From the NCBI GenBank assembly GCA_004764695.1, contig SMSO01000035.1:3849040-3913039 (forward strand): a DNA stretch of 64,000 nucleotides, in the 5' to 3' direction. The notes beneath the pieces were generated by a model, which was not told the origin of the DNA, ran no database searches, and saw only the letters and a program-made list of their open reading frames with translations. Shown in pieces: positions 1 through 64,000 of the stretch (position 1 is the first letter of the stretch; every line of letters starts with the position of its first letter). The DNA is from Schizochytrium sp. TIO01 (Eukaryota > Sar > Bigyra > Thraustochytrida > Thraustochytriidae). A program made the translations under genes and the position numbers.

Positions 1-1729
1 CGGCAGCGCGACTGCTGCTGCTGCTGGTGGTGGTGGTGCGTGGTTTTGTGGGTCTCGAAATGGCGGCGAGCGGGAAACCGTTGGGGCTGGAGTTTCTTGG
101 GGTTGTTTCTGGTATATATGCATCGATCGCTCTTTGGGCAGCACTATACATACATAGCTGGCTGGCGAGCTTGGGTATCGATGGAAATGGACATGAGTCA
201 TCCACGTGCATGCAAGCAAGAGTCGTCAACGTCTTGAGGCAAGCTGTGGATTATGGGTGATTCTAAGAGACAGGACTCACGCACGCTTGCCAGTTTGATT
301 GGCTTGGTGAACACTGGCATCGATGATGCATTTGGTGGGGAGCGGGTTGAATTACAACTATATGTACTTTTCAGGACCGATAAGTTGTGCAAAGCTTGAA
401 GAAGCTGTACCTACCTACTCGTTCTCTAGCTAGAGCACTCTGATAACGAAGAGCACCACCGTGGTGAAGTAGCTACTGTTACGAAGTGAGAACGTACATA
501 TTTGGCGTCTGAATCCTAAACCGCACCGGTATCGTGGTTAGCGTTTATCGCTTTGGCGTCACCACAAGCCATGAGTTATAGTTAGCAGTTATCATTCTCG
601 TGCTTCCAAGGCCCGGTTTGTCTGTACTTCACATAACCACGCCAATGCAGTCTTGGGCTGGTCCTCCTCAAGTCGATGCAACTTGAATGTAATCTTGAAA
701 GGGAGGTAGCTGCCCCGGCATATAGGACGAATGATCTTGCTCTCCTTTAAGATTGCACACAACTTCTTTAAAAAGATGTCCCGCCGTTCAGGAAAAGGTG
801 ACCTGTCGCAAGCTGTATAAACCCAACCTTGCAGTAAAGACTTTGGAGTTTAAAGGCCGGTTTGACGTATTCATCGTGCAAGCTGTGAAGGCCGAGGAGA
901 CTAAATTCCATCAACGTCCGGCGTTTGCTCCTTCTTTTATTCGCACGACCTAGGTAGGTACGTACGTACCCATTTCATGAATGCTGCGATAAAGTCACCT
1001 CCTATTTATTAATTAGCTTCAATGGTAAAACACCGATATTGCGATTGTTCTTCAGCGATAATTGATCAACCTAATTGAGCACGGATTAACTGATACACAG
1101 CCTGGATGGAGGCTCATGAAACTTGCCAATGCAGGTTGAGCTTGAGCTTGCTCTAGCTAGAGAAAGATAATACGATAATTCTTCTTTATTCATACTGTAG
1201 TAGTTTGTACTGGTAGTATTAAGAAGACGTTCATTTAAAAAAAATGGTGGTGTCTAACCCGTTTTCTTGCACGATGAGTCAGTTCATACAGCTACTGGAC
1301 GAATCTCAGGTTGCACAGCGACTTTCAGGACGGCGTTACACATTACGGCGGTCGGCTTCGAGGCTCTGTGGCACCGCTGACTCTGGCCAGCCATATATGG
1401 CAGGCAAGCTGACTCACTGATCGCTCCTTCGGAAAAGATAATTGCTGCACAGGAAAAATGTTTTTATATTAAACTTGAAGATGATAGATGGTTAATGTAT
1501 GATTTCATCAGCAACGCCGGAGTACTTGAGTAATTGGTAGCATGGCAGAGGTCATCCAAAACCCTTCGATCGAATTTTGCATATTAAAGGTTGGCATCGA
1601 TGATATTATTGTTGGGGTTCACGAGAGCTGAGTGAAACCTTATTTAGCAGAACTTGATTGAAGTTGTGTGTGGTTTCGTTTCGTTCGTGAACTTTAAACA
1701 AAGAAAAAACCAAACAAACGTAAAAAGCG

Positions 1730-1751
1730 TTTTTTTTTTTTTTTTTTTTTT
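1730..1751. repeat. poly-T tract
   Basis: An uninterrupted run of about 22 T inside an AT-rich patch that extends to about 1930 and ends with AAAAC repeats. Confidence 0.9.
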
Positions 1752-2270
1752 AAATAAATAATTAAATTAAAATTTAAACGTTTTTGCTAGAAAAAGTAAA
1801 AGAAACAAAAAGAGACTTCACCTTAACAACTGAACATTTTGAAGGGATTCGGATGACATTTATTTAATTAAAACTCTTAAAAACTTTTATTTATTAAAAA
1901 ACAAAACAAAACAAAACAAAAACACAATACCAACGAACGTCTTCTTTAAAAGACGGCAACAAGTGCTAATACTGCTACCTAAACAGGTAGGTAGGCAATT
2001 AAAAGAATTCAAGAAGGATATAAATAAAGTGAGCGTTCAAGATCTTGAGGGAGCCACAGACAAAAGCGAGAGAGGCCAAACTCAGCTGCTCTTCGCAGTG
2101 CTACACTACAAATCGAGAACGAACCTGCATTCGTTCGCCTTTTCTGGGCTTTCCGACAGCGTCTGCGATGTAGGAATGGCTCAACTAAAGAAAAGCTAGC
2201 TAGCATCATTTTTCATGAAGGATAATGATAAATGCTGACTCCCCATTTCGACCAATTCACCCAATGCACC

Positions 2271-2295
2271 ATATATATATATATATATATATATA
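2271..2295. repeat. (AT)n microsatellite
   Basis: Uninterrupted AT dinucleotide repeat of about 25 nt, read directly. Confidence 0.9.
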
Positions 2296-3556
2296 CATAG
2301 TTATATGGGAGATCAAACTCTATTCCTCGTGACACAATCACATTGAATCGAGCAGACCAAAGCACTCTTGAAAACTCTTTCTTCACAACTAACTCAATCG
2401 ATCATCACGTTCATTACACTCAGGACTGCTCTATCCGACTGCAACAAGGGCTTGCTTGCTTGGCATGAGCACTTGTGTTCGTTCGCGTTGTTGTGGCATG
2501 AAAGTTTCGCGAGATGATTCGAGCTCCACGAAGGTCCTCACTTTCGTCTGGATTTGATTTGTCTGCTCTTTCTTTGCCTTTCGAGAAGTGGATGGATAAC
2601 CTAAAGTTTCTTGTCCTGAAGCATTGAATCGAGATCACTCAACTTGAGAACTGGAGAAGGAAGATCTTCAAGAAACTGTCGGCCCTTGCAAAGCGTGCAC
2701 ACCTAGGGGCTTCCATGAAGCGCCTCCTATGGATTCCCCTAGCCAGGCCCTACATGGGCTGCCTCGCGTTGATGGTCAGCAGTAGAAATCGTACACTCGG
2801 CGGACCGCGATGGAAATCTTGAAATCCTTGGCGAAGTTTTTCTGCTCAATTGAGTCAATTCTATTCTGGAGTCATGACTCATGAAGACTGTGTTTCTCGA
2901 GAACTACCTTTTGCTGGACCCGACCTGTTGGGTAAAGCGAGTTTAGACTTGGACATCAATGCGAAGTCAGGGAGGTTTTCTCGATTTCACTTGGCCTAAA
3001 GGTCCTTGAATACATTCATTCATGAATCGTCGATCATGATGCACCTCAGTATGTGAAATTCATGTGCAAATTGAGATGGCAAAGAACATCAAATAGGTCA
3101 ATATCAATGAGGCATGAGTTCAAGGTGCTTTCATTTCTACAGAAAGACTGTCTATCTCAGGTGAAGATCAAGCTCGCTGGAAGGCAGAGGTCGCCCTCGT
3201 TGGCTCGAGTGTAGACCTTGTGTGCTCTGAATTCTATACGAGGTCGCTCGTAATCTCCGCTTGGTCTGCCCAATGCTGGAGGCTGCGTTGGCACGTGTTC
3301 GTTTTTCTTACCACGATTGATTGTCCATTCCTCTTGCATCCCTTATCATATTCACTTTACTTCCCTGTTAAAACCAAGCAAGTTCATAATCGCAGGCTTT
3401 GCACCCTAATTTCATCTTCGCAACCTTCTCAAAGGTACAGATTAGGTACTACCACGTCGCGGAAGCTCTCGGTTTGCATGTCACTGAGCGGCCTCCCTAG
3501 CGAGAGGTCGTTTATTTGTTCACATAGGTGTACTTCATTTATAATTTAGATTGAGA

Positions 3557-3621
3557 CAGCAGCAGCAGCAGCAGCAGCAGATGATGATGATGGTGATGGT
3601 GATGATGATGATGGTGATGGT
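3557..3621. repeat. CAG x8 followed by GAT/GGT triplets
   Basis: Eight CAG units (3557-3580) run directly into imperfect GAT/GGT triplets. Frames crossing it encode homopolymers (Gln/Met one way, His/Leu the other) and look like repeat artefacts rather than genes. Confidence 0.9.
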
Positions 3622-4678
3622 CTCGCCAGCTCGTGCGAAACAAGCTGGCCATTGCACATTTTGCTCTTCTGTTGGCTTGGTGTTTCAAGATGTAGGACTC
3701 GCAGCTTTCGATATTGTTCCGTTTAACTTCATACACAACATTCAAGACGTGGCATTTAACCTCGAAGTTAAGCACACCGCAGTGAACTAAGTAACTAACC
3801 CACTCACTCCGACAATCAAATAACAAAGCTTTGATGATGATGGGCTCTGGGCCCGGCACGCGTGAGGTCTGAGGTCGATGTGATGCTGCTTCGGTCTCAA
3901 TGGAGAGAGCTGTCCACATGACTAGTTTTGAGAAATGAATGAATGAATGAAAGGACAAACAGGGGACTCAAGAGCTCAAAAGTTGTGCACGAGCTGAAGT
4001 ACTTTCAAGACAAGGAATCCTGCTTCCACAACGCTAATATATACACACACCTAAACACTCGTGCCAATTAGTTGCCATAATTTGCTTTTTCTAGGTACCA
4101 TTCATACTAATAGTCAGGAAAAGGGAAATAACAAAGGCATGCTTTCTTGTCCTGGGTACATCTACTACCAGTACTTACCGTCTCGATAGGAATCGGCCAT
4201 AATAAATGAAAGTTTTTTGTTTTTGTTTATTTCATTGTTTTTGCTGAAATAAATAAATAAAACCTGGATGGATGAAATAAATGGATATCAAATATGTTAT
4301 AAAGTTGCTTAATCTTCGAAATACACCTGAAGATCCCAGCCTGGAAATTGTACTAGCTCCAGAAAACGAGCAGCTCGCACGTTGGAAGTCCACGTGTCAA
4401 ACACTGACCATTTACTTCACTTGCACTCACTCTATTTTCTCTGAAAGCTATCCATCGGCTGATCAACTCCTTCCTTGGCAACCGGAGTTGTGCAAAAAGA
4501 CCTTCCTTTGGCTGTATGGTGACCAATTTTTATTTTCTTTTTAATAAAAATATCCCATTTATTATCACTTTTCTTTTAAACAAACTAACTGAATACACAA
4601 TAGGATAACTTTTCTTCCCCGAACTTTTTTTTTTTTTTTTAAAAAATAAATTAAAATATTTAATACAAATACATACTT

Positions 4679-4745
4679 TTATTATTCTTTATTATTCTTT
4701 ATTATTCTTTATTCTTTATTCTTTATTCTTTATTCTTTATTTTTT
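4679..4745. repeat. ATTATTCTTT / ATTCTTT tandem repeat
   Basis: Three 10-nt ATTATTCTTT units pass into a 7-nt ATTCTTT series. A 16-nt poly-T run lies just upstream at 4625-4640. Confidence 0.85.
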
Positions 4746-4975
4746 CAAAATGAAGAATGAGTAACAACGACTAAGATATCACTAAGAGGACCTTTCTCTT
4801 GTTTTTCCATTTCGTTTAAATAAAAGAAAATAAAAAATGCCACGACTGAAGAAGAGCAAATGCTGAGTGAGCGAGGGTCCGTCACGAAACTCGTTGCGCG
4901 CAGATGCCGCGCTCTCCAGGCTCTCCCTCTCGAGCGAGGCCAGGCTCGATGCGATAGCTCTCGGGGCCACCTCGG

Positions 4976-5022
4976 TCCGTGCCGTGTCGTGCCATCTCGT
5001 GTCACCCCGTGCCGTGCCGTGA
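4976..5022. repeat. degenerate CCGTG repeat
   Basis: CCGTG, TCGTG and CCATCTCGTG units follow one another in a locally GC-rich stretch. Frames through it read as Arg/Pro/Cys-rich nonsense. Confidence 0.7.
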
Positions 5023-7473
5023 CAGAGACCCTCGAGGGACTTCTGATGCAGTAGTTCCTGAAGAACTAAACCTGCAAGCGCGCAGTTTGTCTGGCCTGTT
5101 CCTTGGCGCCATCAACAACGCCAACGTCGGCACCGTCGATGTTGCTGCTGGTGCCAGCTCCGCGAGGTCATCAGCGCCATGAACGTACCGCAAGACCCAG
5201 TAAGAACTGATGCACTCGGCCAGGTGTCAAGAGCGGCCAATGGCAAAGAACCCGAGGTCTGCAGAGAGGCAAATCGAGAACTCGGGATGACGGTGAACTT
5301 GTGCGACATTTATTCGTCATCTCGAGAGCGGCGATGGAGCGAAACCTCTGTGGCTGGCGCTTGCAAGGATGGCACTGCGTAGCTGCTGTTTCTGTCGTAC
5401 TCAGGTGAGCATTCAACAAGGTCCATCAATCTGGCAGTCCGGTGTTGGTCTCAAATGTGTCCATCGGCGGCTTGGCTAGAAGAGCGTAGCAACCACTCAC
5501 GCCCGTTCAGACCGCCTCTGCAAATGAGCTCCGCAGAACGCCCGACGGCGGTCGCAGAGATCTTTGCTGGGCCTTTGGTTGGCACAAGGCACAACCGCTT
5601 CGGGGCGACGGGAGACGTCAACGGGAATTTCTTTGCGTGCAACTACAGAGGTCAGCAAAGATGTACTTACTTATATAACTCAGATTAGATTATCTACTTG
5701 TAAATTAATAGCGAGAACCTATTCGCTGACATGCTTGCATTGAGCTGAAAGGATAAAGAAGCTCGGCACCTGTTGAGCGAGAGCCCTTTTGCGGGCGAAT
5801 ACAAGCTCGTGTGCGTGTGGCTCTTGCGTCCTCCAGCAGAAGTATAAAGTTGTTCCTTTTGTTTGCTTCCCTGCAACGGCAATTGCAGATCGTCCGACGC
5901 CGATCGAGCGAGGTGCCATGTTGAGGATTTTCAATGCGTTCCACAGAACAGAAGATTCTAGTCCTATTTCGTGCTTCGGCACATTTGGTGCTCCAGCGCG
6001 GGCTTTCTTCTTGGTGATTTGTCGGCTTCACACACCCGTCATGTATCTGCATAGATGTATGTTATGTACCTAGTGAATTGATTGATTTAATTGATTGATT
6101 TTGAGATTTTGCTATTTATGAATGCTGCTAGTCAATAGCGAAGGCTAATACGGGGAGCAGTACGCCCACTACCTGCTCAGGTTGCTCGAGGCTGACTCCG
6201 ATGTGCTCCGATGTCAACGTGTGCACCAACAGTTGAAACGCTTATCCTCAGGTACTCACTCGATCGATTTGGAAAAGAGAGCCCATTTTACTTCTCTCTT
6301 TTTTATTTTTTTATTTTTAATAAGGGTGGAGTTGCCAATACTCAGCTGTCCTTCGCGTCTTCACTTCGAAACATATGAGCTTCACAGGGCCTTGTGAGAT
6401 GTTTTGCAGCTCCAAGCTGAGAAAATTGGTTCTGCAGTCATCTTCTACTTGTGCCAAATACAGCGATTCAGCTCATGTTGTGCATTTTGACTTTTAGTGG
6501 TAGTGGGTAGGTACCTACGGTCCTAACCCTATCAGGTCTAAAAGTTATCAAGGTCTGTGCAGGCCCAAAGCGAGAGTTTCGAAAGGGGTGTATGTCTTTC
6601 GAGTGAGAAAGCGACTAGATCAAAGTACTTCATTCCTAAGGCAAGGCAACATGCTCGATTTATTGGACAAACAGTCCCTGCCCAGTGATAGCATCGACGC
6701 AGCTGTGTGACCCTTCAATCTTGACAAGTTCATGCGTCCTTTACACACGGGAAAATCAGATTGGTCAACATACACAAATGAGATCGCAATCTTTTACAGG
6801 TTCAATTCCAGGAAAAGCGCGCTCACAAAAGCAAAAGCAAAAAAGGTGTCATAGAATTCAGATCCAACGCGATCCTTCAGAACAAGACTCAGCGTTCACG
6901 TGCAAAATCAAGTTGACAATACAAGCGAGATCTCAAGATTTCTTGAGTATTAAGTGGCGAGTCATCCCAGCGGTCAGAACAGGAAGAAAACAATCGTAGG
7001 AACTCGTGTCGAAATGGTCCAGAAGCTGAATTCCATTCGAGCTCAGAGTATTAAGCACAGCGCTAGATGGGAAACCGTGCTGACTCTAAGGAAAATGTAT
7101 TTGCATCTCAGTATATGCCTGAAAGATCTGTCAAATATATCTGCGAGCTCGAGTATTAAAGATCCCCTATATCGCAGCACCATTAATTAGAGCTTTTGAT
7201 CCTTTTTTCGACATGCATCGAAGATCCACCTGTGTTGCGTTTCGTGGGTATATATATCTTTTTTCTTCTTCTACTCAAACGCGAAGATGTTCGTCTTGAC
7301 AAAATCTTTATTCATTTAATAATCTAACCCGTGACACCGTGTCGAGCTTTTTAGCCGTGAAGCCAATGTCTGTGTGTCTGTTACTGGACCTTCCTCGATC
7401 TGCATTTTAATTTGTGCGCATGACCTTTTCATAGCGATTAGTTCGTAGAGTGCGACATTGAAAATAAAATTTG

Positions 7474-7668
7474 CTTAGCCGACATAAAGCAATGCAGTGA
7501 ATGAAGCCAAACAAACATTCCTGCTTGGGCCATCGTAAGGGTCAGTGCGTCGTTCATCATGTCGTTATTTTATTTTCTTAGCCGACATAAAGCAACACAG
7601 TGAATAAAGCCAAACAAATATCCTGTTTGGTCTGAGATAGGAGTCAGTGCATCGTTCATCATGTCGTT
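7474..7668. repeat. diverged tandem duplication of about 92 nt
   Basis: Two copies (7474-7566 and 7577-7668) both begin CTTAGCCGACATAAAGCAA and both end CATCGTTCATCATGTCGTT or nearly so (GCGTCGTT against GCATCGTT). Single-base and small differences lie between. Starts are 103 nt apart. No coding function is evident. Confidence 0.8.
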
Positions 7669-8305
7669 GCAGTTACGTCGTGCATTCTCTAATTTGTTCC
7701 TATATTTTAGAGGCGCCCTTGCCACCATCTGTCCTTCATAGGCAATCGTTCTCGCCTTTCCACAGCATATACAGTACCAGAGTCTCTCCACTCTTTGTGT
7801 AAATCTCTGCGGTTTCACCTAATAATTCGGCAACGAACCAGTAGCCAGTAGAGCACCAAATTACAATCAACCAGAGCATTCCAAAATAGAATCGTTTACC
7901 TGGCACCTCTCAGGAATCCCATTCGTGTACCACGCGCGGAATCGACGCAGACTACTCCAGGCTGGATCCAGCGAAGAGGCGCATTACATTTCGACCGCTG
8001 CTCCATAAAAAAGCTCTCTTCGCTTGAAAGAAAGAAAGAAAGAAAGAAAGACCTTGAAAGCGAGTAAGTAAGAGTAAGTGAGTCAAAGCTCTCGTGCCCA
8101 ATTACAGGGGAAGCAAAGCAAAGCAAAGCTCCTCTTGCTTCCCCTTTCGCCCTGGTTCTTGTAAGATCCGCAGCACTCTCCAGCTTTCCGCATATCCCGC
8201 TAGTTTTAAAAGCATTTTAATCATGATTTTATTCATATATAAAATGAAAAAAATAGTATTTTCAGTACTTTGAAGGTCATGATAGATGTAATGTGAATTG
8301 AATTG

Positions 8306-8453
8306 TTCAATTCAACTCAATTCAACTCAATTCAACTCAATCCAACTCAATTCAACTCAGTTCAACTCAATTCAATTCAATTCAATTCAATTCAATTCAA
8401 TTCAATTCAATTCAATTCAATTCAATTCAATTCAATTCAATTCAATTCAATTC
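8306..8453. repeat. TTCAACTCAA / TTCAA array
   Basis: The array starts as 10-nt TTCAACTCAA units with a few substitutions, then becomes a pure 5-nt TTCAA run ending at 8453. The 10-nt units are presumably older and the pure run a recent expansion. Confidence 0.95.
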
Positions 8454-8630
8454 TTCTGTTTTGGTACTGCGAGGATGGTCGCCTTCCAAGGCTGTGCTGC
8501 TTCAAGATGCTGTGAGTTTGGACCGATTATAAATGCTGGAGTATTTGCTGCTTTCAGCTGACGATGAAAGAAGCTTCTCATGATACTTTAGAAGCTTCTT
8601 TGGGCGAATCTGGCTATAACTTAGTTTGTG

Positions 8631-8670
8631 TTTTGAGTTGTTTTGAGTTGCTTTGAGTTGCTTTGAGTTG
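8631..8670. repeat. four 10-nt YTTTGAGTTG units
   Basis: Four tandem copies. Reversed, the unit reads CAACTCAAAR and shares the core AACTCAA with the array at 8306-8453, so the two blocks are inverted relative to each other. Confidence 0.85.
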
Positions 8671-9387
8671 TTTGGTTGGTTTTGCTCAGGTCAATTAAAC
8701 AATGCCTTTCGTGAGAGCGCTCGCTCGCTCTGAGGGTGTATCATTCTCGAGCCTCGCCTGCAACCGATGGACTTGAACGCGTTGAAGGGTCCGCTTGGGG
8801 TCTCTTGAGGGCTGCGTGTTTAGAGGTACCTCGAAGAGTGGCAAGATTGCAAAGCCTGGAATCTGAGAATGTCTTGTTCATGGAAAAGTAAACAAACTTC
8901 TCACTTGAAAGAAAGCGGAGTTTAAAGTTATGTATCTTAGTATAATCTGTTATTAAAAAAATAAAAATGTAATCATAATAATATATATGAAACAGCCTTT
9001 TGGCTTTTTCGGTGTTGGTAACTAATCGTAGGACAGACAAACCTGGAGCGTTGACCGTCGCACGAAGCGAAGTGCACTTCTTCTCGGGGCCGAAGGGCTT
9101 CGACGTGGGCTACGGCCCGCTCGGGACAAGTGTTTAAGCTTAATTGGCTTGCTGGAGCATTGGTTACATTGGCTGCTGCCTTTCGTCTTCAACAACAGCT
9201 GCTCCATCAGATCTCCAGCTTCTTCATCCACGTCGCTTATTGTTTCTCGACGGCTTCACCCTCCTTCCCTTCACCCTCGCCATCAACCTCTTTATCGCTG
9301 CTCTGGCAACTGCGAGGTCGTCGAGGTTGTCAAGCCCTTTGTTTGGGAAAGACGAACTTCTTTTCTGGCGCCGTGCGGTAGGGGATT

Positions 9388-11394
9388 ATGCAACGTCGAG
9401 ATTTTGTAGCAGAGGCTAGCGCGAAGCTGGATGATGGGCTCCAGAAGTTGTTCAACTTTGCTTCTACATTTGAGCAGCTCATCACATTGGGTCTTGGGAG
9501 TACAATTGACCATGCGGTTGGCGTTCGGCTCGATATAAAATCTGACAAGTTTGAGCAGACGCAGTTAGCGTGGCTGCAAAGAGCCAACGCAATTTTACCA
9601 TACATAACCTTCATCTCATTTACAATTGCCATCCCAGACTCTGTTTACCTGTCAGATGATGGTAAACACAAGATGGCTTGGCAAATTGGGGGCTTCCTTC
9701 TTCAGGTGAGCATTATGGCCAAGCTCTCGAAGAAGTATCCTCAGATGACACGATATCATTATACAGTGGACGACTTTTTGTTTTTTTTCTCTGGTTTGGG
9801 CAAAGTTTTTGTAGAGCATGCCAGCTGGAATTACCGAACCTTTTATTTTCTGATTCTCTGGCATAGAATCATAACCACATGTCTTTTGAAGACGTCTTTC
9901 ACAGCGAGCATTGTTCACATATTAGGTATTGCACTTTTTGCTCTTCGGGACGCAGGCGTTGGTGTGGATGATATCATCGACCTTGGTATCACCTATCTGA
10001 CTCAAGTGTTTGCCTCCATTGTTCTTGTGATCTTACTTATTTATGTTACCCTTCGAGCCAAAATGCTCATCTTTGCCGTGCAATCTGTTGAAGCCAGTAA
10101 GGTGACAAATTTGAGGACTATATTTCAGTTTGTAAGCCATGAATATCGCAACCATTTCTTCGCAGGTTCGCTTGCACTCGACTCGCTTACAAGTAATCAT
10201 TTAATGCCACCCAATGCTCGTGATGATGTCAAAGTTCTTGAGCGAGCACACAAAAATATATCAGCACTCATGGAGAACATTTTACAACTTTCGCGTTTAG
10301 AGGCTAATGGTGGGTCTCTCAAAGGCCAAAGCATCAATTTTTCAGTTTCCTCTGATCTCCTGGCTGAAGTCAGGAGCTTTGCTCAGAGCATGATTGATGC
10401 TAATTTGCTACAGAAACACGTGCAATTCATATATTATGAAGACCCAGCTATTAAGGTCTTGCCGAGTGTGACTGGTTCGTTAGCTCTATTACAACGTGCG
10501 CTAAACAACCTGTTGAGTAACGCTATCAAATTTACACCCAATGATGGACTGGTGCGACTCGTTGTCAACGCTTTCCCAGACTTTCCGAGAAAGAAAGTCC
10601 AGCTTGATATTGTCGTTTCGGATACCGGCAGCGGTATTGCTGAGACTGACCTGGAAGATATTTTCAAGCCTTTCAAACGAAGCCGTACAGGTGACTCGCT
10701 TGACCTGGGGGGCTCAGGTCTTGGCCTCTCCTTTGTGAAACGCATCATAGAGGCCAACGACAATGGCTCAATTGCTGCAGAGTCCACCCTCGGCCACGGA
10801 TCAAATTTTCATGTCAGATTCGACCTTCCATTTGCCTCAATAGAGCCTCAAAATGAGGGAAGCGTAAGTGGAGATTCGCTTTCATCTTCTCAATCTAGCT
10901 CTGACGGTAGCTCTTTTGATATAGCCTCTCCCACACCCCGATTCCGCAGCCGCGTTGGGCCACTTCGGCTCCTTATTGTTGATGATAGTATCACGAATCG
11001 GCTTATGTTACGGAACTTTATTAATCGTCAAGTCAAGAAACTTGCACAGAAGGTTGACATTGTTGAGGCTGCCGATGGCCGCACAGCTATTGATCTTGTT
11101 GAAACCCGCGGCCCGGATAGTTTTGATGCAATTACGATGGATCATTATATGCCTGGCAAATTTGACGGCCTCGATGCTGCTAAAAAAATTCGCGAGTTAG
11201 GATTTACTGGTCCACTAATTGGTGTTACAGGTGAAGAGGATCCCGAAAATATGAATCGCTTTCGGAGGGCGGGCTGTGACGCAATCTGGCGCAAAGGTGG
11301 ACAGTTAGATGCTCTTCTTAAAATGATTGGCATCGACTCGAGTAGAACCTCCCGTCGAACCCGCCAACGCTCGTTAACACCAACTCGTCGGTAG
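9388..11394 (+). CDS. membrane-bound hybrid histidine kinase, copy 1
   Basis: Sensor kinase with an attached receiver, predicted to autophosphorylate on His and pass the phosphate to its own Asp. The 668 residues are laid out as follows. A short cytosolic N-terminus carries the motif TLGLG..ID. About six hydrophobic segments lie between residues 70 and 230, with no large extracellular domain, so the sensor is probably the membrane domain itself. The dimerisation/H-box is VSHEYRNHFF with phosphoacceptor H251. The N-box is NNLLSNAIKF (373-382), followed by DTGSGI (412-417) and GGSGLGL (441-447). After a Ser-rich linker comes a receiver with DD 532-533, phospho-Asp D585 in DHYMPG, T614 and K636. 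All catalytic positions are present. The start is supported because the N-terminus aligns with the neighbouring paralogue at 14668. It is a single exon. The ligand and any phosphotransfer partner are unknown, and no HPt gene is in the window. Confidence 0.93.
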   Translation: MQRRDFVAEASAKLDDGLQKLFNFASTFEQLITLGLGSTIDHAVGVRLDIKSDKFEQTQLAWLQRANAILPYITFISFTIAIPDSVYLSDDGKHKMAWQIGGFLLQVSIMAKLSKKYPQMTRYHYTVDDFLFFFSGLGKVFVEHASWNYRTFYFLILWHRIITTCLLKTSFTASIVHILGIALFALRDAGVGVDDIIDLGITYLTQVFASIVLVILLIYVTLRAKMLIFAVQSVEASKVTNLRTIFQFVSHEYRNHFFAGSLALDSLTSNHLMPPNARDDVKVLERAHKNISALMENILQLSRLEANGGSLKGQSINFSVSSDLLAEVRSFAQSMIDANLLQKHVQFIYYEDPAIKVLPSVTGSLALLQRALNNLLSNAIKFTPNDGLVRLVVNAFPDFPRKKVQLDIVVSDTGSGIAETDLEDIFKPFKRSRTGDSLDLGGSGLGLSFVKRIIEANDNGSIAAESTLGHGSNFHVRFDLPFASIEPQNEGSVSGDSLSSSQSSSDGSSFDIASPTPRFRSRVGPLRLLIVDDSITNRLMLRNFINRQVKKLAQKVDIVEAADGRTAIDLVETRGPDSFDAITMDHYMPGKFDGLDAAKKIRELGFTGPLIGVTGEEDPENMNRFRRAGCDAIWRKGGQLDALLKMIGIDSSRTSRRTRQRSLTPTRR

Positions 11395-12207
11395 ATTCTC
11401 GTGAAAATCGAAGGCCTCATTCTCATACGTTTCCAGGCGCTCCCGAGGTTGTAGCTGTACAAACCTGCATCTTCTTCTTTTTTCCTTGTAGTACATGATG
11501 ATTTCAACGTTAGCCATAGTAGGGTCACCTACCGTATGTGAAGATTATCTAGCCAATGTCTAAATTGTAATATATACCTATCCTTATTGCCTACAACTTT
11601 GATATAAATTTATCCATTAAATTCGCTTTAAAGTGTGCTTTTATGCTTGATTTTGTATTTGTACGCATCATTTACATATCTGTACAGTGCTGCAAGTCTT
11701 GATGATTTCAAAACTTTGGAATGCTGCTTCTGGAGGCATTTACGTACATGCCTAAATCCTTGATATGATCAGGTTTAAGGAATGTCAGCTTTTTAACGTG
11801 TTTCAACATTGAGAAGTAACTATTAGCGAGGATTTCCCCCCAAAAATAAATTTCGAGGTGTACCAGAACAACCATATGACAACGCAAAGCTGAGAGAGAC
11901 TCTGGATCTATATGTTAATAAACTGAAGCAATGATTACAGCTATGAATTGAAACCAATGCGGGGATTAATTACAGATAAGACTTGCAATCAACAGACTAT
12001 CTATACATTGGCCTTAAGCTTAGGACTGGCCTCTGATCATGTAGCTTAGATCATTATAAGCTTCTTTGAACGGGCATAATCGCTGCAATGAAGCGGAGCA
12101 GCCTTTACATATAATCAACAAGGAAACGGCTCCCTGTTTTGGGGCGGAAGGCAGTCAGTCATCTTTCTGATTAGTGCATCTCTGCAATCAGATGTACACA
12201 GATTCAA

Positions 12208-12316
12208 GTGCCATTTGCAATGTTTTGTTTTCTTGTAGTCATTTATTTAACCAAAAGATGAAAGTAGCGTGTTGTGCCATTTGCAGTGTTGTTATTCTTG
12301 CAATCATTTATTTAAC
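12208..12316. repeat. diverged direct duplication of about 44 nt
   Basis: Copies at 12208-12251 and 12274-12316 share GTGCCATTTGCARTGTT, a TTCTTG core and CATTTATTTAAC, with starts 66 nt apart. Confidence 0.75.
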
Positions 12317-13059
12317 TGTTTATGTATATAGCTGTTCTGGATGCACCCCGTGGGCTCAACTGACTCGGCGCGCCGCTTCTCCACACCATTTACGATTTCG
12401 ATTGAAATTCCGAGTAGCAAAGCTTGCTTTGCACCAGTTTTGATTAAAGCATAAGAGCTCCGGTAAAAGTTTTTAATACGCTTCAACGGTGCCTGGTCGC
12501 TGCTTCCTGAAAGCTTTGAAGGGTGTATAATAACGAGATTTTCATGAGTGGCTCTCTTCTATTTAAAGCGAAACCATGTCGAGGGTCAATTTTGTAATCG
12601 TTTTAGCGGCGAAGACGGCCTTCAACATCATCTCGATGAACTTTGTCACAAGAATGTCATCACAGTAAAAAGACCTGCCCAAGATGCCGTACACCTAGGT
12701 CTGAGCATGGTGTCTCAAGTTCTTCAATGCCACAAAGACAAGGTCTGGCACTCACTGCCTGCACGCATAAGCTTGGTGCTACACCCGAGCGATTTTCCCC
12801 AAAACCAGACTTCGGTCTTTCGTCTCGAGCCCCTCGAGCTCAAACGGAACCAGGCTGCCTGAACGAAACTACCCGCCAACCGCAGGCTCGCGAAAGAACT
12901 GGTCGGGCACTCGCTTCGGCTCGCGGCACACCCAGCCATCTGCGTGCTGCCAGGGAAGCTCGGGTGGTCCTGTTGGCGGCAAGGAGGTGCAGTTTGATGG
13001 GAGCAGGAAGCTCTAAACTGAGACCGCACCATTCACTTTCTGCCACCTCGAGCAGAAGC

Positions 13060-13085
13060 TGATTGATTGATTGATTGATTGATTG
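13060..13085. repeat. (GATT)n microsatellite
   Basis: About six GATT units in succession, read directly. Confidence 0.9.
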
Positions 13086-13310
13086 TGCGGAACTGGAGGA
13101 AACTGGGACATGTAAATTGGTTGTCGCCGGTGACCTCCTTGAAGACCTCCCCAAGAAAATACAAGACTCGGCTCCCCGAAAAGAGAGAAGCACGAGTTCA
13201 GAAAAGGGGGTGAAAGCGCGAAGAAGAAGCCTGGTTCTTCGCAAGTCGGTTCATCCCCTCTGCGATCAATCGGAGCCGAAGAAAACGCTCAGGCACGCGT
13301 GATTGACTGA

Positions 13311-13361
13311 CACTCACTCACTCACTCAATCACTCACTCACTCACTCACTCACGCACTCAC
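13311..13361. repeat. (CACT)n microsatellite
   Basis: A tandem CACT series with two interruptions (CAAT, CACG). Confidence 0.9.
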
Positions 13362-13432
13362 CGCATGCGCAGTCGCGCCTAAGGCCTCAGTCAGAGTTGC
13401 CATCGCTCGACTGTGGAATTGCTGATATTTAG

Positions 13433-13464
13433 GTGCTGCTGCTGTTGCTGCTGTTGCTGTTGCT
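13433..13464. repeat. CTG/TTG triplet repeat
   Basis: CTG and TTG triplets alternate. It gives Leu or Ser/Asn runs in the overlapping frames, which I do not consider genes. Confidence 0.8.
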
Positions 13465-14282
13465 TCGATCGATTTCTTCTTCTGGTTCTTCGCGGAGCAT
13501 GACAAGAGGCTGGTTGAAGGCGTTGCAGCAGAGCGATCGAATGCGTGGCCTCTTCGGAGTCGCAGCTCGAAGAATGAAGCAGGTGTCCACCCTCTTAGGC
13601 GCCTGCTTTCGACCTCGGCTCTGGCTTTCGTGGAGCTTGGGATTAACAAGGGAAGCAAGCAACCGCAGAAAGAACAGGTGATCAGATTACCTGTGAGCAA
13701 AGGTTTCCAACGGAGCAGCAGAAGAAAGCCAACACGGAGTGGCGAGAGACGAACGGCACGAGTGAATCAAATCGATGGCTTGGTTGAGTTGCAAATAGTG
13801 AGGATGGCGGACAGGCTTTTTTGGGTGGAAAGGGACGATGGCACGTTGTGAGGTGCGAGCTTACAAGGTATATCATTCACATATATCCTCACGGAATTGA
13901 AACCAAGGACGAACTTCGAGGCGCATTTGTCTCGAAGTCTTTGCATAATTGCTGCTTTTGATGAATTGATTGACAAGTTCCGCTTCTTTTGGAGGAGTTC
14001 ATGATGAAAGATAGATGGGCAAGGGCGTCAACTTTGAAGAAGCATCCGATTTCAAGGGAAACCTCTGCAGTGCAAGGCTTCATTCACCTCGTGAAGTGGA
14101 GGCGACATTGTATTTAAGGTCTATCATCAAACGTGCACGATGGCCACCTGTTCTACAGTTGTTTGTTTGATCGATTTCATGCTAGGTGTCAATTTCTTGA
14201 TGGGAGTTGCATTTGTTACATTTATTATTTATTTAATTAAAATGATGTTTCTCGGAACATAAAACTGTTTAGAATTAAGAAT

Positions 14283-14307
14283 ATTATTATTATTATTATT
14301 ATTATTT
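14283..14307. repeat. (ATT)n microsatellite
   Basis: About eight ATT units, read directly. Confidence 0.9.
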
Positions 14308-14667
14308 AGTTTAAATTAAAAAAATGAGTCGAAAACTGTCCAGCTGCCGTCGGGGACCAATCTTCAATTAAGGCCGCCGACGCCCTCTGGCCGAGCCTCA
14401 ACCTCCTTGCGCGGCTGTGGCTGCTGTGAGGAAAAAGAAGACACTGCTCCTGGCGAAAGACTCGCTCGTTCACTACTCTACCGCTTCTTTGCTCACTAGC
14501 TCGTTGGCAGGCTAGGTAGCTAGAATTGTGCTTTTCGTCTTTAACGGAGAGAGCCATCGCCAAGCGCTCTGCTCAGTTTGTCGATCTCCCATTCTCTTCG
14601 CTGTTGCAGTCTGCACTAGCATTGCTAACCTTGATATCAGGAACACCTAGGCACACATTGTTTCCCA

Positions 14668-16656
14668 ATGATCAAAAGTTTGCGCAAAGCAGGATGCGGC
14701 ATAGACTCTGCGTTAAAATGGATGTTTTCACAAACGGAGCTCGTGGACGAGATCATGACGCTGGGACTCGGACCTCACATCGATAGGCTGCTTGGCCTGC
14801 GACCAGAAGTGGAGAATCCATTGGTTTTTAATGAGAAGAAGATGCAAATATTAGAACTCGGAAATGAATTGCACATCTGGACAATCATTTGCACAATGCT
14901 TGTCTGGATGCCGGAAATGGCTTACGTTTGGAACATGCCTCTCTGGACGCTCTTTTTTGTCTTCACAATTGGGCTTTTGCAACAGTATGCGCTGGTCATG
15001 CTTGCCAAGAGATACCCGCTAGCACTGCGCTTTTACTTTGGGGCTCCTGACATTCTCCTGACCATCTCCGCATGGCAGACCATTTATGTGGATAACACGG
15101 GCTGGTCGCTATCCTCATTCTACGCTTTGGTGTGCTGGCACCGAATCATTACCTGCTGTCTACTGAAGGAGTCATTTTCTTCAGGGATGGTGCACCTCCT
15201 GCTCATCTGCTACTTCTGGGCCACGGACACAGCACTTTCGTCGGAGGACCTTATGTCAATGACGGCGACATCTTTGATCTACTCAACAGCTGCAGTGTTG
15301 CTTCTTAGTTTGCTGATCTTCTCTACGATCCGTGCAAAGATCCTGTACTGCGAACTGGCCGCAGCTGAGGCTGCGAAGGTGGATCACTTGAGAACTGTGT
15401 TCCATTTTGTGAGTCATGAATATCGAAATCATTTCTTTGCAGGCACTCTCGCACTTGACTCTTTGCACAGCAACCAAGCTCTTTCGATGAACGCTCAGCG
15501 TGATATCGAGGTGCTTGACCGCGCACATCGCAATATCTCCGCCTTGATGGAAAATGTTTTACAAATGTCACGACTTGACACTTCTGAGAAAAATATTTGG
15601 CAAGGAGAAGCAGCGCCGTTTAGCCTTTCAGGCGACCTTGTCAAAATGATTCGGAACTATGGGGAAGCTGTGTCAGGTGTACGTTTTGGTCATAAACCTG
15701 GACTCCCTGCTACTATGTGGGGGGCTTCAGATCATGTTCATTTCCAACTTGAAGAGTCTGAAACTGCAAAAACCCTTCCTGCTGTTTTTGGATGTGCATC
15801 TTTACTTTTTCAAGCAGCGAATAATCTTGTCAGTAACGCCATCAAATTCACGCCTCCTGGAGGCCTAGTGACGGTATTCGTAGATGCAGACCCTTTTGCA
15901 GCACCAGGTAAAGCACGTATTTCTATCAAAGTGTCCGATACAGGGCGTGGAATTTCGGAAGAATGTAAATCTCGAATTTTTGAACCTTTCGTGCAGTCGA
16001 ATGTTCATGACTCATTGGATCTCGGGGGGTCAGGACTGGGACTTTCGTTTACCAAAAAAATCGTTGAGGCCTATGAGGGAGGGCGCATTTCTCTGGACTC
16101 TCAAGTCAATGTTGGTAGTACGTTTGAAATCTCTCTTTTACTACCATTCCATGTTCATCCAGACTCATATTCCAGCTTATTGAACAATGATTCAGAAAAT
16201 CTCACTCTCAAGCAGCAGGAAGTCGTTTCTGTGCTTATTGTTGATGATAGTATGGTCAATCGGTTGATGCTTCAGAATTATATTACACGCAAGCTTTTGC
16301 AGGAAGGGCTTCGAATCGAAATTTCTGATGCATCCGATGGGCCTTCAGCGGTGGCTGTTGTTGCGCGCAACGGGGTTAACGCTTTTCATGCAATCACAAT
16401 GGACTTTCACATGCCAGGCGAATTTAATGGCGTGGAAGCCACACGGCGCATTCGAGCACTTGGCTTCAAAGGACACATTATTGGTGTTACTGGAGAAGAG
16501 GACCCTGATCAAATGCAACTGATGCTTGATGGAGGTTGTGATGCTGTTTGGCGCAAAGGCGGTAGTCTGGAGCAGCTTCTTCGAGAACTCAAGCTTCACT
16601 CTACAGAAGCTCGTGAGCGTCTCCTAAGAAGACTTCCGTTTTCTTCAACGCATTAG
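14668..16656 (+). CDS. membrane-bound hybrid histidine kinase, copy 2
   Basis: Paralogue of the kinase at 9388 with the same domain order over 662 residues. The N-terminal motif is TLGLGPHIDRLLGL, followed by about six hydrophobic segments (70-225) that include the shared WHRIIT.CLLK.SF block. The H-box is VSHEYRNHFFAG with H250, the N-box is NNLVSNAIKF (385-394), then DTGRGI (424-429) and GGSGLGL (453-459). The receiver has DD 526-527, phospho-Asp D579 in DFHMPG, T608 and K630. By hand alignment 46 of 65 residues around the H-box match copy 1, so the pair arose by tandem duplication, followed by divergence of the membrane part. Copy 2 carries an extra segment of about 25 residues before the N-box region (about 335-362). 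It is a single exon and no key residue is lost. Both copies are expected to be active, perhaps with different inputs. Confidence 0.93.
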   Translation: MIKSLRKAGCGIDSALKWMFSQTELVDEIMTLGLGPHIDRLLGLRPEVENPLVFNEKKMQILELGNELHIWTIICTMLVWMPEMAYVWNMPLWTLFFVFTIGLLQQYALVMLAKRYPLALRFYFGAPDILLTISAWQTIYVDNTGWSLSSFYALVCWHRIITCCLLKESFSSGMVHLLLICYFWATDTALSSEDLMSMTATSLIYSTAAVLLLSLLIFSTIRAKILYCELAAAEAAKVDHLRTVFHFVSHEYRNHFFAGTLALDSLHSNQALSMNAQRDIEVLDRAHRNISALMENVLQMSRLDTSEKNIWQGEAAPFSLSGDLVKMIRNYGEAVSGVRFGHKPGLPATMWGASDHVHFQLEESETAKTLPAVFGCASLLFQAANNLVSNAIKFTPPGGLVTVFVDADPFAAPGKARISIKVSDTGRGISEECKSRIFEPFVQSNVHDSLDLGGSGLGLSFTKKIVEAYEGGRISLDSQVNVGSTFEISLLLPFHVHPDSYSSLLNNDSENLTLKQQEVVSVLIVDDSMVNRLMLQNYITRKLLQEGLRIEISDASDGPSAVAVVARNGVNAFHAITMDFHMPGEFNGVEATRRIRALGFKGHIIGVTGEEDPDQMQLMLDGGCDAVWRKGGSLEQLLRELKLHSTEARERLLRRLPFSSTH

Positions 16657-16953
16657 ACGGGAAATTTGTATTCTGAAATCTGCAGGTCAAACTCGCATGT
16701 ATATGAAGCTTATATCTGTCGTCATTGCGGGACAGATCAATCAACATAACTGTCTATAAATCCTCTGTTTCACATAGTCTGAAGGAGGTCTATCGAATCA
16801 AAGAAAATACGCACAAACGAGATTTTATAGTGAAACAATCTGTGGGAAACACTAAGTTTATGAAACCAGCACAAGCTTTGGTAAAAATAATGTGTCCTGA
16901 ATTGATTATGCCCTCTAGTTCCAAGCAGCGTGTGTTTTGGATTTTCTGTGGCG

Positions 16954-16959
16954 AATAAA
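16954..16959 (+). terminator. candidate polyadenylation signal of kinase 2
   Basis: AATAAA lies about 300 nt after the kinase 2 stop codon. It is a sequence match only; use of this signal in this organism is assumed. Confidence 0.35.
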
Positions 16960-19180
16960 AAATGCGATCAAAGCTATTCTTTCATTGCCGTGCAATAACG
17001 TACAGCTTATAGCTTGCGCTACGGCCTGCCCGGAACCAGTAGGCTTCAATGAAGATTCATCCAATCTACTATTTCTCAAGAAAACTGATTATGACGCCCC
17101 GTAACATTTAGTATAATATGAACTTGTTTTAGGTCTTCCTCTCCCACTGCTATGACCCGCTATTCTGGCGCCAGAGAGGCTGCCTGTTTCCAAGCGAACA
17201 CCAGTAACTGGACGCAGCAGGTAGCATCTATACTAAATATCTATATTGTTGTCTCCCAGCCAATTTATTGAGTAGTGCACCTACTACCTAATTGCAATGT
17301 TATCTGTTTTCGTATTGTGTCAGCTGCTTCTCAAGAGATGACGATTCCCAATTACCTCATTCTATCACGTGTGTTTGTGTGTGGGCTATTGGAGACCACC
17401 TCAACTGCGTAAGCGAACCTCGTTTGCGTGCTTGTTTTTTATACGTGTCATGAGTGAGTCAGCAATATAACGCGCTTTGGCTCGACCTCACTAATTGAAA
17501 TGGGTTTTGGAAATACAGCCTCCGAGTTTAAGTCGGGCTACTTAAAGAGGGCGGCGCCATCTTGGGACTTTGAGGTATCCATATACCATACTTAGTCTCT
17601 CTCTATGGAACGCCATCGTCATCATCACTATCTTGCCTCAGATCGGAACGATTGCCCAGAATTGCAATTCGCAAGAACCGGCACCTGCACAATCAAACAA
17701 AGTTTGCGATTACGCCTTCAAGAACGTCAGCTGAGCTGCGACACGGCACCAAAGCCATTCCGTCCTGGAGGCCAAGCTGGCCGAATCAACGATCTCAACA
17801 AATCGTGGCTGGTGATCTGCCGCTCACGCCGCCGCTCTCGAAGAGCATCTTGAATTAGGTGGGAGTACCTCCGAACTGAGGACGATGATTGGAGGGCGTT
17901 ACACGTAACGTTGGCCACCGCCGTGGACCCTTCGATCATCGATCATTGGATTCGGTTTTCTTTGCTTTGCTTTGCTTTGCTTCTGCATTTACAAATTCCA
18001 CCTTTACTTATGTAGAATGGGAAAAATGAGATTCTAATACCTCCACGAAGTTTGACAATTGTGGCCAACGACGATCTCTTTGCTGCCATCAACGTACCCT
18101 GATTCCCTCTACTGCAACAACGTGAACTGTGACTTCTTCTTTAGTTTCCGACATTCTAAAAACACGAGAATGAATGAATGAATGAATGAATACGTTTATG
18201 CCTTTCTTGATTTATGTGCACTTAGGTACCGACCAGCTTACTAACTTGAAGAGGAGCCCATCAACGGTGATCGATATAGACAAATACATTACATACATAG
18301 ATACATTACATTGATAGACACATTCATTGGTACATATTTATATCGTCGTTGCTGCGATGACGACGACAACGATGACGACGAAGATAAAGTGTCCAAGAGC
18401 GAGATCATTGGCCGCCATCTTCTGGGCTGCTTGACCTTGAGATTTGACCAGACCCGAGAGCTCTCCGTGGACAAGCAAACTGCAACGACGCATGTTTACA
18501 AACGCAGATTGGCAATTGTGACGGTGCCGTCGAGGCCATGCCTATCTTGGATTTTGCACCATCGAATGGTCGATCGATTTGTTTCACAACGACCGCGTGA
18601 ATCTATCTATGTATCTATGGATCTATGGATCTATGTAAGTATGGATGTTATATATGTATGTGTATGTTACGGTGAAACCTTCGTTCTCAAGCCAGGCTTT
18701 GCGATGATGACGTAATGAATGACTGCAACTAGTTCGTGGGTACCTACCTTTGCGAAGATATGCGTGGCGGCAGTGCAAGTCAAAGCAGCCACAGCTCATT
18801 CAGGGCCTGTGCAGGCAGCTGAGGGAGGCTATCTCCGTTTATAGGTTTCCTGCGTGATTTATAAGAGAAGAGCTAAGTTGATCTCGAGTTCTTGAAAAGG
18901 ATGCAAAATGGATGCTGATGTCAGCAAACAAAGCCTGCTTGCCTCTTCGTGCGCCTCCTATGCAAAAAGGTAGAACACGATAGGACCGCTGTACTTTCTC
19001 CGCTCCTTTTGTTTCGTTGATTGATTGCTATTATAGTGCTGTACAGTATATTTGACAGACAGTTAAGTTTTTTAATTTTTTGTTTATTTTACTTTTCATT
19101 TTATAAACAATTTATAAAATAGAATAAACCTCCTTCTATCGAGAAGAATGAAATTATAATACAGAGGGAGAGAGATCTGA

Positions 19181-19315
19181 TGTAATGTAATGTAATGTAA
19201 TGTAATGTAATGTAACGTAATGAAATGAAATGGAGTGAAATGTAATGTAATGTGATGCGATGAAATGTAATGAAATGTAATGAAATGGGGTGAAATGGGG
19301 TGAAATGTAATGCGA
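19181..19315. repeat. TAATG/AAATG pentanucleotide array
   Basis: Begins as clean TGTAA/TAATG pentamers and decays into AAATG, GAGTG and GGGTG variants over about 135 nt. Confidence 0.9.
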
Positions 19316-20043
19316 CTGTGCGATGCAGAGAAAGCTCAGCGTTGAGAGGATTTGGACCGCAAAGAGCTCAAAGTTTGGCGAAAGACGCGCATTGTTGAGG
19401 CAAAGATACTAAGGTCGTGCTTTTCAAGATTGGTGTACGTACGCCGAGTCCTTCGTCCACGAGGATTTCTTTGCGCAAGGAAATCGAAATCGATGTACTT
19501 CAACCTCGCTTAAATAAATTCCCCGACACACACTCCACTTGCTTATTCCCCTCCCAATAGCCTCCAGTGGAGGCTGAGTCTGAAGCCTCTGAACTTCCGC
19601 CTCATATCCCCATTTCACGAAATCCGTCCCATATTACCAGAGAGACATACATGGCCCCTCCTCTGACCATGGCGCTAAGAGCTACTCACCGAGAGTGGTA
19701 ATTCTCAGTGTGAGCAGATACAACTAATTCCCACAGTGCGGGATATTCCAGTCAGAAGCTGGTCAGGTTAGCCCGAGATGTGCTGGTTTCGCCGGGACGC
19801 AAGAACGGATTGACTTTTGCGTTGAAAGAGAAAGAGAGAAAGAGAGAAAGAGATCATTTCGCTCTTTCGCCCTTTTAAGCGCTTCGAGGCTCCGTTAACG
19901 CTGCTTTCCGCTCTGTTTAGGATCGGTTTGTGCGCAGAGATCGATCGATGGAGCGAGTTCTGCTCTGATCTGCCTCACCCACAGAGGTCGATGGGAGAAA
20001 GTCACATACGTACGTACATATATGTATCTGTTGCTTTAGTTCA

Positions 20044-20106
20044 TTCGAATGAATGAATTGATTAAGGAATGAATAAATCAATCAATCAATCGATCAATCA
20101 ATCAAT
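20044..20106. repeat. GAAT/AATC tetranucleotide repeats
   Basis: GAATGAATGAAT changes into (AATC)n with one GATC interruption. Confidence 0.8.
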
Positions 20107-20281
20107 CTGTGAATATGCATGATATACATAACGCAACAAATAATGAACCATTAAGAGTGACCAAAGAGACGAAAGTTTGGGGAATTGAGGATTTCGTGAA
20201 AGCGCCGAAAAGGATTTCATTCGATGCTCTGACACCTTTAAAGGAATGCGCGAAAGAAAGAGTGAAAAAAGAAAAGAAACA

Positions 20282-20337
20282 ATGAATGAATGAATGAATG
20301 AATGAATGAATGAATTAAAGAAACAAACAAACAAACA
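20282..20337. repeat. (ATGA)n followed by (AAAC)n
   Basis: Two adjacent tetranucleotide microsatellites. A related (GTTT)n/(TTTA)n block follows at 20469-20517. Confidence 0.85.
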
Positions 20338-21256
20338 ACGATCGGTCTATGAGACTCGTGAGTCAGTCGAGTTTGGCTCAGTGAGTGCGTGTCTTCTGCG
20401 AAAAGGAATCGAAGCTTTGTTTTCTCGCTTTTCGAGAAAGCAAAGATCGAGAGAAAAGAGCGCACATAAGTTTGTTTGTTTGTTTGTTGATCTGTTGATT
20501 TATTTATTTATTTATTTGGTTTTATTTCTCTCTTGGTTTATGAAAGATCACCAATGCAAAGGAATCCCTCCATCGAAGTCGATCGATCGACCGTGAAACT
20601 AACCTGCGCAGAGAGAAATACAATCCGATCTCAGGGCAGTTCGAAACGTGCGTGGTTAGTCACCTACTTTCGCACGCACTCATACCATTCACAGGTTCTG
20701 GAAACCCGTGTATGAATGCGACGAATGGCTTTTGTTGAGTTAGGCTTTGGCTGAGTGAGTTGGGGAATGCAAGTTCTCCCTGCGGAATAGCTCTATTTAA
20801 GTGGTAATGAGGAGTTCACTTTGTTAATCAATTAATTAATTGATTGAGTAAAAAAGATTGTTTTGAAATGAAATAGATAAAATAAAATAAGTTACAGCAC
20901 GTTATGTAGAATTGTAAAACGTGTTTGTTTGTTTTTAAGTTGGGTTTTGAGGTAGGAGGTCCTATGAGGTATATAGGGGCTGTACTTCGAGGATCATTCC
21001 TTTCTTCGATTCTTTCTCTTTCTCTGTTGGTATCATGTATGATATAGGGGATATAGGGAAGAAAGTAGATTTTTAAAGGGATAAAGAAAGATGATGAAAA
21101 AGAGCAATGATCGACCTGGAGTTGCAACAGAACCAAAGCCCGAAAGCAAACCCTCAACTGCGCTCGAAGGACTCAAGTTGCTGCGAATCAAGAGAGCTCA
21201 AGCCCGACTTAATTATCACTGCCTGCAGATTTACTGCCTAAACAACAGTCAGCAAC

Positions 21257-22567
21257 ATGTCGAACCGCGTAGAGAAGCTCGTGAGCCACCTTCAGGCTGG
21301 CCAGAATGCCCAGGGCGCATCTCTGAGCGCCCAGCTCACCAGCAACGAGCAGAAGAACATCTTCGGCGCCGTCGGAAGCAAGTCTGATGATGATGTCGTG
21401 ATCGTCTCTGCCAAGCGTACCGCCATTGGACGTGCTCGCCGCGGCGGCTTCAAGGACACCACCCCCGACACTCTCCTCAAGTCCGTTCTCGAGGGAGTCA
21501 TCGCGGACTCCAAGCTCGACCCCAGCCTCATTCAGGATGTCATTGTCGGCAACGTCCAGCTCGCTGGCGCCTACTCCCTCCCCGGCCGTGCTGCTGCCGT
21601 GATGGCCGGCATTCCCGAGTCTGCCGGATTCGTTGCCATGAACCGTCAGTGCAGCTCCGGTCTCGAGGCCGTCGCCACTGTCGCCTCCAAGATCAAGTCT
21701 GGTGTCGTCGAGATCGGTATTGGTGCTGGTGTCGAGTCCATGTCTAACGGTGGATCCCCCGGTGACATGTCAAGCATGCCCCCCATGGACCTCAACTCCA
21801 TCTTTGCCCACCCCGTGGCCTCCCAGTGCTTGACCCCCATGGGTATCACCAGCGAGAATGTCGCCGCCAAGTTCGGCATCACCCGCCAGGAGCAGGACCA
21901 GATGGCTGTGGACTCGCACGCAAAGGCCCTCAAGGCTCAGGAGCAGGGCTGGCTTAAGGATGAGATCATCCCGGTCACTGTCAACCTCACTGACGCTGAC
22001 GGAAACGAGCGCGAGGTAGTCATTGACAAGGACGAGGGACCCCGCAAGGGCACCACCCTCGAGGGCCTTTCCAAGCTCAAGCCGGCATTCAAGGAGGGCG
22101 GCTCCACCACTGCAGGAAACGCCTCCCAGGTCAGCGATGGCGCAGCTGCGGTTATCCTTATGACCCGCCGCAAGGCAAAGGAACTCGGCATGCCGATCAA
22201 GGCCGTATTCCGTGGCTACAAGGTTGTTGGAGTCCCGGCTGCTATCATGGGCATCGGCCCTGCTGCCGCCATCCCTGCCTGCCTCGATGCCACTGGCGTC
22301 AACATCTCTGACGTTGATGTGTTTGAGATCAACGAGGCCTTTGCTTCTCAGGCGACCTACTGTGTCAAGAAGCTTGGCATTCCCATGGCCAAGGTCAACC
22401 CAGTCGGATCCGGCATCTCTCTCGGACACCCTCTCGGATGCACTGGTGCTCGCCAGATCGCCACTCTCCTCAACACCTTCAAGCGTGACAACAAGAAGCT
22501 CGGAGTTGTCTCCATGTGCATCGGTACCGGCATGGGTGCTGCCGCTCTCATTGAGAACGAGCAGTAA
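21257..22567 (+). CDS. ACAA1: peroxisomal 3-ketoacyl-CoA thiolase
   Basis: Acetyl-CoA C-acyltransferase, catalysing the last step of peroxisomal beta-oxidation: CoA-dependent cleavage of 3-ketoacyl-CoA to acetyl-CoA and a shortened acyl-CoA. The 436 residues are of normal family length. Residues 4-12 (RVEKLVSHL) fit the peroxisomal PTS2 pattern R-[LVI]-x5-H-L and sit in a cleavable-looking leader of about 40 residues. Nucleophile C132 lies in NRQCSSGL, NEAF is at 359-362, H391 in GHPLGCTG, and the second active cysteine is C421 in CIGTGMG. The start is the first ATG that keeps the PTS2 near the N-terminus. Codon third positions are strongly C/G, unlike the kinase genes, suggesting high expression. 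No intron is seen. Confidence 0.96.
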   Translation: MSNRVEKLVSHLQAGQNAQGASLSAQLTSNEQKNIFGAVGSKSDDDVVIVSAKRTAIGRARRGGFKDTTPDTLLKSVLEGVIADSKLDPSLIQDVIVGNVQLAGAYSLPGRAAAVMAGIPESAGFVAMNRQCSSGLEAVATVASKIKSGVVEIGIGAGVESMSNGGSPGDMSSMPPMDLNSIFAHPVASQCLTPMGITSENVAAKFGITRQEQDQMAVDSHAKALKAQEQGWLKDEIIPVTVNLTDADGNEREVVIDKDEGPRKGTTLEGLSKLKPAFKEGGSTTAGNASQVSDGAAAVILMTRRKAKELGMPIKAVFRGYKVVGVPAAIMGIGPAAAIPACLDATGVNISDVDVFEINEAFASQATYCVKKLGIPMAKVNPVGSGISLGHPLGCTGARQIATLLNTFKRDNKKLGVVSMCIGTGMGAAALIENEQ

Positions 22568-24017
22568 GCGAGTCTGGCAAGATCGACGATGACAAGATTA
22601 TCGACGCTTCCTTTTTTGAGCGTGCCGCTGTTTAACATACACACTTTTTTTTACCTAACAACAACGTGACCCACACGCACGCACTTACGCAAAAGGACAA
22701 CATCAAATTGGTAAACTGTCTTTTCCTCGTTCGTTTGCGTTGTTGCGTGTATATCTATAAGATAAAATCTCTTTTAAGTATTCTTTCTTTCTATCTGTCT
22801 ATCAAGTTGCATTCCTCAGGAGCTAGTTCGCTCCCACCTGTTAGAGGCAACTCCTGCAGTCTTTTCACTTGGTCAAGAGACGCAATCCAGAGCGATCGCT
22901 CCTTGGGGTGGATTTATTGTTCCTCTTGAAGAAGGAAATCTTGAAATCAGCAGAAACTCCTCTATTATTTACAATGTTGATATGATATCATATATACGTG
23001 CTCTGCTGCCGTACCCTACAAAATGTCATAACAGTCTAGCTAGATTCTAAAAGAGAGATACAAGCCAGTAGGTACGTCGATAGGCAGGTAGGCACCTACG
23101 TTGTTCTATAGTTGGTAGTCTCCAACTCTAGTAAATTACAGCAAAAGCAACGGCAGCATCTCTTGGCGATATTCCCACGCCTTAATGAAATATATTGTCA
23201 GCTCCTATTTATTCTGGTAACTTGTTTCCGTGTGGAAACACTAGATCTGATGAGTCTTCAAGCCCAAGAAATCCAATTCTGTGCATTAGGTATGACGGTC
23301 GCAAAAAGACACTTGAGCAAGGGAAAGGGGGTGGAAAGAACGAAGGAGTTTAAAACTTGTTATTTATACACATAGCCGAAAGAGACAGACTCGCAAAGCA
23401 AGACACGCAACGAGAAAAAGAGATTCACAGGGGTATGGATACCTACCTGTCAAGCGAAATCATCGTTTTGGTTTGTCACGAATTTGTAAACCCCACAAGA
23501 ATGAAGGTTTCACCAAACAACACGAAGAATCGGGAACTAGTCTACAGAGCAAAGAACTGTCGAATCCCACAAGGGGGTGGCGATTCTCAAGTTGGATGTC
23601 CAGAGCGTGCACAAGACACACAAGTAGGATGAAGAAGAGTCTGACTTGTAGTTAGTGTTGGGGAAAGATTGAGTTTGGATGTTCTCCGCACTAAGTTTTC
23701 CGTGGGTGTGATGGCGTCGGCTTGATAATCAATTCTGAAGAATCGTTGTTTGGGAGACGAGCAAACCCTGCAGGTTCTAGATCGCGAGTGCAATCAACCC
23801 AAAAAAGGTTTCATGGTAGTGGCAGGTGGACGTGTTATTGTTGCTGTTCTTAATGTTGGCGTTGTTGACGTTGTTTTCGCTCGTGATGTGCGTAATGGCG
23901 GAGTTAGTTTCACTTGTGATGAATGTTGAGGTTAATTTGTTGTCGTCACGACTGGCAATGCAGCAGCTTGTAAGCGCGTCAGGCCAGATGTTTTGATTCG
24001 TCGTCGCTACTGTCTAA
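22568..24017. other. intergenic, convergent 3' ends of thiolase and adenylosuccinate lyase
   Basis: About 1.45 kb between two genes that point at each other. It should carry both 3' UTRs. A GTTGTTG-rich stretch (23820-23950) lies next to the lyase stop. No frame here resembles a conserved protein. Confidence 0.6.
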
Positions 24018-25466
24018 TTACACCTTGAGCTGGTCGTTGACGTAGCTCTCGATCACCTTGGCGTTGGCCTCAAGCACGGGCTTGATGTCCTGGCCAATGA
24101 AGTCGGCAACCTGCTCAGGGGCGCGGCCGACAAAGTTGATCGGGTCGAGGAGCTCGTTGAGCTTGTCGTGGATGGCCTTAAAGTTGTCATCGCCGCGGAT
24201 ACGGTCCATAAGGTCGTTCTCCTTGCCCTCACCCTTGACCTCACGAGCAGCAGCCATGGAGTGCTCACGGATAACCTCGTGGAGGGTCTGGCGATCACCT
24301 CCAAGCTTGACAGCCTCCATGAGGATGTTCTCAGTGGCCATGAAGGGGAGCTCGCTCATGACACGGGACTCAATGACCTTGGGCCACACGTGGAGACCAG
24401 TGACGACGTCAATGCAGATGGTGAGCAAAGCGTCGGTGGCCAAGAAAGCCTCGGGGAGCACGAGACGGCGGTTGGCAGAGTCATCAAGAGTGCGCTCCAT
24501 CCATTGGGTGCTGCTGGTCATTGCGGTGTTCTGCAAGATGCACATGACGTAGCGGGCAAGGGAGCACACGCGCTCAGAGCGCATAGGGTTGCGCTTGTAA
24601 GCCATGGCGGAGGAGCCGACCTGCTTCTTGCCGAAGGGCTCCTCAATCTCCTTGAGGTTTGCCAAGAGACGGATGTCAGTGCACATCTTGTGGGCAGACT
24701 GGGCGATGCCGGAGAGGGCAGTGAGGATGTAAAAGTCGAGCTTACGGGTGTAAGTCTGGCCAGAGACGGCGATAGCCTTGTTGAAGCCGAGGCGCTTAAG
24801 CACGAGCTCGTTGAGCTTGAGGACCTTCTCGTGGTCGCCGTCGAAGAGCTCGAGAAAACTAGCCTGGGTACCGGTGGTACCCTTGACACCACGGAGAGGG
24901 ATCTCCATCTCGCTCTCGAGGTGCTGGAAGTCCATAAGGAAGTCCTGGAGCCAGAGGGAAGCACGCTTGCCAACGGTGACAAGCTGAGCGGGTTGGTAGT
25001 GGGTGAAACCAAGAGTAGGGCGAGAGCGCTGCTCCATGGCAAACTCAGAGAGACGGCTCATGAGCACGAGGACCTTCTGGTGTACAAGCTTGAGAGCCTC
25101 AAACATCTGAATCTGCTCGGTGTTATCGACTACATAGCAGCTGGTGGCACCGAGGTGGATCACAGGGCGGGCCTTGGGGCACTGCTCGCCCCAGGCGTGG
25201 ATGTGGGACATGACGTCGTGGCGGAGCTCCTTCTCCATCTTCTCGGCGTACTCGTAGTTAATGTTGGTCATGTTGGCACGCATCTCCTCGAGCTGCTCGT
25301 CGGTGATCTCGAGGCCAAGCTCCTGCTCAGACTCGGCAAGGGCAAGCCACATGCGACGCCAGGTGGAGAACTTCTTGTCGGCGCTCCACACGTAGCTCAT
25401 CTCCGCTGACGCATAACGCTTGGTCAGCGGGTTCTCGTAAACGTTGTCCATGCGACCACCCTCCAT
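24018..25466 (-). CDS. ADSL: adenylosuccinate lyase
   Basis: Cytosolic purine enzyme of the fumarase/aspartase superfamily. It splits SAICAR to AICAR and adenylosuccinate to AMP, releasing fumarate each time. The 482 residues match the eukaryotic enzyme. Recognisable blocks are HLGATSCYVVDN (104-115), the catalytic-acid region FTHYQPAQ with H156, KGTTGTQASF (195-204), and the superfamily signature GSSAMAYKRNP (284-294) with the mobile-loop catalytic serine and K291/N293. TLDDSANRR follows. The start is the upstream ATG; an in-frame ATG five codons later (at 25451) is equally possible. Third positions are strongly C/G, as in the thiolase gene, indicating high expression. The opposite strand is open for 413 codons purely because of this bias. 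Confidence 0.96.
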   Translation of the reverse strand: MEGGRMDNVYENPLTKRYASAEMSYVWSADKKFSTWRRMWLALAESEQELGLEITDEQLEEMRANMTNINYEYAEKMEKELRHDVMSHIHAWGEQCPKARPVIHLGATSCYVVDNTEQIQMFEALKLVHQKVLVLMSRLSEFAMEQRSRPTLGFTHYQPAQLVTVGKRASLWLQDFLMDFQHLESEMEIPLRGVKGTTGTQASFLELFDGDHEKVLKLNELVLKRLGFNKAIAVSGQTYTRKLDFYILTALSGIAQSAHKMCTDIRLLANLKEIEEPFGKKQVGSSAMAYKRNPMRSERVCSLARYVMCILQNTAMTSSTQWMERTLDDSANRRLVLPEAFLATDALLTICIDVVTGLHVWPKVIESRVMSELPFMATENILMEAVKLGGDRQTLHEVIREHSMAAAREVKGEGKENDLMDRIRGDDNFKAIHDKLNELLDPINFVGRAPEQVADFIGQDIKPVLEANAKVIESYVNDQLKV

Positions 25467-27654
25467 CGTTCCTAACGCAAACTCCTCCTCGACAGAATGT
25501 CTTACGCGACACGCTCAAGATAGCTAGCTAGCTGATTCTGGTTTTGCTCGAGCCCACCATTTATTATTCCTCCAAGACTTTACATACCTACACTACACTA
25601 ATTAATTAATTAACTAATTAACTAATTAACTAACTAACTAACTAACTAATTAACTAACTAACTGACTAATTAACTAATTAACTAATTAACTAATTAACTA
25701 ATTAACTAAGTAACTAAGTAACTAAGTAAGTAAGTAAGTAAGTAAGTAAGTATATGAAAGGGTATCTACTATCAGCAATAGGGACCAAATCGCATTGCAT
25801 TGCATTGCATCGCACTGCATTAATCGCATTGCTCAGCGCCGACCTTCAACAAACAAACAGACAAACAATCAAACGCGAGGAAACCCTTTGCTGCGAGCTC
25901 CTCGTGCCCAGGACAAAGGGAGGAACCTCCGGCCAGCCTCAGCTGGTCGTCCTCGATCGAATTTGCTTGCTTGGTCGAATTGAACTGGTCTGCAGTTCAC
26001 AGTTCTCAGTTCACGAGCGCTCGAAAGAAATCGCAGTCAATCATTCAACATATATATAATCCCAAACAAATCTCAACTTCAATCGTTCATTCATTCATTC
26101 GTTCATGCGATTCATTGATTGTTTGTTTGATTGCTTGCTTGCTGCCTCACATTTGACACCAGTTTCGCAGAAATAACCTCGCAGTGGCGACATCTTGAAG
26201 GTACCGTAGGTGCACAAGCACAATCAGACCAGGAACTGGTGCAGAGAGTTTTGTCTGCGTAGAACGAAGTTGAGCTCAACTGGAGACCACGAAAACCATC
26301 TCAGAACTCATCACTCATCGTCATCCATTCCATCGATCCATCGATTCTTCGTCACTGATTCCATGCCCGCACTCGTAGCGTAACCCCTAGCCAGAACCCT
26401 ACTGAGAACTACCGAAATCCTCGAAGAATTGCTGGCAACAGAGGTAGGGTACTTTGCGAGTCCTCGTCCAGGACCCGCCATGTCAAATTGAAGACTGCTG
26501 AGCGCTAAGCGCCATATTGAGCGCAGGAAAGGGTGAGGAAGAGGTCTGGAATACACCCCAGTGCACGAAAGCTTTTGTAAGGGAGGAGAATAGAGGAGAC
26601 GAAGGAGGAGGGACAAGAGGGATTAAAATACGTGTCTTAAAAGGGGGAGATGGGCGACGGAGAACCCGAATAAAATACACCTCGAAAGACAAAGCACATG
26701 CATCCTCGTGGACCTTCCTTCGTGACCGTTTCCTTGAATGCTGTCATCGAGGGTCTGCGAGGTGGACGTAGGTGAAGAAGTCAACGGTATGGGCGCCAGT
26801 CAGAATGGAGGGTGGAGGTATGAGCTATATCGAAAATATGCCTCAAGCAGATGTCGATGGTATCGTCGAATTTGCACATGTTTTACCTGTAGGAGAGACG
26901 ATCAAAATGTACCGAGACATGAAACTGGAAAATTGTCATGAGGTTCGCCCCGCTAAATCAAGTATTTGAGTGTATCGCAGAGAAGGGGCGTCGTCGATGG
27001 TGTGCGACTCGTGAACATGATTCATTGCTTGAATGTGCGTGGTATTGATCGGTAAACCACGATTTTGTGGTCTTTTCGTTCGCCTACAACTTACGACTTA
27101 CGAGTGTAATGTTTACTTTTGTTCTTTTTTGTTGTTCTTTTTAACTAATGTTCATTTCAAGAAAATAAAAAACAAAAAACAAAAAGCAGAAAAAAGTTGC
27201 AAGTGCAAGATTACTTATTATCCTCTATTGTGAAAGCAATCGATCGTCTGAGCAGCCGATCTCTGAAGGCAGTTCCGATCGGCAGGCCGCAGGGACGAGC
27301 TGATCAGGGCGCCGGGGCTGTGAGAAGGCATTAGCCGGCGCCTCGAGGATTCTTACTATTAGTAGAAGCGACCTCAAGACGAGCTCTCGCACGAACGACT
27401 GCGTGGTCGCCGCGTTCGGAATCGTGATCCTTTATCTATTGGTATGAGATTTGCAAGATATCCTACTTCGCTTCTATCAACGAGTATTGCTGCCCACCGC
27501 AGGTGTGGGTGTGGGATTACACCCGTGTACAGATATCTTCGCTAGGAAGGACTCGTTAGATAAACTTCATTTACCTTTTTGAAGAACTCTTTAGAAATAT
27601 ATCTCAACGTTTCACTTTGTCACGAGTAGATCACTCTCAGCCAACTTCATCATC
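25467..27654. other. divergent intergenic region, lyase (-) and DENN gene (+)
   Basis: About 2.2 kb that must contain the promoters of both flanking genes. It has the ACTAATTA array beside the lyase start and smaller TTCATTCA repeats near 26090. One short frame, ATG 26805 to 26969 (54 codons), has a non-repetitive mixed composition, but nothing else supports it as a gene. Confidence 0.55.
25596..25754. repeat. ACTA/ATTA then GTAA tandem array
   Basis: About 160 nt of ACTAATTA-family tetramers that drift through ACTAAGTA into pure GTAA. It lies 130 nt upstream of the lyase start codon, so probably in its promoter. Confidence 0.9.
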
Positions 27655-30600
27655 ATGTCGGCTGGAGGCCTCTTTGAATGCTTCTTAGTAGCACAGATTG
27701 CAGAAGGAAATGATGCTCAGACGTTGGATGATGGCAACAATAAACCACAAAGACAAGCTGTTGTAGGATGGAAATATCCTCAAGATCAAAATACTGTTGA
27801 AGGCTTGCATGAAGGCATTGCAGGCTTGCCCGTGTTCTGTTTTCCAAGACTGAGTCTGGAAAGACGAAGGCAATACCTTAAACCATACACGTACGTATTT
27901 GCGCTGACTCTTCAAAATGGCGAGTACCTATACGGGTTTTGTCGCAAATTTTTACCACCTGGAAGATTTCCTAGGCGTGCAGATGTGGAGGAAAGGTTTC
28001 CTGAAGTACTGTGTATCGTGTCCAAGCGTTTTGAAGTTGACCTCTTTCTACGAGTCCTCGACTGTGTGGAGGCCCGCATCATGCTAGACCCTGCAGCCAG
28101 CATTGGCTTTCTCGATGCCTTAGCAAAATTGCAACCTGTGCCCACACCAGGTTCCGCTTTTCGAATTAAAAGTCCCATGTGTGGTATTGTCTGCGAATAC
28201 AAGTTTTCTCGGCCACGCGTTTATGAGAAAGCGCATATCAATCTTGTCTTCAAGCATTTATCGCCACGCATGATTCATTTGTTGGTAGCGTTCATCATGA
28301 ACGAAAATCGTATTATTTTTGTCAGTGATAGCGAGACTAAGATCTCACTAGTCATCCACGGCCTAGTCGCGCTTATCTACCCTTTTGTTTGGCAGCATAT
28401 GTTTGTGCCTTTGATGCCTGAGCATCTATTTGACTACCTTGGGGCCCCCTCGCCTTACTTAGTAGGTGTACTGACCGCACTTCGCCCACGTCTGAAGAAC
28501 CTGCCATTAGGGAACGTAATTATTGCTGACCTTGACAAAAACCAGATCGAGACCAACGAGCCCCTCGTTCCGTTTGGCGAAATCAATTCAAATGACAATA
28601 AATTCATTGCGCGCTCGCGGAGTGAGGAGGACCTCCGTATTTCATCTATTTTCGCAGGTGAAATTAACGCTCTCTGGTCTCGTGGGTCTGGTCAATTTCG
28701 CCAAGTCAATGAACTTTCGCTTCGTACAACCTGGGTTAGCTTTAACCTCTATGTTTTCGGATGGGCTGATCGTTATGTTGATGCACACTCAGGAGAAATT
28801 CAAAAAGAGGCCTTCGCGGCTAGTATGGCAGATCCTCTTTTACAGCGCTTTTGCCGCAACTTTGTTCATACCCAGATGTTTAACCATTTCGTTGAACGCC
28901 TTGTTGACCACCTACACCGCAAGCGCCATGGACGTCAGAGAAATTCAATGGCCCAAACGCAAACTACAACTGGTGGCTTTCGACGCGATGGTGCTATGCT
29001 GGACTTGCAACGGCAGGAGGACACCCTTTTCTTCGAAGCCCGAGATCAGCTACACGGAGACTTCACATGGGCAGATGTAAAACGTGCTTTTAAGTCTACA
29101 CCCGTTCGGATTTGCCATACTCCATCAGGAGCTGTAAATGAGGCGCTTGAGGCGATTCCTACGTCAATCCGGACCAATCCCAAGTTTGACCCGGACACCG
29201 ATGAACTATTTCAGAAGCTCGCTAGGCGCTCCTACGACGCCATGCTGGCTGTAGCGATCAATAAAGCTATTTGGCGCCGTGTGTCACAGACTACCGCAAA
29301 GAACTGGCGCAGTGGCTACAATGCCATGCTACTATTACGCTTTATGCTTTCCGCAGGTTCAGAAATTGTTCTCGCTTCTGCTTTTCGCCACATTGATAAT
29401 ATTGCACGTCTGTTACGAACTGGTGGGGAGTTAAATGGCTCGCGGAGCGAAGAAAGTGTTAAGCAGCTTCAGCGTGCCGCGGCAACTGTGTACCACGAGC
29501 TCATTGACCGTCGCACTCTCGCGTGGGAACGATCGCATGAGGGTGGCCATCGCCTCTTTTTGGCAAGCAAGCGTAAGGAGATTGATAAGGTGACTGCACA
29601 TCTCCGCTGTAGGTCTACACCAATGCCTCGCTTTAAAGATCTACATGAAAGCAACTTTGATCCGTGTGTGCCACTTAAAGCGCCACTTAAAGCTCATCAG
29701 CTGGAACAAATTCCAATCGCGCCTCGTAAAACTGAGGATCTTCTTGGATTGAAGTCCTATGCGCGTGACACAGCTTCCTCGCTTACGCCCCCCCCTCCCC
29801 CCCCACCACCTCACCATTCGCCGCCAGTGAAATATCAACAGCCATTTTCCAACACCATGTTGCAACCCACGATCGTCAGCGCCCCTCCACCGCCGCCTCC
29901 TCCACCGCCGCCTCCTCCTCCGCCGCCCCCAAAGACGACATCTTCAACGTTACATCTAAACCAAACAACCTCCGCAGGGCCACCCATGTCCGCAAAGACA
30001 TTTACAGCTCCTCCTCCGCCCCCCCCTCCCCCTCCATCATTGTTGCGCGCATCTTTACCAGCAGCCCTGCCCAAAAGACCAGCACAGTCTGGCCTTTCTT
30101 CATCCTCGGAAGCGGCTTCGCCGCCTCCACCACCACCGCCACCCAAACGATCTTCACTTGAAGCTAGTTCGGAACAATCTGAAAAGGCTGCTTCAATGAA
30201 TCGTCCTTCCACTGCCAAATCTGGGCCACCTCCTCCACCACCGCCTCGAGCATTTGAGCTTGAATCAGAAGAAGGTTCTGCTCAATCTTTTAACAGCCGA
30301 TCCTCGCCTCCACACAGAGCACCTCCTCACCGAGAGCCTTCTGATCACTCAGGGTCTTCACCTGCTCCAAATTCCCCAATTTCTCCTGATGCATCCCCAC
30401 CCAAGTCAGCTTCAGAGTCTGTAAACGAGGGGTGGAGTTTTGACACGCCTAGTGTAGAAACTCATACGTCCTCGGCTCGCCGTGGATCAAATAAAGCACG
30501 CCCGCCAGCACCCCAGAAACAGAATTTGGGAAAGATCACAACAAATCGCCCGCCACCTCCGACCAAACCTGCAACGAGCGACCAAAAGCAACCATCACAG

Positions 30601-31236
30601 CAAGACGAGAAACGTCGGCCTTCAGCTTCAGCAATATCTACATCACAAAAGGTGACTGCTCAGAGCTACCAGAATGTTTCTCTTGGTGAGACCAATTCAC
30701 CGGTATCATCTCTATTGCCTAAGGAGTCAACAGGAGCTGAGGTTGAACCATCAAAGTCACCGTCCGCAGAAGCTTCTACAGGAGCCGAGACTGATTCATT
30801 AAAGTCACCATCCGTGACCAGTCCTGCTCGGCCCCCATCAAGACCTCATAGCTCAAGAATGGATGTTGCTGCTTCCCAATTTGATGTGAAGGCCGCTGTG
30901 GAACAAAGAGAGTCCGGTTTGAAACAAATCCAGAATGAGAGAAACCCATCACATCCAGCAACTCCTCCTCTTCCTTCTCATCGCTCATTATCTTCACCTT
31001 CAACATCTTTGGCCACCGATGGCTCTACTGACGGTATAGATGGTATTAAAAAGACTTCTTCGGTGGGATCCTCGGGAAGCTCTCGTCCAAGTAGCTCTCG
31101 CATCGCAGACTTGGCTTCTCGGTTTGACAAGACTCTCAGTAAAAGCGCTGAGGATAGAAGCAATAATACCAAGACTCAAGATGAGAAAAAGCCATCAATT
31201 GCAGAACTTCGTAGCAAATTTGAACAGGGTCAGTAA
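27655..31236 (+). CDS. DENN domain protein with ENTH-like domain and proline-rich tail
   Basis: Predicted Rab guanine-nucleotide exchange factor in membrane traffic (1193 residues, one exon). A tripartite DENN module fills the N-terminus: uDENN-like about 1-140 (LPVFCFPRL; FALTLQNGEYLYGFCRKF), core DENN about 170-310 (HLLVAFIMNENRIIFVS; LVALIYPFVWQHMFVPLMP; LFDYLGAPSPYLVG) and dDENN about 355-425. Residues about 515-625 fit the ENTH/ANTH helical pattern (IWRRVSQTTAKNWRSGYNAM, LLLRFML.AGSE, later LIDRRTLAWER), a fold that binds phosphoinositides and clathrin adaptors. The rest is disordered, with runs of up to about 15 prolines (710-890) that could bind profilin, SH3 or EVH1 domains. Three short I/M-A-x-L-x-S-x-F repeats lie near the C-terminus. 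The DENN call is firm; the ENTH call rests on pattern only. Confidence 0.9.
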   Translation: MSAGGLFECFLVAQIAEGNDAQTLDDGNNKPQRQAVVGWKYPQDQNTVEGLHEGIAGLPVFCFPRLSLERRRQYLKPYTYVFALTLQNGEYLYGFCRKFLPPGRFPRRADVEERFPEVLCIVSKRFEVDLFLRVLDCVEARIMLDPAASIGFLDALAKLQPVPTPGSAFRIKSPMCGIVCEYKFSRPRVYEKAHINLVFKHLSPRMIHLLVAFIMNENRIIFVSDSETKISLVIHGLVALIYPFVWQHMFVPLMPEHLFDYLGAPSPYLVGVLTALRPRLKNLPLGNVIIADLDKNQIETNEPLVPFGEINSNDNKFIARSRSEEDLRISSIFAGEINALWSRGSGQFRQVNELSLRTTWVSFNLYVFGWADRYVDAHSGEIQKEAFAASMADPLLQRFCRNFVHTQMFNHFVERLVDHLHRKRHGRQRNSMAQTQTTTGGFRRDGAMLDLQRQEDTLFFEARDQLHGDFTWADVKRAFKSTPVRICHTPSGAVNEALEAIPTSIRTNPKFDPDTDELFQKLARRSYDAMLAVAINKAIWRRVSQTTAKNWRSGYNAMLLLRFMLSAGSEIVLASAFRHIDNIARLLRTGGELNGSRSEESVKQLQRAAATVYHELIDRRTLAWERSHEGGHRLFLASKRKEIDKVTAHLRCRSTPMPRFKDLHESNFDPCVPLKAPLKAHQLEQIPIAPRKTEDLLGLKSYARDTASSLTPPPPPPPPHHSPPVKYQQPFSNTMLQPTIVSAPPPPPPPPPPPPPPPPKTTSSTLHLNQTTSAGPPMSAKTFTAPPPPPPPPPSLLRASLPAALPKRPAQSGLSSSSEAASPPPPPPPPKRSSLEASSEQSEKAASMNRPSTAKSGPPPPPPPRAFELESEEGSAQSFNSRSSPPHRAPPHREPSDHSGSSPAPNSPISPDASPPKSASESVNEGWSFDTPSVETHTSSARRGSNKARPPAPQKQNLGKITTNRPPPPTKPATSDQKQPSQQDEKRRPSASAISTSQKVTAQSYQNVSLGETNSPVSSLLPKESTGAEVEPSKSPSAEASTGAETDSLKSPSVTSPARPPSRPHSSRMDVAASQFDVKAAVEQRESGLKQIQNERNPSHPATPPLPSHRSLSSPSTSLATDGSTDGIDGIKKTSSVGSSGSSRPSSSRIADLASRFDKTLSKSAEDRSNNTKTQDEKKPSIAELRSKFEQGQ
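29788..30250 (+). repeat. proline-codon (CCN) tracts within the DENN gene
   Basis: Five CCN runs, at about 29788, 29883, 30008, 30120 and 30227, encode the poly-Pro blocks. Third bases vary (CCC, CCT, CCA, CCG), which indicates selection on the peptide rather than recent slippage. Confidence 0.85.
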
Positions 31237-31606
31237 GACGTGACTGTAAAAAACATACCAATGAGCCCGAGGAGATAGTGCTCTTTATGTCGTGTACGGA
31301 TAGGTGTAAAACAAGTTGTGCTGGTTGGCAAGTCAAATCGTAATATTTCATTTTTGTTTGAGCAATTTACGTTATGCTACAATGTGTTCGTGTATTATGC
31401 ATTCCGTTTGACTGACGTTTATATCATCTCATGAATACATGTTTTTTTGTCATATTTCCATATCAATTTTTTTTAATATGCTGTAAAAGAAGGTTAAATA
31501 TACGTTCATAGGGGTTTTGCAATAAAGTATTCTACATCTTGCTTGTGCTTCTTTTCGACTCCAAATTTGACAGTTGAGGATTTGATCTAAGAACAAACTC
31601 TTCCCG
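31237..31606. other. short convergent intergenic region
   Basis: Only 370 nt separate the stops of the DENN gene (+) and meckelin (-), so their 3' UTRs are adjacent or overlapping. A + strand AATAAA is at 31521-31526, within 85 nt of the meckelin stop. Confidence 0.7.
31521..31526 (+). terminator. candidate polyadenylation signal of the DENN gene
   Basis: AATAAA lies 285 nt after the DENN gene stop, followed by a T/G-rich stretch. Sequence match only. Confidence 0.4.
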
Positions 31607-34600
31607 TTATATGAGGAAACGGTCATCTACCAATGTTTTTTGCGAGAGATTTGTATTTCCGAATAGCTCCCGAGTTATGACAAAGATGCGGTCAAGCATG
31701 AATGCAAAGAAGATCGAGAGCACAGTACTATCCCACCATATGTCAAAAGTTGTAATGCAGAGCATATTAAACAAAATGAGATTCCAAGTCTGCCCATACA
31801 AAAGAACACGATCATATTGATAGAATGGGTCAGGGAAGAATATGTTATCCTTGGAATTCATCATTTCAGGAGGCGTATGTAAAAATCGATGCAAAAAGGT
31901 TTGGTCCCGGTGTTGAATCGGAAATTCTGAAGAGTCTTGATTTACAAAACTTCGCAGAAATGCGTTGAGCTTACGCGAAGCTCGTACAAGTTTTTCTGCA
32001 ACTGGGCGGTCATTCTTTCTTCGCAAAACTCTGAGAAGGAAAGACCCAGTGTCGCTGTGAGCACCTTGGATCTCTTCAGTCATCATGGTGCTAAAGATGT
32101 GATTATATTGACGTTTCCATTCACCTGTTACGTAAATTTCAAAGGCTTGCAACCCCTTTTCTGGGCACCCTGGAAGCCCTCGGTCCGTCGTAAGGCCCTC
32201 TTCTTCCTGACGGAGCTGGCGCGAAATTTCCAACATACTGCAGTCAGCAAATTCATGTTGCGACCGGCAATGCAAATAAAAGCCATGGTACTCCTCATCA
32301 AGCACGAAAATTGACACTTTGGCAATTGTACAAAGATCAATCAACGAGTGGGTTGGGGGCTCGGTGATGTAGCGGTCTTGGATTGCCCATTTGAAGAAAA
32401 TTTGTACACTTGTGATGACGATATACCAAAAACACGTGTTGAAAAACCGTAAGACAGGGTTTAGTGGACCTTCGGAGAGGTCTTGGAAGTCAGGAGTTGG
32501 TGTTGCAAGATACTGTAAATCTCCAGCGATCAAGATTGTTGATAAGAGAAGCAAAGCGAATTCGAGATTATACCTTCGCAAACGCTGTAATTCATTCCAT
32601 TCATTGGCCATAAAGATTGTTCGCCACACACTAATTGGAGCAAATTTAGTTTTTGTTCCATCACCACGTTTACTTTGGATACGGCCACGAGGTTTCTCCC
32701 AATCTAGGAAGAATATGTCAACGTTGGACTGCACTATTACAATCTCAATCATGCGAGCAAGCTGTCCAAAAAAGCATAGTTGCAAAACAAGAATGAAAGG
32801 GTAATAGTCATCTTCTGACCCATATTCTTCCCTGTCTACCGGTAAAAGCAAGTGAACTCTATCCTGCATCTTGAAGAAAATAAAAAAATACGCAGAGAAT
32901 GCAAACAGAAACCAGAAGAACACTGTGGAAAAGGTTGATAACATGTACGAGATACCACGGAGAATAAACCCAAAATTAACAGGTGCATCGCCGGGCAAAC
33001 GTGAATTGCGTCTTGACCAGTTGTAGAGGCGAAGAAGGCCAAAAAGTCCTACAATCGTCATTGTAATTCCAAAGAAAGCCGATGTACTTTGCCAAAATCC
33101 ATCAAAGTTTTCCGTATATTCAACTGTGAAAACGAGCTCTACGTAGGTAGTCTCTTCAGGCGGATTACCTTCCTCGTCGACACCATTTCTGTAAAAGTCG
33201 GATACGAGTCGCTCCTCATACAGGATTTCCAGCACTGGGGGATAGATTTTATTAGTAACGATCTCTTGAACAGTGGTAGTGAGTCTGATAGATTTGGCAT
33301 AGCGAATAACTGAGGGTTCGTCCGTTGCTGATACTTTTGACGAAATTTGATCATAGAAGAAGAAACGGCGAGTAAGCATGTCATCAGCCTCATCTTCAAC
33401 AGCTGTGTTTTCGTTGGGAAACGCCTCATCTTCAACTAGATTGAGGTTTCTAACTGGCACTGGGTACAAGCGCCCGCCATTCGCGTAATCAACGAGGTAT
33501 AGGTCATAGAATTCCGGTTCAGGGAAAGAGTTCATAAGGTTATACAAATTGCAGGAGTAAGTACGCTCGTAGCCGTACCCGAATTGTCTCCAGGTTGGAA
33601 CCTGGTTCTCGGTCGGCATGCAGTACTCGAATTCCGTAGTGACGTTTGACCAGCCCAGAAATTCTCCTGCCAAGCTGAAACGGGCCATCACAAACTGCAT
33701 GTAGTCATACGTGCCGGATTCTTGTTCCATATCAAAAGAGAACTCTAAGTCAATGCCTGTGTCTGCAAGCACAGTAGGCGCTAGATCCTCATACCGGAGC
33801 CATGGTGTGAGAAGTCGCCAGTCCCAAGTAACATCGTTCCACTGTGCACGATTTGTGTTGATGTCATCAATTAATTCGCATGCAGGAACGTCATTGTTGT
33901 ACTGCTGCAAAACGCACAGATTGGCTAGTGCTTGACATGCCTGAACACCATGGGCGTCGCGAAGATAGCGACATTTGGTACCAGCAAGCGGGAAATAGTG
34001 ATTGAAAATGACAGAATTCCTGATCGTATAGCTTGTATAGCCTTCACCACTACTTGACGATAATAACTGGCGCCGCCCCCCACGGAGAGTAGCACTACTT
34101 GAAATTGATGATGGTGCAGAAGAGGGTTGTTCATCGCTTTCCTGCGTTCTTAGCAGACGTCGACTTTCCGATGGAGAGCTTGTGGGCACAACATGAGTGT
34201 ACTCGATCTCTGCATAACGCTGCAAATTAACGTATGCAACTTCTGTTGTGAGAACACAGGTAATACCGCTACCAACACCCTCAATACCAACCTGGGTCCA
34301 TGTAGGCGAATTTTCCGAAGGCAATGCACATACACAACGATTGTTGTAGACGACCATAGCTGGGTGCGGGCAAGCCTGACAAATGTAGGAATCTTCCTCA
34401 ACAATATCTGGATCATCCTCCACCCCATCCTCTGCACGTGCCTCGAGGTAAAGTGTGCGTAATATACTCCCTGCTGGACATGGTTCGCAATGTTTATATG
34501 CTAAAGGTTCCCCGTTTAGGTCAAGCTCCCGAAGAACATGTGAAGAGTTGGTGCACTCACACATTTTTGTATCAGAATTGTAAGAGATATCAGTTCCCTC

Positions 34601-35095
34601 GTAGGTCCCGTTCGGATTTCCGCAAGCCATGCATGCATCGTTTGCTACAGTCGATGCTTGAGGGCACTCCAAGCACCGAAATGCATCGCACCAGTAGTTA
34701 CTGACAGCGAGCGTGGTCTCGCAAGCATCAGAAGTGAAATAATCGTCCATATTAGTGATCCAGCCAGGCGCACATCGGCAACCCACCGACGTTGTATAAT
34801 CTCTTGACGCATAGGGTACAATGATATCTTGATAATCTGGAATACGAGCTGTCATGCCAGATGTTGTCAGCGGAATATTTGGAGGACTAGGGCATGACAG
34901 ACATCTGAAACTGGCAATATCAAGGTACTCATCGTCTGCGCAGTCTGTAACAGAGATTGCTTTCTCTGCTGCTTTCGAGATATGTGCAGAGCTCAATGTG
35001 ACTAGTGCTAATGCAAAGGTAAAAAGTTTGCACCATTCCCTCTTGGTTATGTCGCTCACTAAGTCTGCCTTGGTCTGCATTAGCTTTGTCATCAT
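31607..35095 (-). CDS. TMEM67: meckelin, ciliary transition-zone membrane protein
   Basis: Homologue of MKS3/TMEM67, a transition-zone protein that helps gate entry of membrane proteins into cilia. The 1162 residues are somewhat longer than animal meckelin (about 995). Order: signal-anchor-like hydrophobic stretch (about 21-38); cysteine-rich ectodomain with CxxC pairs (about 50-285); a Ser-rich low-complexity insert (about 303-350); a beta-rich ectodomain; then about six or seven hydrophobic segments (670-690, 712-742, 763-790, 843-858, 884-903, 1100-1140). Family blocks are DWEKPRG (798-804), WRTIFMANEWNELQ (824-837) and HGFYLHCRSQHEFADCSM (937-954). Two adjacent ATGs give starts one codon apart. 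The gene is a single exon. Its presence implies that this organism builds a motile or sensory flagellum at some stage. Confidence 0.94.
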   Translation of the reverse strand: MMTKLMQTKADLVSDITKREWCKLFTFALALVTLSSAHISKAAEKAISVTDCADDEYLDIASFRCLSCPSPPNIPLTTSGMTARIPDYQDIIVPYASRDYTTSVGCRCAPGWITNMDDYFTSDACETTLAVSNYWCDAFRCLECPQASTVANDACMACGNPNGTYEGTDISYNSDTKMCECTNSSHVLRELDLNGEPLAYKHCEPCPAGSILRTLYLEARAEDGVEDDPDIVEEDSYICQACPHPAMVVYNNRCVCALPSENSPTWTQVGIEGVGSGITCVLTTEVAYVNLQRYAEIEYTHVVPTSSPSESRRLLRTQESDEQPSSAPSSISSSATLRGGRRQLLSSSSGEGYTSYTIRNSVIFNHYFPLAGTKCRYLRDAHGVQACQALANLCVLQQYNNDVPACELIDDINTNRAQWNDVTWDWRLLTPWLRYEDLAPTVLADTGIDLEFSFDMEQESGTYDYMQFVMARFSLAGEFLGWSNVTTEFEYCMPTENQVPTWRQFGYGYERTYSCNLYNLMNSFPEPEFYDLYLVDYANGGRLYPVPVRNLNLVEDEAFPNENTAVEDEADDMLTRRFFFYDQISSKVSATDEPSVIRYAKSIRLTTTVQEIVTNKIYPPVLEILYEERLVSDFYRNGVDEEGNPPEETTYVELVFTVEYTENFDGFWQSTSAFFGITMTIVGLFGLLRLYNWSRRNSRLPGDAPVNFGFILRGISYMLSTFSTVFFWFLFAFSAYFFIFFKMQDRVHLLLPVDREEYGSEDDYYPFILVLQLCFFGQLARMIEIVIVQSNVDIFFLDWEKPRGRIQSKRGDGTKTKFAPISVWRTIFMANEWNELQRLRRYNLEFALLLLSTILIAGDLQYLATPTPDFQDLSEGPLNPVLRFFNTCFWYIVITSVQIFFKWAIQDRYITEPPTHSLIDLCTIAKVSIFVLDEEYHGFYLHCRSQHEFADCSMLEISRQLRQEEEGLTTDRGLPGCPEKGLQAFEIYVTGEWKRQYNHIFSTMMTEEIQGAHSDTGSFLLRVLRRKNDRPVAEKLVRASRKLNAFLRSFVNQDSSEFPIQHRDQTFLHRFLHTPPEMMNSKDNIFFPDPFYQYDRVLLYGQTWNLILFNMLCITTFDIWWDSTVLSIFFAFMLDRIFVITRELFGNTNLSQKTLVDDRFLI

Positions 35096-36042
35096 GGGCG
35101 ATAAACGGAGTGTCTAGCTGCTTGTTTGGTTTGCGTACAAAACCAAGAAACCTGCAGCTCTCCTCTGTGGTTTGATTCAATTACCTTGCAAGAAGCTTTG
35201 CTGTGTCTCTTGCAAGGTAGCAAGCTCTCCTCTCCGTTCACCCTTTGCCTCTCCCAAATCCTCACGTGATGGTTTGGTGTTGCGCTCGTTGCTGTGGTCA
35301 AAAGCGTGTCTGTCTATGCCGTTTCTTATATCCCACGCAACTGCTCGCACAGCTCTTCGTGCAAGGCTTCAACTCACCCCTTGCAGTACGTTTACTCAGC
35401 TCCGTGTTGGCAGCTTTGCACAAGAGTGTTGCTAGCGTCTTGGTGCCCTGCAGGATGCGACAGCTGGGCGTTAGCCCTTGTTGGTCTTGAAGTTGATGAT
35501 TTACCCTGAGAAACGTTGTGGCCCAGGTCCTCTTTAATAATTCTCCTTAGCATTCGTTCAATTTAAACAGTTTGCTATCCCTCTTTTTCCACCTTCCTTT
35601 TCTTGGTAGAACTCACTACTTAAGCTATCAAAAGTACATATTTTCCCTTCACTAAAACATATTCATGCATGCATCCAAGCCCTTAATTCTCAGTCAAACA
35701 CCTTCTCCTCCCAGACAATCACTTGAGCTGAGCCCTATCTCTCAGTACCTGTTTTCTTCTCTAAACCGAACGCGAACCATGCAGAATAATATCCCAACGC
35801 AAGCGCAAGAAATACTGCGAATACTGCCGAACGGTCAAGTGCACAACCCTTTCTTACTTGCGTTCCTCATTAGAATTTATGGAACTAATAGAACATTTGG
35901 AAAATAGTGCCATGTTTTGATGATAGATAAATGAAATCTGAGATGATAGGGCCAACTTCGAAACCAAATTTGCTTTCTCCTGAAGGTTGATCTGCGAAGC
36001 CGAGCTTCATCTGTGCCCCGAGCGCCAGCTTATCTCGCTACG
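35096..36042. other. divergent promoter region, meckelin (-) and MED30-like (+)
   Basis: About 0.95 kb between two start codons pointing away from each other. It holds both promoters and leaders. No supported gene lies inside, and the frames of 70-90 codons look random. Confidence 0.6.
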
Positions 36043-36819
36043 ATGCCGAAGCAGGTTCCCCTCGCTCCTCCGAGCGGCTCTAGTCCCGGCGTGAGTGCCG
36101 ATCTGTCTCGCGACGGCGTGGACGCCGTTCATGAGGCGGTCTGCGCTGCAAGCGATGTTTTGCGGCACCTTGCTGAGGGCCTCGCGCGGCGTGTAGAGGG
36201 CGGTCAAGCAAGCTCTGGTCAGCAGGACCATGCTGCTCGTACCTTGCGTCCCGATGCTGCTGATTTGCGATCAGGCTTCATGGACGAGGATCTGCTTGAT
36301 GTGCTTGAAGAAGAGCAAGAGGCCGCTGCTCTTGAACCCGCGCTCGAACCCACGTTTGAGCAGACATCATCTGCGCCAGATGACGAGGATGGAGATGATA
36401 ACGATGATGATAACGATGATGATGATGATAATGACGATGACGATAATGACGAAGTTGATGACGAGAACGACGACGACATGGACAATATGGATACGGAGAA
36501 GTCTAATAACAACAATCAGAGCAACGGTGATGATGAAGCCAAAGATGCAGAGGCCTTCACGGCAGCATTCAGGAGGTATGAAGCAGCTGTCCGGACGTTG
36601 ACTCCGCTCGCGGCGCATCTTGATGCTGGGAAAAGCGCTGCTGCAGGTGGTCCTAAGGCATCAGAGTATTCAACGCCGGCCTCGGCAGAGGAGTTGGCGG
36701 AGCTGCAGAGGCTTCGAACGGAGGTGCATGAGAAGAATGCAAGGTTAAAATTGCTAATTGACAGGCTTAGGGTGTTGCAACAGCAGTTAGCGACCTTTTC
36801 GGATAAAGGATACCAGTGA
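36043..36819 (+). CDS. MED30: Mediator complex subunit 30-like protein
   Basis: Predicted head-region subunit of Mediator, the coactivator that links activators to RNA polymerase II. The start is ATG 36043; the frame is open upstream to a GTG at 36013 that I do not use. In 258 residues, three blocks resemble MED30. The N-terminal helix is LSRDGVDAVHEAVCAASDVL (about 21-40). The middle helix is FRRYEAAVRTLTPLAAHLDA (about 176-196). The C-terminal helix is EKNARLKLLIDRLRVLQQQL (about 230-250). Between the first two lies a low-complexity Asp/Asn/Glu insert of about 50 residues, absent from the human protein as I know it. MED30 is poorly conserved, so this is an inference from helix pattern and order. 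A generic acidic coiled-coil protein is the alternative. Confidence 0.62.
   Translation: MPKQVPLAPPSGSSPGVSADLSRDGVDAVHEAVCAASDVLRHLAEGLARRVEGGQASSGQQDHAARTLRPDAADLRSGFMDEDLLDVLEEEQEAAALEPALEPTFEQTSSAPDDEDGDDNDDDNDDDDDNDDDDNDEVDDENDDDMDNMDTEKSNNNNQSNGDDEAKDAEAFTAAFRRYEAAVRTLTPLAAHLDAGKSAAAGGPKASEYSTPASAEELAELQRLRTEVHEKNARLKLLIDRLRVLQQQLATFSDKGYQ
36380..36530 (+). repeat. GAT/GAC/AAC codon repeat within the MED30-like gene
   Basis: Mostly GAT, GAC and AAC codons with mixed third bases. It encodes the acidic D/N tract. Confidence 0.85.
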
Positions 36820-38398
36820 GTGACTCGTCTTTGCTAAAAGGTATTTTTGCGACTTTTAGGACTGAAATCATCTGTCAAAGATAAGACTGTTGGGCTGGTC
36901 GAGGAGTGCACGCCATGTGAATATCGTTGCATGATTTTTGCTCAGCCAAAAAGCTTAAAGTTGAGTTGCGTTCTACTTTGCATTTACAGAAAGAGACTTG
37001 TTAAGCTCTCCAGAAGAGCTTTATAATAGTAGAAAGATCTCAGACAAAGTTTAGTCTGCAACTGAGGTTTTAAAATGAACAAGGGCATACACACATAGTC
37101 TCAACGTTGGAACATTTTGTAGAATCAGATGGATGCACAAGAAGCTACAACGAAGGCCAAAATTGCTCGTCTGTGTAGAGTAGAGGCTTCGCGTTAGGGT
37201 TGCTTCATTTTTAACATCTGCAGCTACACATACGTGTACTCGTTTCAAAGACCAGGCCGTGTAGCTCATGAGTAGAACTGTTGATCATATTGGTTCTTTT
37301 AGAAATGGGCATTCCCTTTTTTACAGCGGGTTCTCTTCAGTGATCTGTAGGTGTTATTACATATATTGCCCTCTTCGTGCATGTTATCTATAGGGCAAGA
37401 AGTCATCTGGTAAACCATTTGAGAAATAATCAACCGTTTTAAAAGTTTATGTTATTACTATTTTACGAGCTACTATTGTCCTGTTTTATGTAAATGCGAA
37501 CTATGGCAGAAATACTTTGTGTGAACAACTTGATATAAACTTTTGGCAAGTTTGTACATAGTATGTTCAAATTTCAAAAGCCTGAATGCAAAAAAAGCCT
37601 GTCCTTTTTCTCGACATAGCTTTTCTGATACATTCATTTTCTATTTAGAGAGCTCTAAATGTGATTTGTGCCATGTTTGCCTTTGTGAAGGTGTCTGTTT
37701 AAATATGCCAAACGTACTGACCAACCACTCCTCGTCTCCAAGGGCATTGATAAATGCCAAAACTTCGTTCTTCTATTTTTATTTTTATAAGTTGCTGAAA
37801 ATTTGAGAAGGCATAATGCTGTCGAATATTTAGTTTTCACCAATCGCATCTGGATGCTGCTATGATGTTCAACCAATTTGAAGTAGATGGCCAAACTAAT
37901 TCCCGACTCTTTGGCGGCAAGTTTCTTAGAAGGCATCGTAGTAGCCCTGCAATTGAAAAAATAGAAAAAAAAATATTATTATTATAAGAAGGGCAGAAAA
38001 TAAGTTATTGGAGTGTGTGATTGTAGTAAGTCATGAATTACTTCAAGACAAATCGCGGAGCAAAGCCAAGACGGCAAGCATACGGCCAGCGATGATGCGC
38101 AAAGCAGCTGCCGCGTGGCGGCCTGCCTTGCGGTCGTTCTATAAAAGGTGAGTAAGTTGAGCTGGTTCGTCCTCCGCTCAGTTTCTGCACTCTTTGAGAA
38201 GGATGTTCGATGGGTGGGTAGTGAACGGATGGTTCTGACGCAAGATTCGTATGGCGGTGCCAAAGCAGTGTCCGTGAGTGCGAACAATGCTCGAGAAGAG
38301 GCGAAGGCGACTAACTTAGCTATTGCGAATGCCGCAGAGTTCATCCTGACCTTTTAGGCCAGCTTCCAGAGCATGTACAGTCGGAGAACCAGTCGTCA
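36820..38398. other. intergenic region before the 38.4 kb gene
   Basis: About 1.6 kb, AT-rich (36820-38000), with no supported gene. The right end (38040-38398) is GC-richer and is presumably the promoter and leader of the next gene. It includes a TATAAAAG string at 38140 and a candidate 5'-leader intron. Confidence 0.55.
38148..38357 (+). other. candidate 5'-leader intron
   Basis: The donor AAAG|GTGAGTAAG at 38148 is close to the eukaryotic consensus. The acceptor end CTGACCTTTTAG at 38357 has a branch-like CTGAC and a short T tract. Splicing would remove 210 nt from the leader of the gene starting at 38399. I found no upstream ATG that would stay in frame after splicing, so the coding start would not change. 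A weaker donor lies at 38274 (GTGAGT). Confidence 0.35.
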
Positions 38399-39223
38399 AT
38401 GCAGGAACTTGAGAATATTTTATCGAACATGCCGTCAGGCAAGGTGAACTTGCGTTTTCACGTGGTGCATGAAGACCGCAAAAGCGTAGAACAAATTGCA
38501 AGACTCTCAGTTGTCGGAGGTGGTGACTCGCAATCATGGTCACGACGACTTGACGATGCACTATTATTGCTACTTCGAGATGTCGTCAGTCCAGATATTA
38601 TGCCAGAACATGTGAAAGATGCATTGAGATACCAGGCGAAAGAAAAGGAAATGCGGGCCCGGCACCAGCTTGATCGAAGAACTGGAAGCAGTGTTGAGGA
38701 GATGGCTGAAGGTTGGAGCAAATTCCAAGGAGAATGGGTGGAAGCCGCAAGGCAGACCAAATACAATGCACAGCGGATCCGGGAGACTGCTGCACAACAG
38801 TCTGCTTGGTATTGGCGCCAACCAATTTCTGGGGAAACTTTTAGTGAGACACCAGGCCAGGCAATCTCTAAACTTTTTGAAAAAGATCGTTTGCGCTGCT
38901 CGTCTGGCATTGACCCAGAAGACGGCTTGGAGTTCGCCTTAGCAGTTCTGAAAAGGCTTGGCCTTGAGCATCTGCAAAACTTGGAGACAGCTTTGCTTCG
39001 GGACATCATTATTCAGGTCGTCGACTACGATACAAAGACAGCACTCAAGGGCCAAGCTATTCAAATTAGTATGAAGTTGACGCCTGAACGAGCCTCTTCA
39101 TTTGTTGCTGAGGTAATTGAGAAATTTGTGGAGGTTCATAATTCAACTATAAAAAGCTCCAAGCGTTCTATCTTTGAGATGTATAACGAGCATCGATCTT
39201 CTTCTGGTAGTGCTTCCTCATGA
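38399..39223 (+). CDS. conserved-looking protein of unknown function, 274 residues
   Basis: I do not recognise a family. The protein is soluble, with no signal peptide or hydrophobic segment. It is mainly helical and charged: a Leu-rich helix (about 53-62, DALLLLLRDV), a basic/acidic helical stretch (about 75-130), the aromatic segment WYWRQPISGETF (about 136-147) and a C-terminal helical half ending in a Ser-rich tail. The frame is open upstream to a TAA at 38312, so translation could begin no earlier than 38315, and ATG 38399 is the only ATG there. Even amino-acid composition, length and absence of repeats support a real gene. A role cannot be given. Confidence 0.75.
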   Translation: MQELENILSNMPSGKVNLRFHVVHEDRKSVEQIARLSVVGGGDSQSWSRRLDDALLLLLRDVVSPDIMPEHVKDALRYQAKEKEMRARHQLDRRTGSSVEEMAEGWSKFQGEWVEAARQTKYNAQRIRETAAQQSAWYWRQPISGETFSETPGQAISKLFEKDRLRCSSGIDPEDGLEFALAVLKRLGLEHLQNLETALLRDIIIQVVDYDTKTALKGQAIQISMKLTPERASSFVAEVIEKFVEVHNSTIKSSKRSIFEMYNEHRSSSGSASS

Positions 39224-39638
39224 GGGGAGTTGATTATTCATGTTACTTCACTTAGCCCATTGCAATTGTAAATGTTTAGGTAACCATGGTACAAAAAGTA
39301 TTGTATTGTTTTGCTCCTTGTGCCAAAGTGATTTCATACATATATCCATACATATATCCACTCATCTATCCATGTTGTTGTAGATCTCTTACATCCCGAA
39401 AGGCTTTGCCAAGATATGACGCTGTGTGATAAAGCGCGTAGCTCTTCATTTAAACGAATTGACTTAAAGGAACCAACCTGTCGGCACTACACATGAAGCA
39501 TGATCAGTTTGTATAATTGTTGCATTGCTTTTTTCATTCATGAGCCGGCGATGCCAATACTCAATGGAATTTGTTTGCTCTCTGAGTCAACCGTTAGTAT
39601 TTCTAAATACATGCTTCATTTCCATTTCAGTGGTTCAG

Positions 39639-39644
39639 AATAAA
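39639..39644 (+). terminator. candidate polyadenylation signal of the 38.4 kb gene
   Basis: AATAAA about 415 nt after the stop codon. It is a sequence match at a plausible but long distance. Confidence 0.25.
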
Positions 39645-41499
39645 TGCAATTAGATTGATGAGTTAATGAGCCTAAGGTGAAAAATGTTAAACACGACCTT
39701 CAAGCTGGTTGCGCACAAGACGCCACCTTTTCGAGGAACAAAAATAGAGCGTGTTCTCAGCAATCACTCAACAATCTTTTTCGTGCAAGATTTCAGAGTA
39801 AGCAAAATCAGCCGGGAGCGAAGGATAAAATTCATTTTTAAATAGTAGCCCACTACTATTAATTATACATTCTGAGCCAGATAATGTGTATCGACTTGCA
39901 TTTACAATCCGGGGCATCGTGGCTTCCCTCTAGCTGGCTAAATTTAGGCACAAGCTTCTTCTCCTTCGATCCTTTACATAATTAATCTCTCCTAGTCATT
40001 CCATGAAATCATTTCCCATACATCATATCGCAAACCATAATTACACCAGCCTCCAAGCAGGTAGGACCTAGGCATTCTACTCTCTTCATCCCTCAGGTCT
40101 GTCTCCTGATAATAGCACTCAGCAGTTCCTTGGCTCTTCCGACGTCCGTCTACTTTGTCGAAAGTGGAAAAGAACGAATGAACAGAAAGTAGTAGGTAGT
40201 ACCACATAGTACAACTGCCTAGGAGTAGCTAGCTAGAGTAGAGAACAAACAAAAAGATAAACTAATAAAACAAAGGATCCCTTCTTTGAGCTAATGCCGA
40301 TGGTGATGGCAAAGTCTCGCAGAATCAACCCCAAAAGAGAACTATCCAGCTCCAGAACTCGGCTCTTCCAACGCTCGTGAGGTTCTGAGAGGGCTGGCTT
40401 CTCGCCAGTTCCATTAGAGCTTTAAGCCCATCCTATCGTCGAGGCAGCAGCCATAGACAGCTCGAGCGACGGACTTTTCCTGGCAACGTACATCTGCAAT
40501 CGCGCTGAGGTCGAGAACGACGACAACGAGAACGACGGCGACGGCGAAGACGACAGCGAGCCTGGATGCGCCAAGAGCATTGCGCCTGTGACGCTTTCCT
40601 CGCGTTGTGCCAAGGGTGGTTTTTTTGCAAGCTAGCTACGTGGCCCGCTAGAGGCCAGGAGCCTGAGACTCTCAATGTTGCGAGCAGGGTCCGTGAAGAT
40701 CTCGCTCGATGAGCTCCAGGCTCGAGGCTTTTCACTGCACCAGCTGTCTCCTCTCGCTTCTTGCTACGCAGGTCGGCGCCTTGGGTCAGCTCGGGCACCA
40801 TCTTGAAGCTTGGAGCTGGCGCTTCGAAAGCTCCGCACGAAGATGCCGCCGGGAAAGTCCACGCTCTGCGACTCTGCGGCGAGCGAGCTGAGCTGCAAGC
40901 TGCATCCACGGAGAGTTGAGACCTCCCTCTTGAAGCCCAGCAGGCCGCTTCTGCCGGTTTCCATAAGGTTCATTCCTTCGACCGCAAAATGGCAGGCATC
41001 CGTTTTCGAGATCGCCATCGGCGTCGCTGATGCCGTTGATTGTGCTGCTCTTGCCGTTGCTGCCGTTAAGTCTCAAAATCCGCTCGAGCAGGAGGAGGAA
41101 CTTCGAGGGTGGAGAGCTCGCGAGGTCTCTCGGGGGGCGCAGACTGCAGGAGCAGACTTCGCTAGGTCTACTGTGAAGTTTGGTTGGCGCAAAGCAAAGT
41201 TCCTTGGGCCTGGGCAGTTTGATTCGGTCAGGCAAATCGAGCCATGTGAGCATCACCGTCGCAGCAGTTAGAGATAGTCATTCGCGATCTAACTAAACCT
41301 CAGACGTGGAGTTCTTGGCAGCCTGCTCCAGCAGCACTCTCTCTGTGCGGGATCTGCGGGACAACTGCCGGAGAACACGTCCATCGGAGGCTCACTCGTG
41401 TTGATCTTGGAGGAGTTGGGATTGATTGATCGCAGCTTGAGAAAGAGAACTTTCGGGCTTCTTTCGACGACATGACGCTCACAGAAATTAAAGCAAACA

Positions 41500-41500
<1 letters not shown>

Positions 41501-41563
<63 letters not shown>

Positions 41564-41565
41564 GG
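41501..41565. repeat. (GAAA)n followed by (GA)n
   Basis: Long GAAA tetranucleotide run that passes directly into a GA dinucleotide run. Confidence 0.95.
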
Positions 41566-44500
41566 AAAGAACAGCAGAGCAACTTACATACCCAATGAAT
41601 AATACTTCTTAGGTACACAGAGGTACAATTTTCTTTTCGGTATTCCTTTTCAAGTTAGAACTCGGAAAGACTTCTTCATCACTAAAAACATTGTTAAAGA
41701 AAAAGGAAGCAGTTGGATTTTTTATTTATTTAATTGAAAAGTTACAATGTTAAATAGAAAATTATACTACAGTAACAACAAACAAGCTTGCAACGGGAAC
41801 CTTGACAAGAAAGACTGTCGAGTAATTCTGGTATGTACCCACTCATATACCTACCTACCTGCTGAATAGATTAAAGTTGCTCAATTGAGCACAGTAAATC
41901 GAAAGTTTGCAGTCAGAGCAAACGCAAGAATAACTTCAGTTTATCCATTTTTTTTTTCATTTTTTTTTTCATTTTCTGTTGTAAGTAATAATCGAGAGTC
42001 CTGAGGTTGGGTTCAAGTTGCTTCGTGGACTCTCGGTGATATGCTTGAGAACAACCACCTACGCCAACCAAAATGAGTTCAACCTGCGGAGAATTATTAC
42101 AGCCGTTTCAGTGAAATTTGGTGCTACGTTAGAGGGAGAACGTTAGGGGGAGAACGATTACATTTGAGCTCAATTGCTTGTCGGATAATCCAGTTTTACG
42201 GACGTGCGAGATGGGGATACTTTTGCACGCTCAGGCAGGACAAGACTACGCATGAGTGCCTGGGAAACGGGTTATCATCGCTTGACCCGAAGGCACCTAG
42301 TACTCTTGAAGATTTGAAAATCGATGTGTTGTTGTTGTTAGTGCTCAGAACCATCAATTGGCCTTTAGCATCGCCCCATTAATTTTGCCAAATGCGTCAG
42401 CTTTGGACACCGATGCGGTGCATCTTCTTCATGCTCCTCTGTATCAATTTCACTTCATTACGACCGGTGAAAAGCACGTGCAAGTTCGTTTTCTTGGCAG
42501 TTGTATATCTTTTGAACGGCACGTTTTGCCCCTTCAACAAGGTGTTCGTAACTGCCGAAGTTCCTTTATGGGATGAAATAAGAGAAGATTTGTAAAAAAA
42601 CTACTCTCAGACTGATCAACTGCAGGCACTCTGCCACCTCTTTGTTGTACGGAACGAAAACAAAGGACGTCACTCAGCGTAGGCCAAGGCTAGTCTCGCC
42701 TGTTATTTCGTCTGATTCACGGATCAGAATTTATAAATCATGACTCATAGCTCACACCAAAAAGCTGATGTTTCCTTTGTCCTTTTTTTCCTGGATGCGG
42801 AAGTTATATTGACTGGGTTTGAAGGCAGTAGCTTCCGACACCCGGCCCAGTCATCTGTCCACACTGGTACACGCTGTCGGAGCTGCTCGAATAAGCACCA
42901 GCTTTGGGTTCGTAGTTGAAATTGAGCTCTCTTGTTGTGTGCAAGTTATTCATTTCTAGTTCGTTATTCGTTATTTATTTATTCATTATTTCACTAATCT
43001 TGAAGATTATTGTAATTTTTGTAATTGCAAAAATAGAGTACTCGGAGAATGACAAGATGGTGCGAAAACAGGTGTTTTCATTTCGACAACTGATTCTTCA
43101 AAAAATTGTCGTGGGCGAGTAGGCGAGCATGGTTGCATTTCCGGATTTCATGACAGTACTTGTCAGATTTTTGAAGTGAGTAAAAGTAAAGACTTATAAA
43201 TTGCTGCCAATTGTTTGTATAGCAGAGAGTTTAAAAAAACAATAATACCATTTTTTAATTTTTTTAAACTTTTGTTCTTCTGCCCCACACATTCATCTCA
43301 TTATCTAAACGAAAGTAAGAGGTTTTAGATACACAGGAATGTGACAAACGTCTCGCTGGTCGAAGGCTTCAGCTCGGAGCTGCTGAAGGCCATGGCAGCG
43401 TGTGCATGGCAAATATATATTTGTGCAGCACTTTAGCCTGAATACCTCCGCTTTCCTCGAGATCAAATGCAATACAGTCTTTGCAAACTTTGCAAATATA
43501 ACAGCTTTTTGCACACGTGTTTTTTTGTTTGTATTTTTTGCTCGATCAGCCATGCGCGATGAGCTTACTAGACCAGCAGCCACAGCGGCGACGGCACACC
43601 AGGCATTTCTACGCGTAGATTGTAGCTCACTGATGCCTACCTTCGTGGGCTATGGACTATCACAGTAGTTGTGCAGAAATTCAATTTATTTTTCTTAAAG
43701 CAGAGGATGGTCCTGCAGAAGAAGTATTCGTATGTGAATAGATATTCATTTAACCAATTGTTCAAATGACTACGAGACAAATTGCAGCGCCATGGGTTTC
43801 GAGTTTATGTCGGAAGTGCTCACCTCACCCACTCAAACTGCAAGGGTCTCGGAGTCGGGAGAATGAAACTTGGTGAAACGCTCGGAGATCTTGGTTCGCT
43901 CCGCGTCCGTATCAAATCAACAAGTTTCATTTATTAATAAATTACAGTCTTGCACAATTCATTTTGGGTAACCCTGATTATAGTTGAAATATCGCCTGCA
44001 AGGCAAAGCAAGCAGACCTTCCATGTGCATTTCGACGTCTTCCTCAAAAAGAGAGCCTTGCGACTAAACTCATGGTGTAGTAATTGTAGCACCAGAACAA
44101 ATTTTTGCACATTTCATTGCAAAACGTCCGTTCTGAAGTGTAATAATCAACGCCGGGACCCTTGTAAAGTTTGGGTCTATATAGCAGGCGATACAAACGA
44201 TTCTATTTGCTTTCTTCACATGGTTTTAGCTCAAACTCAACCCATCAGATGTTTGTCAAGAAAAGACTTGGAGTTCAACTCTTTTACTGCTATTGTAGTA
44301 GAAACCTAGTTTCCGCGCGTGTCTGTGCACAACCATGAGCGTTTTGTTACAAATACTTCTGGCGCGCGACTAATCGCACTGACAGGTCCGGCAGCCGCCA
44401 ACTCCAAGCTGACTGCAGTAGGGAGGTAGTTGCGAGCCAGCAGGCAGTTCGAAGGGAGAGCTCCTTAGCCTTGACGTTCTCGAGCAAGCTTTTGCTGACT

Positions 44501-45210
44501 CAGCAGATGCTTGCACGCATGCTTGTCCAAGTGTGCAAAACGCTCGTTCGAGGATAAAAGTTTGTGCAGACAACCGCCGAAAGATGGCTAATACTTCACT
44601 CTCGCACGAACAAAGTAACGCGATGCTTATGCTGGCCTTTGCTTGCTTGTGCGCTGGTGCCTCGAGGAGACTTCCCTAGTTGCGGCAAGGTCTCCTTGGA
44701 CGCATAACGTTGCTCGAAGGAATGTCGTTATCAGCAGTGGTCTCCTCGCCGCAAATTTACTTTACATTTTATATCAAAAATTTAATTATTTAAAAAACAA
44801 CTAAAAGACTTTTATCTAATTTTGCATTAAAACTATCTTCAACAGTGCCCAAATCAAAATATGATTATATTTAGTTTTCGAACATTGTATTTCTAGTTTT
44901 AAAATGAAATAATTAAATTAAAAAATATGTAGACCTAAATAAATAACTCAGGAAGGTGTCCTTTCGCCTTTCTCCGGGCCCAAAGACGGCTTATATCGCA
45001 AATTTTTCAAGATGAGGGTCGAGACGCTGCATGGTGAAGAAGTACCAAATCGAGGTGGTGAAAACGAGCGTGTACCTGGTTTGGTGGATGCCTCCCATGA
45101 GCATTTCGTGCTTTTCGCACTACCTACCTGCTTTGGGGCGGAGAACTTTTATCAATCTTTGATTTCCCGAGCACGTGCTGTCTACATGTTCAAAATGTAA
45201 ATCTGCCTGA

Positions 45211-45244
45211 AAACAAACAAACAAACAAACAAACAAACAAACAA
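45211..45244. repeat. (AAAC)n microsatellite
   Basis: About eight uninterrupted AAAC units. Confidence 0.95.
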
Positions 45245-48200
45245 AGAGATTAATTCTTTAGAAACCCACCGCCATCATCACAATGATCCTGACTTTTCAT
45301 GGTTTTACTTCTCTGCTACAGCCCGCCAAACGCACGTGCACGGCAAACGGAGCTGCCATCCGTACACACAAACAGCATCATTTGATCCCATGCACGCACG
45401 CATGAGGGAACGGATGAATGGCCTAGGAATAACAAGCTTCGTTGTCTTCAAGTTGGCAAATGGCATCGCATCAGTCAATCAATCAATCATATATAGTGAC
45501 ATCATTCACAGGTCTGAGATCTACTAACCTGCAAAGGACAGCGTCCGGTGCCACTCTCTTCCCGGACAGCGTGTATTCAGGAATGGCGACACTGCCCTCC
45601 TCTACTAGTGGGCCATAGGGACTCTTATTATGCGCCAAGAAACCAACAACCGCGTGCTTTCTTCCTTTACTTTCTTTTCAGGATTTAGAAGAAGGGGATA
45701 ACTTTTAATTTAAAGATATATATATATTTTAATGATTTAATTTTATACAATATTTCAAAGATAGTTATTGGGCGGAAGAGAGTTTAAAAAACAAAAATGA
45801 ATAAATCGACAAGTCAACCAAAGAGGATTATAACTTGGGCATATAATACGTGCAGGTGCCGCTGGTGATGTGGAATTATTCCGTTTAGGGGTGGTGAAGT
45901 TGCCGTAGTAGTGCATGCCTATGGCACGACACGTGCAGAAGAGTTCATCTAAAGCTTTGACAAGAAAAGGTTTCATTGTTGCTGCTGCCTGTTCCGATGC
46001 TAGTTGTTCGCAATACTATAGACTTAGTAAGTACCTCCCTTTCCATAAAGTTAAAAGGTCAAATTCTTATGAAAAAGGGGTACTTCTAGGTTCTGGACCG
46101 CTGGAGAAACGCTTCTTTCTCTCGAGGGGATTGATTTGGAAACTATGCTTGTAAAAGCTATTTTCCACTCTCAATAGTCAGAGATTTTACTATTTCCTAG
46201 ATTTCTTGATTGCAATGTGAAACAGAGGTGGTCTTTAATAGAAAGAAATGGCTTCAAATCAGAGAAGATTATTCAATGCATATGCATGGAGCCTATCTTG
46301 GGTTCAGATCCATACGAACTATTTGTTTCAAAACTGTGTGTCTATTGTCATACGCGCGGAGATGTAGTCTGCGATATGCTCACCTCGATCTCATGCTTGT
46401 GTAGCAAGGTTCTCTTGTTGTATGGGTCATCTTTTGGGGGGCAGTTTGTTTTGCAATCCTCGGTTAATTTCTGATTTGACATTCTAGACTTGTAAAGAAG
46501 AAAAACAGTAACGCCTCAATAAATTTGATTGCAGCGTAGAAGTCATTTGATTTGAGTGCTTCTCATTATAACGATGGTATTCTCTGTTCCCTCCTTTCAC
46601 GATCTCCGTGCCTGACTTATCTCCGAGAATCAAATGGATAAAGAGCCTGAGCGGTGTAAGAGAGCTTCATTCGAGAGAGATTACATTCTTGTTCTTTTCG
46701 TTTCCTGGTAGTATTAGGTTGCAGTAACACTTTGCCAGTGCTAGATTATCTCTTCTCATCATCATCACACTCCAGAAAATCAGCTCATTGTTTTGTTGAT
46801 TAAATTCTTTGAAACATAAAGTGAAAATGCTTTTTAACTGAGATATTAAATCTCTTTAGTAGATATATGGACCTTTGCATAATCGTTAAAAGAACTCATC
46901 TTGTCGCTTTTAAATCAGAGAATAGAATATTATATAACAAGAAAAACATTTTCTTTTAAAACATTTTAAAAAAACTATTTTTATTTTTTAAAAATTGGGG
47001 GAAAAAAGTGATTTTTTTTCTCTTTTTCCAACTCAATTCCGACTCAGTTCAATAAATTGATTTTCCTTAATAGTGAGCAAGGTGGTTTGCGGGTCCCCCT
47101 TTCTTGCCGCGCTTCCTATCATATATTGGCAGGCCAGCGCGTGCACACTTTCATATCTGTTTTATAATACCCCTTTCAGCGATGTCTGAATCCTTTGTAT
47201 ATTTAGGGAGGTATATTCAGAAAAGGGGCATTGTGAGAAGTATGTAGTGTATTCCCAGCTGAGAACAGTTGAGTGTGTACTGATTTGAGCCCATGAGTGC
47301 GCCGGCGCTTTGGATGCACTAAGTACGGGTGAACGAAAAACTCAAGTTGATCGCCGATGCTCTCAACCTCTACCGCCTCTACCTAATCGCTGTTCAGACA
47401 GGACTGACTCAGCGCCCGTCGTGAATTGACCAAGCAAGTATTCTTCCTCTAGTGCTGTTTTTGCACGTGGATGTACGTCTTTAAGATGTCTCGAAGCAGT
47501 TGAAGAATGTAAGGCTAGTCTGCCTTACCTGAGTTCTAATAAATAGGCATCTTGCTGAATGTACTAAGAAGAAGATCGTAGAACCCTTGCGAGTCGCGCA
47601 TTGCTTTAAATGTCAGCACGCAGCTCTTTGCCGGCATCGCAATTCGCGCTTAAAACCTGCTGCTCGTCTCACTATGTCGCACGTAGAGACGTGCCGACGC
47701 CCTGCACGTGCGGACCTCAGCACGTGCGCAGTTACTTTTCTGTGTCCCGCGCGCATTGGCTTCAACCTTGAAGATTGTGCTGTGTTTATAAAGGCTACAG
47801 CAGACAAGCAGAGAGGTAAGGTTTAGCAAACGAGTCCCGTAAGTCGCGAGTTAGCATTTGCAGAGGGTTCCATTGACCTCTCAGGCTGTGATTGCGTTGC
47901 CAAAAGTACTCTAATCTGCCTGGTCTGTCTTGGGCTCAGAGCGATTTAAAAAAAAAACAATGCTCACCCGTGAGCTGCCGCGATCTATTCTATCGCGCCC
48001 ATATCCGACCTGCAGAATGCGTGCTTCCTCATTGCACTGACAGCCTCCTTTGCAACATACGGAAAGGTAGGTAAGAAAAAGACTCACGAAGCGCCTTCCT
48101 TCCAAGCCTTAGGTCACAGTTTCGATAATTTGACGTCTCTGTCTACCGCCATGTTGATCAATGGTGTACCTACCTCGCAATCTATGCTATCCAGCATGGA

Positions 48201-50039
48201 CTAAACCCAGGTGCTTTGAATCATTCCTACTTGGAGGTGTTTTTTCGTCTTCTCCTTCTTCTTCTTCTTATTACTATTATTATTATGTTCCACTTGTCTC
48301 AGCTAGCATAAGACTCCACTACCACCTCTACCCCTGTTTATTTTGTTGTTGAACCTCTATAAAAGAGTAGTAACTGCCTAGTGCGTCTTAAGGATCGTAG
48401 AAACAGGATGCCACCATATGCGAGAGAGGGAATGTAATTAGGTGAGGAATCCAATGAATGAATGAGTGAATTAATAAGTGAATAGGCATCGAATCGAGTT
48501 GAATCGCGAATACTGTCGGGTGAGCACTGCACCAAGCAGGCATAATTATAGGCAAGAGACCGATCGATGTTTGAAGAGCTTCGAGACAATGCCTGAATTG
48601 AACGAATAGTGTGGACCTCTCCGTCATCCATTCCCTCCCACGTTTTGGGAATGGATGGCAGAATTGGAAAACGAGATGCTTCTGAATACCTATTTGAAGG
48701 GTCTTGGACTTCGAAGCATGGACCATGATCAGAACAGGACGACGGACCAGGCCTGAAGCAATCAATCAGGAGTGGCGAGGGAAACAAACATCGCACAACT
48801 TGCAGAGAAGGTGTTCCAGGTCAACTCGATTGAGGAAATGAAATTCCCTCAGAGGAAGTAGGAGAACGAGGGCAAAGTAACGCACGCATTGCAATGGCTG
48901 ATGAGACGAAGGAACGTATGCGAGGTACTGGAAACTACGGAGTATTTCATTTCTAGTTTGGGGTGTTTAACCTAAAAGCCTAACTTGAAGAAGGTATTTC
49001 GTACCTTCCTTGTACAGGACACATGCGTCTCCTCATAAGGCCCCCGACTCTTGAGGAAACTGCGGGGAGCACTCTACTAAAACATGGGTCGAGTTGACCG
49101 ACTGTGGACCTGTGTTCGTCGGAAAAGACGCCGTCATCCACTTGAACCCTGTCCCGCAAGCCGCGGTTTCCCCCCGCAGATGCGTGCGTATTTATCCCAC
49201 AGCGTTCCTTTCCAGACATTGTTTTCTAATGATGTCAAGAACTGTTCTGTTCTCCAAGACTCCTCAGCACAGCCTCCGCGGTCTTTCGTTTGTTTATGAG
49301 TTCATCTTAGCTCAAATGGTAAAAGAGGTGAAGAAAAGAAATCCTATCGCAATCTCAATGAACTCTGACAAAGCCTTGCGCTACTAATCCCCTAGTTAGT
49401 GGTATCTTTAATAATGAAAATGACAAAAGGCTGCTCTCTTTCACCCTTGCCAACACATAGTATATAGGTAGCTAGTCATATCATTAGGAGTGGATGAAAA
49501 TCAATTTTTATGAAAAGAAAAGAGGAAGTTGATACGAAATGAAATAGCATAAAAGAAAATACTTAGCTATCGTTAATTTAAAAGTTTAATATATATTTTT
49601 TTAATTGAAGATTTTTAATTTTGATTTTCAAAATATTAAACAACAATGTTTTGTAGAAAGAGAAAAATGTCATTCCAAGAGAAAGATGCAAGTTGAGAAA
49701 ACCTCAGCTGAAAGTCCTTCTGTATTCCTGTGGAAACAATCGGCACCTGCCACAATCTTCTCTTCTGCCTGGGCCTCATTCCAACACTGCCACTTCCTCC
49801 CCTTCGCATTCCCTCATCAGCCTGAGGCATAACTAGTTCCGAGCTTGCCTTTGACAGCCTTCGCAGCGGTTTTATGCGTGGGCTTTCCTCGTGAAGGTCT
49901 CTCGTTACTTTCTGCGATCCTCGCAATCCCCACCTTGCGACAAAAGAGATCAAGTCCTAGGTCATGACTAGCACCAAAGCACATTTGCAATTCCATTTCC
50001 TCGATGATTGCCTGTTCCCAATTCACTTACATCTGTCAA

Positions 50040-50081
50040 AAATAAATAAATGAATGAATGAATAAATAAATAAATAAATAA
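50040..50081. repeat. AAAT/GAAT tetranucleotide repeats
   Basis: AAATAAAT, then GAATGAATGAAT, then a pure AAAT run. Confidence 0.85.
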
Positions 50082-50591
50082 AATTATACATCAATACCCA
50101 AAGAACTCCTGGCCACCATCCCAAAGACTTGCTTGGGCTGCCTCGTACAAGCAGCTCGTTCTCTACTTCATGTCTGACCTCGCCCTCATCGCGGTCGTTC
50201 TTTCAATCATGGAATTCTTCGGCAGGCATGAAAATGCTAAACTCCAGCTAGCTTCTCTTCACTTACAGCGCGTCCTCCAAGCAAGTCAGTCAGTCCTGGA
50301 CATTGACACTGCAGCGCCTGTTCTGCAGCCAACGCAGAACAGCGGTGAGTGCGGAGCGTCGCATCCATCACTTAGCTGCCTCCAAGGCTCGGGTTGGTCA
50401 ACGGTGAAGAGCCCAATTCATGCATGAATGAATAAATAAATTAATGAATGAATAAACTAAGTGAAGACGGCGTAGGAAGCAGCTGGAAAGAGGGCGGCGA
50501 GCTGGCCAGCGAAGAAGTGCTCGCTCGAGCAGCCATGACCTTCCTGCGCTAATTCCACATTCATACGCACATAAATACATAACGCAGAACA

Positions 50592-50790
50592 TGAATGAAT
50601 AAATGGCATGGATGAATAAATGGCATGGATGAATAAATGGCATGGATGAATAAATGTATAAATGAATGAGTGAATACATGGCATGAGTGAATACATGTAC
50701 GAATGTATGAGTAAATGGCATGAATGAGTAAATGTCATGAATGTATGAATGTACGAATGAATGTATGGATGTATATGTAAGTATGCAAAT
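50592..50790. repeat. GAATAAATGGCATG minisatellite, 17-nt period
   Basis: GGCATGGATGAATAAAT recurs with an exact 17-nt period (GGCATG at 50605, 50622 and 50639). It then decays into GAATGTATGAATGTACG-like variants. It is built on the GAAT tetramer common elsewhere in the window. Confidence 0.85.
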
Positions 50791-51537
50791 AAACAAATGT
50801 AAATTGCAATTTCGCACTGGCTGGTTCGATGCCGCTGCCATCCATGGATTGGCAGGCACATGAAACGTACTCGGATGCTGCTGCGAATGGTTGAATGGAC
50901 ATGGCCGCCGGAGAGACCGCGAAGACCGGCGCCGTGCTCGGCCAGTGCGATTTGGAGAACCTCACGAAGAAGACTATCGCAAGGCGAGGCTGAGCCAGTT
51001 CGCATCTGTGGATTAATGGCGAGCGAGCTCTGCAACAGAATCCTTCGCCTACGAATGGAGCGAATCATGAATAACGTGAAATGGGGTTTAGGTTTAGGTA
51101 CAAATACACTAAACTACAAATCAGCTCTGATGAATTAGTTTCAAGAACAGCCTAAGCGCGACATGAATCCTAGCGCAGAATGAGGCCCCATAAGTCTGAG
51201 GGTTTGGGCCTGGCCTGTGTCTTTCTGCGTGCTTTGCATTGCATTTCGCCTGCTCGCTGGCGGGCTTGCGGAGGTTCAAGCAGCAAAGCTCAAGCAGCAA
51301 AGCTCAAGCAACAGAGCTCGAGTTTAACTAGAATTGGAGTTGAGTCGTCGTTCATTCGTTCGTTTATTCGCCAGCAGACGGCGGGGTGTGCGGATGCACC
51401 GGACGCGGTGTATCGGCCCAAGGCATTCTCCTTTAAATTTTCATTTTACCTTTACTTTCTCTTTTTTCTAACTTTTAAAATTATATGTATGTAAAAAGTT
51501 CGAAATGATAAAGGTTTTAATGTTTTAGCGTCATCGA

Positions 51538-51595
51538 TGGATGAATGAATGAATGAATGAATGAATGAATGAATGAATGAATGAATGAATGAATG
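51538..51595. repeat. (GAAT)n microsatellite
   Basis: About 14 uninterrupted GAAT units, the cleanest tetranucleotide run in the window. Confidence 0.95.
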
Positions 51596-51947
51596 TTCGT
51601 TCTTTCCTCTGTTCTGCGAAGCTTTTCCTGTTGTTTGCTCTTTCGCCAGTTCCCTTAGGAGTGGATAGGCGGGCGAAAGGGGTAGGAAGCTATGGGTAAA
51701 TAAAAGGTGAGGCTTCAGGAAGAGGGGAGAAACTTTCAACTAACTTTGTTTACATTTAAAATGGTTAGAAACTCATTCATCATTCAATTGCAGAGGAAAG
51801 AGCTTGGAAGAACTAAGACCTTGAAAGCGCCAGGACCGATTCATTCGCTCGCAAGCTTGGTAGAAGTTAGCCTTTCATCCTCCTCGCAGCAGCAGCAGCA
51901 GTTGAAGGCCTGTTCCCGTAGGTTAGTTGGTTTCATTTATGGCGATG

Positions 51948-51953
51948 CTGTTG

Positions 51954-51984
<31 letters not shown>

Positions 51985-51986
51985 AT
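51948..51986. repeat. (AAAT)n microsatellite
   Basis: About nine AAAT units, read directly. Confidence 0.9.
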
Positions 51987-52669
51987 ACCTTTTAATATGA
52001 TAATAGTAATATAAAAAATAGAGGATACTCTCTGTCTGTTTGATGGTTGATTGGTTCTTATGGGTTGGTTGGCGAGATCGACTGTTCACCGTCGGCACAT
52101 GCTCTATGCTCAGAAGAAGACGCAGAAGACCTGGCTAGGCATGTGCTCGCAAGGCGGTCGAAGCTTGCGGTGCTTGAATCTCAAGCCACGGCTCAAGGCT
52201 CGTGAACCCGGATGGACCATCTCAGCAATTGTGCAAAATGGAATTCAACATCTGTTTCTATTCTCTCAATTGTTTTTCAATTACTTTTCAATTTCATTTT
52301 AATTTCATTTTTTCTTTCTTTCAGATTTTGTTTCTTACTTTTGGAAAAGAAATCAAAAGTCACACCCAAACTGAACTTTAAAAGCTTAAGTGCACAACAG
52401 AACTAAATTGTTAATTCAGAGACAGCAGTAAGGCAGCATTAAGTACTTCTAGCGAGCAGGTGTTTTTCTTTCCAAGTTTGAAAACTAAACCTTTAGTTAG
52501 TTATTTAGTTAGTTAGTTCCTTGAGAAACATAAAAGGCTTTTAACACAAAGAGAGAGAATCGGCGCGACAAAGAAACAAAGAAAACAAAGAAACAAACAG
52601 CCAACAGAACTAACTCCGGCGCCAGCAGCAGCGACCAGGCGATCGGCCCCGCGCCGCGCCGCTGTCGGC

Positions 52670-52699
52670 GGACGTGGACGTGGACGTGGACGTGGACGT
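52670..52699. repeat. (GGACGT)n hexanucleotide repeat
   Basis: Five GGACGT units about 420 nt upstream of the coiled-coil gene, probably in its promoter or leader. One frame reads Val-Asp repeats, but that frame starts at GTG and shows no domain. Confidence 0.85.
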
Positions 52700-53114
52700 A
52701 CAGCGGCGTACCCGGCGACCGCTTTTAATCACGCAAGCCTCGGCTCTGCCCTTTGGAAAGCGCGGAGTCTTGTCGTGGACTAATTTAGACGTCTGCACAA
52801 CAACGTCAATAGCAAGATTGACAGCGACGGCAATACTGAGAACGATTTCCCGAGCAACAACGATATTCATCCTCGCTGACGACAACTTAGGAGATCTGAG
52901 CAAAGTCACTCACTGTATTTGTGGCGGCGTGGACGAACGAAAGCAGTACGGCACCTGGGATACAGGGCGTGGGAGTAAGCGACAACGACAAACACAACAC
53001 ACGGAAGACACTGTCGAGAAGCCCTTGAGCTCTGCAGTGCTAACCTAAGGTTTTGGCAACATACCCAGACTCACAGACAGCAATAAATCAGGAAAGGGTA
53101 AAGTGGGGGCCAAA

Positions 53115-55655
53115 ATGCCACGCGACAGCAGCGAGGACAAAAACTCGCTGGCGGCCGTCGCCAAGGAGATTCGCAGATCAAACGATGCTGCGAGATCCTC
53201 AGCAGCGCAAATTGCGAGGCGTCTCTCTGTCACAAGCGTCAGCAGCAACCTGGGCCTCGCACTCAATGGTGAAAAGCCTAAAGATGCCCAGAGCTCAACG
53301 CCAAATGGGGATGCCGTAGCTGCCAACAGCCGAGAAGAACTTCAACAACTTGCCGAACAGCTTGAAGCACAAGTGTCTCTGTGGCTGGAGAAATGTGACC
53401 AAGATGCCAAAGAACTGGGTGCTGAGCGTGAAAGGATCCGCAAAGCCCGTAAGGACCTTGATGAACTGCGCGACGCTCTAAAGGAAGGCATGAGCCGACT
53501 GGATGAGGGAAGGCAAGAAATGGCGCAAATTCAGACTAAATTTTCTGCTACTCAGAGCAAAATCACCGACGAGCGGCGCCAGCTCGCCGAGGAGTGGGCA
53601 AAACTTGCTGATGCCCAGAAGGACTTTGCACAGGAGCGGCTTGACAAGACCTCCGCGGTTTCGGCGCAATCCATCCAATTCCAAACTGATCTTGCCCTTG
53701 CAGAGCAGGACCGCAGCAACCTGCAAAAGCAACTCGAGCAAGCCACATCTGAACAACAAGAAGCCGTAACTAAAGCCTCCAAACTTGAAACAGAGTTGGC
53801 TAGTATCGTTCATGACTGCGAGACTCTTCAAGAGCAAGTCAAGTCCCTCGAGCGTACTCGCCTGACAGAGCAAGAGGAAGCTTCGGTGCGCGCCGAAGCC
53901 CTCAAGGCTGAGTTGGATCAAGTCACCAAGGCCCGCAGCGCTCTACAAGACGAACTTGCACAAGCAACCGCAGCGCTCAAGGAAAACAAGAACAAGGACA
54001 TGCATAATGATGATTCCGGCCAAGTCGAGCAACTCAAGGCCGACTTGGTCAAGGTCGAGGAAGAGAGGGATGTACTGCGCGAGCAAGCCGAACAGAACGC
54101 TGCCAAGGTTGAACAACTCCAAGTTGAGCTCAACAAGGCTACCAAGGACAACGAAAAATTGCGGGAGGAAGCTGAGCAGTCGCGCCAGGAATGCGAAATC
54201 ATGGAAAGCCAGGTCGAAACCCTTGACGCCCAAGCCCAATACATGCGCACGGACCTCGAGGAGACCCAGGCTGCCCACAAGAAGCTTGAGGCCGCCCACA
54301 AAGATCTCGAAGAACAGCTTGCCCTCGCGAACAAAGAGAAGACCTCTCTTGAATCAGAAAACCTTGAGCTTAAAAATAAAAGTGAGCAGTTTAAGCAAGC
54401 TTGCACGGACCTCTCTAAGGAGGTGAGTAATCTTACAAATGACAGACAGAATCTTCGCGCAGAGCTTGAGACCCTGCGTAAAGAAAAAAAACAGCTTGAA
54501 ATCAATGTTCAGGAGGTGAACTTGGCCAACAAACAACTCGAGGAACGTCTTGAGGAACTTAACGCCAAGGAAATCGCCCGCAGTCACGAATCTATGAACG
54601 ATGCCCAGGCCAAGGGAGAGGCCTCAGGCCGTGCCACACGAAACATTCCCGACGATCGCTCGAATAGTGATGCAAGCACTGCTGAGGAAAGTCAGGAGGA
54701 CCGCAGCCCGCAGGCTCTTAACGAGGAGATGATGTATTTGCAGGTGGAAAACCAAATTGTAATTGATCAAAATACCGCACTCCGCAAACAGCTCAAAGCT
54801 CTTCAGGAGGAACTCGCAAGTATGTCACAAAACTCCAACGGGTACCTAACAAAATCAGGCAAGGCACAGCCAGCTGTCAGTATTAGCTCAGATATGGAAC
54901 CACCAGCATCGCCTCCAGCGCCTGGTAAATCACCTCGCTCACTTCTGCGTCGTGCAAGCAGCGCACTTATTGGCATTACCAAGGTAGCAGCCGACTCATC
55001 GTCTTCTCATGGAAACTCATCAGACGCGCCTGTGCCCCCAAATTCACCCACAACCCCCACAGGCAATCTTACACGTGCCAGTTTCCGTTTGTATCATAGT
55101 GTTAAACCGACTTCTTCTTCCCGTTCAAGTACGTCCTCTGATGCGGCTATCTCGCGTAGCTCGAGCGGCCATAGGAAAGCAGGTTATGTAATGATGGCCG
55201 ATGGACTCACCATCACAAACAGTACTCGCTGGGTCAGGCAATATCTCGTCACCACAGAAAGAAGCTTTGCTATTTTCCCGTCAAAACGTGTCTACGAAAG
55301 CTCCACAGATAGCCCTGAACAGTGGATAATCCCTGTTGGCTTTATTGCAAAAATGTCTGCCACAATTGACACCTCGGCGCCGTATGCGCCTATGCCAACT
55401 GCACAACGTAATACCGATGCTGCAGCAGACGATGGGCATGCCATTGATGATGATGAACTCGAAAGCAAGAAGGGGGCCACCTCTCCTCGCATGTACCTCC
55501 TTGTCGGCCCGGAACGTGCTGTGCAGAAACTGATGCAATCCAAGCGCCGTCAGTTTGACCGCCGGACACCTCCATTTCTGTTTCGTTCTGGAGAAGAGGA
55601 GGAGCTTGTCCAATGGTGTGATCTCATCAATGATGCCATCGCGATGTCTGAATAG
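53115..55655 (+). CDS. long coiled-coil protein with C-terminal PH-like domain
   Basis: 846 residues from ATG 53115; the frame is open to a GTG at 53103, which I do not use. Residues about 73-485 are continuous Glu/Lys/Gln/Leu heptad sequence, a long parallel coiled coil like those in golgins and tethers. A second shorter coil lies at about 535-572. A Ser/Pro-rich linker follows (about 580-680). The last 160 residues read as a pleckstrin-homology-like fold: AGYVMMADGLTI, WVRQYLVTTERSFAIFP, EQWIIPVGFIAKM, and a final helix in EEEELVQWCDLINDAI. Predicted role: a lipid-anchored cytoplasmic scaffold or tether; the specific partner is unknown. The coiled coil is firm; the PH call rests on pattern. 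Single exon. Confidence 0.85.
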   Translation: MPRDSSEDKNSLAAVAKEIRRSNDAARSSAAQIARRLSVTSVSSNLGLALNGEKPKDAQSSTPNGDAVAANSREELQQLAEQLEAQVSLWLEKCDQDAKELGAERERIRKARKDLDELRDALKEGMSRLDEGRQEMAQIQTKFSATQSKITDERRQLAEEWAKLADAQKDFAQERLDKTSAVSAQSIQFQTDLALAEQDRSNLQKQLEQATSEQQEAVTKASKLETELASIVHDCETLQEQVKSLERTRLTEQEEASVRAEALKAELDQVTKARSALQDELAQATAALKENKNKDMHNDDSGQVEQLKADLVKVEEERDVLREQAEQNAAKVEQLQVELNKATKDNEKLREEAEQSRQECEIMESQVETLDAQAQYMRTDLEETQAAHKKLEAAHKDLEEQLALANKEKTSLESENLELKNKSEQFKQACTDLSKEVSNLTNDRQNLRAELETLRKEKKQLEINVQEVNLANKQLEERLEELNAKEIARSHESMNDAQAKGEASGRATRNIPDDRSNSDASTAEESQEDRSPQALNEEMMYLQVENQIVIDQNTALRKQLKALQEELASMSQNSNGYLTKSGKAQPAVSISSDMEPPASPPAPGKSPRSLLRRASSALIGITKVAADSSSSHGNSSDAPVPPNSPTTPTGNLTRASFRLYHSVKPTSSSRSSTSSDAAISRSSSGHRKAGYVMMADGLTITNSTRWVRQYLVTTERSFAIFPSKRVYESSTDSPEQWIIPVGFIAKMSATIDTSAPYAPMPTAQRNTDAAADDGHAIDDDELESKKGATSPRMYLLVGPERAVQKLMQSKRRQFDRRTPPFLFRSGEEEELVQWCDLINDAIAMSE

Positions 55656-57999
55656 ACATTGAGCACATCGACTTAACGTTTTTTTTTTTTTTCCAATAGA
55701 GGATGGAGAGGGAGTTGTATATTGCTCATGTGAGTAAAACTTATATGCAACGAGGAGGCTACGACTCTATTCACCTCTTCTTATTATTGTCACAAAGTGC
55801 TACATTTCCGTAGTCAACCTTATCGCACATGTTACCATGTGTCTCGTCGTCTCTTTTGACATACCAGGTAGTTGCCGTTGTGGGGGTTATCCCGCGACAT
55901 GTTTTTCACGGGATCGTTATGTATAACAGTACATTTTAAGGTGATTCAACAGCTTGCGAATTATAAATAAAAAGTGGGGGGAAGAAAGAGTGCTACTATC
56001 TGTGCTTTTATTCTTCAAACCATCGTTTTGATCTTTTATGAAAAAGAAATACTGAGAATCAACCTTTATCTTACATTGTTACCAACGAAGTCCCGTGCTG
56101 TTTGTTCTCTTTTATCAAAAAATCTGCGCTCTGTCTTTCGGTCTGCTCCGAATGATCCAGGTTTCAACTGAAAATTGGTTTCGAATTTCTTTCTCTTTCG
56201 AAAGTATGTATCTAGATGATGCACAATCTAATCGAATTTATAGTTGGAGCATGGGGTATTTGGTGATGTTGTAGGCTTTACAGACTTGGGATTTATTTAA
56301 CTTTATGAAATATGTTTTTTACAATTTACAACAAAGCTATACCGCTAATTAGCCACGAAATGAAGAATGTCTTGGCTACACCATACTTTAAATTTGGGGC
56401 ACATACTTAGGAGCTACAAATTTGACGCTTGGTTTACCTCCCTAGTTTGAAATAGCCACATCGCGCATCACCCACTGGATAATAAATGAACGATTCCACT
56501 TATAACGCAGTTACACGGAGGCCAATACAAAAATGTCCAGAAATATATTTTGTAGACTGTCTGCGAAAATCATTAAGCAACTATTATTAATATGTTTACT
56601 AAGCAATTCTACAATCAAGTACCAACGTTTGAACAGAGGACTACCGGTCCGTGCTGTAAAGCTAGGCCCTGCACTACTAAAGAGAGAAGAAATTGTTATT
56701 CCCTAATTTACGAGGCCTCAAATTTAATGCTATAAAGTTGTACTGGATTCAATCAATTATGAGTCTAGCTTGCAAAGCTGAATATCTTGATTCTGTAAAT
56801 CTTTAGGGTGGGCACATCAGCTTTCCTTGTATCAAGATATACTATTGCGAACCTCTGCAATAATACCACCAATTATCAACAAAAACCAAATACAGCTATC
56901 GTCATCAATCAGAGTCATACCTATAAAACCAAAACACTATAAGGTCTTTTTTCTTGTATTTATCTACGTGGGTATCATAACTGTGTCTTAAAATGAAGCA
57001 TAACCTCCTGCACAATGCGGCAGTAGTACCTGATTTATTTGGTTCTGAAAACGCTATGATGTTTTGAGCGTACAAAATCTCATGTCCAATTCATTTTTTC
57101 ACGAGCTCTCTTACAAATTTATAGACAGCTTTATCATATACCACACGTTGTGTCTACAGCCTCCGGCGCGACAGCCAATACCTGGATTTTCACATGACCA
57201 CATCCATTCAGACTATGCCTCAGATTTAGTTTCCACTCGGCTGCCAGGATTTCGGCATAATAAACAAAAACCTCTATGCCATGTTCCAAAACTCACTCCG
57301 CGTGATCAAACCTTTCCTTTTTTGGAAAGCAAAGCAAAAACAAAAATAAAACTTGAAGCAGAAGTCATTTCTTCAAAGTTTCTACCAGTGCATACCTAAC
57401 TAGGCCTTACTACCACAGCAGCACAGCAGCTTCTGTGTTTTACTAGCCCACCAGCATCAACATTTGCATCTCCATCACGAGCTCGTAAGCATTTCCCTGA
57501 ACCCATGGAGTCCATGTGGTGTAAGGAACATTGGTGGAGAAATCATAAGTATTCAGTTAGTCACCATTCTCCAAGTTTTGAGGGATCTAGAAGTAGTAAT
57601 ATACTAATCTTGTTTATGTTTAATAATTTAATTAAATTAAAACATATAAAAATTTATTTTAAAAAAAAAATCAAAAATATTGAAAAGGAGCGCTGCTGCA
57701 TGTATCTACGACACACTCCGTGACTGACTTAGCTCGCTTCAAAGTTCGTTCTTGCTCCGTAGCGTGTTTTAATTTATACTTCCCGAGACTACTGGCTGAC
57801 TGAAATACAATCAAATTATCATCCGCCGGGAATATCTTTTCATCGGCCTGTTAGTAGGAGCCTCAACAATCAACCAGCAATATTAACAAGAACCGAGCAA
57901 GCAAACAAGCAAGCAAAGAAATAAACAAACAAACATACAAACAAACAATAAAAGGACAAAATTAAAAGTAATAAGAAGCTGGGACCAGAAGTCAACTGA
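55656..57999. other. intergenic, convergent 3' ends of coiled-coil and USP genes
   Basis: About 2.3 kb of mostly AT-rich DNA between convergent genes. It contains a poly-T run just after the coiled-coil stop (55680-55692), an AT-rich patch (57600-57690) and AAAC/AAGC repeats (57896-57948). Nothing coding is supported. Confidence 0.6.
55966..55971 (+). terminator. candidate polyadenylation signal of the coiled-coil gene
   Basis: AATAAA 310 nt downstream of the stop codon, followed by a G-rich stretch. Sequence match only. Confidence 0.35.
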
Positions 58000-60900
58000 C
58001 TAATGGCGTCTTCGCTTGTAATACAAACAATATGCATAAGATGAAACAACCATGGATGGATCCATAGGAGTCACTCGGCTGTCATCGCAAAGATACCACG
58101 ATGCCGGGCTCGACGGTGTATCTTGTCGAGCCACATATGCAGTGTAGTGACCCATTCCGGAGCTTCCGATGTGATTAGTCACTGCAAAAAGATCAAAGAT
58201 AGGGTCCTCCTTTTCTTTGTCTCCACCAAACTCTGCCAGAAAGGGTCCCATTTCTAATGTTTCTAATGGGAAATCAACCAATGAACTAATCTTGCCGTAA
58301 CCCCGATGTTCAAAGCGCTTAAGGCAGAAAATGAGGATTTCCGGAAGTCGAATAATGCGCATCATCTTATCTGCCTCTTGATTTGTCTTGCACTTGGGAC
58401 AGCTCCAAGCATTTCCTGTGCCAAGACGCTCTGAGTTCGAAAAGTACTCCAGACATTCATGCAGAGTGTATACCTCTCCTTGCAAATGGCCTCGCTGTGC
58501 TGCTGCACGAGCTCGCATTGAAGATAGATATGATGCAACACTAACGTGGTCCGTTGTTTCTAAATTTGCTCCCTCGGAGTACGCCTGTTTGTGCCTACTT
58601 CCTGATGCAGAAGACTGCTGACGAGCTTTCTTTGACTTACGAGCCTTTGTCTGTTTTCGAACAGGGGTTCCATCCCCCCATATAACCGATAAGAAGAAAA
58701 AGGGTTTCGAAATGCACTCTTCAAGCGTCAAATCACTATGCGAAGGAAATGATGAGAGGTCTGTTACGCCTTGTAATACCTGCTGTGCATTGTCTGAGTC
58801 TTTAATTTCTCCCTCTTTTTCATCAGAACCCAACCCATGCGCCTGAGTACCAACGGTGCTATTAGATTTTACGGGCGTACCAGCATTGCTCGTTGACATA
58901 GCAGCTGACGAAGATAAAGCTCGTTCAAGGCCCTCCATGTTCACGATTTTCCCTAAGTGATCTGTGAATCTTAGCTCAAGCGCTTTTCCCTCGCGCTTTA
59001 AGACATTGATGTCTTTCTCCTCACGCCCTGTAGTTACTACACGTAACAATTTATAGATGGCCATGCGAACCTCCAGGAGGGTTAACTTGGCAGACACAAT
59101 GAGCAAGAGAGGCATTCCAATCATATTTGAATCTATTGAAGCACCTTGCTTGTGAAGGATGAAAATTTCACGAGTTGGATTCTCCTCCACATCCTCCATC
59201 TTTGAGTCATCAGACGGTGCTGTAGACCTAAGACAACTTGCGTTAGATGAGAAGGAAAATATTTTTTCCAGGACATCTTGAGAAGGAATTTCATACACAT
59301 GGAGATCACAACTCTGAGCGATCGAATTAACCGGGTCTGAATCAACAAACTCCCGTACTACTACATGGTTTCGTAATTGTAACATAAATTGCTGTCCAGG
59401 GGGTACACCGCACATTTCTGCCAGCTGCATTTTCAGCTGCGCGCATCGTGCAGATGGCCTTACGCTCACGGCGTAACGAGTTCGTGATAGTTCAAGAAAA
59501 CCATCATGATTAATAAATTGGCGTATCATAGTCACTATTACAATGCGATCCCGATCGACTGGAATCGCGAGAGGCAAGATCATAAATGGGGTAAATGTAT
59601 GTGACTGAAAATGACAATGTGGACATGAAACAGTGTTATGTAGTTGCCCTTGGAACAAATGGGTAATCATGGAATGCTCACGTCGCAAATGTTTGGCCCA
59701 AGATTCGCCTGCCAAATCAGCGATAGAACGCGGAGGATCGCTCATGTTATCAACCTCCGCAAAATAAGGTTTGGACTTGACCAAGTTAAGATCCTCATGG
59801 AGTGTATCCAGTAAGAAGATGAGAAGTTCCTGTGCATCTTGCTGCATAAAACCTGCAAATTGCCCCCCGGACCCAGGAAGAGTTCCAATTGCTCGTTTCA
59901 TTGGACCAGGCGAAATAGAGGCCTTTGAGCCGAACCAAAGTTCTTTAATCAACGAGTCCCATATCATTGCAAATCTTGCACCCGTGCCTAAAACGCTTTC
60001 TTCGTTACGATCCTGTTTAAATTTGTTAGATAGAAAGAATCGAGTCAGCGGCCAGCAGTGGCTAAGGCATTGCAGAGTTGCGTTCATATAACATGTATTT
60101 CCCAAATTTTTCAGTCCAATCAATCCTCGGCGTTGTTCTTCAGGGCCGGCAGTGCCACATCGTTGTTGATGAAAACGCCAGGCGCTGGCTTGGCAATCTC
60201 GACTACAATATCTTGTCTTGCGGCATTTGCCACAAACTTGAGTAGCACCAGACTTGCAACACGCTGTGCATTGCAAATCACCCTTTGGACCTGGCGCTCG
60301 ATGACAGGATGCCAAGTTGGACCAGTGGGCATCCCAGTATGACGGATCTTTGGGGAGGTCAAATGCTTCATAAATGCTGCTAGAGCGACGATTCGTGCTT
60401 GCCCGACCTCGTCCATTACTCTGAGCAGGCGATAAAGAACCCGGTGGCCCTGTGCAGCGATATAATACAGGTTTTTCCTCAGTGTGACTCTTGACAGACG
60501 GATACCATGTGGCAAATGCACGCCACACTTCTTCAGGTACCCAAGCGTAATCAAGCAACTCAGATCCTAAGGTACAGCCAGTTCCTCCTCCACCAAGTTC
60601 AAGAGGACCCGGTCTGAGTGAAGATCCTCTGTGCAGCACTACCCTACCAAACCCAGACCATTGCGTCCATTTGGTCCACCAGGATACTGAGATGGCTACA
60701 AACCCACCCCGTAATTTCGAGGTACCACTCTCCTCTAAGCCTCGTTCCATGACCTCTGTAGAATTTGCCCCGGTTTGCTCAAAGAGTTTTTCTACAATGC
60801 TCAACTCGTAATGTCTTCGCTCATCATCATTCTCTACAATTTCCTTCTTGTTGACATCAAAGCTACTACTTTCATCCATTTTCACTTCATCCTCGCCTGG

Positions 60901-61053
60901 ACCTTCAGGAGTACCCTCACTAGTATTACACTTTGATTTCTCAATATCGCTTGGGATAGCCCCTAATGTAGACTTTGCAGCGATAGAAGAGGTTGAGTTC
61001 CAATCCTGTAGTTCTTCATCTTGAGGTAACGCTGCACAGAGATCCGTGGCCAT
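58000..61053 (-). CDS. ubiquitin-specific protease with DUSP and MYND domains
   Basis: Cysteine deubiquitinase of the USP4/11/15 type (1017 residues, one exon). Order: acidic N-terminus; DUSP-like domain about 118-188 (ISVSWWTKWTQWSGF to VPEEVWRAFATWYP); MYND zinc finger 262-299 (C-x2-C, C-x2-C, C-x3-C, H-x3-C spacing); then a USP core split by a long insert. Catalytic residues are C321 in GLKNLGNTCYMNATLQCL, H969 in GMGHYTAY, and D990/D991 in CDDSRV. The zinc ribbon of the fingers subdomain is C477/C480 with C885/C888. The insert (about 526-880) includes a ubiquitin-like stretch (about 526-590), a second globular part (630-710) and a basic KARKSKKARQ motif (803-812), possibly nuclear. All catalytic residues are kept. 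The substrate is unknown. Confidence 0.93.
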   Translation of the reverse strand: MATDLCAALPQDEELQDWNSTSSIAAKSTLGAIPSDIEKSKCNTSEGTPEGPGEDEVKMDESSSFDVNKKEIVENDDERRHYELSIVEKLFEQTGANSTEVMERGLEESGTSKLRGGFVAISVSWWTKWTQWSGFGRVVLHRGSSLRPGPLELGGGGTGCTLGSELLDYAWVPEEVWRAFATWYPSVKSHTEEKPVLYRCTGPPGSLSPAQSNGRGRASTNRRSSSIYEAFDLPKDPSYWDAHWSNLASCHRAPGPKGDLQCTACCKSGATQVCGKCRKTRYCSRDCQASAWRFHQQRCGTAGPEEQRRGLIGLKNLGNTCYMNATLQCLSHCWPLTRFFLSNKFKQDRNEESVLGTGARFAMIWDSLIKELWFGSKASISPGPMKRAIGTLPGSGGQFAGFMQQDAQELLIFLLDTLHEDLNLVKSKPYFAEVDNMSDPPRSIADLAGESWAKHLRREHSMITHLFQGQLHNTVSCPHCHFQSHTFTPFMILPLAIPVDRDRIVIVTMIRQFINHDGFLELSRTRYAVSVRPSARCAQLKMQLAEMCGVPPGQQFMLQLRNHVVVREFVDSDPVNSIAQSCDLHVYEIPSQDVLEKIFSFSSNASCLRSTAPSDDSKMEDVEENPTREIFILHKQGASIDSNMIGMPLLLIVSAKLTLLEVRMAIYKLLRVVTTGREEKDINVLKREGKALELRFTDHLGKIVNMEGLERALSSSAAMSTSNAGTPVKSNSTVGTQAHGLGSDEKEGEIKDSDNAQQVLQGVTDLSSFPSHSDLTLEECISKPFFFLSVIWGDGTPVRKQTKARKSKKARQQSSASGSRHKQAYSEGANLETTDHVSVASYLSSMRARAAAQRGHLQGEVYTLHECLEYFSNSERLGTGNAWSCPKCKTNQEADKMMRIIRLPEILIFCLKRFEHRGYGKISSLVDFPLETLEMGPFLAEFGGDKEKEDPIFDLFAVTNHIGSSGMGHYTAYVARQDTPSSPASWYLCDDSRVTPMDPSMVVSSYAYCLYYKRRRH

Positions 61054-61743
61054 TTTTGACGCGAAACTAAAATTGTAGGGCGTAGATGCTTACTCTGATA
61101 TACCTTTAACGCGCCGTGATCTGCCCCGACACGCCGACAAACTTTTATCGCACAATACCTAAAGGTAACTGCAGAATTTGCCCAACGCCCAATCCCAGCA
61201 AAACCAAACAAATTTCAAACCAATTCCAATGTCTGCAAAGGTTACCCTTCCAAGTCTAGGGTCCTAATAAACCGCTTGACAAAACTCGAGCGACAATCGG
61301 CAACACGTGCGAAGAAAGTAGCACGCACACCAGCACTAAGCGCGAAGGCAGAATAAGCTTGGTTGAAAACGAATGGTTGAACGGATGGACTTGAGACACG
61401 ATGTTGATCTCTAAGTAAATAGATCAACCAGCACAGAAGGGTACTGTCGAGAATTCTATTAGAGGCAGTCAGTTTGTCACACCGGAGCGCCTCCGCGCTC
61501 CTCGCACGGCCGTAACACGCCTCCTTGCAGTGCAACTCCGCAATTGCTGCGCGAACGGGAATCTTCGAAACTGAGACCTATATGCCACATACCGGAATTC
61601 CGGGATTATCGTAGGGCTTTGAGTTGATATCTTCAGACGAATTTATCTCATCTTTAACCACCGCGATGATCAATTGATCGATCAAAAGCAGAACTGGATA
61701 GAAAAAGGCACTTGCGACGGGGACAGCGACAGAGACGGAGACG
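61054..61743. other. divergent promoter region, USP (-) and histone chaperone (+)
   Basis: 690 nt between two divergent start codons, presumably a shared promoter region. No gene is seen. Confidence 0.6.
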
Positions 61744-63440
61744 ATGGCATCAGACGGATCATCGGATGCCGCTTCCCTTGCGAAGGAGCTTGGCGTAGAA
61801 TCCGAGGTAGGTACTGACTGCAGACGGGATAGATCTAGGGATCAGCTAGTCGAGAGCGAGTTATGAAAACACTTGTGTATCTTTTCGGGAGAGTTTAGCG
61901 TCGTGCGAATGCAACGCGGTTCAACGTACGAAGTAGACCTTTTCTGACTCAGTCTGCGTGTTTTGATGGAAGGAATCCTGTAGATACCTTTTACTCCGTG
62001 ACATGGCACGAGTGTAAATTGAAAATATACCAGTTAAAGTTCTTGTTTCACTTTCAGCCTTGCGAGGTTACATCTGTTTCATCAAAAGCTCATCGACGGG
62101 AGGGTGACTCATTTAGTTTGGAAATCAGTGCAACTAACGATAACTTTGATACGAAATTGATGTTCCATGAATAATATTTTCAACAGGTGCAAGAACTGGT
62201 AAACGCATGTCCTGAGCAAACTGAGCTCATCACGAAGATACTGCAAAAGATCACCAATCAGAAGGCATCTGCAGAAGTGAAGAAAGAGGCTGGCTCCAAT
62301 GCAGCAAGTGCGCATGTTCCTGCTGTAGAACGCACGCAAGGCTGGTGCACGATCACTGGCCAAAGCTTCCAGGTACCTCGTGGAAACCTGGATGTGGAAT
62401 TCCACATGGATGGAAGTATAGGCTTACATAGCAAATCAGTCGATCTTCTGATCCCCCCGGAAGGCATCGAATTTGCATATGAGCTTCCCTCGCCAAATGC
62501 TAATGTAGGTTCAAGTATTATTCTTCATCTTTATGAAGAGGTTCAGGTAGGCAAGTCCACGACAAAAACGCTTTTGCTTACCCCAAAGACGAGCCCAAAG
62601 AGCAAACTCTTGCGTGTTGAGATCCACGCTACACCACCCGGAAACTCTGCTCTGGCAGACTATATTGAAGATGAGCCTGTATACGTATGGCGTACTCTCC
62701 TGGAGGCCATGGAACCTTCCATTATCCTTCGCGAGCCTGATCCCTCCGTCTTCCGCAGCAACCAAAACACAAGCTCGCTTAAATGCTACCACAATGTCAA
62801 GGATGGGGTTCTCTACCCTCTACCTGATGGAATTGCGTTTATTCGTTCGCCCACACTGTTCTTGACACTTCCAGAAATCTCTCAAGTTGCTCTGCAACGT
62901 GAGCTTTCTGGTGGAACTCGTAATTTCGACCTGAATATTATCATGAACGATGGCACTTTTCATGAAATCCGCATGATTGAAAAAGACGAATTTGACGCAA
63001 TTACAGCATATGTCGAGGAAACAAAGATCAATGAGAATCACCTTAAGACTGAAGCAGGTGAAGATGGAAATATTGATAGAGACGGAGAGGGTGGCGCAGG
63101 TAGTGAAGATGAGGATTCGGACTTCAAAGACAGTGACGATGAGGAGGAATCAGGTGAAGGTGCACACGGTGCAAAGATCAAGAAGGAGGCTGGCCAAGGT
63201 GATGACGAAGACGAGAAAGAGGATGACGACGATGACGATGATGACGATGACGGTGACTCGTCTGATGGTGAGGATCATGAAAGCGATATCGACAGTAGTG
63301 ATATAGAACTAGACAAGGAGATCGAACTGGATGAAAGCGACACAATTGCGCTCAATCGGCCCAAGCGAAAGGCAGCTTTGGCAGCTTTCCCATCCTCACA
63401 AAGAGGTAACACTAGTGACAAGCGTTCAAAAAGCACTTAA
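61744..63440 (+). CDS. Rtt106/Pob3-type histone chaperone (two exons)
   Basis: Predicted nuclear H3-H4 chaperone of the Rtt106/FACT middle-domain family. Exon 1 is 61744-61806 (ATG, 21 codons, phase 0) and exon 2 is 62187-63440; joined length 438 residues. Exon 2 alone has no ATG start: it begins GTG directly after a CAG acceptor, with an in-frame TAA at 62172. Two PH-like units are suggested. The second is the recognisable one: VKDGVLYPLPDGIAFIRSP, LTLPEISQVAL, GGTRNFDLNI, then FDAITAYVEETKI. The C-terminus is very acidic (Glu/Asp runs, 10 Asp in a row) and ends with the basic motif RPKRKAA, a likely nuclear localisation signal. No HMG box is present, which argues against full-length SSRP1. 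Rtt106 against Pob3-like is undecided. Confidence 0.85.
61807..62186 (+). other. intron of the histone chaperone gene
   Basis: 380 nt, donor GAG|GTAGGT, acceptor TTTTCAACAG|G, branch-like CTAAC at 62134-62138. Both flanking exons are phase 0. Exon 1 read through meets TGA at about 61864, so splicing is required. It is the only intron in the window that the coding sequence demands. Confidence 0.85.
63170..63320 (+). repeat. GAT/GAC acidic codon repeat in the chaperone gene
   Basis: Mixed GAT and GAC codons encode the Asp run of the acidic tail. The two synonymous codons alternate. Confidence 0.8.
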
Positions 63441-64000
63441 ATAACGTGTTTCTTCATGCACTCGACCGTTTATTAAGACAGTAAGTTTACTCATTTGAGA
63501 CATGTTCCAAATCAGCAGACAAAAGAAAAAGAAGAGGGGATTGGTATTTTCATGAGTTTATATAAGAAGAATATTTTAGTGATTTGATAGAAGGTTATGT
63601 TTTGAGGAATCATTTCAGGGGTAGGATTATGACGAAATTTATCATGATATAATCTTTGCGAGCAACCACCGTGAGCATTTTTATATACACCCATAGAATC
63701 TGAGTCCTTCCATGCAGAAATGAATGTTACCTGAGGTGCATACTTTCGTGATGTTGTTATTGTGTGAATGTGTGTGAAACCATTGACCAATTGTCTGGGA
63801 GTGTGGAAAGCACGAGGTTATGCGCCCCTTGTTTCACGTTTCGGAAACAACTCGGAAGGTAACTATCCTTTAATCTCAAAGGAAGTGTTGATATCCAAAT
63901 TGTTCAAAGTGAAGATATAGAATGTAGAAAGGTTGAATTCTAGAGTAGACATAGCAAAATCACAAGTTTGTCCATGTTCGCTGACAAATTGTATGTCATA
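63441..64000. other. 3' flank of the histone chaperone gene
   Basis: 560 nt to the window edge. AT-rich 3' UTR or intergenic sequence with no supported gene. Confidence 0.6.

Follow-up and report, generated by a model that had tools for sequence, protein, structure and literature searches.

The window analysed in this study, a stretch of 64,000 nucleotides from the genome of Schizochytrium sp. TIO01, carries two hybrid histidine kinase genes, P0001 and P0002, referred to below as copy 1 and copy 2. Each gene consists of one uninterrupted reading frame, and both are located on the same strand at the coordinates given in the preliminary description. The gap between them comprises 3,273 bases, and the longest stop-to-stop frame lying fully inside it spans 141 amino acids (frames of at least 90 amino acids were listed). 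Both deduced proteins have the domain order membrane module, HisKA, HATPase_c and receiver. The annotated features are:

9388..11394, +, hybrid histidine kinase copy 1 (P0001), 668 amino acids plus stop; reading frame, Pfam and own-genome search
9388..10080, +, N-terminal module of copy 1, residues 1-231; cytoplasmic lead and probable six helices (four hydropathy peaks, alignment with copy 2, no Pfam match)
9484..9510, +, TLGLG..ID motif of copy 1, residues 33-41; G, L and D also in a third kinase
9859..9900, +, WHRIIT.CLLK.SF motif of copy 1, residues 158-171, predicted helix 4; R, L, S and F also in the third kinase
10114..10305, +, HisKA of copy 1, residues 243-306; Pfam PF00512, 8.1e-4, under the cut-off; H-box HEYRNHFF, His251 at 10138
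10486..10827, +, HATPase_c of copy 1, residues 367-480; Pfam PF02518, 6.4e-22
10972..11328, +, receiver of copy 1, residues 529-647; Pfam PF00072, 2.6e-13; Asp585 at 11140, Lys636-Gly
14668..16656, +, hybrid histidine kinase copy 2 (P0002), 662 amino acids plus stop; reading frame, Pfam and own-genome search
14668..15357, +, N-terminal module of copy 2, residues 1-230; cytoplasmic lead and probable six helices (helices 1, 2, 4, 5 and 6 by hydropathy, helix 3 by a low-confidence model)
14758..14784, +, TLGLG..ID motif of copy 2, residues 31-39
15136..15177, +, WHRIIT.CLLK.SF motif of copy 2, residues 157-170
15394..15582, +, HisKA of copy 2, residues 243-305; Pfam PF00512, 0.025, under the cut-off; H-box HEYRNHFF, His250 at 15415
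15799..16140, +, HATPase_c of copy 2, residues 378-491; Pfam PF02518, 6.3e-23
16231..16587, +, receiver of copy 2, residues 522-640; Pfam PF00072, 1e-11; Asp579 at 16402, Lys630-Gly

The hallmarks of a hybrid kinase were found in both copies, namely an HATPase_c domain with the N-box and two G-boxes, the phospho-accepting H-box histidine in the HisKA/DHp region, and a complete receiver with the acidic pair, the aspartate, the threonine and the lysine. Reading frames, Pfam domains and catalytic residues thus confirm the earlier view of two complete hybrid histidine kinases in tandem. The kinase machinery is ordinary, and its conserved residues suggest that both enzymes are probably active. The Pfam output contained no linker domain (PAS, HAMP) between the module and the DHp region of either copy. 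A description of the two proteins was not found in titles and the beginnings of abstracts, although the survey of eukaryotic kinases by Kabbara (2019), cited in PMC7700396, may name them.

The N-terminal membrane module

The module had been described as a six-helix sensor without an extracellular domain. In copy 2, helices 1, 2, 4, 5 and 6 passed the hydropathy cut-off, whereas copy 1 yielded peaks at residues 68-86, 161-179, 175-193 and 204-222. Helix 3 stayed under the cut-off in both copies, so that five helices are possible; its prediction derives from the alignment and from a structure model of low confidence that assigns 15 residues to it. The model is poor (pLDDT 46.6, pTM 0.40), such that a fold comparison would give meaningless matches, and it contains a single helix from residue 203 to 253 that runs into the DHp region. 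With helix ends set by hand, the three segments on the inside that follow helix 2 contain seven lysine and arginine residues per copy, and the outside segments three in copy 1 and none in copy 2. The N-terminal lead has eight basic versus nine and ten acidic residues and, since these numbers are about equal, is itself no marker of the inside. In comparison with the layout of the CqsS type (six helices, short loops, inside ends), the charges and the poor model agree with six helices, but hydropathy reveals no more than five in copy 2 and a still smaller number in copy 1. Accordingly, six helices per module are plausible but unproven, and this part of the earlier claim stands on alignment, charges and the low-confidence model against the hydropathy data. 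The absence of a large extracellular domain was borne out, as the outside loops of either copy comprise at most 15 residues with these hand-set helix ends.

The motifs TLGLG..ID and WHRIIT.CLLK.SF, noted before as common to both copies, were located in both sequences. The latter is the densest conserved membrane block of the pair: 12 of its 14 positions are identical. Among 20,000 shuffles of the module's columns, 24 equalled this value, and 622 equalled the best stretch of nine columns (8/9 identical).

A search for a known sensor family gave no match in Pfam for the N-terminal part of either copy at E-values up to 10. MASE domains are integral membrane sensor domains, and none of the MASE profiles in Pfam matched either module within this limit. 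They resemble the module in their membrane-embedded input without an extracellular domain (MASE1 in the excerpt of PMC8895600) but differ from it by this lack of any Pfam match. Among 25 NCBIfam models listed, the best stretch of the MASE3 kinase model fell into the kinase part. Ethylene receptors share with the pair the hybrid kinase type and the eukaryotic host and, as presumed for the pair, receive their input within the membrane, but they form a recognized three-helix family (ETR1_N, PF25487), the profile of which did not match copies 1 and 2, while two other kinases of the same genome, L022 and L004, were found as a positive control. By sequence, no match to the module was detected in PDB or in plasmids, and none of 114 candidate stretches from GTDB and 105 from viral contigs, collected with two short peptide patterns each, was confirmed by tblastn. 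A module profile applied to 398 genomes gave matches at E-values of at most 0.1 in seven of them (best 0.003). Two of these weak matches, L189 and L191, were read and judged by eye to be unrelated, one resembling a phosphatidyltransferase and the other an RND transporter. A prokaryotic relative was found neither in the GTDB scan nor with the 398-genome profile, and a profile run on two genomes, which included no known positive as control, had no match. The statement that the module lacks a match to a named sensor family is consequently upheld in the Pfam, PDB-by-sequence, plasmid, viral and GTDB searches.

These negative results bear on the alternative that the module belongs to one of the known sensor families (MASE, 7TMR, CqsS-like or ETR1-like) but has diverged beyond the detection limit of a shallow profile. 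All module comparisons are shallow because only three sequences are available, and the layout is similar to that of the MASE and CqsS types (for the latter, PMC4821796 in part). On the other hand, the Pfam library that left the module unmatched recognized ETR1_N in two kinases of the same genome, and the GTDB, viral and 398-genome scans delivered no relative, so that we regard this explanation as rather unlikely.

Duplication and related kinases of the genome

Copies 1 and 2 are 40% identical, and the identity varies by segment, with 17/65 in the N-terminal part and 49/164 in the membrane part (66/229 for the whole module), compared with 50/75 in DHp, 64/125 in the ATPase and 61/123 in the receiver. 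In an alignment of 648 codons, the first position agreed in 327, the second in 410 and the third in 207 cases, and 30 of 120 fourfold sites were identical, which is about chance level. Since positions 1 and 2 agree more than position 3 and fourfold sites are near chance, both frames have been kept for long. On the evidence of this codon comparison, the pair is an old tandem duplicate with saturated silent sites. The proposed tandem duplication was corroborated by adjacency, by the identity value and by a core tree in which the two copies grouped together (92/91). The preliminary description had further suggested that close catalytic parts and drifted membrane parts reflect a change of input. 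Sensor segments, however, commonly diverge faster than catalytic segments, and with saturated silent sites and a shared densest membrane block the data do not support an altered input over and above this ordinary fast evolution; as this block is shared by both copies, a common input fits equally well.

A third kinase of like layout is encoded 0.38 Mb from the pair, and a fourth kinase of the genome contains the same H-box. The H-box HEYRN(H/F)FF occurs four times in the genome and marks a clade of four kinases, which were placed on one side of a branch in the core tree (100/98). This tree left out L015 and L004 from 24 kinases on account of the H-box pattern, and the joining of P0003 with the C13 kinase could be an artefact of their long branches. 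An alignment of the pair with the third kinase revealed 14 invariant columns, to which the two motifs contribute G, L, D, R, S and F. The module of the third kinase alone shows marginal sequence similarity to the pair: the observed value was reached in 4 of 1000 single-sequence shuffles against copy 2, in 21 of 1000 against copy 1 and in 1 of 150 profile shuffles, the hhalign probability was 2.6%, and own-genome searches at E-values up to 10 detected neither module with the other. The third kinase was accepted as kin on the grounds of its colinearity with the pair and of the H-box common to the kinase halves.

Scans with the kinase core yielded 79 loci from 120 pattern stretches in GTDB and 74 loci from 242 in viral sequences, with 21-43% identity in the best segment. 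The reading frames of 13 of the 79 GTDB and 8 of the 74 viral loci were inspected by eye for their N-terminal part and represent hybrid kinases with varied inputs. In one of the loci, L094, several membrane helices precede the kinase. Among the collected loci, HEYRN was present in the four kinases of this genome and in L102, where it occurs once, 3' of the kinase match. A bacterial or viral origin of the kinases was considered, and the kinase-core scans identified no donor.

A putative intramembrane sensor and its proposed phosphorelay

We tentatively interpret the pair as paralogous, probably active hybrid kinases of a eukaryotic phosphorelay, in which a helix bundle reads an intramembrane, likely lipophilic or bilayer-derived input, a reading that we place a little below an even chance. 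The best reading of the module itself is that of an intramembrane sensor that might work like the bacterial receptor CqsS, without a relationship being implied. The bundle, probably of six helices and devoid of an extracellular domain, would perceive its input within the membrane, and its last helix would enter the DHp coiled coil of a putative dimer without a recognized PAS or HAMP linker. A shift of the bundle would then alter the autophosphorylation of His251 or His250, and the phosphate could pass from the histidine to the aspartate of the own receiver and via an HPt protein to response regulators. The input would most likely be a lipophilic molecule or a bilayer state, which is a guess by analogy with CqsS.

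According to PMC4821796 and PMC12414865, CqsS is a receptor kinase with six helices and short loops that responds to a lipophilic ligand, and its bundle can drive a cyclase. Like the pair with its probable short-loop layout, CqsS and LqsS of Vibrio and Legionella combine a membrane module of this kind with a histidine kinase, and CqsS is also a hybrid (excerpts of PMC4821796 and PMC8895600). In contrast, these proteins are bacterial and have six helices, whereas the pair is eukaryotic with an unproven helix number and is distinguished by the HEYRN(H/F)FF H-box and the Lys-Gly receiver ending; the likeness is one of layout and not of sequence comparison. Adenylyl cyclases have six-helix membrane anchors for which a role as lipid receptors was proposed (PMC12414865); these anchors resemble the module in its probable layout, but the catalytic domain of the cyclases differs from that of the pair. 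Cyclase-domain matches number at least 20 in this genome, and module queries at E-values up to 10 retrieved no cyclase from it.

With respect to the relay, the genome contains one HPt match over the cut-off, at C24:326104, and a second one at an E-value of 0.44, HPt and receiver counts being lower bounds. In a protein encoded at C36:4469354, a receiver is joined to an HMG box and has the unusual Lys-Gly/Asn ending of this kinase group; Lys-Gly or Lys-Asn was present in five of five rows when the HMG-box receiver is counted with the group, compared with Lys-Pro in all ten other rows. A receiver tree, computed without 8 of the 23 receivers, which the cropping pattern had removed, placed the HMG-box receiver with the kinase group (82/90), with no strongly supported branch in the tree. 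These sequence features make the HMG-box-receiver protein the best candidate among the response regulators for the output.

Instead of a ligand, the module might sense a physical membrane property such as temperature, fluidity or tension, for which the cold sensors DesK and Hik33 are models. A helix-rich module without a large outside loop is consistent with this explanation, and the transcript of an unspecified histidine kinase of Aurantiochytrium increased more than 4-fold in the cold in stationary phase; however, it was slightly decreased in log phase and the authors doubted an immediate role (PMC4585886). Moreover, the conserved polar residues WHR...K.SF at a predicted helix suggest that a specific site, and not bulk sensing, is involved, and we consider a physical input unlikely. 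That the module is a mere anchor, or receives its input via a partner membrane protein, with the drift reflecting weak constraint, would fit the low identity between the copies, the marginal similarity to the third kinase and the failure of module queries to link it to the pair, but is improbable in view of the rarely equalled WHRIIT.CLLK.SF conservation and the columns invariant across three kinases.

An extension of the intramembrane-sensor reading, which we regard as very doubtful, is that the pair and the third kinase constitute a eukaryote-specific new class of helix-bundle receptors for a lipid or self-made lipophilic signal, acting through Lys-Gly receivers on the HMG-box regulator as an independent protist counterpart of CAI-1 sensing. 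The signal has been identified for few histidine kinases of eukaryotes. The reviewed types comprise the ethylene, cytokinin and osmosensor kinases (PMC6944256). If the pair indeed represents a lipid-type membrane sensor in an oil-rich protist, it would add a sensor type that is directly testable and for which a candidate output can be named.

Composition and divergence of the tandem kinase pair

Two hybrid histidine kinase genes lie in tandem in the window:

9388-11394, same strand as copy 2: hybrid histidine kinase copy 1 (P0001), complete ORF, 668 aa
14668-16656, same strand as copy 1: hybrid histidine kinase copy 2 (P0002), complete ORF, 662 aa

The ORFs are separated by 3,273 bases, and no stop-to-stop frame of more than 141 aa lies wholly between them. 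Both proteins contain HATPase_c and receiver domains according to Pfam, with HisKA below threshold, and both keep the catalytic residues. The preliminary description of two complete kinase-receiver proteins was confirmed, and the two copies are ordinary hybrid histidine kinases. Their identity is 40% across 667 columns, distributed over the N-terminal lead (17/65), the membrane part (49/164), the DHp (50/75), the ATPase (64/125) and the receiver (61/123).

Within residues common to both copies, 30 of 120 fourfold sites are identical, which is about chance level; silent sites of the pair are saturated. Over 648 codons the copies agree at 327 first, 410 second and 207 third positions. Saturation along with this pattern indicates that both reading frames have been kept since an old duplication.

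The window also contains a Meckelin/TMEM67-like single open frame (31610-35113, minus strand; PF09773, E 5.1e-178); Meckelin/TMEM67 is a ciliary transition-zone protein. Another single open frame (27595-31233, plus strand) encodes uDENN and DENN, dDENN below cut-off, then ENTH (5e-9) and, by eye, a proline-rich tail. We know of no other protein combining DENN, ENTH and such a tail.

The N-terminal membrane module

The module had been described as not assignable to a known sensor family, and the database searches bear this out. The N-terminal parts of both copies yielded no Pfam match at E up to 10, the module no match among PDB sequences, and that of copy 2 none among plasmids. Scans of viral and GTDB contigs with two short peptide patterns each returned 105 and 114 candidate stretches, respectively, of which tblastn confirmed none as relatives. 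A module profile matched seven of 398 genomes of one bacterial phylum at E ≤0.1 (best per-genome value 0.003), roughly the number expected by chance across that many genomes. The collections searched cover prokaryotes, viruses and plasmids, so these negative results carry little weight for other eukaryotes. The same Pfam library detected ETR1_N in two further hybrid kinases of the genome, L022:283-2439 on contig C31 (1.4e-16) and L004:673-2529 on contig C24 (5.9e-14), whose N-terminal domains are ethylene-receptor-like by sequence; PMC6944256 mentions homologues of this kind from Labyrinthulomycetes.

The six helices proposed previously are all drawn in a structure model of copy 2 (51-86, 92-115, 126-140, 148-165, 170-187 and 203-253), built from three sequences and poor (pLDDT 46.6), but helix 3 falls below the hydropathy cut-off in both copies. 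At this cut-off copy 2 shows helices 1, 2, 4, 5 and 6, and copy 1 peaks at 68-86, 161-179, 175-193 and 204-222. With hand-set helix ends, outside loops of the pair comprise at most 15 residues, and Lys/Arg counts of inside segments after helix 2 versus outside are 7 vs 3 and 7 vs 0 in the pair and 7 vs 1 in the third kinase P0003; the pair's N-terminal lead has no basic character. The likeliest arrangement, as a reading rather than a result, comprises six helices and places both ends on the inner side. The helix-4 block WHRIIT.CLLK.SF has 12 of 14 identities between the copies, equalled in 24 of 20,000 shuffles.

Kinase relatives in the genome

Copy 1 served as query for a six-frame search of the genome, which comprises 64.06 Mb in 37 contigs. 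Copy 2 was the top match (4.3e-147), followed by a kinase on contig C13 (1.2e-33, 31%), P0003 (5.3e-33, 33%), which lies on the contig of the pair at a distance of 0.38 Mb, and another kinase on contig C31 (7.9e-31, 33%). For query residues before 227, copy 2 was the sole match besides the query's own place. HATPase_c matched at least 27 times in the genome, some matches perhaps not being kinases.

G000:C34:3475070-3477382: third kinase P0003, 771 aa

P0003 has HATPase_c and receiver domains, with HisKA not reported by Pfam, an additional N-terminal hydrophobic stretch and a longer linker ahead of the H-box HEYRNHFF. Of TLGLG..ID, the first motif, it retains G, L and D, and of the helix-4 block it retains Arg, Leu, Ser and Phe. 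Its module taken alone appears only marginally similar to the pair (shuffle tests 4/1000 and 21/1000; hhalign probability 2.6%), and searches of the genome with the modules, at E up to 10, did not link them. Four sites in the genome, in copy 1, copy 2, P0003 and the C13 kinase, matched a degenerate DNA pattern encoding HEYRN followed by any residue and F; the reversed control pattern had no match. The C13 H-box lies in a 409-aa ORF without the module, and an upstream ORF in another frame is PAS-like by eye. A tree was built from 22 of the 24 kinase cores selected, 10 from this genome; a branch (100/98) separates these four kinases from the remaining cores. Copies 1 and 2 are sisters (92/91, below the strong mark), and the program warned of long branches for P0003 and the C13 kinase, which may be falsely joined.

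Candidate output and proposed signal transfer

The genome contains at least 18 receiver matches and one HPt match over the cut-off, plus a weak one (E 0.44). One receiver belongs to a putative unusual output regulator:

L018:184-2166 (G000:C36, receiver at 4469354): receiver and HMG box fusion protein (Pfam)

A tree built from 15 of the 23 receivers, none of its branches strongly marked, pairs the HMG-box receiver with that of the C13 kinase (89/94) and places both inside the P0001/P0002/P0003 group (82/90). The residue after the conserved Lys is Gly (four) or Asn (one, the HMG-box receiver) in these five receivers, and Pro in the other ten of the 15 compared. The Lys-Gly/Asn ending is likely a shared derived trait and may serve as a pointer to the HMG-box receiver as output, no proof of pairing.

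Most likely, a stimulus within the membrane would shift the helix bundle, the last helix would hand this shift directly to the DHp, and phosphate would pass from His via Asp and HPt to a response regulator. Cyclase membrane domains are reportedly modulated by lipids (PMC12414865). As a separate observation, a 1172-aa open frame of this genome (L197/L198, G000:C24:2669413-2671986) contains two cyclase catalytic domains, in this respect resembling animal-type membrane adenylyl cyclases. CqsS is described in PMC4821796 as a six-helix receptor with short loops and a lipophilic ligand, its bundle being able to drive a cyclase. By analogy, CqsS would be the nearest working model for the module of the pair.
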